Source: Sulfuriferula sp. AH1
GTDB lineage: Bacteria; Pseudomonadota; Gammaproteobacteria; Burkholderiales; Sulfuriferulaceae
Direction: 5' to 3'
DNA length: 64,000 bases
Assembly (NCBI RefSeq): GCF_002162035.1
Contig: NZ_CP021138.1
Span: forward strand, 1,860,001 to 1,924,000
The notes under the pieces were generated by a model that saw nothing but the letters and a program-made list of their open reading frames with translations, made no database searches and was not told where the DNA came from. Shown piece by piece: positions 1 through 64,000 of this stretch (positions are counted from its first letter, which is position 1; each line of letters begins with the position of its first letter). Made by a program: the position numbers and the translations under genes.

Positions 1-821
1 TACAACTCGCACACACCATTGAAGCCAATGTGATCGCAGCATTAAGTGAGGATATGGGCAGCGGCGATGTTACCGCGCAGCTCATTCCCGCCGACCACCA
101 TGCCCGCGCCTATGTCATTTGCCGCGAGAAAGCGATTTTTTGCGGGCAAGCATGGTTTGAGGCCTGTTTTCGCCAACTCGATCCCGCGATAAAAATCAAT
201 TGGTATACCAGGGATGGTCAATGTATCGGGGTCGATCAGGTGCTGTGCGAAGTAAGCGGCAATGCGCGTGCGCTGCTTTCCGCCGAGCGTCCCGCACTGA
301 ATTTCCTGCAGACGCTGTCCGCTACGGCGACTGCCGCGCATCGTTACGCCGAAATCGTCAAAGGTACTGGCGCAGTGATCATGGACACACGCAAAACCCT
401 GCCCGGATTACGCCTGGCACAAAAATATGCGGTAATTGCCGGTGGCGGTACGAACCAGCGTATCGGCCTGTTTGACGGCATCCTCATCAAGGAGAACCAT
501 ATTGCCGCTGCCGGCAGTATCGAAGCGGTGCTCAAAGCCACCCATGACGCTACTGTCCCGGTGCAAATCGAAGTGGAAAACCTGAATGAACTGGAGCAGG
601 CACTGAACGCCGGCGCCAAATTGATTCTATTGGATAATTTTGATCTGGTGCAATTGCGTGCCGCAGTGGCATTGAATCAAGGACGCGCCGAACTCGAAGC
701 TTCCGGCGGCGTCGATCTGGAAAGCCTGCGCGCCATTGCCGAAACAGGCGTGCACCGCATTTCCAGCGGTGCGATTACCAAACACATCGATGCGGTAGAC
801 TTGTCGATGCGCATTCAATAA
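1..821 (+). CDS. nadC: Nicotinate-nucleotide pyrophosphorylase (quinolinate phosphoribosyltransferase), 5' end cut by window
   Basis: This enzyme converts quinolinate and PRPP to nicotinate mononucleotide, CO2 and PPi in de novo NAD synthesis. The visible protein carries the family landmarks: 'EDMGSGDVTAQLIP' near the start, 'RKTLPGLRLAQKYAV', 'GLFDGILIKENHI' and 'EVENLNELEQAL', ending with the barrel strand 'LEASGGVDLESLRAIAETGV'. The reading frame is open to base 3 (residues QLAHTIEAN before the GTG at 30), and that upstream stretch still looks like NadC. The real start is therefore outside the window and about 273 residues are visible, against roughly 280-300 for the family. The next gene is convergent, 8 bases away. 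Confidence 0.96.
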   Translation, partial: QLAHTIEANVIAALSEDMGSGDVTAQLIPADHHARAYVICREKAIFCGQAWFEACFRQLDPAIKINWYTRDGQCIGVDQVLCEVSGNARALLSAERPALNFLQTLSATATAAHRYAEIVKGTGAVIMDTRKTLPGLRLAQKYAVIAGGGTNQRIGLFDGILIKENHIAAAGSIEAVLKATHDATVPVQIEVENLNELEQALNAGAKLILLDNFDLVQLRAAVALNQGRAELEASGGVDLESLRAIAETGVHRISSGAITKHIDAVDLSMRIQ

Positions 822-829
822 CGCCGAAT

Positions 830-1642
830 TTACAATTTCACGCCGATCGCTTGCGCCAGCACTGCATAATCCTGTTTGCCGCAAGAAACAAACTGATTGA
901 CCGGAACGTGAATGGCTTTCTGCAGACTGTCCACCGCGGCGGCCGGCAATGACAACAGTGTCTTGCGTACGGATTCGGCATAGCTTGCGGCTAATTTGTC
1001 ATGGATCAACACGGTAAAATCAGGCGAAGCAGGTAGCGGATACCATGCTTCGTATTCACCTGTCGCAATCATCCTGTTGGCTTTTTCCGTGCGCAGCACA
1101 CCGGCTTGCACCGCTTTCTGTTCGAGCAGAAAAGCAACTGCATCCTGCGTTTTCACCGTCTGCAGCATGGCCGACGTAGCCAATTTACGTTCGGCGATGA
1201 CATTCTGCCCCATGGCGCCCAGCCAGGAATCCGGCTCGGTAATCCCGATGCTGGTCACCGTCTGCCCCTTGCGCCTGACCAACATGCCTGTTGCCAAATC
1301 ACGGACACGCACCAAAGGCTGATAACCATATTGCATCGCATGGATTGCAACTATCGGCGGTACAAACAGGATATCCGTACGATTATTGCTAATCACCGAT
1401 TCGATTAGCGAAAAGCTGCGATAAGGTTCCGCATAGACTTTCTTTCCCATGGTGCTGGCGAGCGCAGTCGCCATCGGCTGGGTATAGATTTTGAACAGTT
1501 GCAAATCGATTTCCTTGGCGCCTGTTCCAGGATAAATGGAAATAATGACATCTCCATGTCCCGATAGCAGCAACGCCTTGGCCGACTGATTTGCGAACAT
1601 AGTCGTCGCGACCAATGTTCGCAGAAAGAAACGTCTATTCAC
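830..1642 (-). CDS. Orphan PhnD-like periplasmic binding protein, copy 2
   Basis: This is a phosphate/phosphonate-type (PhnD family) solute-binding protein. The mature part begins 'SGHGDVIISIYPGTGAKEID' and holds the lobe-forming stretch 'SNNRTDILFVPPIVAIHAMQ', the position where PhnD-like proteins build the ligand pocket. I prefer GTG 1642 (giving MNRRFFLRTL) over the upstream ATGs because AAGGA lies 8 bases before it and because it matches the N-terminus of the neighbouring paralogue. RRFFLR followed by a hydrophobic stretch suggests a signal peptide, possibly Tat-type. It lies 70 bases downstream of its paralogue on the same strand. No permease or ATPase gene is adjacent, so it may serve a sensor or a distant transporter; the ligand is unknown. 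Confidence 0.8.
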   Translation of the reverse strand: MNRRFFLRTLVATTMFANQSAKALLLSGHGDVIISIYPGTGAKEIDLQLFKIYTQPMATALASTMGKKVYAEPYRSFSLIESVISNNRTDILFVPPIVAIHAMQYGYQPLVRVRDLATGMLVRRKGQTVTSIGITEPDSWLGAMGQNVIAERKLATSAMLQTVKTQDAVAFLLEQKAVQAGVLRTEKANRMIATGEYEAWYPLPASPDFTVLIHDKLAASYAESVRKTLLSLPAAAVDSLQKAIHVPVNQFVSCGKQDYAVLAQAIGVKL

Positions 1643-1712
1643 AAACAACATCCTTGTACGTAACGCCGGCCGCCAAAAGGAAAAGTCCATTTGTCGCTTC
1701 GGCTAAGTGTAA

Positions 1713-2522
1713 TTATGTCACTGCCGCTATCTTTTTCAATATTTCGTAATCCTGTCTGCCGCACGGCACGAATTGCTTTATTGTTGCTGGAATCAAAGTC
1801 TGCAAGCCATTAATGGCAGGGGCCGAAAGCGACAGCATGGTTTGGCTGATCGGCTCGGCATATTTCGCCATCAACTTCTGATGCATCAGTAAAGTGAATC
1901 CGGGCGTACTGGTTAACGGGAACCATGCTTCATACTGGCCGGTCGCGATCATATTATTGGCTATCTTGGTCCCCAAAACTCCGGCTTGTACCGCCCCTTG
2001 CTTGAGAAGAAACACCACCGCATCCTGATTCTTGACCGTTTCCACCATTGCTGGCGTACCGAGCTTGCGTTCAGCGATCAAATACAGGCCCATCGCACCC
2101 GGCCAAGAGTCGGGGCCAGTCATCGCAATGCGCGTTACAGTTTCGCCTTTGCGTTTAATCAGCATGCCAGTTAGAAAATCTTTTACGCGTACGACGGGTT
2201 CATAACCATGCTGCATCGCATTGACCGCCAATGTCGGCGGGACAAATAATACATCAGCCCGCGCGTTATCAATCACATTTTTGATCAATGAAAAACTGCG
2301 ATAAGATTCAGCATACACTTTTTTGCCGATCTTATCCGCAATGGCTGCCGTCAGCGGATGCGTATAATCCTTGAATGATCGCAAATCGATATCCGCGGCG
2401 CCTGTACCGGGGAAAATCGCCATGATCAAATCCCCACTGCCTGCCAGCAGCAACGCATGTGCTGAGTAACTGGGCAGCATGGCTGTACCCAGTAACACTT
2501 GTACCAGTCTGCGACGATTCAT
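1713..2522 (-). CDS. Orphan PhnD-like periplasmic binding protein, copy 1
   Basis: A paralogue of the gene at 830-1642, it aligns along its whole length without large gaps. Shared blocks include 'IFPGTGAADIDLR', 'KKVYAESYRSFSLI', 'RADVLFVPPTLAVNAMQHGY' and 'PDSWPGAMGLYLIAERKLGT'. The start at ATG 2522 (MNRRRLVQVLLG) has GAGGG six bases upstream and lines up with the paralogue; ATG 2528 would add only two residues. The hydrophobic N-terminus ending near 'SAHA' looks like a cleavable export signal. The pair probably arose by tandem duplication and then diverged. The family usually works with an ABC transporter, but none is encoded here, so partner and ligand are open. Confidence 0.8.
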   Translation of the reverse strand: MNRRRLVQVLLGTAMLPSYSAHALLLAGSGDLIMAIFPGTGAADIDLRSFKDYTHPLTAAIADKIGKKVYAESYRSFSLIKNVIDNARADVLFVPPTLAVNAMQHGYEPVVRVKDFLTGMLIKRKGETVTRIAMTGPDSWPGAMGLYLIAERKLGTPAMVETVKNQDAVVFLLKQGAVQAGVLGTKIANNMIATGQYEAWFPLTSTPGFTLLMHQKLMAKYAEPISQTMLSLSAPAINGLQTLIPATIKQFVPCGRQDYEILKKIAAVT

Positions 2523-2674
2523 CTTCATCCCTCACTAATTATAATTTTTTATTTAACGGAGCAGGCTACATCGACCAATCATGCATTTCAATGGTATGAA
2601 AAGACGCCTGCCGGCATACAAAACTACCAAATTCACATACCACCTTCATTCCCGGTCAATGCTAAACTACCTTT

Positions 2675-3694
2675 ATGAATATCAGCCTGCTTATCCCTCA
2701 CCTCCTTCCTTCCGCTGAAATGAATGCATCGCTGCTCCACGATTTGCAGTTGCCGGCTCTGAAAACGCTGCTGGCACGAGCGAGCCGTACGCAAACCGAC
2801 GCCAGCGGCGGGATAGAGGCTATCCTGTGTCAGCATTTCGGCGTAACCAGGCAAACGGATTGGCCCATCGGGCCGATCACATTACTGGCTGATGGCGGTG
2901 ACTCCGGCCATCATTACTGGTTTCGCGCCGACCCGGTGCATTTTCGTGCAACGCGCGATCAGTTGATGCTGGTGGACAGCGGCGCATTTAATGTAAGCCA
3001 TGCCGAAGCGGAGCAGTTTGCGGAAGCATTTAATCGTCACTTCCAGGATGAGGGTTATTTGCTCTATCCGCTACGCCCCGATCGCTGGTATCTGCGTGTC
3101 GACGCCACACCGGAACTCGCCACACATAGTATCAATACGGTAACCGGAAAACATATCGATGCCTATCTCCCCAACGGAGCAGATGCATTGGCCTGGCATC
3201 GTTTTTACAACGAAATCCAAATGCTGTTCTTTGGCCTGGCCATCAATCAGGCGCGGGAGGCCCGCGGCGAACTGCCTATTAACGGTCTGTGGTGCTGGGG
3301 CGGAGGTGTCATGCCAAAGATGCAGCCAATCACGGCCAGCAAATTCCTCGCAAACGACAGTGATGCGCGCGCGCTGGCTTTTGCCGCCGGCGTAGCCAAT
3401 GACAGCCTGCCCAGGAACGCCGGCAAGCTCGACCAGTCCGCACTGCTCCTGCTTGACGCCTTGAATGGCGCGGCACAATACGGCGACTATATCGGCTGGC
3501 GTGAAGCGATATTGCAGATGGAGAAGGACTGGTTCGCCCCCTTGCTCAGCCAGCTCAAATCGGGAAAATTGTCATCCGTGAATATCACCACCGCGACCGA
3601 AAAACATGCCGTGATCTGGCACACCCGACGGATGGATTTATTAAAATTATGGCGCCATGCACGCCTTGTGCAACTGCTGTCCGCGCCGGCATGA
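2675..3694 (+). CDS. RpfE-like / phosphoglycerate-mutase-like protein
   Basis: This 339-residue protein resembles the conserved betaproteobacterial and xanthomonad proteins annotated as phosphoglycerate mutase or regulatory protein RpfE (COG4255). Recognisable parts are 'MNISLLIPHLLP' at the N-terminus, 'DWPIGPITLLADG' near residue 65, 'RWYLRV' near 133, 'IDAYLPNGADALAWHRFYNE' and 'INGLWCWGGGVMP', followed by a weaker C-terminal part. No mutase activity can be read from the sequence, and the usual functional annotation of this family is weakly based. It is transcribed divergently from the PhnD-like pair and stands alone; the signalling gene 125 bases downstream probably has its own promoter. 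The ATG at 2675 has no strong Shine-Dalgarno sequence. Confidence 0.75.
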   Translation: MNISLLIPHLLPSAEMNASLLHDLQLPALKTLLARASRTQTDASGGIEAILCQHFGVTRQTDWPIGPITLLADGGDSGHHYWFRADPVHFRATRDQLMLVDSGAFNVSHAEAEQFAEAFNRHFQDEGYLLYPLRPDRWYLRVDATPELATHSINTVTGKHIDAYLPNGADALAWHRFYNEIQMLFFGLAINQAREARGELPINGLWCWGGGVMPKMQPITASKFLANDSDARALAFAAGVANDSLPRNAGKLDQSALLLLDALNGAAQYGDYIGWREAILQMEKDWFAPLLSQLKSGKLSSVNITTATEKHAVIWHTRRMDLLKLWRHARLVQLLSAPA

Positions 3695-3819
3695 AATCAT
3701 GCACGCGTCAGCACTGCCGCTGACCGTAGCGTAATTGCACTAAAAATTCAAAAAATGACTTTAGTCGTAATACAAGCATGCTACGATAGCGCATAACAAA
3801 TATTTGGCTCTGAAATTTA

Positions 3820-5094
3820 ATGGATAAAAATAATACCCGATTAATAGATGTTGCTGATTTGCAAATCGGGATTTATGTATTTCTGGATCTGGGCTGGATG
3901 CAACACCCCTTCCCGCTGAACCATTTCAAAATCCAGCATCAAGCGCAAATAGATACGATACGCACACTGGGTGTGAAGCGGGTCCGGTATTCACCGGAAA
4001 AAAGCGACGTCATTATCAATGCGCGAGGCAGCTCGGGGCGCAGCGCGGCTAAAGCTGCCACAACCGAGACCGCCAGCGCCGATGAGAAACAGCAGCATAA
4101 AGCCATACTCAGTCAGCAGCGCGCTCAACTGCTTTCCTGCGACCGCCGCTTTAACGAAGCTTTAGGGGTTTACAAGGACATTATCGACAATGTCACCCAA
4201 CGGCCTCAATCCTGCCTGGAAAACGCAGAAAAACTGATTTCCGAATTTGTCAGCGACTTCCTCAGCCAGGACGAGGTTTCCATTCGACTGTTATCCGAGA
4301 ATCACGGCGAAAAGAACCTCTTGCACTCGCTCAATGTCACCATATTGTCCATGCTGCTGGCCAAAGCCAGCGGCATGGACGCAAAGCAGACTCATGATAT
4401 TGGCATAGCCGCGCTTCTGCATGACATCGGCAAGATCATGCTGCCTGACCGTATCCGCTGGCATGACAAGGACTTTACTCCGGCGGAAAAGAATCTGTAC
4501 GAAACCCATGTTGCGCACAGTCTGACATTAGCCAAAAAAATGGGCTGCGCGGAAAACATCCAGCAAATCATTGCCCAGCATCATGAGTATGCCGATGGCA
4601 GCGGCTACCCGCTGCACGTCACGGAAAAGGACATCCCGGTACCGAGCCAGATCGTGGGCCTGATCAATACCTATGACCATCTGTGCAACCCCAACAATCC
4701 CAGCTCCTCCGTCACGCCGCACGAAGCGCTGTCGATCATTTTCGCCAAAATGCGTACGAAATTCAATACCGGTACCATTTCGCGCTTTGTTCACATGATG
4801 GGCGTTTATCCACCGGGCTCGGTCATACAATTGAACGATCAGCGTTATGCGCTAGTCATCACCGTCAATTCATCCCGTCCATTAAAACCCAAGGTGCTCA
4901 TTTACGACGCCAACATACCCTGCGACGAAGCGCTGATAGTAGACCTGGAGGCACATCCGGAAATCGGCATACAACGCAGCCTGAAACCGCTGCAACTGCC
5001 AAAAGTCGTATTTGACTATCTGTCGCCGCGCAAACGCGCCTGTTATTTCTTTGAGCGCGGCCGTTCGATCGACACGGCCCAAGAACCATCATGA
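3820..5094 (+). CDS. HD-GYP domain c-di-GMP phosphodiesterase
   Basis: The N-terminal 70 residues ('LIDVADLQIGIYVFLDLGW', then 'LGVKRVRYSPE') match the DUF3391-like region common before HD-GYP domains. A charged linker follows, then the HD-GYP domain at about residues 160-345. The catalytic landmarks are intact: 'ALLHDIGKIMLPDRI' near residue 200 and 'QHHEYADGSGYP' near 252. The family hydrolyses c-di-GMP to pGpG or GMP with a di-metal or tri-metal centre. There is no membrane segment, so the protein should be cytoplasmic. Its stop overlaps the start of the GGDEF-EAL gene (ATGA, 5091-5094), which implies translational coupling of two c-di-GMP enzymes. No clear Shine-Dalgarno precedes ATG 3820. 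Confidence 0.92.
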   Translation: MDKNNTRLIDVADLQIGIYVFLDLGWMQHPFPLNHFKIQHQAQIDTIRTLGVKRVRYSPEKSDVIINARGSSGRSAAKAATTETASADEKQQHKAILSQQRAQLLSCDRRFNEALGVYKDIIDNVTQRPQSCLENAEKLISEFVSDFLSQDEVSIRLLSENHGEKNLLHSLNVTILSMLLAKASGMDAKQTHDIGIAALLHDIGKIMLPDRIRWHDKDFTPAEKNLYETHVAHSLTLAKKMGCAENIQQIIAQHHEYADGSGYPLHVTEKDIPVPSQIVGLINTYDHLCNPNNPSSSVTPHEALSIIFAKMRTKFNTGTISRFVHMMGVYPPGSVIQLNDQRYALVITVNSSRPLKPKVLIYDANIPCDEALIVDLEAHPEIGIQRSLKPLQLPKVVFDYLSPRKRACYFFERGRSIDTAQEPS

Positions 5095-7508
5095 TGAACG
5101 CACACTGGCTAGCATTCATTGAGGGCATGCTGGACGCAGTCTGGCTGGTCGATCCCATCGACTTGCGTATTGTTGCCGCGAATCGGCCAGCGGCCGCTTT
5201 GATCGGTGTCGAGCAGGATTGGCTGGTCGGCAAGCCAGTTATTGATCTGGCCTGCACTCCGGAAGACATGTTTTTCTGGGAAGATGTCGCGATAGGATTG
5301 AGCAGCGAAATCCATTCGGAAACGCTGCTCAATCATCAGGACGGCTCGGTGCTCAACGTCGAGCGCCGCGTGACGATGATACACTCCGATGAAAGCGTGC
5401 TGTATATCGTTGCGATCCGCGACGTGACTGAACAGCGCCACACCGAGAATGAACTGGAACGCCTCATCGCCGAGCTGCGCGCGACGCTGGAATCCTCAGC
5501 GGACGGCTTGCTGGTTACCGATCTCAACCATGCGATACGCGCATACAACCAGACATTTGCGACGTTATGGGACATGCCGGTTACTTTGCTGACGGAGCGC
5601 AATGACGCCGCCATTTACGAATGGATCAATCAGGCCATCGTTACCCGCATCGAAAACCACATGGCGATATCCGGCAGCACCCACTTGCTCCAGTCTGCCG
5701 AAACACTGACTTTGAAATCCGGGCGCATTCTGGAATGCGTTTCCCTGCCGCAATATTCACGCGGACAGCCCATAGGCAAGGTCTATACCTACCGCGATAT
5801 CAGTGAACAGGTTGCCAATGAGGCACGTCTGCAGCTCGCATCCAAGGTATTCGAAGCCAGCCTGAACGCCATTTTCATTACCGACACGCATCACAACATC
5901 ATCGCCGCAAACCCCAGCTGTGAAAGCCTGACAGGCTATACTCAGGCGGAACTGCTGAACCTGAAGCTGTGCGATCTGTTTTTCATCCATTGCGACGACA
6001 ACAAGATAGACGAGCTGATGGCGCAAGTCGATGGCCAGGGATATTGGGAAGCCGAACTGTGGAACCGCCACAAGAATGGCGACAGTTATCTGTGTGTCGC
6101 CTCGCTTGTCAGGGTCCAGGACCCGTTCCACCAGACCACCCACCACCTTTGTTTCCTGAAAGACCTGACCGAAACTCACGTAGCCAAGAAACGCATCGAA
6201 GAGCTCGCCTACAACGACGCGCTCACCGGATTACCCAATCGGCTGCTGCTGACACAGCAGATCGAACGTACCATCAACCTGGCAAAACGCAACCATACCA
6301 GTTTCGCCGTCCTGTTCCTGGACCTCGACCACTTCAAGAAGATCAACGACTCGCTGGGCCATCAATTCGGCGATCAGGTGCTGGTTGAAATAGCACAACG
6401 ACTCAAAAACTGCATACGCGAAATAGACATGGCATCGCGATTGGGCGGCGACGAATTCGTGCTGATGCTGGAACAGACCGACGCGCGCGGCGTGGAAATC
6501 AGCGCCAAACGCATACTGGATGCACTGACCCAGCCGTTCTCCGTCAACGAGATCAATTTCACTGTCACCTGCAGCATCGGCATCGCCATGTATCCTGAAG
6601 ATGGCGACACATTCGACGACCTGATCAAGAACGCCGACAGCGCGATGTACCATGTCAAGGAACGCGGCCGCTCGGATTTCCGTTTTTACCAGCCGCAAAT
6701 GAATATCGGACTGCTGTCGCGGATGAAGCTCGACTACGCCATGCGCCAGGCGTTGGAGCACAAGCAATTCGAGCTGCACTATCAGCCGCAAGTCGAGCTC
6801 AAGACAGGAAAAATCATCGGCGCAGAAGCGCTGATACGCTGGTACGACGAAGAATTGGGCCACATCAGTCCGGATCAGTTCATCCCTGTGGCGGAAGAAA
6901 CCGGCGTCATTATCCCGATCGGCAACTGGGTGGTACGCGAAGCAGTCAAGCAGGCGGCGATATGGTACGGCCAGGACAAACAACTGGTGGTCGCCATCAA
7001 TGTTTCAGCGTTGCAGTTTCAGCAAACCGGTTTTGTCGAAAGTATCGCCGCTGCCCTGCGCGAATACAGCTTGCCGGCGGACCAACTGGAACTTGAGCTG
7101 ACCGAATCCATCCTCATCAAGGACGCGGAAGTCGCGCTGCAACGTTTGAAGGCATTATCGGCGCTCGGCGTCAGCTTATCGGTCGACGATTTTGGAACAG
7201 GTTATTCGAGCCTGAATTATCTCAAACGTTTCCCGCTCAACAAACTCAAAATCGATCGTTCGTTCGTGCAGGATATTCCCGGCGACGAAAGCGACATGGC
7301 GATCGCAATCGCCATCATCAACCTGTCGCACGCCCTGAATCTCAAAGTCATTGCCGAAGGGGTAGAAACCGAAACCCAGCAGTCCTTCCTCATTTCCGCC
7401 GGGTGCGACGAACTGCAAGGCTTTATTTTTGCTCCCGCCTTGAATGTCGGCGAGTTCGAGCAGCTATTGGCTGCCCAAACGGACAAGCAGAACTACTCGG
7501 TACGCTGA
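5091..7508 (+). CDS. PAS-PAS-PAS-GGDEF-EAL c-di-GMP turnover protein
   Basis: An 805-residue cytoplasmic signalling protein. Three PAS-like modules occupy about residues 1-115, 125-240 and 245-370. They are followed by a GGDEF domain (about 375-540) and an EAL domain (about 550-800). The cyclase site is intact ('LGGDEF'), and an RxxD inhibitory site (REID) sits five residues before it. The EAL domain keeps the phosphodiesterase set: 'AEALIRW', 'INVSALQF', 'LELTESIL', 'VDDFGTGYSS', 'LKIDRSF' and 'IAEGVET'. Both activities are therefore possible, and the net direction cannot be told from sequence. It is coupled to the HD-GYP gene by an ATGA overlap. Its last 16 bases overlap the 3' end of the convergent aldo/keto reductase gene. 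Confidence 0.95.
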   Translation: MMNAHWLAFIEGMLDAVWLVDPIDLRIVAANRPAAALIGVEQDWLVGKPVIDLACTPEDMFFWEDVAIGLSSEIHSETLLNHQDGSVLNVERRVTMIHSDESVLYIVAIRDVTEQRHTENELERLIAELRATLESSADGLLVTDLNHAIRAYNQTFATLWDMPVTLLTERNDAAIYEWINQAIVTRIENHMAISGSTHLLQSAETLTLKSGRILECVSLPQYSRGQPIGKVYTYRDISEQVANEARLQLASKVFEASLNAIFITDTHHNIIAANPSCESLTGYTQAELLNLKLCDLFFIHCDDNKIDELMAQVDGQGYWEAELWNRHKNGDSYLCVASLVRVQDPFHQTTHHLCFLKDLTETHVAKKRIEELAYNDALTGLPNRLLLTQQIERTINLAKRNHTSFAVLFLDLDHFKKINDSLGHQFGDQVLVEIAQRLKNCIREIDMASRLGGDEFVLMLEQTDARGVEISAKRILDALTQPFSVNEINFTVTCSIGIAMYPEDGDTFDDLIKNADSAMYHVKERGRSDFRFYQPQMNIGLLSRMKLDYAMRQALEHKQFELHYQPQVELKTGKIIGAEALIRWYDEELGHISPDQFIPVAEETGVIIPIGNWVVREAVKQAAIWYGQDKQLVVAINVSALQFQQTGFVESIAAALREYSLPADQLELELTESILIKDAEVALQRLKALSALGVSLSVDDFGTGYSSLNYLKRFPLNKLKIDRSFVQDIPGDESDMAIAIAIINLSHALNLKVIAEGVETETQQSFLISAGCDELQGFIFAPALNVGEFEQLLAAQTDKQNYSVR

Positions 7509-8641
7509 TACATCTGCAGGTATGCCGTTTTCTCCAGCGGTGCGATATGTGCAACCGCCAGCGCATCCTGCAAATGGACTGGCGTGCTGATTCCCACCAA
7601 AGTCGTACCTACGCCCGGCGTCGAACGATTGAACTGTATCGCACGCTGGGCATCGTTCTTCAGCATGGGCATGGTCTGTATCACCGCATCCATCGCCTGC
7701 GTTGCCAGATGCCCCTTGAACATGGTGTGACTGGCCATCAGATACACGCCAAGCTGGTGCGCGGCCTGGATGGTTGAAGCCACGTTGCCCTGGCCGGTAG
7801 TCTGGCTGAAACGGGTAAAGCCCTCCTGCATCACCTGATTGAACGGCATTTGCACCACTTTGAACTGATGCTTCGCCTGATCGTCTTTCCAGACCGCACG
7901 CGCCGCTTTTTCGGCATGCCCCTGCATCGAAGTGATCGACTGGAACAGCGGATTATCGGTCTCCACACGGAAGCCGTTAAATGTCGAGATGCCGTAATAG
8001 CGCAGCTTTTTATCCTTGATGGCCTGCTCCAGCACCATGAATACCTTTTCCAGCTTGCGATTAAGCTGATCCTTGCCGATCACCGGAATATGCACTTCGG
8101 GCTGGTCGATGAGGAATGCATCCAGCGTTTCCACGCCCATCAACTGCCGTGACAGTTCCAGCTGGAACGCGATGTATTCCGGGCTGATGCAGTGTGCCTG
8201 AATCAGATCCTCGACCCGCCCCAGCCCTTTATCCACCACTTCGGTTTTGAACCATGCCTGCAAGTCATCCGGGCGGCCTTCGCGGAAGCTTAGAAAGCCG
8301 CCTTTGGACACGAGGAACATCTGCTCGCGCTTCACGCCCGCTTCCATCGCCCGGCGGACACCCGCGCCTACCGCAGCGGCAGACCGGCCGTAACGGTAAT
8401 GCGCGCCAGTATCGATCACGTTGATACCGTGGGTCAGCGCCTCGGTCACGATATCGGCATATTGCGCATCAACCTCGTTTACCGGCGCTCCGGGAAATGT
8501 CCCCAGACCGATCGAGGACAACTGCAAATGCACATTGAGAAAATCGCTGTAATGACCTGCAGCGCAGTCTTTGCCGATCGTGGTGACATATTGTTTGGTC
8601 GCCATCATCGTGCAATGGCCGGGAATGAGCGTCGTAGTCAT
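7493..8641 (-). CDS. Aldo/keto reductase family protein
   Basis: This is an NAD(P)H-dependent aldo/keto reductase. The typical tetrad can be placed: Asp and Tyr in 'VIDTGAHYRYG', Lys in 'FLVSKGG' and His in 'IQAHCISPE'. 'SSIGLGTFPGAP' is the usual first strand. At 382 residues it is longer than the common 280-330, with extra sequence at the N-terminus and in the middle. The substrate is unknown. The ATG at 8641 overlaps the stop of the deacetylase-like gene (ATGA), making it the last gene of a mobB-ispD-ispF-deacetylase-reductase operon. The 3' end overlaps the convergent GGDEF-EAL gene by 16 bases. Confidence 0.88.
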   Translation of the reverse strand: MTTTLIPGHCTMMATKQYVTTIGKDCAAGHYSDFLNVHLQLSSIGLGTFPGAPVNEVDAQYADIVTEALTHGINVIDTGAHYRYGRSAAAVGAGVRRAMEAGVKREQMFLVSKGGFLSFREGRPDDLQAWFKTEVVDKGLGRVEDLIQAHCISPEYIAFQLELSRQLMGVETLDAFLIDQPEVHIPVIGKDQLNRKLEKVFMVLEQAIKDKKLRYYGISTFNGFRVETDNPLFQSITSMQGHAEKAARAVWKDDQAKHQFKVVQMPFNQVMQEGFTRFSQTTGQGNVASTIQAAHQLGVYLMASHTMFKGHLATQAMDAVIQTMPMLKNDAQRAIQFNRSTPGVGTTLVGISTPVHLQDALAVAHIAPLEKTAYLQMYQRTE

Positions 8642-9810
8642 GGTGTTTGCAAAAAAGGATGTTGTTGAACGGATAGAATGAGGTCTTTGATTTCGGGGCG
8701 GACGGCAAGATCAGTCAAGGCATCCAGTCGCGAACTGAATAACTGCTCGAAGTGGGCTTCTTCTTCGTCCAAATCCCAATTGACGGCGCGCAACGCAGCT
8801 GCACCGGCTGCAGGCAACGCCTCGGGCAATTCACGTCCGGACAATAATGCCCACAAACCGGCCCAGGCTCGCGCCAGTACCAATGGATGATACCCGCCCC
8901 CGCCGGTAACAAGCAAGCGCGGGGTGCCGTCCGGATGCTGTGGGCAGGTGTCGAGTATGGTTTGCGCGGTCGCCAGAAACCCTTGCGTCGACAATCCCAG
9001 CTTGCCCAATGGGTCGGCGAAAATCATGTCCGTCCCTGCCTGCAGCACGATGGCGTCGGGCCGGAATCTGTCCAGCACCGGCTGCCACACTGCATCGAAC
9101 ACCATGCGATATTCGGCATCGTGAGTGCCCTTGGGCAGCGGCACATTCAGGCTGGTATGCCCGGCCTGCGCGGTATCGCCGAGTTGCCCGCCCTTGAACG
9201 GATAGGCATAGCGGCTGTCCATATGCAGCGACAGGGTGAAGACGTCGGGGTCGTCCACAAACGCGGCCTCCACGCCGTCGCCGTGATGCGCGTCGATATC
9301 CACATACAACACCCGCCAGCCTTCACGACGCAGCCGTAAAATCCCCAGCACCGGGTCATTGAAATAGCAGAAACCGTGCGCCTGATCAGGACGCGCGTGA
9401 TGCATGCCGCCAGCCGGGTTGAACGCGATACGGCCGCGGATCACTTCCTCGGCTGCCTGGATGGAGGCGCCGGTCGCCGTTGCCGGAATAGTGAAAAACT
9501 GCTCGAAATAAGGGTTTTCCAGCGTGCCCAGCTGATGGCGCTGGCGTACCGGATTGCTCACCCTTCCCAGCACTTCGGCACGCTTGAATGCCGACACATA
9601 TTCCGGCGTATGAAACCATTCCAATTCATAATCAGCCGCCTTGCGCGCCTGCAGAAATTCGTCTGCCATCAGCGCACCGTAGGCATCGATCAACTCGGTC
9701 GCCAGCGACACGCGCGGAATGGCCAGCGGATGATTGCTGCCGTAAGCCTTGCGGCGATATTTTGAACCAGCGATATAAGTGGCCTTGCGTGCGGGCTGCA
9801 AATTACTCAT
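8638..9810 (-). CDS. Histone-deacetylase-superfamily (acetoin-utilisation/acetylpolyamine hydrolase type) protein
   Basis: A zinc-dependent deacetylase of the arginase/deacetylase fold. Landmarks in order are '[16 protein letters not shown]', '[18 protein letters not shown]' (metal-binding Asp and His with the active-site HH pair), '[16 protein letters not shown]' (third metal Asp) and '[11 protein letters not shown]'. Family members remove acetyl groups from lysines, polyamines or small amides; the substrate here cannot be inferred. The chosen start, ATG 9810 (MSNLQPARK), forms an ATGA overlap with the ispF stop. An in-frame ATG at 9831 would add seven residues inside ispF and is less likely. 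It is embedded in the ispDF operon and translationally coupled to the reductase downstream. Confidence 0.92.
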
Positions 9811-10292
9811 GTGCGCCCGCTCAGTATGCATACGGCCTCGGCGGCGATACCCTCGCCGCGTCCGGTAAAGCCCAGCTTCTCGGTCGTGGTCGCTTTCACA
9901 TTGACCGCGCCGATCGCCACCCCAAGATCAGCGGCAATATTGGCCTGCATGGTCGCAATATGCGCCGCCATTTTCGGCGCTTGCGCGATGATGGTGCTGT
10001 CCAGATTGACCAGCCGGTAATCCTGCGCCGCAATCAGTGCGGCCACCTCGCGCAACAGATGACGGCTGTCGATGCCGCGGTAACGCGCATCCGTGTCAGG
10101 GAAATGCCGGCCGATGTCGCCCAGCCCGGCCGCACCCAGCAATGCATCGCAAATCGCGTGCAACAGCACATCCGCATCGGAATGCCCGGCCAGACCCAGC
10201 TCAAACGGTACGGTGACGCCGCCGATAATGAGTTTGCGCTCTTGGGCAAAGGCGTGCACATCAAAACCGTGGCCGATACGTAAATTGCTCAT
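9807..10292 (-). CDS. ispF: 2-C-methyl-D-erythritol 2,4-cyclodiphosphate synthase
   Basis: IspF catalyses the fifth step of the MEP isoprenoid pathway, releasing CMP to form the cyclic diphosphate. The 161 residues have the expected length. They show '[11 protein letters not shown]' (zinc-binding Asp and His), '[20 protein letters not shown]' (third zinc ligand and the interface loop) and '[11 protein letters not shown]'. The C-terminal '[20 protein letters not shown]' is also typical. The start overlaps the ispD stop by four bases and the stop overlaps the deacetylase start, so all three genes are translationally coupled. The adjacent ispD-ispF order is standard in Proteobacteria. Confidence 0.98.
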
Positions 10293-10981
10293 GTTTCTGC
10301 TCTTTCCTGCGCCAGCATCAGCCGCGCCATCGTCAAATCATTGGGATAAGTCACTTTGAAATTGCTGCTATCCGCTGCCACCAGTAACGGCGCATGGCCC
10401 AGCGCCTCCATCGCGCTAGCTTCGTCGGTAGGGATGAACCCGTTATCCAGACTCAGGGCCTGCTGCAGCATGGCGTGACGGAACATCTGCGGGGTTTGCG
10501 CCTGCCACAAGCCTTCGCGCGGCTCGGTGGCGCTGACATGCAGCCCTCGCGCCCGCTTCAGGGTATCGGCAACCGGTATCGCCAGCAGGCCGCCGATTTC
10601 GGTCTCGCCTACGGCATCGATCAGGCTGGCAATCATCGCCCCGGTCAGGCACGGCCTGGCCGCATCATGCACCAGTACCCAGTCCTGCGCATCCACTCCC
10701 ATTGCCGCCAGACCGTTGGTCACGCTATCGGCGCGGGTGGCGCCACCGCAACGCAGCACCTGCAGTTTGCCGGCAAATTCGGCCCAATCGTATTCATCCC
10801 ACCAAGCATCGTCGGCAGCAAGCACCACAAACACCTGAGCGATCCGCGGCGAGGATGCCATCGCGCGTACAGCGTAATAAATCATCGGTCGACCAGCGAT
10901 TTGCAGATATTGCTTGGGCAAATCGACGCCCATGCGCGACCCGGTACCCGCAGCGGGGACGAGCCCGTAATAGTGACTCAT
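10289..10981 (-). CDS. ispD: 2-C-methyl-D-erythritol 4-phosphate cytidylyltransferase
   Basis: IspD transfers CMP from CTP to methylerythritol phosphate in the MEP pathway. The 230-residue protein has the nucleotidyltransferase signature '[18 protein letters not shown]' at residues 8-25, '[16 protein letters not shown]' in the middle and '[10 protein letters not shown]' for the sugar-phosphate site. It ends with '[12 protein letters not shown]' and '[17 protein letters not shown]'. It starts 13 bases after the mobB stop, and its own stop overlaps ispF, so it belongs to the minus-strand operon. Confidence 0.98.
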
Positions 10982-10994
10982 AAAATGGCAGCTT

Positions 10995-11483
10995 TCAAAA
11001 TCTGGCTTTCAAAAAATCATAAACTTGTTGCGGCTGGTTCAGATCCAGACAGGGCAGGTGCGTTTGCACAGCCGAATCAGTCACCACCGCCATAATCGCA
11101 TTATCGCCGGGGTGCAAGCCGGGTTTGCCCAATGCGGCACGGTACACTTCAAGTTTGGGCACTTCGGCGAATTTGCAACCCTCGATCAGCACCACATCAC
11201 ATGGCGCCAGCCTGGACAGCAACTCCGGCAATCCTGGCTCGGGAGCATCGCCCAGCTCGTGCAGCAGCGCCCAGCGCTGATTCGACGCCAGCAACACTTC
11301 GGTTGCACCGGCCTGACGATGGCGCCAGCTATCCTTGCCGGGATAATCGAGATCAAAATCATGATGCGTATGCTTGATCGTCGCCACGCGCAGGCCGTCC
11401 GCTACGAATAATGCAATCAACCGTTCGATCAACGTAGTCTTGCCGCTACCGCTCCAGCCCGCGAAACCAAATACCTGCATCAA
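10995..11483 (-). CDS. mobB: Molybdopterin-guanine dinucleotide biosynthesis adaptor MobB
   Basis: MobB is a small P-loop GTP-binding protein that helps MobA attach GMP to molybdopterin. The Walker A motif '[15 protein letters not shown]' lies at residues 9-23. '[20 protein letters not shown]' is the conserved family block, with '[19 protein letters not shown]' near residue 100. The length of 162 residues is normal. It is the first gene of the ispDF operon, and moaA, another molybdenum-cofactor gene, lies divergently 113 bases away. The shared intergenic region may therefore coordinate cofactor synthesis. Confidence 0.96.
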
Positions 11484-11533
11484 TCTTTATCCGTGTCGTT
11501 GAAGCTGTGCCAAAAATTAATTAGCGACGGCCT

Positions 11534-11566
11534 TTGATTTAAAATTCGAAAAGGGTTATATTCGAA
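11534..11566 (+). promoter_or_regulatory. Sigma-70-type promoter of moaA with two TTCGAA palindromes
   Basis: TTGATT at 11534-11539 and TATATT at 11557-11562 are separated by exactly 17 bases, 34 bases before the moaA ATG. The six-base palindrome TTCGAA occurs twice, at 11545-11550 inside the spacer and at 11561-11566 overlapping the end of the -10 box. They are 16 bases apart start to start. Such placement fits an operator for a dimeric repressor, but no regulator is identified. Confidence 0.55.
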
Positions 11567-11596
11567 ATAGCTTAACGCCCATTACCATTTTACACC

Positions 11597-12583
11597 ATGC
11601 CCAACCTCACAGGTTTATCCGATCCCTTCGGCCGCCGTATCGAATATCTGCGACTCTCCGTCACCGATCGCTGTGACCTGCGTTGCAGTTACTGCATACC
11701 CGAAGATTTTCGCGATTTTGAAGAACCTGCACACTGGTTGAGTTTCGATGAAATCGAGCGCCTGCTGGGTGCCTTTGCCCGGCTGGGCCTGCAGCGTATC
11801 CGCATGACCGGCGGCGAGCCGCTGTTGCGCCGCCACCTGCCCCAGCTCGCCCAACGCATCGCCGCCCTGCCCGGCATCAATGACCTGTCGCTGTCCACCA
11901 ACGCCACCCAGCTGGATAAACACGCCGCAGCGCTCAAAGCTGCCGGCGTCTCCCGGCTCAACGTCAGCCTCGATTCATTGCACCCGGAGCGCATCAAGGT
12001 CATCACCGGGCGCGATGCGCTGCCGGATATTCTGGCCGGTCTGCAACACGCCAGACAGGCAGGATTCTCCCCCATCAAGATCAACATGGTCGCCATGAAA
12101 GGCACCAACGACGATGAAATCGATGACATGGTCGCCTTCTGTATCGAACAGGGCTTTACCCTGCGCCTGATCGAAACCATGCCCATCGGCGCCACCGGAC
12201 GCAACAGCGCCTATCTCGACTTGCAGCCAGTCAAAGCTCGCCTTGCCAAGCAGTTCGGCCTGATCGATGCCACATTCCACGGCGCCGGCCCGGCGCGCTA
12301 TCTGGCAACGCCAGACGGCGCATTCTCGGTAGGCTTCATCACCCCGATCTCGCAACACTTCTGCGAGACCTGCAACCGCGTCCGATTATCGGTAGACGGC
12401 ACGCTGTACCTGTGTCTGGGGCAGGAAGACAAATTCGAATTCCGCCCGCTGTTACGCGGTGGTGCAACCGACAGCGAGCTGGAAGACGCCATCCGCCTTG
12501 CGCTCACCCACAAGCCGGAACGCCATGAATTCCGCGAACAACCCGAAAAGATCATGCGCTTCATGTCGATGACGGGTGGTTGA
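11597..12583 (+). CDS. moaA: GTP 3',8-cyclase (radical SAM)
   Basis: MoaA rearranges GTP to 3',8-cyclo-GTP, the first step of molybdenum cofactor synthesis. The radical-SAM cluster motif 'CDLRCSYC' lies at residues 26-33. The second cluster is near the C-terminus: 'FCETCNRVRLSVDGTLYLC' supplies its cysteines. 'RMTGGEPLLRR' follows the SAM-binding strand. The protein ends in Gly-Gly (MTGG), the tail that MoaA needs for activity. At 328 residues it matches the family. It is divergent from mobB and stands alone; no moaC or moaE follows within the window. Confidence 0.98.
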   Translation: MPNLTGLSDPFGRRIEYLRLSVTDRCDLRCSYCIPEDFRDFEEPAHWLSFDEIERLLGAFARLGLQRIRMTGGEPLLRRHLPQLAQRIAALPGINDLSLSTNATQLDKHAAALKAAGVSRLNVSLDSLHPERIKVITGRDALPDILAGLQHARQAGFSPIKINMVAMKGTNDDEIDDMVAFCIEQGFTLRLIETMPIGATGRNSAYLDLQPVKARLAKQFGLIDATFHGAGPARYLATPDGAFSVGFITPISQHFCETCNRVRLSVDGTLYLCLGQEDKFEFRPLLRGGATDSELEDAIRLALTHKPERHEFREQPEKIMRFMSMTGG

Positions 12584-12783
12584 AAAGCCTAGTCCACGAA
12601 AGACGCGAAAAGCATGAAAAAATCTCTCTGCAACAACAAAGACTGACCGGCACGACCAAATCAAAAAGTCACGCGTTTGCGCTAACTCCAAACTTGCTAC
12701 ATAGCTAGGCCAGACCCCAAGTTTTCCGAATTTTTCATTCATCGCAATGTTTAAGCAATACTACAACTGCCATCATTAAAGGC

Positions 12784-12990
12784 CGGGGGCAGCCCGGCGG
12801 CTGGTATCTTTCTTTTGCTTGCCCAAAAGAAAGGTACCAAAGAAAAGGGCCCCCCGTTCCGCCGCCCCGGCGGGGTCCCCTGCGTTGCTCGTCAATCCGG
12901 GCGGCTGCGGAACTCGGCCCAAGGGCCTCAGACAGTCCTCGCCGACATCCCCCGGCTCGACTGCGCTACTCGGCGGTGGAGAGGGGATTT
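12784..12990 (+). repeat. Left arm of composite inverted repeat (diverged unit)
   Basis: This unit begins 'ccgggggcagcccggcggc' and is a diverged inverted relative of the unit at 13063-13340. Shared blocks include the GCCCGGCGGC core, a hairpin with the same loop, CCAAAGA, GCGGAACTCG and a CTCGCC block. Its hairpin pairs 12803-12817 with 12824-12838 (15 bp, one mismatch) around the loop CTTGCC. The boundaries at the inner end are approximate. Confidence 0.75.
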
Positions 12991-13017
12991 TAAAAGCGGA
13001 AATTCAAAAACTAACCA

Positions 13018-13040
13018 TTGTCCGGGCAAAGCCCGGACAA
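13018..13040. repeat. Perfect 10-bp hairpin between the two repeat arms
   Basis: The stem TTGTCCGGGC (13018-13027) pairs with GCCCGGACAA (13031-13040) around the loop AAA. It has no T-run after it on either strand, so it is not a standard terminator. It sits at the centre of the inverted composite, between the left arm and the right arm. Confidence 0.7.
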
Positions 13041-13062
13041 ACAAAACTTAATAAATCCGTCA

Positions 13063-13340
13063 CGCGCTTGCGCGTAACTCCGCGCCTTTAATGCTTTTCT
13101 CCCCTTCTGCATCGCTTCGTCCGGGCCGTTCAGGCGGGAGGGGTAGGCGAGCACTGTTCGAGTTCCGCAGCAGCTTGCGGGGTGTGCAAGCTGTCAGGGC
13201 GAGTTGCGCAGCCCCCGCCTGAACGGTTCGGACGAAGGCACCCCGAAGGGGCGAAGCTGTAGGGTGCCGTTCTCTTTGGTTACTTTCTCTTGGGCAAGCA
13301 AGAGAAAGTCACTTGCCGCCGGGCAACCCCCGGCCTGACA
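13063..13340 (-). repeat. Right arm of composite repeat, copy A of a 278-bp dispersed element
   Basis: This 278-base unit recurs in the same orientation at 59660-59937 with five mismatches by eye and no gaps. Inside it, 13115-13138 and 13214-13237 form a 24-bp inverted repeat with two mismatches (core CCGTTCAGGCGGG). ACTTTCTCTTG (13282-13292) pairs perfectly with 13299-13309 around the loop GGCAAG, which is the complement of the loop in the left arm. It is read here as minus because it is inverted relative to the left arm. No transposase is nearby, so any mobility would depend on enzymes encoded elsewhere. Confidence 0.85.
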
Positions 13341-13406
13341 CAACTAGACCTGACCCCATGCTTTGCCCGGCAGTAATTGTAGTGGTCATGATTATTTCCT
13401 TGTAAA

Positions 13407-14200
13407 TTATTTATCTTGATGTTCAGTATTCGGAGTGCACCCAATTCGCATATTTGCGTCATTTGACGAGCATTCCCCGTCTCGCATCATGCGTCCAATA
13501 GAATTCTTCCCTAGCCCAACCCAAGCCCCTTTGTAATAAATCAAATTCATACACGAGGTGTTTGAATACCGCCCGGATGTAGGCGCGTGAAGAATGAAGT
13601 GGTATTCGGGCTGAACAAAACTACTGTTAAGTTTCTGAATTCCCTCTGGCGCAATGCGTGACTGGCGTATCAGGTCGTCTTCATTACCCTGTATCACTAA
13701 ATTAATTCTGGTTAAGTCAGCAGGGAATTCGGATAAAGGAATGCGCTGCCATGCATCGCCATCGTATTTAAAAAAACATAAGGTGGATTCGGTCTGCCCC
13801 ACTTGTTATATGAAATACAAAGATTGGGCGAGGTCACCAGATAGGGTGTGCCGTTTTCCACATGCAATGCCAGCAAATCAAAATTGGCATGCCCAATGTC
13901 CTCAGTCGTCTTGTCTTCCCAGCTGATGGTTTTATCTGTGCCCGGCAAAATAAAGCTCAGGGATTGTTCCTTGATAGGTGGCGGCTGTCCAATTTCGTGA
14001 CGACCGCCATAACTTTGCGATCGGCTAACCAGTATCGTACTGCCATCATTCTGCAACGCCTCTTCCTTCCAGCTCGTACTGCCGAAGCCGAATAGTCCTG
14101 CATTAGCATGCTGAATCGTCCCCAATACCAAGACCAGCCCTATAGCGGCGAACAGTTTCAACCACCAATCTTTGTTATCCACGTCATCCCCTATTAGCAT
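13407..14200 (-). pseudogene. Secreted conserved hypothetical protein, split by a frameshift
   Basis: Two minus-strand reading frames form one protein of about 265 residues. The 5' part has a hydrophobic export signal ('LKLFAAIGLVLVLGTIQHA') and continues to 'SYNKWGRPNPPYVF'. The 3' part resumes at 'FKYDGDAWQRIPLSEFPADL' and ends 'CTPNTEHQDK'. The frames meet at seven T on the coding strand (13770-13776); one extra T would join them. The cause could be a real mutation, a sequencing error or slippage. The start is uncertain: ATG 14200, or GTG 14182, which has AGGGG upstream. From memory, similar uncharacterised proteins occur in other Proteobacteria; no function is known. The gene directly follows the flavoprotein gene and borders the composite repeat. 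Confidence 0.7.
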
Positions 14201-14207
14201 TTTCGAG

Positions 14208-15404
14208 TTACACACTTTGCCCCGCCACCCATCCCGACGACCACGCCCACTGGAAATTATACCCGCCCAGCCAGCCGGTCACGTCCACCACTTCACCGAT
14301 AAAATACAACCCTGGTACCGCCCTGACTTCCATGGTCCTGGAGGACAAGGCGCGTGTATCGACCCCGCCCAGGGTGACTTCAGCCTTGGCATAGCCCAGC
14401 GTCCCCGCGGGCATCAGCTCCCAGGCTTCCAGCGCCGTCTGCATCGCGGCAATATCGCGGTTGCTGTGCTCGACCAGCGGTTTCTCCCAATGCTGCAGCG
14501 CACACCATTCCTGCGCGAAACGTTTGGGCAAATGCTCGCTCAACAAGGATGCCAAGGTTGCTTTGCTGTGGCGATGGGAATTCAGCCATACGCCGACATC
14601 AAGATCGGGCAGCAGGTTGATGCTGACGGGCTGTTTTTTGCCGCTTTTGTAACTCTGGTTTTGCCAGTAGCTGGAAATCTGCAGTATCGCCGGGCCGGAC
14701 AGGCCGCGATGGGTAATCAGCATGGATTCGCGGAAGCTCGGCTGCTGTCCGCTGCAATGGCTGATGACGTCCAGCGATGCACCGGCCAGGCCCTGCAACG
14801 GCGCCAGCGTTTCCGGTGCCAGCGCCAGCGGCACCAGCGCAGGCTGCGGTGCGATCACCGGGATGCCGAATTGCTCGGCGAGCCGGTAGCCAAAAGGCGT
14901 TGCGCCTAACTGCGGTATCGCCAGGCCGCCGCTGGCAACGACCAGAGACCGGCACGCGAACACACTCTCTTCGGTGGTCACATCAAAACCGTCAGCCGAT
15001 TTCGCCACGCCCAGCACCTTGCACGGCTGCGCCCACTGTACGTTGCCGCGGTCGCATTCTGCCCGCAGCATCGCGATGATTTGCTGCGCGGAATCGTCAC
15101 AAAACAACTGCCCCAGCGTTTTCTCGTGATAAGCGATGTGGTAGCGCTCGACCAGCTTGATGAAGTCGAACTGGCTGAATTGCGCCAGTGCCGAGCGCGC
15201 GAAATGCGGGTTCTGCGACAGGAAATTGTCGGCGCTGATGTCGCGATTGGTGAAGTTGCAGCGTCCGCCTCCGGAGATACGAATGCGCTCGCCGATTTTG
15301 GCAGCATGGTCGATCAGCAGCACCCGCCGCCCGTGCTGGCCCGCCTGCGCGGCACACATCATCCCTGCCGCGCCGGCACCGATGACGACAACATCAAAAT
15401 TCAT
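14208..15404 (-). CDS. HI0933/YhiN (BaiN-type) flavoprotein
   Basis: An FAD-binding oxidoreductase of the HI0933/YhiN family. The N-terminus has the dinucleotide-binding fingerprint 'VVVIGAGAAGMMCAAQAG', followed by the family block 'RIRISGGGRCNFTNRD'. Later come 'LVVASGGLAIPQLGATPFGY', 'GLSGPAILQIS' and the C-terminal FAD block 'GLYFIGEVVDVTGWLGGYNF'. The start at ATG 15404 (MNFDVVV) has AGGAAA upstream and overlaps the MazG-like stop by 11 bases; a longer start would run deep into that gene. Members are often called aminoacetone-oxidase-family or BaiN-like proteins, but the physiological substrate is generally unknown. Confidence 0.92.
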   Translation of the reverse strand: MNFDVVVIGAGAAGMMCAAQAGQHGRRVLLIDHAAKIGERIRISGGGRCNFTNRDISADNFLSQNPHFARSALAQFSQFDFIKLVERYHIAYHEKTLGQLFCDDSAQQIIAMLRAECDRGNVQWAQPCKVLGVAKSADGFDVTTEESVFACRSLVVASGGLAIPQLGATPFGYRLAEQFGIPVIAPQPALVPLALAPETLAPLQGLAGASLDVISHCSGQQPSFRESMLITHRGLSGPAILQISSYWQNQSYKSGKKQPVSINLLPDLDVGVWLNSHRHSKATLASLLSEHLPKRFAQEWCALQHWEKPLVEHSNRDIAAMQTALEAWELMPAGTLGYAKAEVTLGGVDTRALSSRTMEVRAVPGLYFIGEVVDVTGWLGGYNFQWAWSSGWVAGQSV

Positions 15405-15741
15405 TGTATTTCCTGGCGCTGCCGCGCACCTTTTCTGCCGGGTATTTCTTGGCATTCGCCGCTATTTTCTTGTCCACCGCATCCGGCAAATCCACATTGA
15501 GCTGATCGGCCAGCCGGATCAGATAAATCTGAATGTCGGCCAACTCCTCCCCGACCTGAAACAATTTATCCTGCGACAGCGCTTGTGACTGCGCTTCGTT
15601 TAGCCATTGAAAATGTTCAACCAGTTCGGCTGCTTCCACAATCAGCGCCATCGCCAGATTCTTCGGGGAATGATATTGCTGCCAATCGCGTTCTTCGGCG
15701 AATTGGCGGATGCGTGTCCGCAATTGATCAAAGTCTGACAT
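15394..15741 (-). CDS. MazG-like nucleotide pyrophosphohydrolase
   Basis: This small all-alpha NTP pyrophosphohydrolase of about 115 residues is close to the dCTPase/RS21-C6 (DCTPP1) type. The metal-binding ExxE and ExxD pattern is visible in 'LIVEAAELVEHFQW' and 'VGEELADIQIYLIRL'. 'YHSPKNLAMAL' before it is typical. Family members hydrolyse non-canonical or excess dNTPs to monophosphates (nucleotide pool cleaning). MSDFDQL at 15741 is the family-like start; an in-frame GTG at 15777 would add 12 residues. Its 3' end overlaps the flavoprotein start by 11 bases, so the two are probably co-translated. Confidence 0.88.
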   Translation of the reverse strand: MSDFDQLRTRIRQFAEERDWQQYHSPKNLAMALIVEAAELVEHFQWLNEAQSQALSQDKLFQVGEELADIQIYLIRLADQLNVDLPDAVDKKIAANAKKYPAEKVRGSARKYNEF

Positions 15742-16065
15742 AGGGGTTCCAGCGCTGTTGTATCCGTCTATTTTCACGCATTATTAAAAAATGCGCAGAA
15801 CTTTAAATAAGCTATTGATTTCAAGCATGCATTGCGCGTATGCTAATCACTCATTCACCTGCAGGAGGTGCTATGAATATCAACACTGTCGCATAGTTTC
15901 GGCATCACCCTATCCATGCATCGGCAGGAACTTCCGGTCTCTGCCGCTGTCTATTGGATGTAGCACTGGTAAGCCTTTTCAAGGCGTCCGCCATCCGGTT
16001 TAACCGCCTGACGTTATGCGTCTTGCAACAAGGCATTCGCAAACCTATAACATCAGGAGGCAGCC
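15742..16065. other. Intergenic region with a strong orphan ribosome-binding site and seven-codon frame
   Basis: No normal gene fits these 324 bases. AGGAGG at 15863-15868 is followed four bases later by ATG 15873 and a seven-codon frame (MNINTVA) ending at 15896. It could be a leader peptide for the membrane protein at 16066 or the remnant of a lost gene. The rest shows nothing recognisable apart from the good ribosome-binding site AGGAGG just before 16066. Confidence 0.5.
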
Positions 16066-16740
16066 ATGCAACTCACTCACTCAACTCACCCGCATCCGCT
16101 ATGGTCGTTTGAAAATCTGGAACATTGGATTCATCAATACCACGTGCAGACCGTCAGCATGTTTGCATTCTTCGTTTTACCACTCTCGGCTATCGCGCCA
16201 CTGATGTTCTATTATGCGGGAACGCACAATTCCATCGCGTTGCTCTCCACGCTGACTTCGAACCAGCTTGCATTCGTCAGCACGGTGTTCTTTGTCGCTG
16301 AACTGGCGATGACGTTCATCCTGGCGGGTTTTATCGAATGGCTGGGGAATGCAACTTTCCGCATCATTCATACCCGGTATGAAATGCTGAATTATCCGAC
16401 CCCGGACACACCCAGCCCCGGAACATTGCTGGAACATCGAAAAGTGGAATTCCGCGATGCCTATACGCTGGCAGCCATTGCTCCTGTTCCGCTCTGGCTG
16501 GTTTCAGTTGCATTGTTCATACCGAGTTTCGCAATCGTCGCCACACTGGGAATGCTTGCGTTAGGTCTGTCCATGTATATCCTCTACTCAGCAGCACCCG
16601 CCATTCTAAAGATCGAGGGCAAAGGTGAAGGGGTATTGATGGGATGGGTATTGCTAAGCACCGGAATGGTCGGTGGCGCCGCAATGATGTATCTGACCTT
16701 TATTAGCTGGGCCTATATCACCAGCTCTCCGTTCAGGTAA
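16066..16740 (+). CDS. Yip1-family-like integral membrane protein
   Basis: A 224-residue membrane protein with about five hydrophobic segments: residues 30-48, 62-90, 132-155, 158-178 and 188-215. The family-like middle reads 'EFRDAYTLAAIAPVPLWLV'. The overall pattern of a His-rich N-terminus followed by paired membrane helices fits the bacterial Yip1/DUF1282 proteins, whose role is unknown. AGGAGG stands seven bases before the ATG. The flanking genes are convergent or unrelated, so the context gives no hint of function. The family call rests on general similarity and needs a profile search. Confidence 0.65.
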   Translation: MQLTHSTHPHPLWSFENLEHWIHQYHVQTVSMFAFFVLPLSAIAPLMFYYAGTHNSIALLSTLTSNQLAFVSTVFFVAELAMTFILAGFIEWLGNATFRIIHTRYEMLNYPTPDTPSPGTLLEHRKVEFRDAYTLAAIAPVPLWLVSVALFIPSFAIVATLGMLALGLSMYILYSAAPAILKIEGKGEGVLMGWVLLSTGMVGGAAMMYLTFISWAYITSSPFR

Positions 16741-16776
16741 GCAAAGGGGTTTGCCACCGCAGAATGCCGGCACGAT

Positions 16777-16811
16777 CCCAGCTCACCCTCCATTGCGGGC
16801 GGTGGGCTGGG
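16777..16811. other. Long hairpin between the Yip1-like and bacterioferritin-like genes
   Basis: CCCAGCTCACC at 16777-16787 pairs with GGTGGGCTGGG at 16801-16811, leaving one G-T-type mismatch and a 13-base loop. It lies between two convergent genes, where a terminator would be expected. It lacks a T-run on the plus strand, so termination is only a possibility. Confidence 0.45.
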
Positions 16812-16850
16812 TCGGCATGACGGGTCTTGCCGTGATTGTCTTTGACGCAA

Positions 16851-17324
16851 TCAATTATTTTTTGCTGCGGGATCGGAAAATACCGCAATCTCTCCCGGTT
16901 TGCGCAACATCTTGTCCACTTCCCCTGCGTGCAGTTCTTCCTGATAAATCAATTCGCGCGCATATTCTTCCAGCATCACCGAACGGTCTTGCGTGAGTTC
17001 GAGCAGATGCTTGTATTCCGCCAGAGCACAGCGCTCATGCTCAAGCGACTCATGCAGAATTTCGCCGATATTATGCTGATGGGTTTCCAGCAATGGTCCG
17101 ATCGCCAATGACGGATGCCCGCCAAGATGGGTTACCAGCTCTCCGGCGCGCTGGGCGTGGATCAGGCTTTCATCAGCCTGTTCGCGCAGCCAGCTGACGA
17201 TCGGTATGCGGTTGTAACCGAAGATCAGCAGGGAATAATGCGTATATCGCACCACGCCGGCCAGCTCCAGTTCCAGTATCTTGTTCAATACGCCAATTAC
17301 CGCTTCTTTATCAATTTCCTTCAT
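16851..17324 (-). CDS. Bacterioferritin-like (ferritin-fold) protein
   Basis: A four-helix ferritin-like protein of 157 residues. The di-iron pattern is visible: Glu in 'LELELAGVVRYTHY', the second-helix block 'EQADESLIHAQRAGEL', then 'ESLEHERCALAEYKHL' and 'IYQEELHAGEVDKML'. These match the Glu and ExxH ligands of bacterioferritin ferroxidase sites. Expected functions are iron oxidation and storage, or protection from peroxide. A haem-binding Met cannot be assigned with confidence. The start is ATG 17324, with AGGAG six bases upstream; ATG 17330 overlaps that site. The gene lies downstream of tkt on the same strand, separated by 49 bases, and may be co-transcribed. Confidence 0.85.
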   Translation of the reverse strand: MKEIDKEAVIGVLNKILELELAGVVRYTHYSLLIFGYNRIPIVSWLREQADESLIHAQRAGELVTHLGGHPSLAIGPLLETHQHNIGEILHESLEHERCALAEYKHLLELTQDRSVMLEEYARELIYQEELHAGEVDKMLRKPGEIAVFSDPAAKNN

Positions 17325-17373
17325 GTCCATCTCCTTTTATAGAATTCAAACAGGCGGTCACGTTTCCAAACAG

Positions 17374-19440
17374 CTAATGCTCCAGATGCCAGATCATGCT
17401 GCGGTCTATCTGCTGCGCCGCTTGAGCGACGACATGCTCAGCGGTAAAACCGAATTGCCGAAAATTCTCGGCGCCGGGGGCGCTTGCGCCAAAATAATCA
17501 ATACCGATCACCGCTCCGGCATCCCCGACCCATTCGCGCCAGCCAAATGAAGCTGCGGCTTCAATGGCCAACCGCGCCTTTATGCGCGGCGGCAAAACCT
17601 CATCCTGATACGCCTGCGGCTGGGCGCGAAACAACTCCCAGCTCGGCATACTAACGATGCGGGCATCGATGCCATTCGCAACCATCTTATGATAGGCAGC
17701 CATAGCGATATGGAGTTCCGATCCGGTGGCGATAATAATAATGCCGGGCTGCACACCCTGCTCCCTGACCAGCACATAGGCCCCCCTTAGCAACCCCTCA
17801 GCCGCACCAAGCCCGGTCCGGTCAAGCACAGGCAGGCTCTGCCGGCTCAATACCAGCATGGTAGGCCCCTCCCTGCGTTCGATAGCCGCACGCCAGGCAT
17901 AGATCACTTCATTCGCATCGGCCGGACGAATCACGACCAGACCCGGCATGGCACGCAGTGAAGCCAGCTGCTCGACGGGCTGATGGGTCGGTCCGTCTTC
18001 ACCCAACCCTATCGAATCATGGGTCATCACATAGATAACAGGCAAACCCATCATTGCGGCCAGCCGTATCGCAGGCCGCGCATAATCGGTGAAAATGAAA
18101 AAGGTGCCCGCATAAGGACGCACTCCGCCATGCAAGGCCATGCCAGATGAAGCCGCGCACATCACGTGTTCACGGATGCCCCAGTGCATATTGCGATTGG
18201 CGTACCGGCCTTTGGAAAAATCACCGCCCCCCTCCAGCAGGGTGTCGGTGGAAGGCGCCAGATCCGCGCTGCCGCCCATCAGCCAGGGAATATTACGGGC
18301 GATACCATTCAACACCTTGCCTGATGCGGAACGCGTTGCGACCGGTCCTTCCTGTGCCGAAAAAACAGGCAGATCATTCGCCCAGCCTGCGGGCAGACTG
18401 TCGCTTAATGCTTCATCGAAACGCCTGGCCAGTTGCGGATGCGCCTTCCGATAGGCCGCCAGTCGCGCTTGCCAAGCCTGTTCCAGCTGCCTGCCCGCTG
18501 CAACGGCCTGACGCATATGTGCCAGCGCCCGCGCTGGCACAAAGAATTGAGCCTCCGGCGGCCAGCCATAGGCCTGTTTGGTCAGGCGGATTTCTTCCGC
18601 CCCCAGTGGCGCGCCATGTGCCTTTGCGGTGTCTTGCAAATGTGGCGCACCATAACCAATGTGCGAACGGATGATGATCAGCGATGGGCGCTCCAGCTCC
18701 TGCTGGGCATTGCGGATTGCCATTGTCAGTGCGTCAAGGTCGTTAGCCTGCTCACCGAGATTCTGCACATGCCAATGATAGCCGGCAAAGCGCATGGCCA
18801 CATCGTCCGAATACGCCAGGCTCGTATCGCCCTCGATGGAGATGTGATTATCGTCATACATGCAGATCAGCTTGCCCAGCCCCAGATGTCCCGCCAGCGA
18901 GGCCGCCTCGTGCGACGCACCCTCCATCAGGTCGCCATCGCTGCAGATGACGTAAGTACGGTGATCGACGATATGGTGACCTTCGCGATTGAACACCGCC
19001 GCCAGATGCGCTTCCGCAATCGCCATGCCAACGGCGTTCATGATGCCCTGTCCCAATGGCCCGGTGGTGGTTTCTATCCCGTGCGCCAGCGCATACTCGA
19101 GGTGCCCCGGCGTTTTGCTGCCCCATTGACGGAATTGGCGGATATCTTCCAGCGAAATATCGTAGCCGCTCAGATGCAGTGCCGCGTACAGCAGCATGGA
19201 AGCATGGCCGGCTGACAATACAAAACGATCGCGGTTGAACCACGCAGGATGTTCCGGACTGTAGCGCATGACTCTGGTCCACAGTACATAAGCGAGCGGC
19301 GCCAGCGCCATCGGGGTGCCGGGGTGCCCCGAGTTCGCCTGCTGTACCGCATCCATTGCCAGAGTACGCATGGTGGCGATACACAGATCATCGACAGGCA
19401 TGCTTGCCAGCGCCCGCTCAAACATGGTCGTATCGTTCAT
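17374..19440 (-). CDS. tkt: Transketolase
   Basis: Transketolase moves two-carbon ketol units between sugar phosphates with thiamine diphosphate, in the pentose phosphate and Calvin cycles. The 688-residue protein has '[20 protein letters not shown]' near the N-terminus and '[17 protein letters not shown]'. The ThDP-binding block starts '[20 protein letters not shown]' and includes '[10 protein letters not shown]'. Near the middle are '[19 protein letters not shown]' and '[20 protein letters not shown]'. The length fits (E. coli TktA has 663). It follows the class I aldolase gene by 53 bases on the same strand, so an fba-tkt operon is likely. AAGGAA precedes the ATG. Confidence 0.97.
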
Positions 19441-19493
19441 GATATTTCCTTCAAGCTTAAAACGGGAATTTCATGCATATTGCAGAAGCCGTA

Positions 19494-20513
19494 CTAATCG
19501 ATTTCCATTGAAGCCTGATATTTTCCTTGCCGCGCAAGGCTGTTCAGGCGAGCGCGCTTGAGCAGCGCCTGCTGTCCCGCTGCCATATTGGCCGCCTCGC
19601 CGTGCCATGCCTTGAGCGCAGGCGCCTGCAATGCACGGCCATAAGAAAAACTCAGCTGCCAGGGTTTGCGCTCCGAACGTGCGTTAATGGCATTGAGATT
19701 GGCGGTCGCGGCTTCATCGCTTTGCCCGCCGGAAAGAAAATGAATGCCCGGCACGGCGGCAGGCACCGTACGCCGGAAACAGCGCAGTGTGGCGACAGCG
19801 ATTTCTTCGGGTGTAGCCTGCCAGGGGCTGTCCGTACCGGGAAGCACCATATTCGGTTTCAGCAGCATGTATTCCAGTGCCACGCGATGCTGATGCAGGG
19901 CATGGAATACCGTTGCCAGCACCTCCTCAGTCACGCTGGCGCAACGTTCGATCGTATGATTTCCATCCATCAGCACTTCCGGCTCCACGATGGGCACAAT
20001 GCCGAGTTCCTGACAAATGGCGGCATAACGTGCCAGACCGTCGGCGTTCACCTCCATGGCGCGGCAGGAAGGCAGAGCGTCGCCTATCGTAAACACTGCT
20101 CGCCATTTCGCGAAACGCGCCCCCTGCTCCTTGTATCCGGCAAGCCGTTCAACCAGGCCGTCCAGCCCCAGCGTGAATTTATCGCCGGGGAAATTGCTGA
20201 GCGCCTGAGTGCCTTTGTCCACCTTGATACCAGGCACGATTCCTTGCGCTTCCAGCAATTGCGGGAAGGGCATGCCCGTTGCGCTGCACTGTTTGAGGGT
20301 TTCCTCAAACAGAATCACGCCGCTGACATAGCTGTTGAGCCCCGATGCAGTAAACAGCGATTCACGGTAACTGCGCCGTATCTCCTCGGTGGATTGCACG
20401 CCGACATTTTTCAGGCGCTTTTCCATAGTGCCGGTACTTTCATCTGCAGCAAGAATGCCCTTGGTCGGCGCAGTCAATTCCACGATTGTGCGTTCCATTA
20501 CTGATACCTGCAT
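19494..20513 (-). CDS. Fructose-bisphosphate aldolase, class I
   Basis: A class I (Schiff-base) aldolase of 339 residues, matching animal- and plant-type enzymes rather than the zinc class II type. Blocks seen are 'GILAADESTGTMEKRL', 'GVILFEETLKQ', 'GIVPGIKVDKGTQAL', 'PIVEPEVLMDG', 'LEYMLLKPNMVLPG' (Schiff-base lysine) and 'GIHFLSGGQSDEAATANLNA'. It cleaves fructose-1,6-bisphosphate or sedoheptulose-1,7-bisphosphate into triose phosphates. AGGAGG lies eight bases before the ATG. It is upstream of tkt, so the pair covers linked steps of sugar-phosphate metabolism. No RuBisCO gene is seen in this window, so a Calvin-cycle role is only possible. Confidence 0.96.
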   Translation of the reverse strand: MQVSVMERTIVELTAPTKGILAADESTGTMEKRLKNVGVQSTEEIRRSYRESLFTASGLNSYVSGVILFEETLKQCSATGMPFPQLLEAQGIVPGIKVDKGTQALSNFPGDKFTLGLDGLVERLAGYKEQGARFAKWRAVFTIGDALPSCRAMEVNADGLARYAAICQELGIVPIVEPEVLMDGNHTIERCASVTEEVLATVFHALHQHRVALEYMLLKPNMVLPGTDSPWQATPEEIAVATLRCFRRTVPAAVPGIHFLSGGQSDEAATANLNAINARSERKPWQLSFSYGRALQAPALKAWHGEAANMAAGQQALLKRARLNSLARQGKYQASMEID

Positions 20514-20738
20514 CGAACACCTCCTGATTAATAAAATCCGGGAACGCCTTGAGGCGCGCCAGAGCGATTCTCATTTCAATATAGACCAATTTCGCCTCAT
20601 TGCCGCGGTTAAAAGTCGCTTATCCCAAACATATTCGGCATGGTCGTTTTATGAGCAGGTGCTATATTTGAAACTGGGGATACGAAATGGAAGAACGCAT
20701 TCCGGCATTATGCTGATTGAAATTATCGGAGATTAACG

Positions 20739-21083
20739 ATGCAGATATCTGACCTCGTCAAGGAATGGGAACGCTCGGGAGGCGGTCAAATGAGCGCGCG
20801 CGAATACCGGATTCGCTTGCCGCTACGCGATGCCGCAAAAATAGCGGCGCTGGTGGATATGTATCCATTACGCAGCGAAACGGAGATTATTTCGGAATTG
20901 CTGAGCGCTGCGCTCGATGAGCTGGAGCGCGCCATGCCCTATGTGAAAGGCAGCAAGGTGATTGCGGTGGATGATCAGGGCGATGCCATTTTCGAAGATA
21001 TCGGCCCGACTCCGCGCTTCAATGCACTATGCAAACAATACTGGGAACGGATGGAAAACACGGGTGAGCCGCATACCAAATAA
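20739..21083 (+). CDS. Small conserved hypothetical protein
   Basis: This soluble 114-residue protein was not recognised. It begins 'MQISDLVKEWERSGGG', followed by 'YRIRLPLRDAAKIAALVDMY' and a helical stretch 'ETEIISELLSAALDELE'. The strand-helix-helix pattern with basic residues recalls ribbon-helix-helix DNA-binding proteins, but this is weak. The C-terminus is acidic and ends 'ENTGEPHTK'. GGAG precedes the ATG at a normal distance and codon use is like the neighbours, so it is probably a real gene. It lies 225 bases from the divergent aldolase gene and 215 bases before the HDOD-kinase gene. Confidence 0.65.
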   Translation: MQISDLVKEWERSGGGQMSAREYRIRLPLRDAAKIAALVDMYPLRSETEIISELLSAALDELERAMPYVKGSKVIAVDDQGDAIFEDIGPTPRFNALCKQYWERMENTGEPHTK

Positions 21084-21186
21084 TCGTGTGCTGGGTATCC
21101 GCCGCAACGCACTACAGCCGAACACCGACATCGATTCAGGAATGATTCCATGGCTTGTACGGCAGTTTTTTACGGAAACGCAAATC

Positions 21187-21215
21187 TTGCGTTCACAACA
21201 ACAAAAGTTTATTAA
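21187..21215 (+). promoter_or_regulatory. Possible sigma-70 promoter before the HDOD-kinase gene
   Basis: TTGCGT (21187-21192) and TATTAA (21210-21215) are 17 bases apart in an AT-rich stretch of 215 bases between two plus-strand genes. A second AT-rich candidate, TTTACA with TATAAA near 21235-21260, has too short a spacer. The call rests on the two boxes alone. Confidence 0.35.
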
Positions 21216-21298
21216 ATGTCATACTATTTAGGGCTTTACATTACACTTATGTAGTATAAAATCAGGTAAGTGATTTAATTGCCTGTTTAAATAACCTT

Positions 21299-23419
21299 AT
21301 GACACCAGTCGCTTCACAACTGATACGCACGCTGGAGATTACGAATCTCCCTTCATTGCCCCATGTCCTGATACAAGTACTTGACATGTGCAATCGCGAT
21401 GACGCCTCGCTCCGTGCGATCGCGGATATTATCGACAAGGATGCCGCACTCAGCTCCAAAGTGATAGGTGCAAGCAGCACTGCGCAGTTCAGCAGGCAAA
21501 ACAAACTCGATTCGCTCGAACAGAAGCTGACTCTGCTTGGTCTGGACATGGTCAAGACCATTGTAATCAGCTCCTCGTTTTATCAGGTTTTCAATAATCT
21601 CAGCATCGGTCCCGGATTCGATCTCAAGACTTTCTGGAAGCGGTCCCTGACCGCCGCCTTCCTCGCCAAGCAGATCGCCCAGGAAACGGCTTATCCGCAT
21701 CCCGAAGAGGCTTACCTCACTGGACTCCTGCTCGATATCGGCCAACTGGTGCTGTTGAGCAACTTCCCCAAACAGTATGCAACGCTGCTGGCCGGCAAAG
21801 GCGATGAAATGCAGCTGCTGGCGCAGGAAACAGAGAAGATCGGCAATAATCATTGCGAGGTTGGCTCCTGGCTGGTCACTAACTGGAACCTGAATTCGTT
21901 CATGGCCGATGCGGTGCTCTACCATCACATGCCACCGGATCAAATTGCCGATGCGCATCAATTGATACAAATCGCGCATGTGGCTAACAGCCTCGCCATG
22001 ACCGGCGCCGGAAAAACCGGGGCTTTCGTCAGCGGAGAGCTGTTGTTGGGCATCACGCCAACCAGCCTGCAGCGGATCATTGACAATACCGGCACGCTCG
22101 TCAGCAAAGTGGCGCAATCCATCGGCATAGAAATCGAGACGCCGGAAAAAGCCGAACCGGATAACATGCGTCAGCAGAAAATGCAGCTTGCCATGGAATT
22201 ACGCGACATCGTTCTGATCGGCAGAAATCCGCTGGGTGCAGGCACGTCAATCTCGCTGGATGATACCTTGTCGTCGATACAACGCTCGGTGCAGATTCTT
22301 TTCGGCATGCAGAACGTCGTCTTTTTCCTGCCCGATCAGCAAGGCAGGTCGCTCCAAGGCAAATGTCTTGCGGGCCACGGCGCGATGATCAACGAAATGA
22401 GCATCCCGCTGAACAAGCAAAACAGCATCGTGACTGAAGCCTTTCTGACCAGGAAACCCGTCACCTCCTTTGCGGTCGGCGACAAGCCTGCTCCCAGCAT
22501 ACCGGATGAACAGATCGTTCGCCTGATGCATGCGGAAGGTTTTTACTGTCAACCGATGTTCACTCGGAACGCTGTCGTCGGCATCATGATATTCGGCCTT
22601 ACCCAGACGCAACTGGCCTATGTCCGAAAACAGCAAAAACTCATGTCGATGTTCGCCCAGCAGGCAGCTCAGGCCATCGCTTTACTGAATGCCCATGAGG
22701 AACAGGAAACCCGCATCAAATCCGAGATGATGGCAGCAAACCGCAATCAGGCCTTGCAAATCGCACATGAGGCGAGCAATCCGCTGAGCATCATCCAGAA
22801 TTACATCAAGCTATTGGGTATCAAGCTGCCGAAGGAAGACCCGGCGCAGGAAGACCTGAAAATCATCAAGGAAGAAATCGACAGGGTTACCCGGATTTGC
22901 CGGGCAGCTTCGGCCGCAGCCGAAGCCGAAGCAAATTCGCCGCAAGAACTGAATATCAACGATGTGATTCAGAATCTGGGCAAGATATTCCTTGAACCCA
23001 TGTTTGCGCTCCATCAGGTCACCGTGCTGACACAGTTTGACCCGGCATTGCCGAATATCGTGACCCAGAAGGACAAATTGATCCAGGTCGTCATCAACCT
23101 GATGAAAAACGCAGCCGAAGCCATGCAGAATGGCGGCACACTGCAGATCGGCACACGCGTTAATGCTACGCGCAATGGCGGCGAATACGTTGAAATCTCC
23201 TTCAAGGACGACGGCCCCGGGATTCCGCCGGAAATCATGGAGAATCTGTTCAGACCGATTGCCAGCAGCAAGGGAACGAGACATGCCGGGCTTGGCCTGT
23301 CCATCGTAAAAAACCTCGTCGATGAACTGGGTGGCAAGATATTCTGCCAGAGCAATGAAATATCAGGCACGGTCTTTCAGATACTGCTCCCCCGACACCT
23401 TGCCGTGAACGAAAAATGA
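21299..23419 (+). CDS. HDOD-GAF sensor histidine kinase
   Basis: A 706-residue cytoplasmic protein joining three parts. Residues 10-210 are an HDOD domain ('TNLPSLPHVLIQVLDMCNRD', 'YLTGLLLDIGQLVLLSNF'), related to HD phosphohydrolases but usually without catalysis. Residues 310-470 look like a GAF sensor domain. Residues 475-700 are a histidine kinase: H-box 'ALQIAHEASNPLSIIQNYIK', N-box 'VVINLMKNAAEAMQNGG' and G-boxes 'FKDDGPGIPPEIMENLF' and 'HAGLGLSIVKNLV'. It precedes the REC-PAS-GGDEF-EAL gene by 94 bases, so the two probably form a sensor and response-regulator pair. The input signal is unknown. Confidence 0.9.
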   Translation: MTPVASQLIRTLEITNLPSLPHVLIQVLDMCNRDDASLRAIADIIDKDAALSSKVIGASSTAQFSRQNKLDSLEQKLTLLGLDMVKTIVISSSFYQVFNNLSIGPGFDLKTFWKRSLTAAFLAKQIAQETAYPHPEEAYLTGLLLDIGQLVLLSNFPKQYATLLAGKGDEMQLLAQETEKIGNNHCEVGSWLVTNWNLNSFMADAVLYHHMPPDQIADAHQLIQIAHVANSLAMTGAGKTGAFVSGELLLGITPTSLQRIIDNTGTLVSKVAQSIGIEIETPEKAEPDNMRQQKMQLAMELRDIVLIGRNPLGAGTSISLDDTLSSIQRSVQILFGMQNVVFFLPDQQGRSLQGKCLAGHGAMINEMSIPLNKQNSIVTEAFLTRKPVTSFAVGDKPAPSIPDEQIVRLMHAEGFYCQPMFTRNAVVGIMIFGLTQTQLAYVRKQQKLMSMFAQQAAQAIALLNAHEEQETRIKSEMMAANRNQALQIAHEASNPLSIIQNYIKLLGIKLPKEDPAQEDLKIIKEEIDRVTRICRAASAAAEAEANSPQELNINDVIQNLGKIFLEPMFALHQVTVLTQFDPALPNIVTQKDKLIQVVINLMKNAAEAMQNGGTLQIGTRVNATRNGGEYVEISFKDDGPGIPPEIMENLFRPIASSKGTRHAGLGLSIVKNLVDELGGKIFCQSNEISGTVFQILLPRHLAVNEK

Positions 23420-23513
23420 CCATCTCATACGTCTGTCATAAGCAATCCGTACCATTAGCAAATGACAAAACACAAAATCCGATAAATATGTCATTAATAA
23501 TGGATACTCAATT

Positions 23514-25667
23514 ATGAATGCACTAGCCAAACAGCCATCGATACTGGTTGTGGACGATGAGCCTCACCTGCGCAACAGTTTATGCTCCCTGCTTGGCTAC
23601 CACGGCTATCCGTCATCCGCTGCAGATGGCGGGAAATCCGCGATGGAAGCACTGAACAGCAAGTCTTTCGAGCTGATTTTGCTGGATTTGTGCATGCCCG
23701 GTATCGATGGGCACCAGGTGATGGACTGGATCATTGAAAAGCAACTTGATACCTGCATTATCGTTGTCAGCGGCGACACCTCTGTCGATTCCGCCATTAG
23801 CGCACTTCGCTACGGCGCTTGCGATTTCCTGAGAAAACCCTACGAAACCGACGAGCTCGTATTAAAGATCGAGAATGCGCTGGCCAAGCAGCGCTTGGAA
23901 AAAGAAAACAAGTTGATCAATCAGCAACTGAAAGAATCCGAACGCTGGTATCGCTACATGGTGAACAGCTCGCCGGATTTCATTTATACGCTGGACGCTG
24001 ATGGTTACTGTACTTTTTGCAATGACCGTGTGAAATCGTTGCTGGGGTATGACAAGAAAGATGTCATCGGCAAACACTTCTCGACATTCATTCATGCAGA
24101 GGATATCGACGCGGCACAATATGTCATCCAGGAAAGAAGGACCGGAGATCGCGCTGCCAGCAACATAGAAATCAGGATTCCCCACGGCACCGAATCCACC
24201 CTGCTGACACTGGAATTCAATTCTTTCGGGATTTACGACGAATCCGATGATGCAATATCCCCCCGCTATATCGGCACTTATGGCGTAGCAAAAGACATCA
24301 CCGAAAGAAAAAAAGCGGCTGAACTTATCATGTATCAGGCTTACCACGATCTACTTACCGGCCTGGCAAATCGCAAGCTGTTCAAAGATCGCCTGGAACT
24401 GGCTATCGCGCAGGCAAAACGCTACAAGCATGCGCTGGCATTAATGTTCCTGGATCTGGATCGATTCAAGGTGGTCAACGACACACTGGGTCATGTCATC
24501 GGCGATAACTTGCTGATCGAAGTGGCCGCCCGGCTCAAGAACTGTGTGCGCGAAGGTGACACGCTTGCCCGTCAGGGCGGCGATGAATTTACCCTGCTGC
24601 TGCCGCAGGTTGACAACCGGGAAGGCGTCACACGTACCGCAGACAAGATCATCAAGGCTTTTGGTGCACCATTCCTTATCGACGGACATGAGCTCTATGT
24701 ACCCATGAGTATCGGTATTGCGCTCTATCCCGAACACGGCGACACCATCGACACCCTGATCAAGAATGCCGACATCGCCATGTACGACAGCAAGGCCAAG
24801 GGCAGAAACCGTTACCAGATCTACTCACCCAGCATGAACGTCACCTTCGATGACAGATTCTCGCTGGAAATACAGATGCACAAGGCGCTGGAGCGGGATG
24901 AGTTTCAGGTGGTCTATCAGCCGCAGATCAACATCGCCACCGGCAAGATTTCCGGCATGGAAACACTGCTGCGCTGGGCATCTCCGCTGCTGGGCAACTT
25001 GTCGCCGCTCGAGTTCATTCCATTGGCGGAAGAAACCGGCCTGATCATTCCGATTAGCGAATTTGTATTGCGGTCTGCCTTCACCCAGGCAAAATTGTGG
25101 AAGCATGCGGGGCTGTTGCCAGAGCGTATCGCTGTCAATATTTCCTCCCGCCATCTGGAACAGGACAATTTTGTGGACTTCATCGCCCAGCTGCTGCGAG
25201 AATATGAATTGGCCGGCTCAATGTTCGAAATGGAAATAACCGAAAGCATGCTATTGAATGACGGCAATCATATTGTCGAGAAACTGCACATGATTTCGGA
25301 CATGGGAATAAAAATCGCCCTTGACGACTTTGGTACCGGCTATTCCTCCCTGAGCTACCTCAAGAAATTCCCCATCAACACCATCAAGATAGATCAGTCG
25401 TTCATGCCCGGATTCTCTGGCGATTCCAGCAACGAATCCATCGTTACCGCCATATGCACCATGGCGCAAGGGATGAATCTCAAACTGATTGCGGAAGGCG
25501 TTGAAAAAGCCGATCAGTACCGTTTGCTGTACGCGTTGCAATGTAACGAAGCGCAGGGCTTCCTGTTCAGCAAGCCGCTGTCCGGCCATGAGATCACCGA
25601 GCTCCTGATTAAAGACAACCCGCTAGGCCCTCAAAATCTAAGATCCCAGCATTGCTTTAATTCGTGA
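23514..25667 (+). CDS. Response regulator with PAS-GGDEF-EAL output
   Basis: This 717-residue protein starts with a receiver domain (residues 8-125). 'ILVVDDEP' holds the acidic pocket, the phospho-accepting Asp is in 'ELILLDLCMPGIDG', and the conserved Lys is in 'DFLRKPYETDE'. A PAS domain follows (about 140-265), then GGDEF (about 275-435) with intact 'GGDEFTLLL' and an RxxD site (REGD) five residues before it. The EAL domain (about 445-700) has ETL in place of EAL ('METLLRW') but keeps the catalytic Glu plus 'MEITESML', 'LDDFGTGYSS', 'IKIDQSF' and 'IAEGVEK'. Phosphorylation by the upstream kinase would be expected to set c-di-GMP synthesis or breakdown. Confidence 0.94.
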   Translation: MNALAKQPSILVVDDEPHLRNSLCSLLGYHGYPSSAADGGKSAMEALNSKSFELILLDLCMPGIDGHQVMDWIIEKQLDTCIIVVSGDTSVDSAISALRYGACDFLRKPYETDELVLKIENALAKQRLEKENKLINQQLKESERWYRYMVNSSPDFIYTLDADGYCTFCNDRVKSLLGYDKKDVIGKHFSTFIHAEDIDAAQYVIQERRTGDRAASNIEIRIPHGTESTLLTLEFNSFGIYDESDDAISPRYIGTYGVAKDITERKKAAELIMYQAYHDLLTGLANRKLFKDRLELAIAQAKRYKHALALMFLDLDRFKVVNDTLGHVIGDNLLIEVAARLKNCVREGDTLARQGGDEFTLLLPQVDNREGVTRTADKIIKAFGAPFLIDGHELYVPMSIGIALYPEHGDTIDTLIKNADIAMYDSKAKGRNRYQIYSPSMNVTFDDRFSLEIQMHKALERDEFQVVYQPQINIATGKISGMETLLRWASPLLGNLSPLEFIPLAEETGLIIPISEFVLRSAFTQAKLWKHAGLLPERIAVNISSRHLEQDNFVDFIAQLLREYELAGSMFEMEITESMLLNDGNHIVEKLHMISDMGIKIALDDFGTGYSSLSYLKKFPINTIKIDQSFMPGFSGDSSNESIVTAICTMAQGMNLKLIAEGVEKADQYRLLYALQCNEAQGFLFSKPLSGHEITELLIKDNPLGPQNLRSQHCFNS

Positions 25668-25759
25668 TATCCCGAATTTTCCGGAAATGGCAGGGATCAT
25701 GCTGAAAGTGCCGGAACTCGTTTCGTGATCCGGATACGAAGTAACGCCTGCAAAAACAA

Positions 25760-26962
25760 TCAAGACGGCACTGCCACTGTGACAGCCGAGCCCATGGTCG
25801 AATGCAGCACCACCCGGTTACGCGTATCATGCTTGGCCCGATACAACGCCCGATCGGCAGCCGCAACCAGCGACGAGAACGTTTGACCGGCGCAAGTCGA
25901 GTCGGCGACACCGATGCTGACCGTACTCTTCAGGGTTATGCCGCCAAACTCGAGGTTCGCAGCGGCATAGGTCTGGCGCAAACGTTCTGCCAGCACCAGG
26001 GCTTCTTGTTCCGTTGTGGAAGGCAGCAGAATGCAGAACTCATCGCCGCCGTATCGCGCGAAGTAATCATCGGCACGAATAGTCATTTGCGCAATCGCAA
26101 CCAGCCGGCTCAGCACTTCGTCTCCTGTCTGATGCCCATAACAGTCATTGATCGACTTGAAATGATCGACATCAAGCAGCATGATTGCCAGTGTATTCCC
26201 TGTACGTAAATGCCGCGCCCACTGAAGCACTGCCTCCTCTTCCAGCCGACGCCGGTTGAAGGCGCCGGTCAGCACATCGCGCGACGCCAGCTTCTGCATA
26301 TCCGTGACCAGCCGGTAATCCAGCATCAAGATGAAACCAAATGTCACGCAGAGCTGCACCAGGCTGGCAATGAAAAATGACAATGGATTGATTGGTAGCT
26401 GCGAATAGATGCCAGCGTAAGCATCCGGCGGTGACAACCATATCGTCACCCCCCTGGCCAGCAGTACGGCTACCAGCACAACGAAAGACAAACCGGTAAA
26501 CCAGTAGGCTGTCCGAAACGGAGACTCGATTCTGATAAGAAGTGCACGAGCGCACATAGCGTAACCAAAGGCATACACTATGGAATTCGCTATCGATCGA
26601 AGACGAACATCGGGATGCAGAACGGCAAACCAGACATTCAGGGAGAATACCGCGACGACAATCAGCGACAGGATACGCCAGTCGCCATGTTCACCCTTGA
26701 AGGCCTGTATGCCGCCGAATTGAAGACCTATCCCTACCGCAACCAGCGTCGCACCCGCAACGATGGCCCAATCGAATCCCGGCATGGGCCTGTTAAAAAT
26801 ATAAGCAAGTCCAAGCCCCAGACCCAAACACAAACTTGCAACAGACCATTGCCGGATACCCCGGATATTTCCGGCATGCAGCCTGGCCAGCTCGAGCAGA
26901 CCGGCAAACATAAAAGCCAAAATGGCGAGCATCACCAATATCGTGCGAACATCTAAATCCAT
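25760..26962 (-). CDS. Membrane-bound diguanylate cyclase
   Basis: A 400-residue inner-membrane protein with about seven hydrophobic segments in residues 8-225, followed by a GGDEF domain (about 235-390). The active site is 'YGGDEFCILLP', with an RxxD inhibitory site (RADD) five residues before it, so product feedback is likely. 'DVLTGAFNRRRLEEEA' and 'LDVDHFKSINDCYGHQTGDE' are typical of active cyclases. The membrane part resembles a MASE-type sensor module but was not matched to a specific one. It is convergent with the response regulator gene, 92 bases away, and adds a third c-di-GMP-related gene to this block. Confidence 0.92.
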   Translation of the reverse strand: MDLDVRTILVMLAILAFMFAGLLELARLHAGNIRGIRQWSVASLCLGLGLGLAYIFNRPMPGFDWAIVAGATLVAVGIGLQFGGIQAFKGEHGDWRILSLIVVAVFSLNVWFAVLHPDVRLRSIANSIVYAFGYAMCARALLIRIESPFRTAYWFTGLSFVVLVAVLLARGVTIWLSPPDAYAGIYSQLPINPLSFFIASLVQLCVTFGFILMLDYRLVTDMQKLASRDVLTGAFNRRRLEEEAVLQWARHLRTGNTLAIMLLDVDHFKSINDCYGHQTGDEVLSRLVAIAQMTIRADDYFARYGGDEFCILLPSTTEQEALVLAERLRQTYAAANLEFGGITLKSTVSIGVADSTCAGQTFSSLVAAADRALYRAKHDTRNRVVLHSTMGSAVTVAVPS

Positions 26963-27182
26963 GCATCCCTCAGAAATGATTAACGGGACTCATGCCGGAA
27001 TTACGATACAACCGGTGATTTAACCCATACTCAGGCCGAATTCTGGCCTCTTTTTGCCACTTAATCAAATACGACTGAACAGCCAAAGATGTGCATGAGC
27101 AGCGAACTGCAAAGCAATCAGCCCTCATGACATCATGATCTTGCTGGTTATATACAAAATATCCGGCGTGCCAGATCTTCCG

Positions 27183-27731
27183 TCAGACTTTACGCAACTG
27201 CCTGGCCCAGGCAGTCAGCGCGACCAGCTGTTCATGTACTTTCTGCCTGGTCTTTTCATCCACCAATTCGCCATCCCTGAATTTCTCCGGTACAGACGAC
27301 ACCATAATTTCCGGCTTGTTGAGCACGTAGGCGTTGAGGAATACACATATTTGCCGTAAATGATATTGCGCCCGCGCCGTTCCAATAGTGCCGCTGGTGG
27401 CTCCCATGATGGCAACTGCCTTGCCGTCGAAACTATTACTGCCGTACGGGCGCGATGCCCAGTCAAGCGCATTTTTGAGCACACCGGAAATGGAATAGTT
27501 ATATTCAGGCGTTACCATGAGCACCGCATCGGCCTGCACGATCTTATCCTTAAATGCCGCAACCATTGGCGGAAGCGTTTTCTCAATATCTTCATTGTAT
27601 AAAGGAAAGTCCCCGATATCGACAATTTCCACTTCAGTGCCGGCAGGAGCAAGCTTCTGTGCAGCACGCAGCAACGCCCGATTGTAAGAGTCTTTACGTA
27701 AACTTCCAGCGAATCCAAGGATTCTGGTCAT
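27183..27731 (-). CDS. NAD(P)H-dependent FMN reductase
   Basis: A flavodoxin-like fold protein of 182 residues from the NADPH-dependent FMN reductase / chromate reductase group. The FMN phosphate loop is visible in 'LGFAGSLRKDSYNRALLRAA'. The family motif 'MVTPEYNYSISGVLKNALDW' follows, then 'GKAVAIMGATSGTIGTARAQ'. Members reduce FMN, quinones or azo and chromate compounds; the physiological substrate cannot be read from sequence. ATG 27731 has AGGAG upstream at normal spacing. An upstream ATG at 27791 would add 20 residues without family similarity and was not used. Confidence 0.93.
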   Translation of the reverse strand: MTRILGFAGSLRKDSYNRALLRAAQKLAPAGTEVEIVDIGDFPLYNEDIEKTLPPMVAAFKDKIVQADAVLMVTPEYNYSISGVLKNALDWASRPYGSNSFDGKAVAIMGATSGTIGTARAQYHLRQICVFLNAYVLNKPEIMVSSVPEKFRDGELVDEKTRQKVHEQLVALTAWARQLRKV

Positions 27732-28008
27732 GTCAGCGCTCCTTATAATAAGCAAATACAAACTTACCGGGTCAAGGATAGTCAGCAACATTCGGAACAG
27801 CTAGGCGCAGTGAACTTGTGATGAACGCCTATTCTGCCAAAGCAAGCGCGCTCAATGTCTTAAACCTAGACCATGAAAGCGGGAATGTCAAACCCGCTGG
27901 TTGGCACTCAATGCACGACCAATTCCCGCTAACCGGCAAACTATGGCACTATCTGGAATCAGCGTCAGATACAGTAAATCCTGCCCACTACAGAATTATT
28001 GGAAAGCC

Positions 28009-29106
28009 ATGCCACCCATGCCAAAATTCCCCAATACAAAAACTTGCATGCTCGGCATTGCCGCACTGCTGGCAGCCAACCCGGTTCAGGCTGATGAAAC
28101 GCAAACCGGTTTTTGCGATCCCGCCGAAAAAGGCATTACCGCACTTGCCCGGCATCCCGAAATTTACAATATCCACTTTGAAAATGACCTGTTCAATGGC
28201 ACCGATGAAGGGTATACCAACGGCGTCAAGCTCTCCTGGGTTTCCGCGAATCTGAAGGATTATATTCACGATCCCTGTCTGCCGGTATGGGTACGCCGCC
28301 TGAATCGAATGTTCGAATCCTTGCACCGGGCCGGATACAAGTCGCGCAACATGGTCGTCACATTCGGGCAATCGATGTATACCCCGCTGAATAAAATCCG
28401 CACCGATGTCATTCCCGATGATCGGCCTTATGCTGGCTGGCTATATCTCGGTCTGGGTTACAACGAACGAAATGCAAGGCAGATGGATACGGTTCAGGTC
28501 AATCTCGGCATGATCGGTCCCGCGTCAATGGCCAAACAGACCCAGGACTTCATTCATGACCTGCGAGACATCCCGCGTTTCAATGGCTGGGGCAATCAGT
28601 TGCATAACGAGCCAGGTATCCAGATCATAGTCGAGCGCAAGAAAAAAGTATGGAACAGCGCCACCGGCAGCTGGCCGCAATTCGATGCCATCACCCATTA
28701 TGGCGGCAGCCTGGGCAACGTGGCCACCTACCTGAATACCGGCTTCGAATTGCGCGCAGGCAACCGTTTACCCAACGACTTCGGCACTTCGCCGATACGC
28801 TCTGCCGGGGATAGCAACGCACCGCTTGAAGACCCGAACCTGCGGCGTTTTTCCTCTGGCGGAGTACATGCGTTCATATCCGCCGACGCACGGCTGGTCG
28901 CACATGACATCTTTCTCGATGGCAACACGTTTGCCGCCAGCCATAGCGTCAACAAGGAGCTGGTCGTGGGCAACATTGCGGTAGGCGCAGCATGGCAATG
29001 GCACGGTGGACAAATCACCTACGCCCATTACATCAGCAGCAAGGAATTCACCACCCAAACCACAAATCCCGGCTATGGCGCGATCACACTCAGTCTCGAA
29101 TATTAA
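28009..29106 (+). CDS. LpxR-like lipid A deacylase family outer-membrane protein (DUF2219)
   Basis: This 365-residue protein has a signal peptide ('KTCMLGIAALLAANPVQA') and a mature beta-rich chain ending in an aromatic residue (LSLEY), as outer-membrane barrels do. The family signature 'IHFENDLFNGTDEGYTNGVK' carries the Asn-Asp and Thr of the LpxR active-site region. 'DDRPYAGWLYLGLGY' and 'GWGNQLHNEPGIQI' are further family blocks, the latter with the His and Glu expected for catalysis. LpxR removes the 3'-acyloxyacyl chain of lipid A. Assignment to the family is good, but the activity is inferred. ATG 28018 is an equally possible start; both follow GGAAA. Confidence 0.85.
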   Translation: MPPMPKFPNTKTCMLGIAALLAANPVQADETQTGFCDPAEKGITALARHPEIYNIHFENDLFNGTDEGYTNGVKLSWVSANLKDYIHDPCLPVWVRRLNRMFESLHRAGYKSRNMVVTFGQSMYTPLNKIRTDVIPDDRPYAGWLYLGLGYNERNARQMDTVQVNLGMIGPASMAKQTQDFIHDLRDIPRFNGWGNQLHNEPGIQIIVERKKKVWNSATGSWPQFDAITHYGGSLGNVATYLNTGFELRAGNRLPNDFGTSPIRSAGDSNAPLEDPNLRRFSSGGVHAFISADARLVAHDIFLDGNTFAASHSVNKELVVGNIAVGAAWQWHGGQITYAHYISSKEFTTQTTNPGYGAITLSLEY

Positions 29107-29214
29107 ACCGGTGCGCAGGGCCAGCCTGATTTCAAATTCCGCACAAAATGAACTTCACGGGAAAGCAGCCCTGTTCATGTGCCTTATCATGTCGAATCTT
29201 CCCGGTACCACCGT

Positions 29215-29409
29215 TTAATCGGCCAGCTTCGTCGCAATCTCATCCAGCGCGCCATGCATCGCCGCCATGATGAGCTTATCTGCTGCCGGCTGATTAATTT
29301 CCGGAATATCCCAATCGAAAATTGCACGATATTTTTCCACCAGACTCCGCATATCCGCAGCGATTTCGCTGCGATGCGCATCCAGTTCCAGCTGTTCCAT
29401 TTTTTTCAT
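29215..29409 (-). CDS. Small hypothetical protein
   Basis: A 64-residue soluble, mostly helical protein beginning 'MKKMEQLELDAHRSEIAADM' and ending 'GALDEIATKLAD'. The start at ATG 29409 is set by an excellent AAGGAGG seven to ten bases upstream; longer starts ignore that site. It is followed upstream by the DUF1840 gene on the same strand with a 34-base gap, so the two are probably one transcript. No domain was recognised and no function can be assigned. Confidence 0.7.
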   Translation of the reverse strand: MKKMEQLELDAHRSEIAADMRSLVEKYRAIFDWDIPEINQPAADKLIMAAMHGALDEIATKLAD

Positions 29410-29443
29410 GATGCCCCTCCTTGAATTAAACAGCAATAAACAT

Positions 29444-29740
29444 CTATTTCCACATCACGTCACTGTTCGCCTTGACGGCTGCCGTCAGCAGCTTCACCAG
29501 CGGCAGCCCGCGATTGGCCATGCTCACCACCGGCTCATCCTCATCCGCGTCGGCAACGGATGGTGCCGTCTTTTCGGCCTCAAGCGCACCGGTTAACCGG
29601 CGCAGGGCATCCGGCACATCCGCCGCCAGAATGGCGCCGGGCACAGTCGCGCTATGCCCCATCATTTTCAGCATGCTCAGCGCGACATCGCCAAACATGG
29701 TAATGTCGGCATAGGCATCGGTTGTGAATGTCACCAGCAT
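29444..29740 (-). CDS. DUF1840 family protein
   Basis: A 98-residue cytoplasmic protein matching the DUF1840 pattern: 'MLVTFTTDAYADITMFGDVA' at the N-terminus, 'LKMMGHSATVPGAI' next, then an acidic linker and 'RGLPLVKLLTAAVKAN' near the end. The function of the family is unknown; it is common in Beta- and Gammaproteobacteria. The start at ATG 29740 has AAAGGAGAG upstream, whereas the open frame reaching 29833 adds unrelated residues. It probably forms a two-gene unit with the small gene at 29215-29409. Confidence 0.85.
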   Translation of the reverse strand: MLVTFTTDAYADITMFGDVALSMLKMMGHSATVPGAILAADVPDALRRLTGALEAEKTAPSVADADEDEPVVSMANRGLPLVKLLTAAVKANSDVMWK

Positions 29741-29853
29741 ATCGCTCTCCTTTGATAAATGATCGGCATTGTTTAGCCATAAAACCGGTCTGCCGATTCT
29801 ACGCTGCATAGCGGGAATGGCATTCTCAATCACGTTGAGTATGGCGATAATTG

Positions 29854-29876
29854 CGAAAAAACGGGCAATCCGCCCG
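29854..29876 (-). terminator. Intrinsic terminator of the hydroxylase-like gene
   Basis: Read on the minus strand, CGGGC (29876-29872) pairs with GCCCG (29866-29862) around a five-base loop and is followed directly by six T. It begins nine bases after the stop codon of the gene at 29885-30430. Confidence 0.75.
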
Positions 29877-29884
29877 CGCCATTG

Positions 29885-30430
29885 TTAATCGACATGGGTA
29901 CCGAATACCCGATCCCAGAACGAGGTAATGACACCGAAATCACATTTGCTTTGCCCATGATGATGCATGGCATGCAACCGCTTCCGTCGCTTCAGCCACC
30001 CGCCATTTGCCCGCCAGTGATGAGCTGCATGGTGCATCCAGGAATAAACGGCATAGCCGCTCACCACGCCGAGCGTGAAACCGCCACCCGACCAGATGCC
30101 CTCAACCAGCAAAGCCGGTAGAAATATGCAGACCAGAAACAGCATCAGACTGAATACAGTAGGGGTGCCGATTAACGCATAAGGCCGTAGATGATGTTGC
30201 GTATGCCAACCCTTGAACGGTTCTATCCCGTGCAACACAAAGCGATGCAATACGTATTCCAGCAGTGTCCAGGCGACCAGCCCGGTCATGCCGGCAATGA
30301 CGATATTGATCCATTCGCCCTGCGGCGCGTAATGCAACAGCATAAAGGCAGCAACCGCCGGCAGCAGAAGGTAAACTGCAAAGTCGGCAAAATAAGCCGT
30401 TTTGCTGAATTCCAGATTGAAAAGATTCAT
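29885..30430 (-). CDS. Fatty acid hydroxylase / sterol desaturase superfamily protein
   Basis: A 181-residue membrane protein with about four hydrophobic segments and the histidine clusters of the di-iron hydroxylase superfamily: 'LHRFVLHG', 'WHTQHHLRP', 'WMHHAAHHW' and 'LHAMHHHG'. These ligands sit on the cytoplasmic face in known members, which hydroxylate or desaturate lipids, sterols or carotenoids. The small size and the closing 'FGVITSFWDRVFGTH' suit bacterial members. The substrate is unknown; a role in membrane lipid or carotenoid modification is inference. It is a single gene ending in a clear terminator. Confidence 0.85.
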   Translation of the reverse strand: MNLFNLEFSKTAYFADFAVYLLLPAVAAFMLLHYAPQGEWINIVIAGMTGLVAWTLLEYVLHRFVLHGIEPFKGWHTQHHLRPYALIGTPTVFSLMLFLVCIFLPALLVEGIWSGGGFTLGVVSGYAVYSWMHHAAHHWRANGGWLKRRKRLHAMHHHGQSKCDFGVITSFWDRVFGTHVD

Positions 30431-30683
30431 GAGTCAGCGGCCTTATTCAGGCATACAGATGTCATAACAGAAAAATCGCACAAGCCATCTCCCCAACGAT
30501 AATTACGCCATGTCATTAATTTAGACCGGTTGACCTTTACCGTTTGATACTCGCCAGCTTGTAGAGTTCATTACCGGATGGAAACGACGACGGGAACCGC
30601 CTGCTGTTTTCAAGAATATGCTAGGACATAACGTGCTGACGCTTCTGTGCACTAACGCACATATCGCCCGGAGAGCAGCAAGT

Positions 30684-31319
30684 TCAGGTGTCATCTCCCC
30701 CATTGCCCTTGCGCGAAAAAACGTAGATCACCGCCGCCGCCACAGCAATGGAGCCCACGGCCCAGATATAAGGCTCAAGCTGCTTCAACAGGAGCAGCGG
30801 CTGGGCGATACGTTTGCCCAGATAATAGGCCCCCAGGCCCCAGGCGCCGACCCACAGCGCCGCACCCAGTGCATTGAATGCCAGAAAACGCCACCACGGC
30901 ATCTTCGCCAGCCCCGCCGCAATGCCGTTCAATTGACGCAGCAGCGTGACAAAGCGGGCAAATGTGACCAGCCAGCCGCCATAACGGGCGAAAAAATGTT
31001 CGACGCGCGTCAGGTGCGCCACATTCAACCCCACATAGCGTCCGTTGCGCAACACCACGGCTCGCCCGCCAAAACGCCCGATCAGATAACCGATATTGTC
31101 ACCGAGCACCGCTCCCAGCCAGGCGAAAAACAATAGCGGCACGATATGCAGCTTGCCGCTCGCAGCCAGGAATGCCTCTGCGATCAACAGCGACTCTCCG
31201 GGCGCCGGCACCGCGAAATCCTCGATCAGTATCCCGAGAAATACTGCAGCATAACCATAGTGCTCAAAATAAGCGCCGGCCAGGGACAGATAATGATGCA
31301 GCGACTCGGAATACACCAT
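30684..31319 (-). CDS. DedA family membrane protein
   Basis: An inner-membrane protein of 211 residues from the DedA/SNARE-associated superfamily. The signature 'FLGILIEDFAVPAPGESLLI' (acidic residues and the PxPGE core) lies near residues 28-47. 'GDNIGYLIGRFGG' and 'TRVEHFFARYGGWLVTFARF' carry the conserved GxxxG-like and basic motif, and 'MPWWRFLAFNALGAALWV' follows. DedA proteins are linked to undecaprenyl phosphate or phospholipid flipping and to proton-dependent resistance. The start at ATG 31319 is seven bases after the PPK2 stop, so it is probably read with the PPK2 and N-ATPase genes. No good ribosome-binding site precedes it, which fits re-initiation. Confidence 0.9.
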   Translation of the reverse strand: MVYSESLHHYLSLAGAYFEHYGYAAVFLGILIEDFAVPAPGESLLIAEAFLAASGKLHIVPLLFFAWLGAVLGDNIGYLIGRFGGRAVVLRNGRYVGLNVAHLTRVEHFFARYGGWLVTFARFVTLLRQLNGIAAGLAKMPWWRFLAFNALGAALWVGAWGLGAYYLGKRIAQPLLLLKQLEPYIWAVGSIAVAAAVIYVFSRKGNGGDDT

Positions 31320-31326
31320 ATGCGAT

Positions 31327-32244
31327 TTAATCAATAATCATCGGGGAGTCCGCTACCGGAGCCGCCGTCCCGGAGCGTTTCTCCAGCAATTTCCTGATCT
31401 CCTGCAGCTCGGCCGTGCGTTTTGCATCCGGATGCGGGAACTCCGGATTAAGCTCGCGGAACGTATCCAGGATGATTTCCGAAATGATCAGGCGTGCGTT
31501 TATCTTGTCATCGGCCGGCACCACATACCAGGGCGCGTCCTTGGTGCTGGTCACACTGAGGCAGGCCTCGTAAGCCTTCATGTAATCGTCCCAGTATTTG
31601 CGCTCTTCTATGTCGGCAAGACTGAATTTCCAGTTTTTCTCCGGCTCGTCAATACGCGCGAGGAAGCGCTTGCGCTGCTCTTCCTTGGACAGATGCAGGA
31701 AAAACTTGACTACCCGGGTGCCGTTGCGATGCAGATGTTTTTCCAATTCATTGATCGAGTGATAACGTTGCATCCAGATGGTCTTTTCATTGAGCAGCGC
31801 GTCCGGCAGACCCTGATTATGCAGGATCTCAGGATGCACGCGTACGATCAGCACGTCTTCGTAATATGAGCGGTTGAAGATACCGATGCGCCCGCGCTCG
31901 GGCAAACACCGGGTCGCACGCCACAGGAAGTCATGATCAAGCTCGCTGACGCTGGGATGCTTGAAACTGTAAACTTGGCAACCCTGCGGATTCACGCCCG
32001 ACATCACATGCCGGATCGCGCCGTCCTTGCCGGCGGCATCCATCGCCTGAAAAATCAGCAATACCGAATAACTGTCGGCCGCATAATGCCGCTGCTGCAG
32101 CGCGCTCAATTCGGCAACCTGCGCCGCGAGTCGCTGTTGATATTGAGACTTGGACTTGTACACCGGCTTTACCAGCGTCGGCCATTTCCTGAGATTGACT
32201 TTTTTCCCTGCGGGTACACGGTAATCCGCCACATTGATCTTCAT
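31327..32244 (-). CDS. Polyphosphate kinase 2 family protein
   Basis: PPK2 enzymes move phosphate between polyphosphate and nucleotides. The P-loop is '[20 protein letters not shown]' near residues 62-81 and the lid-side Walker B-like block is '[13 protein letters not shown]' near 122. '[14 protein letters not shown]' and '[20 protein letters not shown]' are also typical. The length of 305 residues fits the single-domain group that includes class III enzymes, which can phosphorylate AMP or ADP from polyphosphate; substrate preference is not settled by sequence. AAGGAAG precedes the ATG. It starts ten bases after the end of atpG, so co-transcription with the N-ATPase is likely. Confidence 0.92.
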
Positions 32245-32254
32245 GCGCTTCCTT

Positions 32255-33178
32255 TCAGTTATTCTGGTTATTGCCTGACTGTACCGCTTTCCGCCCCGGT
32301 ACGGTCAATGCTTCGAAACCGGAAATGACGTCGAACAGTTCGGCGTCTATCCCGCTCTGGCGCAATCGATGATAAGTCAGTTTAAGCTCGACCAGCAGTT
32401 CGTCGATGTTCTTTTCCGCCCGTTGCATCGCCGCCAGACGGCTGGCATTCTCGCTGGACAGCGATTCGGTGCAGGCACGAAACAGCGATACGAACAGATA
32501 TTCGCGTATCAGCGCCCACAAGGTAGCCGTTTCGCCGCCCACTGCCTCCGGCAGATTGCGCGTCGGCCAGCGCTGCGCCAGCAAATCACGTTGCCAGGTT
32601 TCGTCCAGCGGCAGCAGACGCTGACTGACCGGTTCATACAATGCCCCCGGCTCAGGCCGGTTATGGAAGATATATACCTGATCCAGCAACCCCTGTTCGC
32701 GCTGCGTTTCGATCTCGATCAATAGGCGCGCTATCAGCGGCGTGATCGCATTGATCGAATTAGGCACGCCGAACAGCGCTTCGGGCACCAGCCCTATGTG
32801 CGCCAGCCGCAATTGCACGCGCTCGCCGACCGCCCAGATGATCGTGTCGCCCGGCAGATCGTTGAGCACCGCTGCGGTAAAATCAGCCAGCTCATCGTTG
32901 AACTGCCCTACCAGCCCCTGATCCGAGCCGAACACGATGACGCCTGTTGCCGCTGGCCGCTGCCACCCGCCAGCAGCGCCATCAAGCAACGGCGCACCTT
33001 GGCGCAAACACGCCGCCAGACCCAACCGTACGGTCCGATAATATTCATCCAGCGACTGCACCGCGCGTTCGTACTGGCTGACACTGGCCGCCGCCAGCGC
33101 CTTCATCGTGCGTACCACAGACTCCAGTTCGCCGGCATTACTGATCTTGCGTTGCAGATTCACCGAGATATCGCTCAT
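32255..33178 (-). CDS. atpG: N-ATPase gamma-like subunit
   Basis: This is the rotor-stalk subunit of the N-type F1Fo ATPase, 307 residues. The N-terminal helix '[20 protein letters not shown]' and the C-terminal helix '[20 protein letters not shown]' form the usual antiparallel coiled coil; '[13 protein letters not shown]' ends the protein. The central region is diverged from ordinary F-type gamma, as in other N-ATPases. The ATG overlaps the stop of atpA (ATGA), so the two are coupled. It is the last canonical gene of the operon, and PPK2 follows after ten bases. Confidence 0.92.
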
Positions 33179-34728
33179 GACGCACTCCCGGCATCCGCCT
33201 GCGCGACAAAAGGCGTCAGGGCCCTGCGCGCGATTTGCAAAATGATTTCCCTGTCCTCGTCCTCCAGATGGGTCGCCGTCGCAAAGCGCTGATAAACCGC
33301 TGACGGGATCGCCGCAGCCGCCTCACGCAAAGCGTATTCGGCTTCAGCCATGCGCGCCAGCGGCACGTCGTCAAACAGACGCGCACTCAGGGCCAGCAAT
33401 ACCGTAATCTGCACGGCTACCGGCACCGGAGAGAATTCCGGCTGTTTGAGACAGGCGCGGATGCGTCGCCCATGTTCGATGCTGCTGCGCGTATTTTCAT
33501 CCAGCCGTGCCCCGAAACGGGCGAAGCTTTCCAGCTCCTCGAATTGCGCATAATCCAGCTTGAGATTCGACGCCACGGCCCGATATGCCGCCAGCTGCGC
33601 CTTGCCGCCGACACGCGATACCGACTTGCCGACATCGATCGCGGGCAGCACGCCCAATTCGAATAGCGACGGCGACAGATAAAGCTGACCATCGGTAATC
33701 GAAATCAGATTGGTGGGTATGTATGCAGAAATATTCTGCGATTCGGTTTCGATGATCGGCAACGCGGTCAGCGACCCACCGCCGAACTCCTGGCGCAGAT
33801 GCGTCGCCCGTTCCAGCAGCCGCGAGTGGATGTAGAAGATATCGCCGGGAAATGCCTCGCGGCCGGGCGGCCGGCGCAACAGCAACGACAGCTCGCGGTA
33901 AGCGCGGGCATGATTGGTCAGGTCGTCATAGACGATCAGCACATCACGCCCCTGTTGCATGAAGTATTCCGCAATGCTGGTGGCGGCATACGGGGCGATA
34001 TAAGCGAGGCCTGGCGGATCGTTGCCCTCGGTCACCATCACCATGGTATAAGCCAGCGCCTCTTTCTCGCGCAAGGTGGCGATCACCTTGGCTACGCCGG
34101 ATGCACGCTGGCCGATGGCGCAATAGATGCACAGCACATTCTGGTTATGCTGGTTGAGAATGGTATCCAGTGCGATCGTGGTCTTGCCGGTCTGGCGGTC
34201 ACCCAGGATCAGCTCGCGCTGGCCGCGGCCTATCGGTATCAGGGCATCGATCACCTTGAGCCCCGTCTGTAGCGGGCGGCTGACCGGGGCCCGGTCCATG
34301 ATGGAAGGCGCAGGTCGCTCGACCGGCATGCGTTCGCTGAAATGCACCGCCCCGCCTCCGTCCAGCGGTTGGCCCAGCGGGTTGATGACGCGCCCCAGCA
34401 AGCCGTTACCGACGCCGACATCCAGTACCCGACCGGTACGCTCGACCTCATCGCCCGCATGCAAATGCCAGTATTCGCCCAGCAGCACCACGCCGATCTC
34501 GTCTTCATCCACATTGAACGCGATACCGAATACGCCGCCGGGAAACTTCAGCAACTCCTCGAAACCGACGCCGGGCAAGCCGGCAACCTTGGCGATCCCG
34601 GTAGCAATGCTGGTAATGATGCCGATTTCCCGCGACATCAGATACGGAGCCTGAGCTGCCCGCACCTGGTCAAACCCGGCGAAAGCCTGATCGAAAACCG
34701 CCCGCAGATTGTTAGCCGTTTCGCTCAT
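33175..34728 (-). CDS. atpA: N-ATPase alpha subunit
   Basis: The non-catalytic nucleotide-binding subunit of the F1 head, 517 residues. It has the P-loop '[19 protein letters not shown]' near residue 170 and the alpha-specific '[20 protein letters not shown]'. It also contains '[20 protein letters not shown]' and '[20 protein letters not shown]', followed by 'VSRVGGKAQ' of the alpha signature. It is distinct from the standard housekeeping AtpA in its short, diverged N-terminus. It lies eight bases after atpF and overlaps atpG. It belongs to the atpDCQRBEFAG order characteristic of N-ATPases. Confidence 0.97.
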
Positions 34729-34735
34729 GTAAACT

Positions 34736-35521
34736 TCACTCCGGCACGATATCGGGTTCAGGTTTGAGTTGCTTGCTCAATAATTCACCGACCCCTTTCT
34801 CCAGGGCGCCCAGATAATCCGCAATACTCCACGCCAGCTTCTGCCCGTCCGCAACCAGCTCGATACCGCTGACGGTATCGGCGACCTCGAATTGCAAGGG
34901 CTGCGCCAGGCCGAATACGGCTTTTACCGCATCGGCTATGACTGCATGCTGTTCGGCTGTCAGTGCATACGTGCTGCGCACCAGCATCTGGCTGGACGGC
35001 GCCTTGAATACGGAAACCAGACGCGTGCGCTCGGCGCCTTCCAGATCATGCAGGCGCTGCACGAACAACTCGACCATACGCGCTTCCAGACTCACGCCTG
35101 CCAGATCCGTCAGCACCTTGCGGGCAATGGCAAATACTTCTTCCTGCGTCCTGCGTGTGATCTCCGCATTCAGATTGCGATGTTCGTTACGCAAAGCCTC
35201 CTGCCACCGGCTACGCAAGTCCGTCGATTCCTGCCGCGCGGCATCGATGAAACGCTGCCGCTCAGCCTTGGCTTCGTCCATCGTCTGATTGACCATGTCG
35301 GCATGCGCTTGATCGAACGCGGTGTTCTTCCGGTTGAATTCGTCCCGGGCATGCTGCGCAGCCAGCTTGGTTGCATGGGCATTCGCGAGTTCGTCGGCAA
35401 TGCGTTTTTCGCGGGCGGCGATGGCATCGAGGATCGGCCGGTAGAGGAACCGCTTTAACAGCCACACCAGCACCAGAAAATTGATGACTTGGGCAATGAC
35501 GGTAAACCAGTCGATGATCAT
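34736..35521 (-). CDS. atpF: N-ATPase b subunit with delta-like C-terminal domain
   Basis: This 261-residue stator protein is far longer than a usual b subunit (about 156). Residues 1-25 form one membrane helix ('[19 protein letters not shown]'). Residues 30-160 are a long charged helix of b type ('[20 protein letters not shown]'). The last 85 residues look like the C-terminal domain of delta/OSCP: '[20 protein letters not shown]', then '[20 protein letters not shown]' and '[13 protein letters not shown]'. A separate delta gene is absent from the operon, which fits a b-delta fusion. The gene lies between atpE (three bases) and atpA (seven bases). Confidence 0.9.
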
Positions 35522-35524
35522 GGT

Positions 35525-35806
35525 TTATTTTCCCGCAGCTTCTGCGATGACATGACTCCAGAACGGGTTGGCGAATATCAGTATCATCGACACCACAAAA
35601 CAGTAGATCGCAATGGATTCGATCATCGCCAGTCCGACAAACAGGGTACGGGTAATCATGCCTGCCGCATCGGGCTGCTGCGCCAGCGAAGTCAGCGCGG
35701 TCGACACAGCGCGTCCCTCCCCCAGCGCCGGCCCGATACTGCCCAGGCCGATAGTCAGCCCGGCAGTGACGATTGAAGCTACCGCAATTATTGTCATGCT
35801 ATCCAT
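35525..35806 (-). CDS. atpE: N-ATPase c subunit (rotor ring)
   Basis: A 93-residue hairpin of two membrane helices. Helix 1 contains 'GLGSIGPALGEGRAVSTAL' and helix 2 'FVGLAMIESIAIYCFVVSMI'. The ion-binding carboxylate is Glu in 'MIES'; a second Glu (GEG) lies in helix 1 where sodium-type F-ATPases have Gln. Ser after the helix-2 Glu and a Tyr four residues on resemble the ligands of sodium-binding c subunits. N-ATPases were first proposed to move sodium, but a double carboxylate can also suit protons, so ion specificity is open. Three bases separate it from atpF. Confidence 0.95.
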   Translation of the reverse strand: MDSMTIIAVASIVTAGLTIGLGSIGPALGEGRAVSTALTSLAQQPDAAGMITRTLFVGLAMIESIAIYCFVVSMILIFANPFWSHVIAEAAGK

Positions 35807-35824
35807 TTCGGCTCCTTGTTGAAA

Positions 35825-36541
35825 TTATGCTTCAGGTTGCAGAGGCGCAGTTTCGTGTTGAGGTCTGTGTGTGCCCGTTGCGGCGGCGATGTAAACCGTG
35901 GCCAGTATGCTGAAAATATAAGCCTGCACCATACCGGTCAACAAGCCCAGCACGCTCATCGCGATCGGGAACAGGAAAGGCGTGATGGTGAGCAGGATGC
36001 CGACGATCATCGCGCCGCTCATCATGTTGCCGAACAGGCGCACCGCCAGCGCCAGCGTGCGCGACAGCTCGCTGATGATATTGAACGGCAGCATGATGAA
36101 GGTCGGCTGCAGGTAATCCTTCAGATAGCCGCCCAGACCCAGCTCCTGGATACCGAACAGCGGCACCGCCACCAGCACGCAGATCGCCAGTGCAGCGGTA
36201 GTCGACAACGAACCGGTGGGCGGCTCGTAACCGGGGATGATGGTAAAAATGCTGGCGATCGCCACGAACAGAAACAGGGTGCCGAGAAAGCCCATGTATT
36301 TTTCCGGCTGACGCAAACCGACATCCATGATCTGCTGTTTGATCGCGGCGACCACGATTTCCAGCAGACTTTGCCAGCGCGTGACCTGCACGCCCTGCGG
36401 CGCGAGTGTGCCGATTTTGCGCGTCACCAGCCTGGCGCCGACCACCAGTACCAGCATCAGCGCCCAGGTGGTGACGATGGTGAGATTGAGTTTCGCCCAG
36501 CCGTATTGCCAGAACACCACGTCATCAGGGCTAAGATGCAT
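35825..36541 (-). CDS. atpB: N-ATPase a subunit (ion channel)
   Basis: This membrane stator subunit of 238 residues has about five or six helices. The key arginine helix is visible as 'ISELSRTLALAVRLFGNMMS', the Arg being the one that faces the c ring. Further landmarks are 'VGARLVTRKIGTLAPQGVQV', 'YMGFLGTLFLFVAIAS' and 'TGMVQAYIFSILATVYIAAA' near the C-terminus. Together with the c ring it forms the ion path. Its 5' end overlaps the atpR 3' end by 11 bases, and 18 bases separate it from atpE. Confidence 0.96.
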   Translation of the reverse strand: MHLSPDDVVFWQYGWAKLNLTIVTTWALMLVLVVGARLVTRKIGTLAPQGVQVTRWQSLLEIVVAAIKQQIMDVGLRQPEKYMGFLGTLFLFVAIASIFTIIPGYEPPTGSLSTTAALAICVLVAVPLFGIQELGLGGYLKDYLQPTFIMLPFNIISELSRTLALAVRLFGNMMSGAMIVGILLTITPFLFPIAMSVLGLLTGMVQAYIFSILATVYIAAATGTHRPQHETAPLQPEA

Positions 36542-36851
36542 GGCCGGCCTCCGCGGCCATCGCCGCTGTCTTGATATCGAACGGACGTGTGAGCCGGGTC
36601 ACGATCAACCGTGCGATGACAAATCCGGCCAGACAAGCCAGCAAACGCCAGCTATCATGCGCCGCTACGGCATAAAATCCGGCCAGAGTAATGCCGGTTC
36701 GCAACAACAGGCTACCCAGAAACCAGACAGCAGGATGGCGCGCAGTCAACCCCTTGCGCACAGTCCACCACAGACCGCCGAAAAACATCGCCCCCAACAG
36801 CAATCCCGTCACCCACGCCAGCACCAGTCCTCCGATGTCATTCATCGCCAC
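36531..36851 (-). CDS. atpR: N-ATPase accessory membrane subunit AtpR
   Basis: A 106-residue protein with about three membrane helices: 'LVLAWVTGLLLGAMFFGGLW' (residues 8-27), 'VWFLGSLLLRTGITLAGFY' and 'LLACLAGFVIARLIVTRL'. AtpR occurs only in N-ATPase operons and carries charged residues within helices (two Arg here), proposed to interact with the c-ring carboxylates. It overlaps both atpQ upstream (14 bases) and atpB downstream (11 bases), indicating tight coupling. ATG 36845 is a possible alternative start. The precise role of the subunit is not established. Confidence 0.9.
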   Translation of the reverse strand: MAMNDIGGLVLAWVTGLLLGAMFFGGLWWTVRKGLTARHPAVWFLGSLLLRTGITLAGFYAVAAHDSWRLLACLAGFVIARLIVTRLTRPFDIKTAAMAAEAGHAS

Positions 36852-37168
36852 GTTCCTGTTCCTCCCGTACGCTCTGATTTTCCTTACCTATCCAACGCCA
36901 CGCATTCCAGCATCCCAGACTCAGCCCTGTCATTATAAGCATCAGCGTCCATGAATGTGATATCGGATAATGCGCGTCCAGCCAATGGCCCAGCGCGGCG
37001 CCCAGCAACGTCGGTACCACCACCGACCAGCCTATCAGCCCCATTACGCTCAAACCTGACCATACCACCTCTGCGGCATTGCGCTGCGCGTTAAGCTTGC
37101 GCGTCGCCTTGGCGCCTACCTGACGGCTGAGCCGGGTTTCGCTTTGTGCAGGCTTGATTTTCGGCTGT

Positions 37169-37176
<8 letters not shown>
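36838..37176 (-). CDS. atpQ: N-ATPase accessory membrane subunit AtpQ (AtpI-like)
   Basis: A 112-residue protein related to AtpI, a factor linked to c-ring assembly. The C-terminal two-helix membrane hairpin is clear: 'GLIGWSVVVPTLLGAALGHW', then 'SWTLMLIMTGLSLGCWNAW'. The basic N-terminus starts 'VSEQPKIKPAQSETRLS'. The start is inferred as GTG 37176, eight bases from the end of atpC, with AAGG about nine bases upstream. The open frame up to 37320 would run deep inside atpC and gives a nonsensical basic leader. It overlaps atpR at its 3' end by 14 bases. It occupies the usual second accessory position in N-ATPase operons. Confidence 0.88.
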
Positions 37177-39041
<1,865 letters not shown>

Positions 39042-39227
39042 TCATAGAACGTTTTGACTGGCCCTGCCAGCCATTTCCTGCCACAGGCTTTCAAGTTGAA
39101 CTTCGTGCACATTCATGCTGTCAGTCTTTAACGTATGGTAAGAAAGGTAATAATGTACTACAGTTGCTTAGCTACCCTCATTCAGCCAGCGTAATCGTAT
39201 CAACTAATAAACAGGGTGAGAAAATAT

Positions 39228-40031
39228 ATGATTAAGCAGCCTACGACTCATCAAAATCAGTTACTGGCCGTACTTCCGGCTCCCGTCCTCAAGCGACTGC
39301 TCCCTCATCTGGAACTTGTTTCATTAGCGCGCGATGAAGTGCTATATGAAGCAGGACGCCCATTGCAACACGTATTTTTCCCCACTACCGCTATCGCTTC
39401 GATACTCTATATTTCCGAAAACGGCTCATCCGACGAATTGGCGATGGTTGGAAATGAGGGTCTGATCGGCATATGCGTACTGATGGGAACCAATTGCACC
39501 AACGATGATGCCATCGTGCAAAATGCCGGATATGCCTACCGACTGAAAGCCTCTATCCTGAAACAGGAACTGGACCGGGCTGGCGGACGCCGCTCCGGTG
39601 CGCTGCAGAACCTGCTGTTGCGCTACAGTCAGGCACTGCTTGCACACATGGGGCAAACTGCCGTGTGCAATCGGCATCATTCTGTGGAAAAACAGCTCTG
39701 CCGACGGCTGCTGTTAACCCTCGACCGTATTGACGGCAATGAACTGGACATGACCCAGGAATCGATCGCCAACATGCTCGGCGTAAGGCGCGAGGGAATC
39801 ACCGAAGCGGCCGGAAAATTACAACGTGCCGGACTGATCAATTACCATCGGGGACACATAACCATCCTTGATCGGGAAAAGCTGGAAGCGAACGCGTGCG
39901 AGTGTTATCGGACAGTCAAAAAAGAGTATGACCGCCTGCTGGCGGATGAGCCCGCCAATCTCTCTTCCATGCCACCTCTCGCAGCCAATCTGGTATATAT
40001 ATCAGACTCGAAACGGAAAGCCATGCGCTGA
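39228..40031 (+). CDS. Crp/Fnr family transcriptional regulator
   Basis: A 267-residue regulator. The cyclic-nucleotide-binding-like beta barrel spans about residues 15-130 ('[20 protein letters not shown]', '[19 protein letters not shown]'), and a winged-helix domain occupies about 150-230. The recognition helix lies in '[20 protein letters not shown]'. No cluster of cysteines for an FNR-type iron-sulphur centre is apparent, so the effector is unknown. ATG 39228 follows AGGG at a suitable distance; GTG 39216 is an alternative. It is divergent from the N-ATPase operon across about 220 bases, so regulation of that operon is possible but unproven. Confidence 0.9.
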
Positions 40032-40065
40032 CTTCCGGCTTTTAAAACTCACAGGAATCCGCACC

Positions 40066-40452
40066 ATGCGTCTACTTCATACCATGCTTCGCACCGGCGA
40101 CCTCGACCGTGCCGTTGATTTTTACACCCATGTCCTCGGCATGAAACTGCTGCGCAGGACCGATTATCCCGAGGGGAAATTCACGCTGGCTTTCGTCGGC
40201 TACGGCGATGAGAGCGACCATACGGTCATCGAGCTGACCTACAACTGGGGCACGGACAATTATGATCTGGGCGACGGCTTCGGCCACATCGCCATCGAGG
40301 TGGATGACGTCTATGCTACCTGCGAGCAGATCAAGCGACTCGGCGGAAAAGTGGTGCGTGAGGCCGGGCCAATGAAACACGGCACGACCATAATAGCCTT
40401 CGTCGCCGACCCGGACGGCTACAAAATCGAGCTGATCGGCAAGAAACATTGA
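40066..40452 (+). CDS. gloA: Lactoylglutathione lyase (glyoxalase I)
   Basis: Glyoxalase I converts the hemithioacetal of methylglyoxal and glutathione to S-lactoylglutathione. The 128 residues show all four expected metal ligands: His in '[19 protein letters not shown]', Glu in '[11 protein letters not shown]', His in '[11 protein letters not shown]' and Glu in '[10 protein letters not shown]'. Length and motifs match the nickel-type bacterial enzyme. ATG 40066 has AGGA upstream. It begins 34 bases after the regulator gene on the same strand and could share its transcript. Confidence 0.97.
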
Positions 40453-40529
40453 TTTTCGGGGAAGCCGCAATCTCCCGGTTTATATGCCGGGAATAACGGT
40501 ATTTCCGACGGGTAATCCAATGCAAGCAG

Positions 40530-41036
40530 CTAGTTTTTACCCAGATAATCCGCCTTGCCCAGCTCCACCCCGTTGTGGCGCAATATATCGTAAGCCGTAG
40601 CGATATGAAAAAACAGATTGGGTAGCGCGCGATTCAACAGAAAACTCTGGCCGGTGTAGAGGATCGAACTATCGCCCTGCTTGATCGTAACCTGCCTTTC
40701 CTCCGCACCATCGATCTGTTCCGGTTTGAAGGTGTTCAGATATTCGATGGTTTTTTGCAGGCGTTCGATGAGCTCGGGAAACGTCTTTTCAGTGTTCTCG
40801 GATGTCGGCGCTTCGATTCCCGCCAATCGGGCGGCTCCGTTTTTGGCATGGTCGGCGGCCACCTGCACCTGCTTGCCGAATGCGAACATGTCAGGATAAA
40901 GACGGAAACCGATCAACACAGCGGGGTCTATCTTCCTGGCTTCGGCGTGAGCAGCGGCTTTCTCCAGAATGGCGCGAAGATTATTCAAATTGCGGATAAA
41001 TATGGGTATTGAAGCCTGGTACATTGAAATAGCCAT
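40530..41036 (-). CDS. DUF1993 family protein
   Basis: A helical protein of 168 residues matching the DUF1993 pattern: 'MYQASIPIFIRNLNNLRAIL', 'LIGFRLYPDMFAFGKQVQVA', 'TIEYLNTFKPEQIDGAEERQ' and 'LNRALPNLFFHIATAYDILR'. The last block supplies histidines in positions like those of DinB-type four-helix bundles, to which the family is thought to be related. The role is unknown. AAGGAGT precedes the ATG at seven bases. It is convergent with the glyoxalase I gene and has no partner gene. Confidence 0.88.
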   Translation of the reverse strand: MAISMYQASIPIFIRNLNNLRAILEKAAAHAEARKIDPAVLIGFRLYPDMFAFGKQVQVAADHAKNGAARLAGIEAPTSENTEKTFPELIERLQKTIEYLNTFKPEQIDGAEERQVTIKQGDSSILYTGQSFLLNRALPNLFFHIATAYDILRHNGVELGKADYLGKN

Positions 41037-41322
41037 ACAAATACTCCTTATCGATTTGATTGAATAACTACATTGGACTCATGAAGATTGTTTCCAGACG
41101 GAAAGGGTTGATGGGTAAAACGCGGCGTTCGCTCATTGATAACGTAACATGCCCGACGATATGTTATAAATTAATACAAACAGCACGGCAAAGCAACGAG
41201 CGTTTTACCTCTGGCGCAAGCACAAGGCTTATGTTTGCGCATGAGCGGTTTCTGCATCGAATGCCTGCCAGCGGACTTCATTATCAGCAATGTAATTTAC
41301 GACCGACTTTTGGAGAGGAATG

Positions 41323-42204
41323 ATGAAAACAGGATTCATCGGGCTGGGACAGATGGGCGCAGGCATGGCCTCACGTCTGCATCAGGCAGGATATGACCTC
41401 ACCGTATTCAATCGCTCTGCCGAGCGCATGCAACCCTTGGTAGCCATGGGCGTGAAAGGCGCAAAAAGCATCGCTGAAGCCTGCGATGCCGATGTGGTTT
41501 TCACCATGCTGGCAAATGACGTGGCGCTCGAAGAAGTGGTGCTGAGTCCGTCAGGCATGCTGGCGCATCTCAAGCCCGGCGCCATCCATGTCTCCTGCAG
41601 CACGGTCAGCGTCGCCCTGTCTGCCCGGCTCGCCCAGACGCACGCCGAGAAGCAGCAAGGCTATATCGCAGCGCCTGTTTTCGGCAGGCCGGATGCAGCC
41701 GCCGCCGGCAAACTGTTCATGGTCGCCGCAGGCAAGCACGAGCTCATCGCAAAGATCCAGCCGTTGCTGGATGTGTTCGGCCAGCGCACTTTCATCATGT
41801 CGGATGCACCGGAAAAAGCCAACCTGGTAAAACTGAGCGGCAATTTCCTGATCGCCACCGTGATCGAGTCGCTGGGCGAAGCCATGGCGCTGGTGGAAAA
41901 AGGCGGCGTGGACAGGCATCAATACCTGGAACTGCTGACTTCCAGCCTGTTCAATATCCCGCTGTACAAGAATTACGGCGGCATGATTGCCGATCGTCAA
42001 TTTGAGCCCGCCGGTTTTGCCGCGCCTCTCGGGCAGAAGGACATGCGGCTTGTGCTGGCGGCAGCCGAGGAGTTGCAAGTGCCGCTGCCTTTCGCCAGCA
42101 TCCTGCGCGATCGTTTTCTCGAGCTGATGGCGCATGGCGGCGATAAGCTCGACTGGTCGGCTGTAGGCAGCCTGGCCGCGAAGGATGCAGCTCTTCTTCC
42201 CTGA
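41323..42204 (+). CDS. NAD(P)-dependent 3-hydroxyacid dehydrogenase family protein (GarR/GlxR/MmsB-like)
   Basis: A dehydrogenase of the 6-phosphogluconate / 3-hydroxyisobutyrate family, 293 residues. The cofactor fingerprint is 'GFIGLGQMGAGMASRLHQAG' at residues 4-23, followed by 'FNRSAERMQPL'. The substrate-binding block 'HVSCSTVSVALSARL' and the 'APVFGRPDAAAAGKLFMVAAG' region are seen, and the catalytic Lys is in 'ANLVKLSGNFLIA'. 'FNRS' after the nucleotide loop suggests NADPH. The natural substrate is unknown. ATG 41323 is preferred to 41320 because GGAGAGG is better spaced. An OYE-family gene follows 32 bases later, implying an operon. Confidence 0.92.
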   Translation: MKTGFIGLGQMGAGMASRLHQAGYDLTVFNRSAERMQPLVAMGVKGAKSIAEACDADVVFTMLANDVALEEVVLSPSGMLAHLKPGAIHVSCSTVSVALSARLAQTHAEKQQGYIAAPVFGRPDAAAAGKLFMVAAGKHELIAKIQPLLDVFGQRTFIMSDAPEKANLVKLSGNFLIATVIESLGEAMALVEKGGVDRHQYLELLTSSLFNIPLYKNYGGMIADRQFEPAGFAAPLGQKDMRLVLAAAEELQVPLPFASILRDRFLELMAHGGDKLDWSAVGSLAAKDAALLP

Positions 42205-42236
42205 ATGATGTAACCACTTATCGACTGGAGCCATTT

Positions 42237-43331
42237 ATGAGCAAACTGTTTTCTCCTATCGCTATCGGCAAGCTGACATTAAGCAACCGCATCGTCATTT
42301 CACCCATGTGCCAGTACTCCGCCGAGCACGGTCAGGCAACCGACTGGCATCTCATTCACCTCGGCCATATGGCTTTATCGGGTGCCGGCCTGTTATTCAT
42401 CGAAGCGACCGCAGTCGCAGCCGAAGGCCGCATCTCTGCCGGCGATCTCGGTTTATGGTCCGATCAGACCGAGGCCGCACTCGCGCGAATCATCACGGCG
42501 ATACGGCGATACTCTCCGATACCCATTGCGATCCAGCTGGCGCATGCCGGACGTAAGGCCTCGACCCAGGTGCCATGGGAAGGCGGCAAATCCATCACTC
42601 CGGAACAAGGTGGCTGGCAAACGGTTGCACCGTCTGCGTTGCCTTATGGCGCAGACGACACGCCGCCGCTTGTACTGGATGCCGCCGGGCTGCAGCGCAT
42701 CAAAAACGACTTTGTGGCGGCTGCACAACGCGCTCACCGGCTGGGCATCGATGTCATCGAACTGCATGCAGCGCACGGCTACCTGTTGCACGAGTTTCTG
42801 TCGCCGCTGGCAAACGACAGGCATGACGAATATGGCGGCTCGCTGGAAAACCGGATGCGTTTTCCGCTCGAAGTTTTCGAAGCCGTACGCAATGCGCTAC
42901 CGGATGACAAACCGGTAGGTGTCCGCATTTCAGCAACGGACTGGGTACCACAGGGATGGGAAATCGAACAGAGCGTGGTTTTTGCAAAGGAACTGCAGCA
43001 GCGCGGCTGTGCATTCATCGACGTTTCCTCGGGCGGGCTGTCGCCCCTGCAGCAGATTCCGCTTAACCCCGGCTATCAGGTGCCTTTTGCTGAAAGAATC
43101 CGGCGGGAAACCGGATTACTCACCATCGCCGTAGGGCTGATCACGGAACCGGAACAGGCAGAAACGATTATCGCCTTGAGGCAGGCGGACATGGTAGCCC
43201 TGGCTCGCGGCATGCTATATGACCCGCGCTGGCCATGGCACGCGGCTGCCTATCTGGAAGATCAGGTAGATGCGCCCAAACAGTACTGGCGATCCCAGCC
43301 GCGAGAACTCAAAACGCTATTCAAGCAATAA
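42237..43331 (+). CDS. Old yellow enzyme family NADH:flavin oxidoreductase (YqjM-like)
   Basis: An FMN-dependent ene-reductase of 364 residues. The YqjM-type signature 'RIVISPMCQYSAEHGQATDW' includes the Cys that tunes FMN. 'QLAHAGRKAS' supplies the FMN-binding His region, and 'IELHAAHGYLLHEFLSPLAN' and 'NDRHDEYGGSLENRMRFPLE' are diagnostic. 'MVALARGMLYDPRWPWHAA' ends the barrel. It reduces activated C=C bonds with NAD(P)H; the physiological substrate is unknown. GGAG precedes the ATG. It is the second gene of a pair with the dehydrogenase at 41323-42204, so both may act on related electrophilic compounds. Confidence 0.95.
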   Translation: MSKLFSPIAIGKLTLSNRIVISPMCQYSAEHGQATDWHLIHLGHMALSGAGLLFIEATAVAAEGRISAGDLGLWSDQTEAALARIITAIRRYSPIPIAIQLAHAGRKASTQVPWEGGKSITPEQGGWQTVAPSALPYGADDTPPLVLDAAGLQRIKNDFVAAAQRAHRLGIDVIELHAAHGYLLHEFLSPLANDRHDEYGGSLENRMRFPLEVFEAVRNALPDDKPVGVRISATDWVPQGWEIEQSVVFAKELQQRGCAFIDVSSGGLSPLQQIPLNPGYQVPFAERIRRETGLLTIAVGLITEPEQAETIIALRQADMVALARGMLYDPRWPWHAAAYLEDQVDAPKQYWRSQPRELKTLFKQ

Positions 43332-43353
43332 ATGCGATTCAGGCGCTGGCGCT

Positions 43354-45309
43354 CTACCAGACAAAGGCAAAGCGTTCTTCGCGGAATAGTTTGAGGCACG
43401 CCTCTACCGTCGACGGATCATAGAAGGTACCCTTATGATTGCCGATCTCCGCCAGCGCTATCACTTGTCCCAAACCGGCCCGGTAAGGGCGGTGAGAAGC
43501 CATCGCTTCCACGACATCAGCCACCGCAAGGATTTTGGCCTCGAACAGAATTTCCCCGCCCTTGAGTCCGTTGGGGTAGCCGGACCCGTCTATCCGTTCA
43601 TGATGCTGCAACACGATCTGCGCAATCGGCCACGGGAACTGGATACCTTTGAGAATATCGTAACCGGCCTGCGGATGCTGCTTGATCATGGCATATTCAA
43701 TGGCGGTAAGGCGCCCGGGCTTGCTGAGGATTTCCGCGGGAATCTGTATCTTGCCCAGATCATGCACGATCCCCGCAAGGTGCAAACCATACACCCGATC
43801 CTCGTCCAGTCCCAGTTCATGGGCGATCGCCACTGCCAGATCGGCAACCCGGTGCTGATGCCCAGCGGTATAAGGGTCGCGCACTTCCACTGTGGCAGCG
43901 ATAGCCTGGATCGTGTCGCTCAGGTTGGAAAGCAGCTGCTCCGACTTCTCCCGGTAGCGTTGCAAGGCATCGTCGCGCTCGATTTCCGTGCGCAGACCGG
44001 CGATGCCGTATGCCATGTCACCCGCCATTTCTTCCAGCAACGCGATTTCCTCGGGGATGAATGCCGAGGTTTCCTTCGCGTAAATGCCAAGCACGCCGAA
44101 TACCTTGCCCTTGATCATGAGCGGCAACGCGATACAGGCGTTATAACCGCGCTGTAGCGCATTCGCGCACCAAGGCGTCATGCGAGGATCTGCCCGGATA
44201 TCCTGCACCACCTGCGTCATGCCGAGCCGCACGGCGCAGCCGACAGGACCATGCCCGCGTTCGCTGTCGGCCCATGTGATATCCACTGTTTCCAGATATC
44301 CCTGCTCGGCGCCTACGTGTGCGACCGGCACCACTGATTTCGCCTCATCCGCCTGCACATAACCGACCCAGGCCATCACGTAGCCGCCCTGCAATACCGC
44401 GGACTTGCATATCTCTTCCAGCAATTCGGTTTCGCCATTTGTGCGTACCAGTGCATGATTAACTGCACTCAGCGTCACGAGTGTCCGTGTGATACGCTGC
44501 AATTTCTGTTCGGCGTGCTCGCGCTCGGTAATATCCTCCATGACATGGATGGTATATATCTTGACGCCATTTGCATCCTTGATGGCATAGCAATGCGAAA
44601 GATAGATGCTGCCGTCGGCGAGGTGGATTTTTTCCTCCATATCCCCGGTATCGGTAGTGCTATATAACGGCTCATCCAGTTTGGGAAACAGCTGCCAGTA
44701 GTATTTTCCGATAATCTCTTTGTAAGGCAAGCCGATCTTCTCGGCATAAGCCCGGTTTGCACGCACTACGCGCATATCCTGATCATGGATGCAAATCGGG
44801 TCCGATACGCTGTCGAACACGTCCGCCCATTCCTTGCGGATATTTTCAAGCTCGGCAAATTGCTGCTGGAATTTTTCCTGAAAGGATTTGCGCTCGCTTA
44901 TGTCACGAATGATCTCCTGACGAAACGTCTGGCTGCCGATTTCCATGAGACGCATGCTGACCTCGACCGGAAAGGTCGAGCCGTCCTTACGCTGATGCAG
45001 GGTCTCGAACAACACGCCGTCCGGCACAGCCGATTGTCCCCAGTCGATCATCAGACTGTCCCGGAACTCTGGCGCTCTCAAGCTGATTACCGACATTCCT
45101 TCCAGTTCTTCACGACTGTAGCCATAGACTTCAATCGCACGATCGTTGGCTTCGACCAGTCTCGATTCCGAGTCAAACAGCAGGATGATATCGTTGGCAT
45201 ATTTGATCATCGACTCACACTTGACTTTAAGTGTGCGCAATTCATCAAAAGTCTGCCTGCATTCCATGCTCAGGGATGACGTTTTCCCGGTGCCAGTTTC
45301 CTTAGTCAT
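43354..45309 (-). CDS. PAS-PAS-GAF-HD-GYP signalling protein
   Basis: A 651-residue protein with PAS domains at about residues 25-150 and 150-275, a GAF domain at about 290-440, and an HD-GYP domain at about 450-645. HD-GYP motifs are intact: 'IVHDLGKIQIPAEILSKPG' near residue 515 and 'LQHHERIDGSGYPNGLKGGE' near 565, with 'DVVEAMASHRPYRAGLG' after them. It should degrade c-di-GMP in response to a ligand or redox signal. No membrane segment is seen. The gene is convergent with the OYE gene and has its own upstream region of 345 bases. Confidence 0.93.
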   Translation of the reverse strand: MTKETGTGKTSSLSMECRQTFDELRTLKVKCESMIKYANDIILLFDSESRLVEANDRAIEVYGYSREELEGMSVISLRAPEFRDSLMIDWGQSAVPDGVLFETLHQRKDGSTFPVEVSMRLMEIGSQTFRQEIIRDISERKSFQEKFQQQFAELENIRKEWADVFDSVSDPICIHDQDMRVVRANRAYAEKIGLPYKEIIGKYYWQLFPKLDEPLYSTTDTGDMEEKIHLADGSIYLSHCYAIKDANGVKIYTIHVMEDITEREHAEQKLQRITRTLVTLSAVNHALVRTNGETELLEEICKSAVLQGGYVMAWVGYVQADEAKSVVPVAHVGAEQGYLETVDITWADSERGHGPVGCAVRLGMTQVVQDIRADPRMTPWCANALQRGYNACIALPLMIKGKVFGVLGIYAKETSAFIPEEIALLEEMAGDMAYGIAGLRTEIERDDALQRYREKSEQLLSNLSDTIQAIAATVEVRDPYTAGHQHRVADLAVAIAHELGLDEDRVYGLHLAGIVHDLGKIQIPAEILSKPGRLTAIEYAMIKQHPQAGYDILKGIQFPWPIAQIVLQHHERIDGSGYPNGLKGGEILFEAKILAVADVVEAMASHRPYRAGLGQVIALAEIGNHKGTFYDPSTVEACLKLFREERFAFVW

Positions 45310-45654
45310 GCATGGCCCCGTCCTGCAGATTAAACCGATCTTTTATATCGCATATATTCAACCCTGAGTCTCCCTGCTTCCAAATGAGCAAAAACTTTCA
45401 ATAACGCACATATCCATTTAATTTATATACGACAAACCGTTTTTTTCAATGCACGATTGGATAAAGGCAATAATTCGCTATCGCCATTACATGCGGCATT
45501 CCATCTTGCACAATGCAAGACAAAGACCATATCAACACAAGATAATTAATCAGTGATTTTGCAGATTGACGCAACAAAAAGGCGGGAGTGGCTGCCGAAA
45601 TACAGACAGGAAGCGCGGCACCCGCCAGCATGGCGGGCGCCGGATAAGCAGCGT
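45310..45654. other. AT-rich intergenic region
   Basis: No gene was found in these 345 bases. The right side contains CCCGCC/GGCGGG (near 45621-45636) just after the YbhB-like stop. This hairpin may help terminate that gene, although no T-run follows it. The AT-rich left part should hold the promoter of the HD-GYP gene, but no convincing boxes were identified. Confidence 0.5.
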
Positions 45655-46206
45655 TTAGCGTCCGTAACGCCCGGTCAATGTCGCCTTTGCCAAGGCTTGG
45701 CTATTGATCATGAAACCTACCACTGAAGTCGAGGTGCCTGCAGGAATATCCAGCCTGTCGGTTTTCAGCGCATAGACAGTGAAATTATAATGGTGCGGCT
45801 TGTCGCCCTCCGGCGGGCAAGGGCCACCCCAGGCCGCCTGGCCGTAATCGTTGCGAATCTGTTGCGCACCTTGCGGCAGATTCCTGCTGTCCAGACCGCC
45901 ATCGCCCTGTGCCAGACCAGTCATCGTCGCCGGCAAATTCACCACCACCCAATGCCAGAATCCGGCGCCGCCGGTAGGCGCATCAGGGTCATGCACCATG
46001 ATGGCGAAACTCTTGGTGCCTGCCGGCGCATTTTTCCAGTTCAGCGCCGGCGATACATTCTCGCCGCTGCAGCCGAAACCATTGAATACGAACCTGGGTC
46101 CGATAGTCTGTCTGGGCGCAATATCGGGACTGCTCAACGTAAAGCTGGCAGCTGCCGCAACCGTCGAACCCAGTGCCAACACGCCTGCCAATAGGAAACG
46201 CTTCAT
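45655..46206 (-). CDS. YbhB/YbcL family (PEBP-like) protein, exported
   Basis: A phosphatidylethanolamine-binding-protein-like protein of 183 residues. A signal peptide 'MKRFLLAGVLALGSTVAAAA' precedes the mature domain, so it is periplasmic, unlike cytoplasmic YbhB. Family blocks are 'SGENVSPALNWKNAPAGTKS', 'VHDPDAPTGGAGFWHWVVVN' (the DPDxP signature and the following His) and 'GGPCPPEGDKPHHYNFTVYA'. The function of bacterial members is unclear. ATG 46206 is chosen for its strong GAGGAGAAG; a GTG at 46212 is the only alternative. Confidence 0.94.
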   Translation of the reverse strand: MKRFLLAGVLALGSTVAAAASFTLSSPDIAPRQTIGPRFVFNGFGCSGENVSPALNWKNAPAGTKSFAIMVHDPDAPTGGAGFWHWVVVNLPATMTGLAQGDGGLDSRNLPQGAQQIRNDYGQAAWGGPCPPEGDKPHHYNFTVYALKTDRLDIPAGTSTSVVGFMINSQALAKATLTGRYGR

Positions 46207-46254
46207 TTTCACTTCTCCTCTTCAAAAAACATCATGACTCATCGGTTTAAAATC

Positions 46255-46274
46255 CGCCCCGCAACAACGGGGCG
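46255..46274 (-). terminator. Probable terminator downstream of the ABC exporter gene
   Basis: On the minus strand CGCCCC (46274-46269) pairs with GGGGCG (46260-46255), extended by one further G-C pair, and is followed by GATTTTAAA. The T-run is short, so efficiency is uncertain. It lies 75 bases after the exporter stop. Confidence 0.5.
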
Positions 46275-46348
46275 CTGACTGCTGCAACACGTTAGCACAT
46301 ATTTGTCGCAGCAATCGTACTCCAACGTCGGGCAACAGCACCATACCG

Positions 46349-48139
46349 TTAATGCGTCGGGACATGGAACTGCAATGCCGCCAGATTGGCATAGATGCCG
46401 CCGAGCGCGACCAGACTCACATGCGTGCCGGTCTCCACGATGCGGCCGTTATCCATCACCACGATACGGTCGGCGCGCTGCACCGTCGCCAGCCGGTGCG
46501 CGATGATCAGCGTGGTGCGCCCGACCATCGCAGCTTCCAGCGCGCCCTGCACCAGACGTTCGGATTCTGCATCCAGTGCGCTGGTCGCCTCATCCAGCAA
46601 CAACAACGCCGGGTTCTTCAGCAACGCGCGCGCAATTGCGATACGCTGGCGCTGGCCGCCGGACAGGCGCACACCGCGCTCGCCGAGGAAAGCGTGGTAG
46701 CCTTCCGGCAATTTTTCGATGAATTCGTGCGCTGCCGCCATTTTCGCCGCAGCGACCACTTCGGCATCGCTGGCATCGGCACGCCCGTAGCGGATATTCT
46801 CCAGTGCATTGGCGAAAAAAATCACGGTATCCTGCGGCACGATACCGATCGTATCGCGCAGGGTATGCAGATCCAGTTGCCGGATATCGATACCGTCCAG
46901 CGTGATGATACCCTGCTGCGGGTCATAGAAGCGCAGCAGCAACTGGAACAGCGTGGTCTTGCCCGCACCGGACGCCCCGACCACCGCTACCGTTTCGCCA
47001 GGCCGCACTGTCAGCGACACGCCCTGCAGCGAAGGCGTTTGCGGACGCGACGGATAATGAAAAGTCACCTGCTGCAATGCCAGTGCAGCACCGTTGCCAG
47101 CGCATGGCGGCAACGGCAGCGCTTGCGCAGGCGGCCGGATCGGCGAACTTGCCGCCAGCAGTTCCAGCAAGCGCTCGGTCGCACCAGCCGCACGCTGCGC
47201 TTCGCCCAGCACTTCCGACAACGCACCGATCGCACCGGCCACGATCACCGCATAGAGAATGAATTGCCCGAGTTCGCCGCCGCTCATATCGCCCTGCATC
47301 ACCGCATGCGCCCCCAGCCAGAGCACGAACACGATCGCGCCGAACACCAGCAGAATCGCGATCAGCGTCAGCATGGCCCGCGCCCGGATACGCCATATCG
47401 CGGTTTCGAACGCGCTTTCCACCGCAATGCCGAAACGGCCGGATTCCAGCGCTTCGTGGGTAAACGCCTGCACCGTCGGCATCGCGTTGAGGATCTCGCC
47501 TGCCATGGCCGACACATCGGCGATACGGTCCTGCGAATCGCGCGACAATTTGCGCACGCGGCGACCGAAAACGATGATGGGCAGCACCACCGCTGCCAGC
47601 AGCACGATGATGATGGCCGACAGCTTGATGCTGGTCACGAACAGCATCACCAGACCGCCGATCAGCAGCAGCATATTGCGCAGCGCCATGGAGATGCTGG
47701 TGCCGACCACCGCCTGGATCAGCGTGGTGTCGGTGGTCAACCGCGACAGCACTTCGCCGGTTTGCGTGGTCTCGAAAAACTCCGGACTGAGTCCGACCAC
47801 ATGGCGATACACCGCGCTGCGGATATCGGCAGTCACCCGTTCTCCCAGCCACGACACCATATAGAACCGTGCCGCCGTCGCCACAGCAAGTATGCAGGCG
47901 ACACCGAACAGCGCCAGGAAATAGGTATTCACATGCTGGATGCTTTTACTGCCTGTCGCGCCAAAACCGAGATCTATCATCTGCCTGAACGCGTAAGGAA
48001 TGGCCAGCGTGGCGCCGGCAGCGACCAGCAGCGCAATTCCCGCCAGCACGAATTGGCGCTTATACGGTGCGAGAAACGGCAGCAAGCCCTTGAGGATGAC
48101 CAAACCTTTTACTTGCGTGGTTTGCTGCGGAGTAGTCAT
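46349..48139 (-). CDS. ABC exporter, fused permease and ATPase (MsbA-like)
   Basis: A 596-residue half-transporter. The six-helix membrane domain covers about residues 15-320 and the ATPase domain about 340-590. ATPase motifs are complete: Walker A 'VVGASGAGKTTLFQLLLRF', signature 'LSGGQRQRIAIARALL', Walker B 'PALLLLDEATSALDAESERL' and the H-loop 'LIIAHRLATVQ'. The family exports lipids, lipopeptides or drugs as a dimer; the substrate here is unknown. Its ATG overlaps the stop of the AttH-like gene (ATGA), so it is the fourth gene of an operon with a LolD/LolCE-like transporter. Confidence 0.93.
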   Translation of the reverse strand: MTTPQQTTQVKGLVILKGLLPFLAPYKRQFVLAGIALLVAAGATLAIPYAFRQMIDLGFGATGSKSIQHVNTYFLALFGVACILAVATAARFYMVSWLGERVTADIRSAVYRHVVGLSPEFFETTQTGEVLSRLTTDTTLIQAVVGTSISMALRNMLLLIGGLVMLFVTSIKLSAIIIVLLAAVVLPIIVFGRRVRKLSRDSQDRIADVSAMAGEILNAMPTVQAFTHEALESGRFGIAVESAFETAIWRIRARAMLTLIAILLVFGAIVFVLWLGAHAVMQGDMSGGELGQFILYAVIVAGAIGALSEVLGEAQRAAGATERLLELLAASSPIRPPAQALPLPPCAGNGAALALQQVTFHYPSRPQTPSLQGVSLTVRPGETVAVVGASGAGKTTLFQLLLRFYDPQQGIITLDGIDIRQLDLHTLRDTIGIVPQDTVIFFANALENIRYGRADASDAEVVAAAKMAAAHEFIEKLPEGYHAFLGERGVRLSGGQRQRIAIARALLKNPALLLLDEATSALDAESERLVQGALEAAMVGRTTLIIAHRLATVQRADRIVVMDNGRIVETGTHVSLVALGGIYANLAALQFHVPTH

Positions 48140-49200
48140 AATTTGAGTGGTTTCACGTATCCGGTCAGTTCCAGGTAGCCGCGCCCTGCGGCTTTGCCGT
48201 CACGGCTCAGGCTCACCGCACCTTCCCAATACACCGCGCCGGTGGACTGGCGCGAATCGAGTTCCTGATCGTCCTGCAGCGGCGTCAGTTGCCATACGCT
48301 CGTCCCGGTCTGCACCTGCATCGCGACCGGATAATTCGCGCCGGTGCGCGGAGAGCGCCAAACCCGCTGCGGCATGAAGCTCACCTCGCTGTTACCGAAC
48401 TGCGTCATCCTGCCGCCGGCATCGCGCAGCGTCGCATGCGCCCACAGCGGCTTGCCGGATTTGTCGCGTATGCGGAACGCCATTAGCGCGCCGCCGTCAT
48501 CCAGATTGGCGCCCACCCAGTCCCAGCCGACCGCATGCTGATCCAGCACGCTGGTCGACCATTCGTGGTCCAGCCAGGCGCTGCCGGTGACGTTCACGGT
48601 TTTGCCGTTACGCTCGACGCTGCCGCTGACGAGCAGATGCGGCTCGCTGTAATAATAGCTGGCTTGTCCCGGGCTGGCACCCTTGCGCGAATAGCCGTGC
48701 TCGCCTTGCAGCATCGGCGGCTGCGATGGGGAAAGCTGCAGCTGCAAGCGATAGTCTCGTGCAGCGACCGTCACTTGGTACTGGCCGCCGCTGGCGCGCA
48801 GCAGCCGCCAGTCATCCAGCTTGACATCGGTGTTCCCCGTCCCGGCATACGCCAGGCCGAAGCCCTGGCGCGCGCTTTTCTGATCGTGCAGCAACCTGCC
48901 CAGCGCCGGGTCGGACAGCGCGCTATGCGCGATGATGAGCTGTCTGGCGGCGAACTCGCTGGGGTTGGCGTCATCGATACCGGTAGCGATGCGGAAGAAC
49001 GTGATCTGGAATCCCAGCGGCTTTTTATCCGGCGTCTGCAGCCAGCCGGTCGCATACCACCATTCCGTGCGGAAACCCGGATGCGCTCCGTAAGCCGCCG
49101 GGAAGCTGACGGCATGGCCGGAGGTCACCTGCGCAAATTGCGGCGGTGCAGCTGCAGCCCATGACGCCAGCAACAGAAATAACAGATTCAGATAACGCAT
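48136..49200 (-). CDS. AttH/CrtC lipocalin-like exported protein
   Basis: A 354-residue protein with a signal peptide ('MRYLNLLFLLLASWAAAA'). The mature part matches the AttH/CrtC group (lipocalin-like, carotenoid 1,2-hydratase-related): 'HPGFRTEWWYATGWLQT', 'QITFFRIATG', 'RRYYYSEP'-type block ('ASYYYSEPHLLVSG') and 'GSAWLDHEWSTSVLDQHAVG'. Members in attEFGH-like loci sit beside LolCDE-type ABC transporters, as here. The function is unknown, and hydratase activity should not be assumed. The start at ATG 49200 overlaps the permease stop (ATGA); the longer open frame upstream lies within the permease gene and is not coding. Its stop overlaps the exporter start. Confidence 0.9.
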   Translation of the reverse strand: MRYLNLLFLLLASWAAAAPPQFAQVTSGHAVSFPAAYGAHPGFRTEWWYATGWLQTPDKKPLGFQITFFRIATGIDDANPSEFAARQLIIAHSALSDPALGRLLHDQKSARQGFGLAYAGTGNTDVKLDDWRLLRASGGQYQVTVAARDYRLQLQLSPSQPPMLQGEHGYSRKGASPGQASYYYSEPHLLVSGSVERNGKTVNVTGSAWLDHEWSTSVLDQHAVGWDWVGANLDDGGALMAFRIRDKSGKPLWAHATLRDAGGRMTQFGNSEVSFMPQRVWRSPRTGANYPVAMQVQTGTSVWQLTPLQDDQELDSRQSTGAVYWEGAVSLSRDGKAAGRGYLELTGYVKPLKL

Positions 49201-51716
49201 CACCAGTCCTCGCTCACTGCACGAATCGCGCTGCCCGACAGCGCGTAACGCCCCGCTGCCAGCGCGGTCACGATGGCCGACACCAGCAGCAAGGCCGCCA
49301 CCGAACTCAGCAATCCCCACGGCAGATGCAGCTGCATGCGCCAGTGGAACGACTGCGGATTGACCACAAACACGAGGATGAGGCTGATCGCAAAGCCCAG
49401 CGCAAAGCCGACCGCAACGCCGATGCCGGTCAGCAGACCACCTTCCGCGGCGAGGATGCCGATTATCTGCCTGCGGGTCACGCCTATATGCCGCAGCATG
49501 CCGAATTCCTTTGCGCGTGCCAGCGTCTGTGCCGAAAAGGTCGCCGCCACCCCAAACAGGCCGATAACGATCGCCACCACTTCCAGCAGGTAGGTCACCG
49601 CAAAGCTGCGGTCGAAAATCTTCAGGCTGACAGCGCGGATCTCGCCGGGTTCGGCGAATTCCAGCAGCGCGCCGAACGGCAGGTGTTTCAGGGTAGCGAT
49701 CACCCGTGCCGGCGTGACGCCCGGTTGCAGCCACAGCCCGACGTCATTGGCATCCATGTCGCCGGTCAGCGCCCGATAATCCGTCAGCCGCATCTGGATC
49801 GCACCGAATTGGCGGCCGTAGTCGCGCCATACGCCGGCCACCACCGCATCCTGCATGCGCCCATTGAGCGGCAAGCGCACATGCTGACCCAGCGTATAGC
49901 CATACAGATCCACCATCGGTTCCGACACCCAGACCGGCATCCCCTGCGGCACGAGAGTCGGCCCGATGATCGGCAGGATTTTACCGGGGTCACGGACATC
50001 AATGGTACGCGCAATCAGCATCACGTCCGGCCGATCCGCCGCGAGCGTCAACGGCGTCTGGCGCAGAAAATCGGCGCGGGCGATGCCGGGCGCATTCGCG
50101 ATCGTCATTTGCGCCTGCGGAGAAAGTGCGCCGGTGTCGCCATTTTGTGCCGAACGCACATATACGTCCGCCGCCAGCAGGCGCGACAGCCAGTCATCCA
50201 CCGACACCCTGAAACTGGCGACCATGATCGCCATCGCCACCATCAGACTGAAGCTGGTCAGCACACCGCCCAGCGCAATGGACGCCTGATTCGGCGCATT
50301 GGTCAGTCGCGCCAATGTCAGGCTGGCGACGGCACCGCGCAGGTGCAGGCTGCTCACCAGCCGGAAAAAACCGCCGGTCAGCCGCGGCATCAGCACAATG
50401 GTGCCGATCAGCAAAAACGCGACGGCAATATAGCCGAATACCGGTAAACCGCGTACCGGCGGCAGCTGCGTCAACAATGCGCCAACTACCAGCATGGCCA
50501 ACGCCGGCCACGGATTAGCCAATCGCGTCAGCGCGCCCTCTTCGCTGCCGGATTTGAGCGCCGCTGCCGGATGGGCACGCGCTGCTTCCCAGGCGGGCGT
50601 GACCGAACCCAGCAAAGCCACGATGACACCGAGCGAAAACAGCCCGGCTGCCGCTGCCGGCATAAAATGCACGACAGGATCAATCCCGGCAAAATAGCCG
50701 CCGCCCAGATCCCCGCCGAAGAAGTGCAGCGCCGCGGCGGCCATCGCGTAGCCCAACGCAATGCCGCCGACAGACCCCAGCATGCCGAACACCGTCCCTT
50801 CCAGCAGCACCTGGCGCATGAGCTGGGCACGGGTCAGCCCCATCACCCGCAGCAGCGCGAACTGGCTGCGCCGACGCATCACCGACAATGCCTGCGTGGA
50901 GAACACCAGAAACGCGCCGGTAAACAGCGCCACCATCGCCAGCACATTCAGATTGACCCGATAGGCGCGCGACATGTCGGCTGCCCGCGTCGTCTGCTCT
51001 CCGCTCTGCGTCACCAGCAGGCGGCCCTGCAGTTCACGCTGCAACGCCGCCTTGAATACGGCGCGGTTGACGCCCGCAGTCAGCTTCAGATCGATACGCG
51101 AAAGCTGGTCGACACGATGGAAGCGCCACTGCGCGGCAGCGATATCCATCACCGCGATGCGCTGGCCGGCGCGTGCATGCACCAGGCCGCCGGCGACACG
51201 CAATGCGATGATATGCGTCCCGGAACGCAGTTTCAGCTGATCGCCCTGATGCACCTGCAACCAGCTCATCGCCGCTGGCGACAGGAAAATCGCATCGTCC
51301 GACAACGTGTCGAAGGTCTTGTCCTCATCCGGGATGCCGATCAGATCGGGTGCGATCGCACCGGCGCGAAACATGTCGATGCCGAGGATTTTCAAGGGCT
51401 GCTTTTTGCCCGGCACGACCGCATCCAGCTCCAGCACCGGGCTGGCGACCGCCACCCCGTCATGCTGTGCCAGCCACGGATAGATACGCTGGTCGAAACC
51501 GGCTTGCGCACCACGCACCTCCAGATCGGATTGCCCCGACAGGCTCTTTACCGCCGCCGAAAACTCGTCCAGCGCCGCCGCATTGATCAGCTGGATCGCA
51601 AACCCCATGCCCACGCCGAGCGCAATCGCCGTGATGGCTACCAGCGCACGCAGCGGATAGGCGCGCCATTCGCCCCATACCAACCAGCGCGTAAGCAGAG
51701 CGGTACGCACGTTCAT
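49200..51716 (-). CDS. ABC transporter permease, LolC/E-like (FtsX fold), duplicated
   Basis: An 838-residue inner-membrane protein with two FtsX-type modules. Each has an N-terminal membrane helix, a large periplasmic domain and a block of helices: 'ALVAITAIALGVGMGFAIQL' starts the first, 'ALSVMRRRSQFALLRVMGLT' is the conserved coupling region, and 'TLARAKEFGMLRHIGVTRRQ' is its counterpart in the second. The family moves lipoproteins or lipid-like molecules outward using mechanotransmission. With the LolD-like ATPase upstream (TGATG overlap at 51714-51718) and the lipocalin-like protein downstream (ATGA), it forms a coupled unit resembling attEFGH loci. The cargo is unknown. Confidence 0.92.
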   Translation of the reverse strand: MNVRTALLTRWLVWGEWRAYPLRALVAITAIALGVGMGFAIQLINAAALDEFSAAVKSLSGQSDLEVRGAQAGFDQRIYPWLAQHDGVAVASPVLELDAVVPGKKQPLKILGIDMFRAGAIAPDLIGIPDEDKTFDTLSDDAIFLSPAAMSWLQVHQGDQLKLRSGTHIIALRVAGGLVHARAGQRIAVMDIAAAQWRFHRVDQLSRIDLKLTAGVNRAVFKAALQRELQGRLLVTQSGEQTTRAADMSRAYRVNLNVLAMVALFTGAFLVFSTQALSVMRRRSQFALLRVMGLTRAQLMRQVLLEGTVFGMLGSVGGIALGYAMAAAALHFFGGDLGGGYFAGIDPVVHFMPAAAAGLFSLGVIVALLGSVTPAWEAARAHPAAALKSGSEEGALTRLANPWPALAMLVVGALLTQLPPVRGLPVFGYIAVAFLLIGTIVLMPRLTGGFFRLVSSLHLRGAVASLTLARLTNAPNQASIALGGVLTSFSLMVAMAIMVASFRVSVDDWLSRLLAADVYVRSAQNGDTGALSPQAQMTIANAPGIARADFLRQTPLTLAADRPDVMLIARTIDVRDPGKILPIIGPTLVPQGMPVWVSEPMVDLYGYTLGQHVRLPLNGRMQDAVVAGVWRDYGRQFGAIQMRLTDYRALTGDMDANDVGLWLQPGVTPARVIATLKHLPFGALLEFAEPGEIRAVSLKIFDRSFAVTYLLEVVAIVIGLFGVAATFSAQTLARAKEFGMLRHIGVTRRQIIGILAAEGGLLTGIGVAVGFALGFAISLILVFVVNPQSFHWRMQLHLPWGLLSSVAALLLVSAIVTALAAGRYALSGSAIRAVSEDW

Positions 51717-52366
51717 CAGGCGGGATGCAGGCCGTCGTTGGTCAGAATCAGCACGCGATCCGCGGTGGCCGCTGCCGCGGGGGAGTGGGTGACGATCATG
51801 GCGGAAGCGCCATTGGCCTTGATTTCGTCACGCAACAGCATCAGTATGCCGTGCGCCGTATCCGGATCGAGATTACCAGTGGGTTCGTCGGCCAATACCA
51901 GCCTGGGACGGTGCACCAGCGCGCGGGCAATGGCAACACGCTGCAGCTCGCCACCCGAGAGCTGACGCGGGAAATCGTCGCCTCGCCCTTGCAAGCCGAC
52001 CGCATCGAGCATGGTCCGGACACGCTGCGTATCCATGCCATTCAGCAGCAAGGGCAACCCAATATTTTGCAGCACGCTCAAATGCGGCAGCACATGAAAC
52101 GCCTGAAAGATGAAACCGAGCCGGGCGCGCCGCAGCAGGGTCGCCGCATTATCATCCAGGCCGGCCAGGGATACGCCGTCGATCACGATCTCGCCCGCAT
52201 CCGGGCTATCCAGCCCGGCGATCAGATTGAGCAAGGTGGACTTGCCCACGCCGGAGTCGCCCATGATGGCGACATATTCGCCTTCGCCCAGCGTGTAAGA
52301 CAAGTCGGTCAGCACACGCCGCCTGTTCGCGTAAGACTTGGCAATATGGTGCAGCTCCAGCATCAT
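51716..52366 (-). CDS. ABC transporter ATP-binding protein, LolD-like
   Basis: A 216-residue ATPase. Walker A is 'IMGDSGVGKSTLLNLIAGLD', the Q-loop is 'LGFIFQAFHVLPHLSVLQNI', the signature is 'LSGGELQRVAIARALVHRP' and Walker B is 'LVLADEPTGNLD', followed by 'MIVTHSPAAAATADRVLIL'. The 'FQAFHVLPHLSVLQN' block is typical of the MacB/LolD group. It is the first gene of the four-gene operon and overlaps the permease start. It should drive the FtsX-type permease at 49200-51716. Confidence 0.94.
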   Translation of the reverse strand: MMLELHHIAKSYANRRRVLTDLSYTLGEGEYVAIMGDSGVGKSTLLNLIAGLDSPDAGEIVIDGVSLAGLDDNAATLLRRARLGFIFQAFHVLPHLSVLQNIGLPLLLNGMDTQRVRTMLDAVGLQGRGDDFPRQLSGGELQRVAIARALVHRPRLVLADEPTGNLDPDTAHGILMLLRDEIKANGASAMIVTHSPAAAATADRVLILTNDGLHPA

Positions 52367-52577
52367 GACTCCGCTTGAGATGTGTTGGCGTTATCCTATC
52401 ATTAATACCTGCCTGCCTATATCACCACTTGTTTATATGCGAAATACGGTTCGTCATGTCGCACCCGACATTCATGGCAACATGACACGAAATCCGGCTG
52501 TTGCCGATCTTCGGACTCTTCTGCGCTGATGGTGCTTGCCAGCCGGTATCGGGCATCATCCCGTACGCCATTCCCAT

Positions 52578-53084
52578 TCATTTGACGTCATCGTATTCCT
52601 TGATGGAAGCCTCGACGACGCCGCGGGCGAGCGCGGATTCATTCTCGCTGTGCGTTTCGACCACCAGCACGATCTGACCGTTATCGAGCGCATCACGGAC
52701 CATATCGGTAAATGGCCGTTCGGTATTGGCGGCCCCGATCGCAGCCCCCAGCATGCCGCCGACCCCGGCACCCCATCCCAGCATGAACAGTGGCGCCACT
52801 AGCGGGCTGGCGATGAACAGACTGACATTCGCCGCTACCAGCGCCAGCTCGCCCAATGCGCCGAGGCCGGTGCCGATCACGGTACCGACTGCACCGTCGA
52901 CCAGCACATCCTTCAGCACCAGCTTGCTGCCCGCATGCGGTGTCGTAGTCAGTGCCGGCGGCTCGTTTTCATAAATCTGCATCTGGCTGGGCGAAAACCC
53001 TTCCTGCACGAGCCGGGCAAGCGCGCTTTCGGCGTCACTGCGGCGGACATAAAACCCTAATACATGGTGACGGTATGCTTGCAT
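52578..53084 (-). CDS. Glycine-rich hydrophobic protein, stress-protein-like (DUF1269/YflT-like)
   Basis: A 168-residue protein. The N-terminal 'HHVLGFYVRRSDAESALARL' and 'GFSPSQMQIYENE' recall the alpha-beta domain of general stress proteins such as YflT/17M. A glycine-rich hydrophobic segment follows ('GAVGTVIGTGLGALGELALV', 'LGWGAGVGGMLGAAIGAAN'), which looks like a glycine zipper or membrane hairpin. A second alpha-beta part follows ('DNGQIVLVVETHSENESALA'). The function is unknown; stress-linked membrane association is only an inference. AAGGAG precedes the ATG. No operon partner. Confidence 0.7.
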   Translation of the reverse strand: MQAYRHHVLGFYVRRSDAESALARLVQEGFSPSQMQIYENEPPALTTTPHAGSKLVLKDVLVDGAVGTVIGTGLGALGELALVAANVSLFIASPLVAPLFMLGWGAGVGGMLGAAIGAANTERPFTDMVRDALDNGQIVLVVETHSENESALARGVVEASIKEYDDVK

Positions 53085-53360
53085 GTTATTTCTCCTTGAA
53101 TTGACCCGTGCATGACGGATCTTGTCGAACGAGAGAAGATGGCCAGGCTAATGCTCATTCGCTCCTGGAAATCGGCCTGACACGAGATGTCCATAGCATG
53201 GCGATCTTTCAGGGAAATGTATGTTCGGCAGCACACCGAAGCATGCTATCGTTACCGGTGCGGCGATAAAGTATCCGCCCGGCTATGCATCAAAGCGTAA
53301 TCAATAAACCTTAAACTCTTGCTTTCCGCATCGGTCTACATTCGTTTGGGAGATTAGTGC

Positions 53361-54296
53361 ATGAAACAATCATGGAAAGACAGTATCTATCTGCAACGCG
53401 AAGATCTGGCGCACATGGTGAAAGACCCGCTGGCGCACCTGGCTGAACAGTGTCCCGCCGCATGGGGAGACCGGGAGCAACTCGATGCGGTGCTCACGCA
53501 GGGCTTCACCGGCATTCCTTACTGTACCTCGCTGTACTGCCTGACCACCGACGGCATCCAGATTTGCGACAATGTCTGCGCCCAGGGGCTGGCCCCTGAG
53601 CATTTCGGGCGTGACCGCTCGCAGCGCCCTTACATGAAAGAAACCGTACCGGCGTGGGGTTTCCTGCTCTCTGATGCCTACATCAGCCTGCGAGGACGGC
53701 GCCCGTCCCTCACCGCGCTGCAGATCGTTCGTGCCGACGGCAACGCGATAGGCTATCTCGGCGCCGACTTCGACTTGCGCGGCCTGCCGGTAACCTCGGC
53801 GCTCTACGAAGAACCCGGCTATTGGCGGCAGATAAAGGGCGACCCGGCGATCCGCGGCACGGTATTTCTGCAACAACGGACAGACAGCCCCATGGACGGC
53901 AATCTGGAACAGGCGCTGTCCATTCTGGAAGAACTGCTGACACAACGCGGCATATTCCAATGCCAGATACACTTCTCCAGCAGTCAGGCCACCATCTGGA
54001 CCATGGACGACCCGTTCCGCTATCGCATTCTGGACCATGAGGCCTTGAGCGACCCCGATATCTGCCTGATATTCCCATCCCATCCTTATCCGCACGACGC
54101 GCTGATCCTGCAGCACAGCATCGCCCACATTCTCGACACCATGCGCTCATTGCGCTTCGCCGACCCTACCATTTACCTGCGCACCGCATCCATCAATGTC
54201 TTCAATGGCATGATCAGCGTGACCTTCTCCTGCGATGGATCGCATTACATGCCCTACGACGAATTCCTGCTGAAGAGCACGTCATTCTGGTTTTGA
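53361..54296 (+). CDS. Soluble PDC/Cache-like sensor-domain protein
   Basis: A 311-residue protein without a signal peptide or membrane helix. Its first half reads like a PDC/Cache ligand-binding domain: 'TSLYCLTTDGIQICDNV', 'HFGRDRSQRPYMKETVP', 'LLSDAYISLRGRRPSLTALQ' and 'VRADGNAIGYLGADFDLRGL'. Such domains usually lie outside the cell in chemoreceptors and kinases, so a cytoplasmic free-standing form is unusual. The second half has no recognised output domain and contains 'FRYRILDHEALSDPDICLIF'. GGGAG precedes the ATG. It is a single gene; ligand and role are unknown. Confidence 0.75.
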   Translation: MKQSWKDSIYLQREDLAHMVKDPLAHLAEQCPAAWGDREQLDAVLTQGFTGIPYCTSLYCLTTDGIQICDNVCAQGLAPEHFGRDRSQRPYMKETVPAWGFLLSDAYISLRGRRPSLTALQIVRADGNAIGYLGADFDLRGLPVTSALYEEPGYWRQIKGDPAIRGTVFLQQRTDSPMDGNLEQALSILEELLTQRGIFQCQIHFSSSQATIWTMDDPFRYRILDHEALSDPDICLIFPSHPYPHDALILQHSIAHILDTMRSLRFADPTIYLRTASINVFNGMISVTFSCDGSHYMPYDEFLLKSTSFWF

Positions 54297-54390
54297 ATGA
54301 GGGTACTGGCGGCTGACAACCCGCCGGGGCTTGTTATCTGCTATATTCCCGGCTAATTTGGCTGATCTGCCCTGACCTTCCGCAGGCCTT

Positions 54391-55347
54391 ATGCGAATCA
54401 AGAACCGCAAGTTACCCGCTGACGCAGCACCTGCACACAGACTCCATCCGCGCAATCGCCATCAGGGCCGCTACGATTTCGAACGCCTGATGCAGGCCGA
54501 TGCGCGGCTCGGCGATTTCGTCAGCGTCAATGCGCACGGCGAACGCAGCATCGATTTCGCCGATCCGGCAGCGGTCAAGGCATTGAATCGCGCGCTGCTG
54601 CAGGATAACTACGGCATCCGCGGCTGGGATATCCAGCCGCAGAACCTGTGCCCGCCGGTACCAGGACGCGCCGATTACGTGCATTACCTGGCTGACCTGC
54701 TCGCTGCCGATAACCGCGGCAGCATCCCCGAGAGCATACAGGCGCTGGATATCGGCACCGGCGCAAGCTGCATTTATCCGTTGATCGGGCACAGCGAATA
54801 CAGGTGGGACTTTGCCGGTACCGACATCAATGCGGCATCGCTGACCAATGCGCAAGCCATTCTGGATGCCAACCCGGCGCTGGCGCAGCACATCACGCTG
54901 CGCTTGCAGCCAGCCGCCGGCAGGATTTTCGCCGGTATGATACGCGACAACGAATGGTTCGACCTGACGCTGTGCAATCCCCCATTCCATGCCTCGGAGG
55001 CCGAAGCCAGCGCCGGCACGCAACGCAAATGGCGCAATCTGGGCAAGCAGGATACCGGTCTGAATTTCGGCGGCGAGAGTGCGGAGTTGTGGTGCGCAGG
55101 CGGCGAACAGGCCTTCATCCGCCGCATGATAGACGAAAGCACGCAGATGCCCACGCACTGCTACTGGTTTACCACGCTGGTGTCGAAATCAGCCAGCCTG
55201 CCCGGCATCTACGCCGCATTGCAGCAAGCCGGCGTCCAGCAACACAAGACCATCGCGATGAGCCAGGGACAAAAGCAAAGCCGCCTGGTGGCCTGGACTT
55301 TTCTCAATCCGGCACAGCAGACGGCCTGGCGCAAACTGCGCTGGTAA
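54391..55347 (+). CDS. rlmF: 23S rRNA (adenine(1618)-N(6))-methyltransferase
   Basis: RlmF methylates A1618 in 23S rRNA using S-adenosylmethionine. The 318-residue protein has '[20 protein letters not shown]' near the N-terminus, '[20 protein letters not shown]', the SAM-binding '[17 protein letters not shown]', and the catalytic tetrad region '[20 protein letters not shown]'. '[20 protein letters not shown]' near residue 225 is diagnostic of RlmF. The length fits (E. coli 308). It is a single gene with a weak ribosome-binding site. Confidence 0.96.
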
Positions 55348-55408
55348 ACTCAGTTGCGTTGCGGCGTTTCGCTCAGCCGTTGTCGCGCAGCTGCGGTTTA
55401 TTGAACTG

Positions 55409-56722
55409 TCAAGGTATCGTTTTCTGCTTGCTGCGCCGCCAGAAGCGCCCCATCATTGGTTTGACGCTCAAGCCATGCAGCAGGATGGACAGCGCCACCA
55501 CGATCAGCGTCAGCTGTATCAGTTGCAGCGCCAGCGTTTCCGGCAGACCGCGCTGTATCGCGTACATCAGGTAATAGAGCGAACCGATGCCGCGCACCCC
55601 GAACCATGCCGTCATACCGCGTATCCGCCACGGCGTACGGGTTCCCAGCAGACTGACGACGACGCTGACCGGACGCGCAATAAAGAACACGAACAACGCC
55701 AGCCCGACCGCTGCCCAGCTCCATGAGTTGATGAAGAGCGTACCGCCGATCAGCAGGATCAGCAGCACTTCCGACAATCGTTCCAGATGCTCATTGAATA
55801 TCAGCGAACCCTCGCTGACCTTGGCCGGCAATTCGCTATCCGGGTACAGGCTTGCGTAGCTGGGCGCAGTGCCTTCGTAGGCATGGCCGATAGCGGAACG
55901 AGCCGCTTCTGCCAGCTTCAGCTCGGTCTGGCGCAAGGTGACGGCAGCGAAGAAAACCGCCAGAAACCCGCCGACATGCAGCGATACTGCCAGCCCATAC
56001 ACCACCCCGATCAGCCCAAGACCGAGAAAATCGTCCATCAGTTCGTGTTTGAAGGGCGTACGGCGCAGTTTCCACCCCAGCTTGGCCAAGGCCAGGCCTG
56101 CGACTACGCCGAGGGCAATGCCGCCCACCGCAACCCAGACGACATCCACCAGCAACCAGTTCAGCCCGGTATTATGGAACCCCTCCAACCCCAGCAGACC
56201 CATTCCCAGCACCACGAAAGGGAAAGCGCCGCCGTCGTTCATGCCCGCCTCGGAGGTCAAGGTAAAACGCAGCTGGTCTCGATCGCTGGCATGCCGTATC
56301 TGCACGTCGGTCGCCAGCACCGGATCGGTGGGGGAAAGGATCGCACCCAGCAACACGCCTGCGCCCAATGGCATACCCAGCACATAGTAGGCAAAGGCCG
56401 CGATCATCGCGACGGTCACCGCCATGGAAACCGTCGCCAGCAGCAGCGGTGCACGCCAGCGCGCAAAACTGAACGGCAGCGGCATTTTGACGCCGGCGGA
56501 AAACAGCGAAATCAATACCGCGACTTCGGTCAGCACTTCCAGCAAAGCCGCTTCCTTGAGCGGGTTGAAGTGAAACAGATTGAGCATGGTCGGCCCGACC
56601 AGCAACCCCACCGCCAGATAAATGATGGCAGAAGTAACCGGCAGGCGTTTAAGGACGGAGGACGTGAGCCCCATCACCAGCAGCAATCCACCTACCAATA
56701 CGAACCAGAAGGCGTTAGCCAT
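55409..56722 (-). CDS. CPA1-type cation:proton antiporter
   Basis: A 437-residue membrane protein with about twelve hydrophobic segments. It shows 'LGAILSPTDPVLATDVQIRH', the conserved motif of the NhaP/NHE group, and 'EAGMNDGGAFPFVVLGMGLL', holding the paired Asn-Asp of the ion site. 'RGIGSLYYLMYAI' near residue 380 carries a further conserved region. It likely exchanges Na+ or K+ for protons; the ion is not set by sequence. It is convergent with rlmF and has no partner gene. Confidence 0.9.
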   Translation of the reverse strand: MANAFWFVLVGGLLLVMGLTSSVLKRLPVTSAIIYLAVGLLVGPTMLNLFHFNPLKEAALLEVLTEVAVLISLFSAGVKMPLPFSFARWRAPLLLATVSMAVTVAMIAAFAYYVLGMPLGAGVLLGAILSPTDPVLATDVQIRHASDRDQLRFTLTSEAGMNDGGAFPFVVLGMGLLGLEGFHNTGLNWLLVDVVWVAVGGIALGVVAGLALAKLGWKLRRTPFKHELMDDFLGLGLIGVVYGLAVSLHVGGFLAVFFAAVTLRQTELKLAEAARSAIGHAYEGTAPSYASLYPDSELPAKVSEGSLIFNEHLERLSEVLLILLIGGTLFINSWSWAAVGLALFVFFIARPVSVVVSLLGTRTPWRIRGMTAWFGVRGIGSLYYLMYAIQRGLPETLALQLIQLTLIVVALSILLHGLSVKPMMGRFWRRSKQKTIP

Positions 56723-57082
56723 CGATGGAATTCAGCAACAGGAAAAACAGCATAATCGAGGACACAAGCGGTTAGAAACGAGGATGCTCATCTTACCCCA
56801 ACCCCCTGATGCGTAAAAGCGCAAACACGGCGCCGTAACCTGCTAGTAACAGATTGTTACATGCATAAGGAAAATAGAAACAATTATGAAACCACCCGGT
56901 TCAGATGAGCGAATACACGATTGAATCGGCTCCATTATTTTCAAATAGCTATCGACGGAATAAAGATAAATCGTCAGAATATCGTTACGAGACAATCGCT
57001 CGGCAAAGGGATAAAAAAAACGTGGCCGCGAAGCGGTCGGACACCCAGCCTGATTATGCTTATTCCCTACTAAATATCCAGC
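56723..57082. other. Intergenic region without recognised gene
   Basis: These 360 bases separate the divergent antiporter and hydrolase genes. The middle is AT-rich (around 56870-57000) and should hold promoters for both directions. One open frame runs from 56905 into the hydrolase gene in another phase, with no protein-like features. No hairpin or operator was found. Confidence 0.5.
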
Positions 57083-57949
57083 ATGATGAATTTACTAACG
57101 ATTCTGGCAAGTTTCGGGTTAGTCATTGTGGCATTTCACGCCCTGATTCACTGGAGCCTGCGTGCGCCCAGAGTGGTGGAGCAATCCACGCCGGAAGCGA
57201 TGGGATTGGCATATTCAGAAACGCAAATTTTAACCACCAACGACAAACAGCTTTACGCCTGGTTTATTCCGGCGCCAGGGCCGGAACTCGCACCAGCACT
57301 GGTTGTATTGCATGGATGGGGAGGCAATGCAGAGACGATGCTTCCCCTTGCCGCACCACTGCACCGTGCCGGCTACGCACTGCTGTTCTTCGATGCCCGC
57401 AGCCATGGCCGTAGCGACATAGACACCTTCTCGTCCATGCCCCGCTTCGCCGAGGATCTCGACCATGCATTAAACCAGCTTAAATTGCTGCCGGGAGTGG
57501 ATGCTAAACGGATAGGCGTGGTCGGTCATTCCGTAGGGGCAGCCGCAGCCCTGCTTGCCGCTTCGCGCCGGGATGATCTGGCGGCCGTGGTCAGCATTGC
57601 CGCTTTTACACACCCTGAGACTGTCATGCGCCGCCTGCTTGCAGCCTGGCACGTGCCATACATCCCTATCGGCTGGTATATCCTGCATTACGTTCAGCAC
57701 GTGATCGGCTACAAATTCGACGACATCGCACCACTCAACACCATCGGGCGCATCCACTGTCCAGTCTTGCTGATTCATGGCACCGAGGATACGACTGTCC
57801 CCGTGTCAGAAGCACAAGCGTTATATAGCAGGCGTTACAGCGAGGCGGACAAATTGCTTTTGGTGTCAGGCAGCCATGACAGTTACGAAGATTTGGATCA
57901 ACAGATTGGTGACATGATCGATTTTCTCAACGATGCCATGAATGTTTAA
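57083..57949 (+). CDS. Membrane-anchored alpha/beta hydrolase
   Basis: A 288-residue alpha/beta hydrolase of the serine-aminopeptidase S33-like group. Residues 3-22 are hydrophobic ('LLTILASFGLVIVAFHALIH') and probably act as an anchor. The oxyanion region is 'LVVLHGWGGNAETMLP', the nucleophile Ser is in 'GVVGHSVGAAAALLA', the acid in 'IHGTEDTTVPVSEA' and the His in 'VSGSHDSYED'. The substrate could be an ester or acyl-peptide but is unknown. The start follows ATGATG with no clear Shine-Dalgarno. It is convergent with yjdM. Confidence 0.88.
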   Translation: MMNLLTILASFGLVIVAFHALIHWSLRAPRVVEQSTPEAMGLAYSETQILTTNDKQLYAWFIPAPGPELAPALVVLHGWGGNAETMLPLAAPLHRAGYALLFFDARSHGRSDIDTFSSMPRFAEDLDHALNQLKLLPGVDAKRIGVVGHSVGAAAALLAASRRDDLAAVVSIAAFTHPETVMRRLLAAWHVPYIPIGWYILHYVQHVIGYKFDDIAPLNTIGRIHCPVLLIHGTEDTTVPVSEAQALYSRRYSEADKLLLVSGSHDSYEDLDQQIGDMIDFLNDAMNV

Positions 57950-57983
57950 ATGACCTTCTATTAATTTTTATTAGCGCGCCAGA

Positions 57984-58325
57984 CTATGCCTTTTTAACAA
58001 ACTCCGATTTCAACTGCATTGCACCAATGCCGTCAATTTTACAGTCGATATCATGATCGCCATCGACGAGACGGATGCTTTTCACCTTGGTACCCACCTT
58101 CACCACCGATGACGAACCCTTGACCTTCAGATCTTTGATCACCGTAACCGCATCGCCGTCCTGCAGTACCGTGCCATAAGCATCTTTCACCACGCGCTGC
58201 TCATCGCCACTCTCGGCTACCGCATCCTTCGACCACTCATGCGCGCATTCCGGGCAAACATACATATTGCCGTCTTCGTAAGTGTATTCGGAATTGCATT
58301 TTGGGCATTTCGGCAAGTTATTCAT
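57984..58325 (-). CDS. yjdM: YjdM (PhnA) zinc-ribbon protein
   Basis: A 113-residue protein known as YjdM or PhnA. The N-terminal zinc ribbon is '[20 protein letters not shown]' with the second Cys pair in 'CPECAHEW'. The C-terminal SH3-like domain has '[20 protein letters not shown]' and '[20 protein letters not shown]', both hallmarks. Despite its old name it is not required for phosphonate use and its role is unclear. AAAGGA precedes the ATG. It is a single gene. Confidence 0.96.
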
Positions 58326-58461
58326 GGAAATCCTTTATTCGATTCATTAAAAGACATTAAAGTCAGAATCTATAATTATGCATCATTGCCAAACCAAGCT
58401 GCTGATTAACAGCATCATCCAAACACAGCAATGCTATCTGACGCGAGTATGGACGCGGTAC

Positions 58462-58579
58462 CGACACAAAAATTTCCGAGCGAAATGATTCCTGTCGCCA
58501 TTAAGCGAAAGAAAATGTCTTTGTTTAACAATCACTTGCTCGTCAAGTCGGTTTTTGTGTCGCTTGCAAACGACAAAAT
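58462..58579. promoter_or_regulatory. Candidate enhancer-binding sites for a sigma-54 activator
   Basis: CGACACAAAAA at 58462-58472 recurs as its exact reverse complement TTTTTGTGTCG at 58552-58562, and a shortened form CGACAAAAT lies at 58571-58579. They sit roughly 80-190 bases upstream of the -12 element, the usual distance for activator sites of sigma-54 promoters. No activator gene is nearby in this window. Confidence 0.5.
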
Positions 58580-58639
58580 AGAGACTATCCAGAGCACAGA
58601 ATTAATAGCAAGCCATTGAAAATAAAAGAATATAACGTG

Positions 58640-58656
58640 CTGGCACAGCCATTGCT
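58640..58656 (+). promoter_or_regulatory. Sigma-54 (RpoN) promoter of the small secreted-protein gene
   Basis: CTGGCACAGCCATTGCT matches the sigma-54 consensus (TGGCAC, five bases, TTGC). GG at 58642-58643 and GC at 58654-58655 are separated by exactly ten bases. Transcription would start near 58667, leaving a leader of about 55 bases before ATG 58722. Confidence 0.75.
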
Positions 58657-58721
58657 ATACAAAGATTAGCTTCGAAACGAAAGCTTTTTTATTTAACCCG
58701 TATAAAAATGGAGTATTCAAA

Positions 58722-59054
58722 ATGACACAACATGCCAAACCGATGCGTACTAAAATATTAACCGCCATCATGGCTAGTGTAGTCAGCGTCGGCTTCGTCA
58801 CCGCCGCCACCGCTGCAAGACTCGGTATCGACACCAACACCAATATCGGCGCAGGCACCAGCGTCGAAGCCCCCATAAATGATAGAGCTGGCGTGAGCGC
58901 CGATACGCACATGAGCACCTCCGGCAGCGCCAACAACGACGCTCAATGGGGCAGCGGCGCTTCCCGCGGCGCCGATCGTGCCGCTGATCGCCAGGACTTG
59001 AAGAGCGATACGCACATGTCAGCGACAATGCGACATCACAAAGGCAAGGAGTAA
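58722..59054 (+). CDS. Small secreted hypothetical protein
   Basis: A 110-residue protein with a signal peptide: 'MRTKILTAIMASVVSVGFVT' followed by a probable cleavage after 'AATA'. The mature part is about 75 residues, low in hydrophobic residues and rich in Asn, Thr, Ser, Gly, Ala and Asp, so it is probably unstructured. The pentapeptide DTHMS occurs twice ('SADTHMSTS', 'KSDTHMSAT'). GGAG precedes the ATG. The predicted sigma-54 promoter and a strong terminator bound it as a single-gene unit. No family was recognised; nothing resembling a PEP-CTERM or lipobox motif is present. Confidence 0.75.
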   Translation: MTQHAKPMRTKILTAIMASVVSVGFVTAATAARLGIDTNTNIGAGTSVEAPINDRAGVSADTHMSTSGSANNDAQWGSGASRGADRAADRQDLKSDTHMSATMRHHKGKE

Positions 59055-59101
59055 GTGCTAAATTTGCGGCAGGTTGGTTTAACGCCGCATAACGTCCGGG
59101 A

Positions 59102-59138
59102 AGCAGTGCCAGATATTGAATCTGGCACTGCTTTTTTT
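59102..59138 (+). terminator. Strong intrinsic terminator
   Basis: AGCAGTGCCAGA (59102-59113) pairs perfectly with TCTGGCACTGCT (59121-59132) around a seven-base loop and runs into seven T. It ends the small secreted-protein gene 47 bases after the stop. Confidence 0.92.
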
Positions 59139-59290
59139 ATTCATTGCATCCCTCTCAAGGCACTATGATAAAGTGAGGCGCGCAGGGAAATTCCATCGCG
59201 CGCTACAGGCATTGGCGAATTCAGTAGCAATGCCGGAAGGTCAAGATCGATCCCGATTCTCTCTTTTTCATACTTAAGGAAGCCGAGCAG

Positions 59291-59656
59291 ATGACAATCA
59301 CTGTTGAAATTCTGGGGAAAGCAGTTCAGATCGAATTAAGCGATGCGGCGGAAAAGACATTAAATCAACTGGAGAAACCGCTGCTAGTCGAGATGGAGCT
59401 GCTCTTTAGCTGCCTGATCCGCAAGACAGTACGGTTTCCACAGGACGCCGACCCGGATAGCTTTGTGTCCGCCACACCGCAATTGAAAGTAAGATTTCGC
59501 CCGGCCATGACCAAATTCTGCCGTATAAGCGACTTGGGCGACGAGACCCCGCCACTGGAAGATTTTCCTATCAAAAAACCATCGGCTTTCGTCCCCAAAC
59601 AGCTATTTATCGACTTCAGGCATGGCCAGTGGCATGGCGAATTCCAGCATCACTAA
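59291..59656 (+). CDS. Hypothetical protein
   Basis: A 121-residue soluble protein beginning 'MTITVEILGKAVQIELSDAA' with a central block 'LLVEMELLFSCLIRKTVRFP' and ending 'FRHGQWHGEFQHH'. It is not recognised. AAGGAAG eight bases before the ATG supports translation. Its stop codon (59654-59656) lies just three bases before the dispersed repeat copy B, so the element may have inserted at or replaced the original downstream region. The C-terminus could have been altered by that event. Confidence 0.65.
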   Translation: MTITVEILGKAVQIELSDAAEKTLNQLEKPLLVEMELLFSCLIRKTVRFPQDADPDSFVSATPQLKVRFRPAMTKFCRISDLGDETPPLEDFPIKKPSAFVPKQLFIDFRHGQWHGEFQHH

Positions 59657-59659
59657 ATT

Positions 59660-59937
59660 CGCGCTTGCGCGTAACTCCGCGCCTTTAATGCTTTTCTCCC
59701 CTTCTGCATCGCTTCGTCCGGGCCGTTCAGGCGGGAGGGGTAGGCGAGCACTGTTCGAGTTCCGCAGCAGCTTGCGGGGTGTGCAAGCTGTCAGGGCGAG
59801 TTGCGCAGCCCCCGCCTGAACGGTTCGGACGAAGGCACCCCGAAGGGGCGAGGCTGCAGGGTGCCGTTCTCTTTGGTTACTTTCTCTTGGGCAATCAAGA
59901 GAAAGTTACTTGCCGCCAGGCAACCCCCGGCCTGACA
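59660..59937 (-). repeat. Copy B of the 278-bp dispersed element
   Basis: It matches 13063-13340 without gaps and with five mismatches by eye, all in the last third. The 24-bp internal inverted repeat is retained, and the hairpin ACTTTCTCTTG / CAAGAGAAAGT is retained with a loop change (GGCAAT). Unlike copy A it has no inverted partner arm beside it. Confidence 0.88.
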
Positions 59938-59944
59938 GGGCTAC

Positions 59945-60077
59945 GATCTGCTACATAGCTAGACCAAACCCTAAGTTCTTCTTAATCCATAATCATGGTG
60001 GGCCATCACAACTATCATCACTAGAGACCGAGTAACTCGATCTAACATGACTAGCGATCTGCCACAGAACTAGACCA
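59945..60077 (+). repeat. Imperfect 22-bp direct repeat beside copy B
   Basis: GATCTGCTACATAGCTAGACCA at 59945-59966 recurs at 60056-60077 with three differences. A closely related motif stands at 12688-12722 left of the composite element, and a shorter CTAGACC form at 13344-13350 right of it. These may be the outer ends of the repeat family. Confidence 0.55.
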
Positions 60078-60116
60078 TATCTTGTACTACAAACGACTAT
60101 CTCGATTCCAAATTTA

Positions 60117-61040
60117 CTATATATATTTGAGCAATTCTTTGTACCAATTTGGCGCATGAATAATTCTTGCGATATGTTTTTTCCCTGCAAGAATTTCTGC
60201 TTTAGTTAATCGTGATAAATCTTCCCAATTATCACCTAATATATATATTGCGTTATTAACCCGCTGAGATTCCAAAATAAAAATATTTTTCGCTGTAAAT
60301 CCAAATATGACATAGCCTTGATAACCACCTTGCCCAATAGCTCTAAAATCAGGGTCTAATGCGGAAATTTTCTCAAACCGATTTAGTGCTGCTAAAAAAG
60401 TTTTAGGAGGTTGACGCGATTGATTATCAACAATCACCTTTTTTAATACTTCCCATGGCAAATTACCGGGAGGTAATAATTTCCAATTAAGCCGTTTCGT
60501 AACAGATATTTTTTGAATATCCTGATCAGGCAGATATATATTACATACGCCAAACAACTCTAAAAAAATATTTATGGCATGCTTAATTTCTTCGAATTGA
60601 TTTACTGTAAACTTAAATGTCTTTACTAATAATGAAATATGTCCATCTTGACTTTGAGAAACCAATATTTCGAGCCCTGGTGGTAAAATAATTTCACGAG
60701 GATATTTTAGGTATGGTATCCACACGAAGCTAGTAACAACCTCCGTTTGATCCTTACCACGCCACTGATGCCTCGTAAATTCCATATCACGATAATGAGT
60801 CTCTTTCGGTTGGTTTCGTTGAGGAATTTCTTTCCCTAATGTATTAAATCGGGTTATAGGGCCTACAATCGACGGAAGAATAACTTCACCTGTTACAAGC
60901 GGCCATGAAAGCCCCATCCGCTTTACTTGATCTGATGTTATTTGATTTTCAAGAACACCAATAACGATATCTTGTTCTTGAAACTCTTGCGGTAAATAAC
61001 CAGCAATATTCAAAACTCGTTTTTGTTGAATGGTAATCAT
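60117..61040 (-). CDS. AT-rich orphan hypothetical protein
   Basis: A 307-residue soluble protein not recognised with certainty. Base composition is clearly more AT-rich than the neighbours, with long A/T runs and many AT-ending codons, suggesting recent acquisition. The N-terminal half is beta-rich ('ITFNTLG'-like, 'VTSFVWIPYLKYP', 'PPGLEILVSQSQDGHISLLV'). The C-terminus has 'GYVIFGFTAKNIFILESQRV', 'NNAIYILGDNWEDLSRLTKA' and 'RIIHAPNWYKELL'. From memory this end resembles a short module seen at the C-terminus of other uncharacterised proteins, but that needs a profile search. It is flanked by repeat copy B and by the nrdB terminator and has no operon partner. Confidence 0.65.
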   Translation of the reverse strand: MITIQQKRVLNIAGYLPQEFQEQDIVIGVLENQITSDQVKRMGLSWPLVTGEVILPSIVGPITRFNTLGKEIPQRNQPKETHYRDMEFTRHQWRGKDQTEVVTSFVWIPYLKYPREIILPPGLEILVSQSQDGHISLLVKTFKFTVNQFEEIKHAINIFLELFGVCNIYLPDQDIQKISVTKRLNWKLLPPGNLPWEVLKKVIVDNQSRQPPKTFLAALNRFEKISALDPDFRAIGQGGYQGYVIFGFTAKNIFILESQRVNNAIYILGDNWEDLSRLTKAEILAGKKHIARIIHAPNWYKELLKYI

Positions 61041-61160
61041 TGTTTGTGACTTTCTATAGAATACGATTAAAAGTTGTACCCATCTAAGTCACATGAGAGA
61101 CCATAAACGCATGCACTCACACAACTTCAAAACCAAACCCAACATAACACCCACCTAAAT

Positions 61161-61189
61161 AAAAAGGCGCATCGTAAATGCGCCTTTTT
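61161..61189 (-). terminator. Intrinsic terminator downstream of nrdB
   Basis: AAAAAGGCGCAT (61161-61172) pairs perfectly with ATGCGCCTTTTT (61178-61189) around five bases. With A-runs and T-runs on both sides it can work in both directions. It lies 12 bases after the nrdB stop and separates it from the AT-rich gene. Confidence 0.9.
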
Positions 61190-61201
61190 ATTAACTTCCC
61201 C

Positions 61202-62317
61202 TCAATCCCAACTCAACGCCCCACCCGTCTGATACTCCGTCACCCGAGTCTCAAAGAAATTCTTCTCTTTCTTCAAATCAATCATCTCGGACATCCACGG
61301 GAACGGATTGGTCGCATTGGAGAACAGCTCATCCAGGCCGATCTGCTGGCAACGGCGATTGGCGATGAAGCGCAGGTATTCCTTAAACATGCTGGCGTTC
61401 AGGCCGAGCACGCCGCGCGGCATGGTGTCTTCCGCATAGCGGTATTCCAGCTCGACGCCTTTCAGCATCAGCGCCTTGATCTCGTCGCGGAATTCGCTGG
61501 TCCACAGGTGCGGATTTTCCAGCTTGATGGTGTTGATGAGGTCGATGCCGAAATTGCAGTGCATGGATTCGTCGCGCAGGATGTACTGGTACTGCTCGGC
61601 GGCGCCGGTCATCTTGTTCTGGCGGCCCAGCGCGAGGATCTGCACGAAACCGACGTAGAAGAACAGGCCTTCCATGATGCAGGCGAACACGATCAGCGAT
61701 TTGAGCAGCTTCTGGTCGTTCTCCGGCGTGCCGGTCTTGAATTCCGGATTGGTCAGGGTCTCGATGAACGGGATCAGGAAGTCGTCCTTGTCGCGGATGC
61801 TCTGGATCTCGTGATAGGCGTTGAATACTTCGCCTTCGTCCAGGCCCAGGCTTTCCACGATGTACTGGTAGGCGTGGGTGTGGATAGCCTCTTCAAATGC
61901 CTGACGCAGCAGGTACTGGCGGCATTCCGGCGCGGTGATGTGGCGGTAGGTGCCGAGCACGATGTTGTTCGCGGCGAGACTGTCGGCGGTGACGAAGAAG
62001 CCGAGGTTGCGCTTGACCACGCGGCGCTCGTCTTCGGTCAGCGCGGCCGGGTCTTTCCACTGCGCGATGTCGCGGCTCATGTTGATCTCTTGCGGCATCC
62101 AGTGGTTGGCGCAGCCGGACAGGTATTTGTCCCATGCCCATTTGTATTTGAACGGCACCAGCTGGTTGACGTCGGCGGTGCCGTTGATGACGCGCTTATC
62201 TTCGGCGCGCACGCGGGTGGCGACGGCGGCCTGGGTATCGGCAGCGGACACGCCGCCCCCGGCGGGCATCACCGGTTTCAGTGCAGGACTGGTAAAAGTG
62301 TCTTCAAAATTCAGCAT
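61202..62317 (-). CDS. nrdB: Ribonucleoside-diphosphate reductase, class Ia, beta subunit
   Basis: NrdB holds the di-iron tyrosyl radical used by NrdA to reduce ribonucleotides. The 371-residue protein has the ligand and radical region '[18 protein letters not shown]', where Glu-x-x-His-x-x-x-Tyr matches the E. coli Glu115/His118/Tyr122 arrangement. '[13 protein letters not shown]' carries the first Asp, and '[19 protein letters not shown]' holds the later Glu and His ligands. The C-terminus ends '[12 protein letters not shown]', the tail that docks on the alpha subunit. AAGGAG precedes the ATG. It follows nrdA by 58 bases and ends at a strong terminator. Confidence 0.97.
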
Positions 62318-62375
62318 ACGGTGCTCCTTGATTTATGTGCAGCACCGCCAGAATTGACTGGCGGCCTAATTTTAT

Positions 62376-64000
62376 TTACTGGCAGGATTCGCAGGTCGGG
62401 TCGTCAATCGCGCAGAATTTGACTTCCGTTGCCGGGGCCGCAGCCGCGATGCTCACCATTGCCGGTGCACCGGAACTGACTGCGTTGAGCTCGCCGCCCT
62501 TGCCGGTGGATTTCTCGGCGCTGGTGGCACCCAGGGTGCGCAGGTAGTAGGTGGTTTTCAGTCCGCGCAACCAGGCCAGCTTGTAGGTTTCATCCAGTTT
62601 CTTGCCGGATGCGCCTGCCATGTAAATATTCAGGCTCTGCGCCTGATCGATCCATTTCTGGCGGCGGGCAGCGCATTCGACCAGCCACTGCGTATCCATC
62701 TCGAACGCGGTCGCGTACAGCGTGCGCAGTTCGGCAGGAATGCGGTCGATCTTCGCCAGCGAACCGTCAAAGTACTTGATATCTCCGACCATGACTTCGT
62801 CCCATAGTTTCAGTGCCTTGAGGTCGCGCACCAGATATTCGTTGGTCATCGTGAACTCGCCGGACAGGTTCGATTTGACGTAGATGTTCTGATACGCCGG
62901 CTCGATACTGGCGGACACGCCGACGATGTTGGAAATGGTCGCGGTCGGCGCGATCGCTACGCAGTTGGAGTTACGCATGCCGTGCTGCTTGATTTGCGCG
63001 CGCAGTGCGTCCCAGTCCAGTGTGCTGGACTGATCGACTTCCAGATAGCCGCCTCGTTGCTGGCCCAGCAGCTTGAGCGAATCGTGCGGCAGGATACCCT
63101 GGCTCCACAACGAGCCTTCGAAGCTTGAGTAACGGCCACGCTCGGCGGCAAGCTCGGTCGATGCCCAGTAAGCGTAGTAGCACACGGCTTCCATCGAGCG
63201 GTCGGCGAATTCCACTGCGGCTTGGGACGCGTACGGTACGCGCATGGCGTGCAGGCTGTCCTGGAAGCCCATGATGCCAAGGCCGACCGGACGGTGCTTG
63301 AGGTTGGAGTTGCGCGCCTTGCCGACAGCGTAGAAGTTGACGTCAACCACGTTATCCAGCATGCGCATTGCGATCCGGATGGTGCGCTGCAATTTTTCCA
63401 TGTTCAGCTTCTTGCCGCCCTGACCGTCATCCTGCAAGTGCGCGACCAGATTGACCGAGCCCAGGTTGCACACGGCAATCTCGGTGTCGGAGGTATTCAG
63501 CGTGATCTCGGTGCACAGGTTGGAGCTGTGCACGACGCCGACGTGCTGCTGCGGGCTGCGGATGTTGCATGGGTCCTTGAAGGTGATCCATGGATGACCT
63601 GTTTCGAACAGCATGCTCAGCATCTTGCGCCACAGCTGGGTCGCCGGGATGCGCTTGAAGTACTTGATTTCACCGCTGTCGGCTTTGGCTTCGTAACGGG
63701 TATAAGCGATTTCGAACGCCTGACCGTAAAGGTCGTGCAGATCGATCACATCGGACGGGCTGAACAGGGTCCATTCGCCGTTTTCCATGACGCGCTTCAT
63801 GAACAGGTCGGGAATCCAATTGGCGGTATTCATGTCGTGGGTACGACGGCGGTCGTCACCGGTGTTCTTGCGCAGTTCGAGGAATTCCTCGATGTCGAGG
63901 TGCCAGGTTTCCAGATAGGCGCATACCGCACCTTTGCGCTTGCCGCCCTGGTTCACCGCGACAGCGGTATCGTTTACCACCTTGAGGAACGGCACGACGC
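62376..64000 (-). CDS. nrdA: Ribonucleoside-diphosphate reductase, class Ia, alpha subunit (C-terminal part, cut by window)
   Basis: This is the catalytic subunit of ribonucleotide reductase. The C-terminal 540 residues are visible and the frame is open to the window edge. Landmarks are '[20 protein letters not shown]' (catalytic loop start), '[20 protein letters not shown]' (active-site Cys, Asn and Glu), '[20 protein letters not shown]', and '[19 protein letters not shown]', which carries the paired tyrosines of the radical path. The C-terminus '[12 protein letters not shown]' holds the redox-active cysteines used for re-reduction. The N-terminal ATP-cone and its promoter lie outside the window. 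Confidence 0.97.

Follow-up and report, generated by a model that had tools for sequence, protein, structure and literature searches.

Hairpins serve as recognition signals in IS200/IS605 elements and in REP/RAYT systems. REP/BIME/REPIN repeats consist of palindromic units that are dispersed and paired in inverted orientation, and a tail-to-tail bias was reported for repeats of P. fluorescens (PMC2718517), which the consulted part of that paper described without sequences to compare. In the present study, we found a family of repeats with the same paired inverted palindromic units, dispersal and tail-to-tail bias. Unlike REP/BIME/REPIN repeats, the unit in the window analysed here is about 200-280 bp long and carries a pseudoknot, and no link to a RAYT (Y1_Tnp) gene was required, because PF01797 was missing from 18 of the 87 genomes bearing the motif. 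MITEs are likewise short, non-coding, multicopy elements with inverted ends, whereas no target duplication (by eye), empty site or parent transposase was found here. The H-type pseudoknots of telomerase RNA and the SAM-II riboswitch contain a major-groove triple helix with the same kind of triplet, and we take them to have the same topology as the pseudoknot of this element. The likeness did not extend to any demonstrated sequence relation, and the element differed in being a dispersed repeat, in its longer stem, in its C.G-C and G.T-A triplets and in its location at element ends. Triplexes are listed in telomerase RNA, riboswitches and stability elements in the consulted part of PMC8704770. 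Few families of triple-helix RNAs are known. In the present family, comparison of many diverged copies allows each base triplet, including those at inverted pairs, to be read from evolution, which provides a natural data set for triple-helix rules. Searches of the open-licence literature with fragments of the element returned no prior description, and text searches likewise returned nothing relevant.

The window is the whole stretch of 64,000 nucleotides that was analysed. It contained a composite element at 12780..13340, in which two related units were inverted and the folded strand of each read outward. A previous sequence-only reading had described two related units facing each other, and self-comparison of the window confirmed an imperfect inverted repeat with arms 12780-12879 and 13237-13336, which were 77% complementary; by alignment, the left and right units were indeed related. 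The feature given there as 12784..13340 was real, and its start was moved about four bases outward. The left unit (minus strand) covered 12780..12987, with an approximate inner limit, since matches in two genomes (G012, G051) were confined to query positions 6-213 or 10-213. The right unit (plus strand) covered 13063..13340 and also occurred alone at 59660..59937 (plus strand, 98% identity over 278 bp). Just beyond the left end of the composite (12695-12723) and outside the second copy (59949-59977) lay two occurrences of a 29-base sequence, which were 90% identical.

Both hairpins were found at the bases reported by the sequence-only reading. The left stem, S1, paired 12803-12817 with 12824-12838 around the loop CTTGCC (12818-12823) on the minus strand. 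The right S1 spanned 13278..13313 on the plus strand and paired 13278-13292 with 13299-13313 around the loop GGCAAG (13293-13298); its best part was the 11 bp of 13282-13292 with 13299-13309. The stems of the two units differed by compensated changes, CTTTCTTTTG/CAAAAGAAAG against CTTTCTCTTG/CAAGAGAAAG together with flanking pairs, so that both sides of the diverged stems had changed as claimed. On its outward side, the folded strand of the right unit ended in a terminal hairpin, P0 (13318..13334, plus strand; 13318-13323 with 13329-13334). Comparable hairpins of unrelated sequence were seen by eye outside S1 in other lineages. P0 was not followed by the T run of an intrinsic terminator, and the sequence from 13335 read CTGACACAAC (by eye). 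In units of the Sulfuriferula type, the terminal hairpin region (13314-13335 in the window, and its equivalents) allowed two overlapping pairings, GCCGGG/CCCGGC and NNGCC/GGCNN, and the NN bases of the latter seemed by eye to covary. The absence of coding capacity probably also holds: the ORFs of at least 60 aa inside the element were short (78 and 90 aa) and are regarded as probably spurious. The composite was situated between convergent genes, a moaA-like radical-SAM gene ending at 12583 (plus strand) and an ORF at 13407-13802 (minus strand), the gene names being assigned by eye.

In addition to S1, a second helix, S2, was detected, in which the last four loop bases (as read on the plus strand at the left unit) paired with a downstream tetranucleotide, giving an H-type pseudoknot. 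In the right unit all four pairs were formed, between TGCC at 13265..13268 (plus strand) and the loop GGCA at 13293-13296. The left unit scored three of four: 12848..12850 (minus strand) formed 3 bp with loop bases 12821-12823, and the fourth position, T12820-C12851, was not a pair. Copies from this genome and its relatives were then compared, as the earlier reading had suggested; 38 were picked from 66 candidate cores, leaving out near-duplicates and visibly broken copies, a choice that favoured a good score. In these copies, 95.0% of the cells of the whole structure (S1 and S2) were paired, compared with 84.3% in shuffled alignments (reached in 0 of 500) and 40-52% in slid controls. Changes on both sides were observed in 11 of 19 pairs, compared with 5.2 in the shuffles, and none of five measures was reached by any of the 500 shuffles. 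For S2, 98.0% of cells were paired, two-sided changes occurred in all four pairs, and the variants covaried (TGCC:GGCA, TCGC:GCGA, TGTC:GACA, TGCA:TGCA, CGGC:GCCG and TGGC:GCCA). The large excess of paired changes in copies elsewhere supported the suggestion that an RNA or DNA structure is under selection, and covariation revealed the interleaved helices expected of a triple-helix H-type pseudoknot. Because S2 was first spotted by eye in some of these very sequences, the validation on further copies described below is important. RNA folding compared with dinucleotide shuffles gave z-scores of -1.88 for the right end (9 of 200 shuffles as good) and -2.88 for the left end (1 of 200), values that are modest alone and come from a fold that cannot score a pseudoknot or triplex; the decisive evidence for the predicted structure is comparative and not folding energy. 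Four findings go beyond the sequence-only reading: that loop and downstream bases pair, that the third strand covaries, that the element is dispersed and that it is linked to TwoAYGGAY RNA.

The linker between S1 and S2 mirrored the purine arm of S1 in all major variants (AAGAGAA, AAAAGAA, AAAGAAA and AAGAAAA). On the outward strand this corresponds to a pyrimidine linker in parallel orientation to the S1 purines, T facing A and C facing G. The left third strand, 12839..12846 on the minus strand, read AAAGAAAA on the plus strand; on the strand that folds it was 5'-TTTTCTTT-3' and ran parallel to the stem purine arm AAAAGAAA, with 8/8 triplet matches. The right third strand (linker L1), TTCTCTTT at 13270..13277 on the plus strand, was parallel to the stem purines AAGAGAAA and also matched 8/8. 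The second copy at 59660-59937 retained S1, S2 and the third strand TTCTCTTT (8/8). For a wider comparison, 257 matches were collected from 100 chosen loci and the best 150 were aligned; 135 were distinct, and 130 of these were kept after five had been excluded under the S1/S2 criteria. The 901 cells from these 130 copies (seven positions each) comprised 700 T.A-T, 157 C.G-C, 10 G.T-A, 1 C.C-G, 1 T.C-G and 32 others. Where the arm carried an inverted T-A pair, the linker base was G in 10/10 cells, at three positions and in five families (G374/G299, G189, G202, G031 and G213), compared with 11/891 of all other cells; where the arm carried C (two cells), the linker had C once and T once. The identity of the third strand to its prediction was 0.948, compared with 0.781 after shuffling (sd 0.010, maximum 0.818, 2000 shuffles), and with the 26 distinct patterns it was 0.780 compared with 0.679 (0/5000). 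These results indicated a third strand that is Hoogsteen-complementary and parallel to the purine arm.

For validation, 56 loci from the phylum and order searches were considered, of which 14 from earlier-searched genomes were left out and 42 used; two of the 42 (G207, G024) came from genomes searched before and were absent from sets A1 and A2. From the 79 matches we excluded 17 partial ones, 7 from three loci whose genomes were already in the discovery set and 2 that duplicated discovery rows; of the remaining 53 distinct sequences, 43 were kept under the same S1/S2 criteria and 10 were dropped. In the 43 copies, third-strand identity was 0.914, compared with 0.711 after shuffling (sd 0.020, 0/5000), and T-A inversions carried G in 3/3 cases. 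S2 was paired in 162/172 cells, S2 pairing itself being among the inclusion criteria. C.G-C also appeared at linker positions 1 and 2 (L303, L306). Eleven G.G-C cells do not fit the triplex model and count against it; most were at position seven, the end point of short linkers. The geometry of a 15-bp stem with a linker of about 8 nt was likewise counted against the model. An alternative in which the third strand pairs with the opposite arm of the stem was rejected: by eye it explained two variants (7 bp) and not AATAGAAA/AACAGAAA or AAGAAAA/AAGAAAA, and the parallel triplex was preferred because it fits all these variants. The mirror could also be taken for an antiparallel triplex of purines on the inward strand; this was judged less likely because the bases at inverted pairs fit the pyrimidine motif. 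The reference list of PMC10609763 includes Griffin and Dervan (1989) and a 1992 PNAS paper, the titles of which name the inverted-pair triplets G.TA and T.CG. According to the consulted part of PMC10609763, the in vitro third-strand triplet code was worked out with DNA. Collectively, comparison of the copies showed the two predicted helices and covariation across three strands, and a single strand very probably folds as a triple-helix pseudoknot.

The mismatches pointed to the strand that folds. On the outward strand, the lower stems carried 67 G.T and 8 A.C mismatches (79 distinct lower stems), and S1 in the validation copies carried 38 G.T and 1 A.C cells; the few S2 mismatches leaned the opposite way (5 A.C, 1 G.T). 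The outward strand is very probably the folded one. The folded molecule is probably RNA rather than DNA, which was favoured because TwoAYGGAY is a catalogued RNA family and G.T is strongly tolerated in S1. Hairpins upstream of the knot, read on the outward strand, contained 58 triloops, of which 31 were GNA (27 closed by C-G) and none was TNC. GNA loops are unusually stable in DNA, and this preference leans to single-stranded DNA.

When the whole element was used as the query, 21 of 61 genomes contained relatives. The composite arrangement itself was present, at 79-85% identity, once in one genome (G013, locus L010) and twice in another (G014, loci L011 and L030). The window flanks 12600-12790 and 13330-13420 had no match in these two genomes at E 1e-3, and the 37 bases beyond the second window copy did match G013. 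The exact core pattern was present in at least 119 stretches, with hosts that included Dyella, Pseudomonas, Dokdonella, Burkholderiales, Sulfuriferula and Psychromonas, among others. A covariance model with S1 alone paired (R1) detected the core in 87/370 genomes of the window's class, 71/200 of its order and 32/219 of its phylum, nine of the last in one family outside the class; the three draws of genomes overlap. A megaplasmid of the Fusobacterium Ilyobacter polytropus (pILYOP01, L187-L196) carried nine R1 matches at eight places; six knot cores shared the top score, and the repeat around the core was AT-rich, unlike the other copies and unrelated to them in sequence. A contig recorded under a Klebsiella pneumoniae MAG (L103) carried two units like those of Burkholderiales and is perhaps misbinned. 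Inverted pairs with starts less than 1 kb apart, counted by hand, accounted for 10/11 copies in G374, 16/24 in G299, 4/5 in G274, 6/12 in G334, 8/16 in G168 and 2/8 in G013. With short queries, which limit sensitivity, no match was found in phage or E. coli and no exact match in viral contigs, and plasmid matches were confined to Ilyobacter, one Aeromonas and three Pasteurella records. Phage or plasmid cargo was rejected on the lack of phage and viral-contig matches and the few plasmid records. Comparison of genomes thus showed dispersal of what appears to be a non-coding family over Proteobacteria and at least one Fusobacterium.

The neighbourhood of the copies was examined with 122 core hits in 119 named loci, of which 76 had both neighbours and 46 were left out. 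Convergent neighbours flanked 38/76, compared with 17.2% of other neighbouring pairs (p 6e-11), and in 52/76 the inner-side gene and the folded strand read in one direction; the genes were called by an ORF heuristic, the loci were mostly from Dyella and Pseudomonas, and related copies are not independent. A cruder count gave 21 convergent among 38 usable hits, compared with 22%. Convergent placement is compatible both with a location in 3' UTRs and with sites that simply tolerate insertions. These results raise the question of why a three-stranded fold is retained in dispersed bacterial repeats, which often lie between convergent genes, and of what mobilises these repeats.

The best reading, to which we assign a probability of about 0.6, is a mobile non-coding element whose RNA is made mostly as the 3' part of a neighbour-gene transcript and ends in a triple-helix pseudoknot. 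The outward strand of each unit would consist of the 5' tetranucleotide of S2 (e.g., TGCC), a pyrimidine linker of about 8 nt, S1 and P0. S1 would be 10-15 bp long with the S2 partner in its loop, and the linker would lie parallel to the purine arm of S1 through T.A-T, C.G-C and, at inverted pairs, G.T-A triplets. In transcripts arriving from the neighbouring gene, the knot near the 3' end might block 3'-to-5' decay or a moving enzyme, and the transcript could thereby be protected or punctuated. This role as a 3'-terminal block, by end protection or as a roadblock, is our tentative preference at less than even odds; it rests on position and on the known major-groove triplexes in RNA stability elements.

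The main rival to the RNA role is that the strand functions when folded as single-stranded DNA, with the knot at each end being a recognition signal for a trans-acting transposase or other nuclease. We consider it possible and rather doubtful. The composites look mobile, with folded ends outward and the frequent inverted pairs noted above in G374 and G299, and both the GNA triloops upstream of the knot and the DNA origin of the triplet code are in line with it. Y1_Tnp was also commoner in motif genomes (69/87 compared with 170/283, p 9e-4). Against it, TwoAYGGAY is catalogued as an RNA, and the 18 motif genomes without a Y1_Tnp match include the single-contig genome G374, which has 11 copies; a necessary dependence on RAYT was rejected on these 18 genomes, although the association remains significant. 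The window's genome had one weak Y1_Tnp match (E 9.7e-6). No autonomous copy was recognised either: the ORFs of three loci with longer pairs (L243, L244, L245), read by eye, included no recognisable transposase. In L243 (808-2671), two units 1.8 kb apart flanked a 258-aa ORF and a 117-aa ORF, the latter GIY-YIG-like by eye. No empty site was readable at the window locus among 18 genus genomes, or for the G299 region in 11 genomes among the matches listed. A repeat of about 270 bp inside a G299 composite (L292, 2003-2278), with dozens of other copies in that genus, is apparently another repeat family that had inserted. A broader version, in which the knot would be a signal that protects and mobilises the element's own single-stranded RNA or DNA, TwoAYGGAY RNA would be one cargo version and the whole would form a large class of mobile elements, is speculative and on balance unlikely; so is its companion claim that a natural parallel triple helix may be evolving under the in vitro third-strand code (T.AT, C.GC, G.TA and perhaps T.CG).

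A second rival treats the units as small RNAs that titrate CsrA through AYGGAY loops, with the knot only stabilising the 3' end. TwoAYGGAY RNA (RF01731) is rated 'y' (probably) as an RNA in a table of Weinberg 2010 (PMC2864571), and the consulted part of PMC4333381 states that it matches a CsrA-binding motif and suggests CsrA binding; further papers refer to the family in passing. RF01731 matched the outward strand 5' of the knot, 1 to about 45 bases away, in several lineages (Psychromonas L058, G374 L226 and G299 L232), and weakly in L063 and L105. The model has 168 positions, and its match in L058 ended before the knot. Of 30 loci fetched with RF01731, 24 were read by eye; 15 had the knot downstream and nine did not, one of these being cut by a contig end. 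At E 1e-4, RF01731 was present in 18/370 class genomes (14 over the family cut-off), compared with 87 for the knot; the two occurred together in 11 genomes, i.e., 11/87 with R1 compared with 7/283 others (p 5e-4). These results suggest that some members of this Rfam family, which has no known function, have a 3' domain. Two further TwoAYGGAY loci (L269, L273) were followed by what looked by eye like a pure T.A-T knot, and the genome of the latter (G205) had no R1 match. CsrA was found in 80/87 motif genomes, yet also in 242/283 motif-free ones (p 0.14), and CsrA (PF02599) had no match in the window's genome (G000) or in six other motif-bearing genomes. The window itself had no RF01731 match at the gathering threshold or up to E 2. 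The sponge was rejected for the window on the missing CsrA and TwoAYGGAY matches, and as a general role it is improbable. Neither Y1_Tnp nor CsrA is required, because each is missing from some of the motif genomes.

Selection of a purine mirror repeat for an intramolecular triplex in duplex DNA (H-DNA) would account for the mirror-symmetric purine tracts, which are its requirement. It has no need for the loop-downstream pairing, the hairpin arm or the one-strand bias of G.T over A.C, all three of which were observed, and is very improbable. Neutral ancestry, in which changes are common to related copies and no structure is selected, is scarcely credible: the shuffles correct incompletely for relatedness and the 38 rows were chosen, yet the slid controls keep relatedness and drop to the 40-52% given above, and G.T-A recurs at three positions in the five families and in one further family in the validation (G617, L306).
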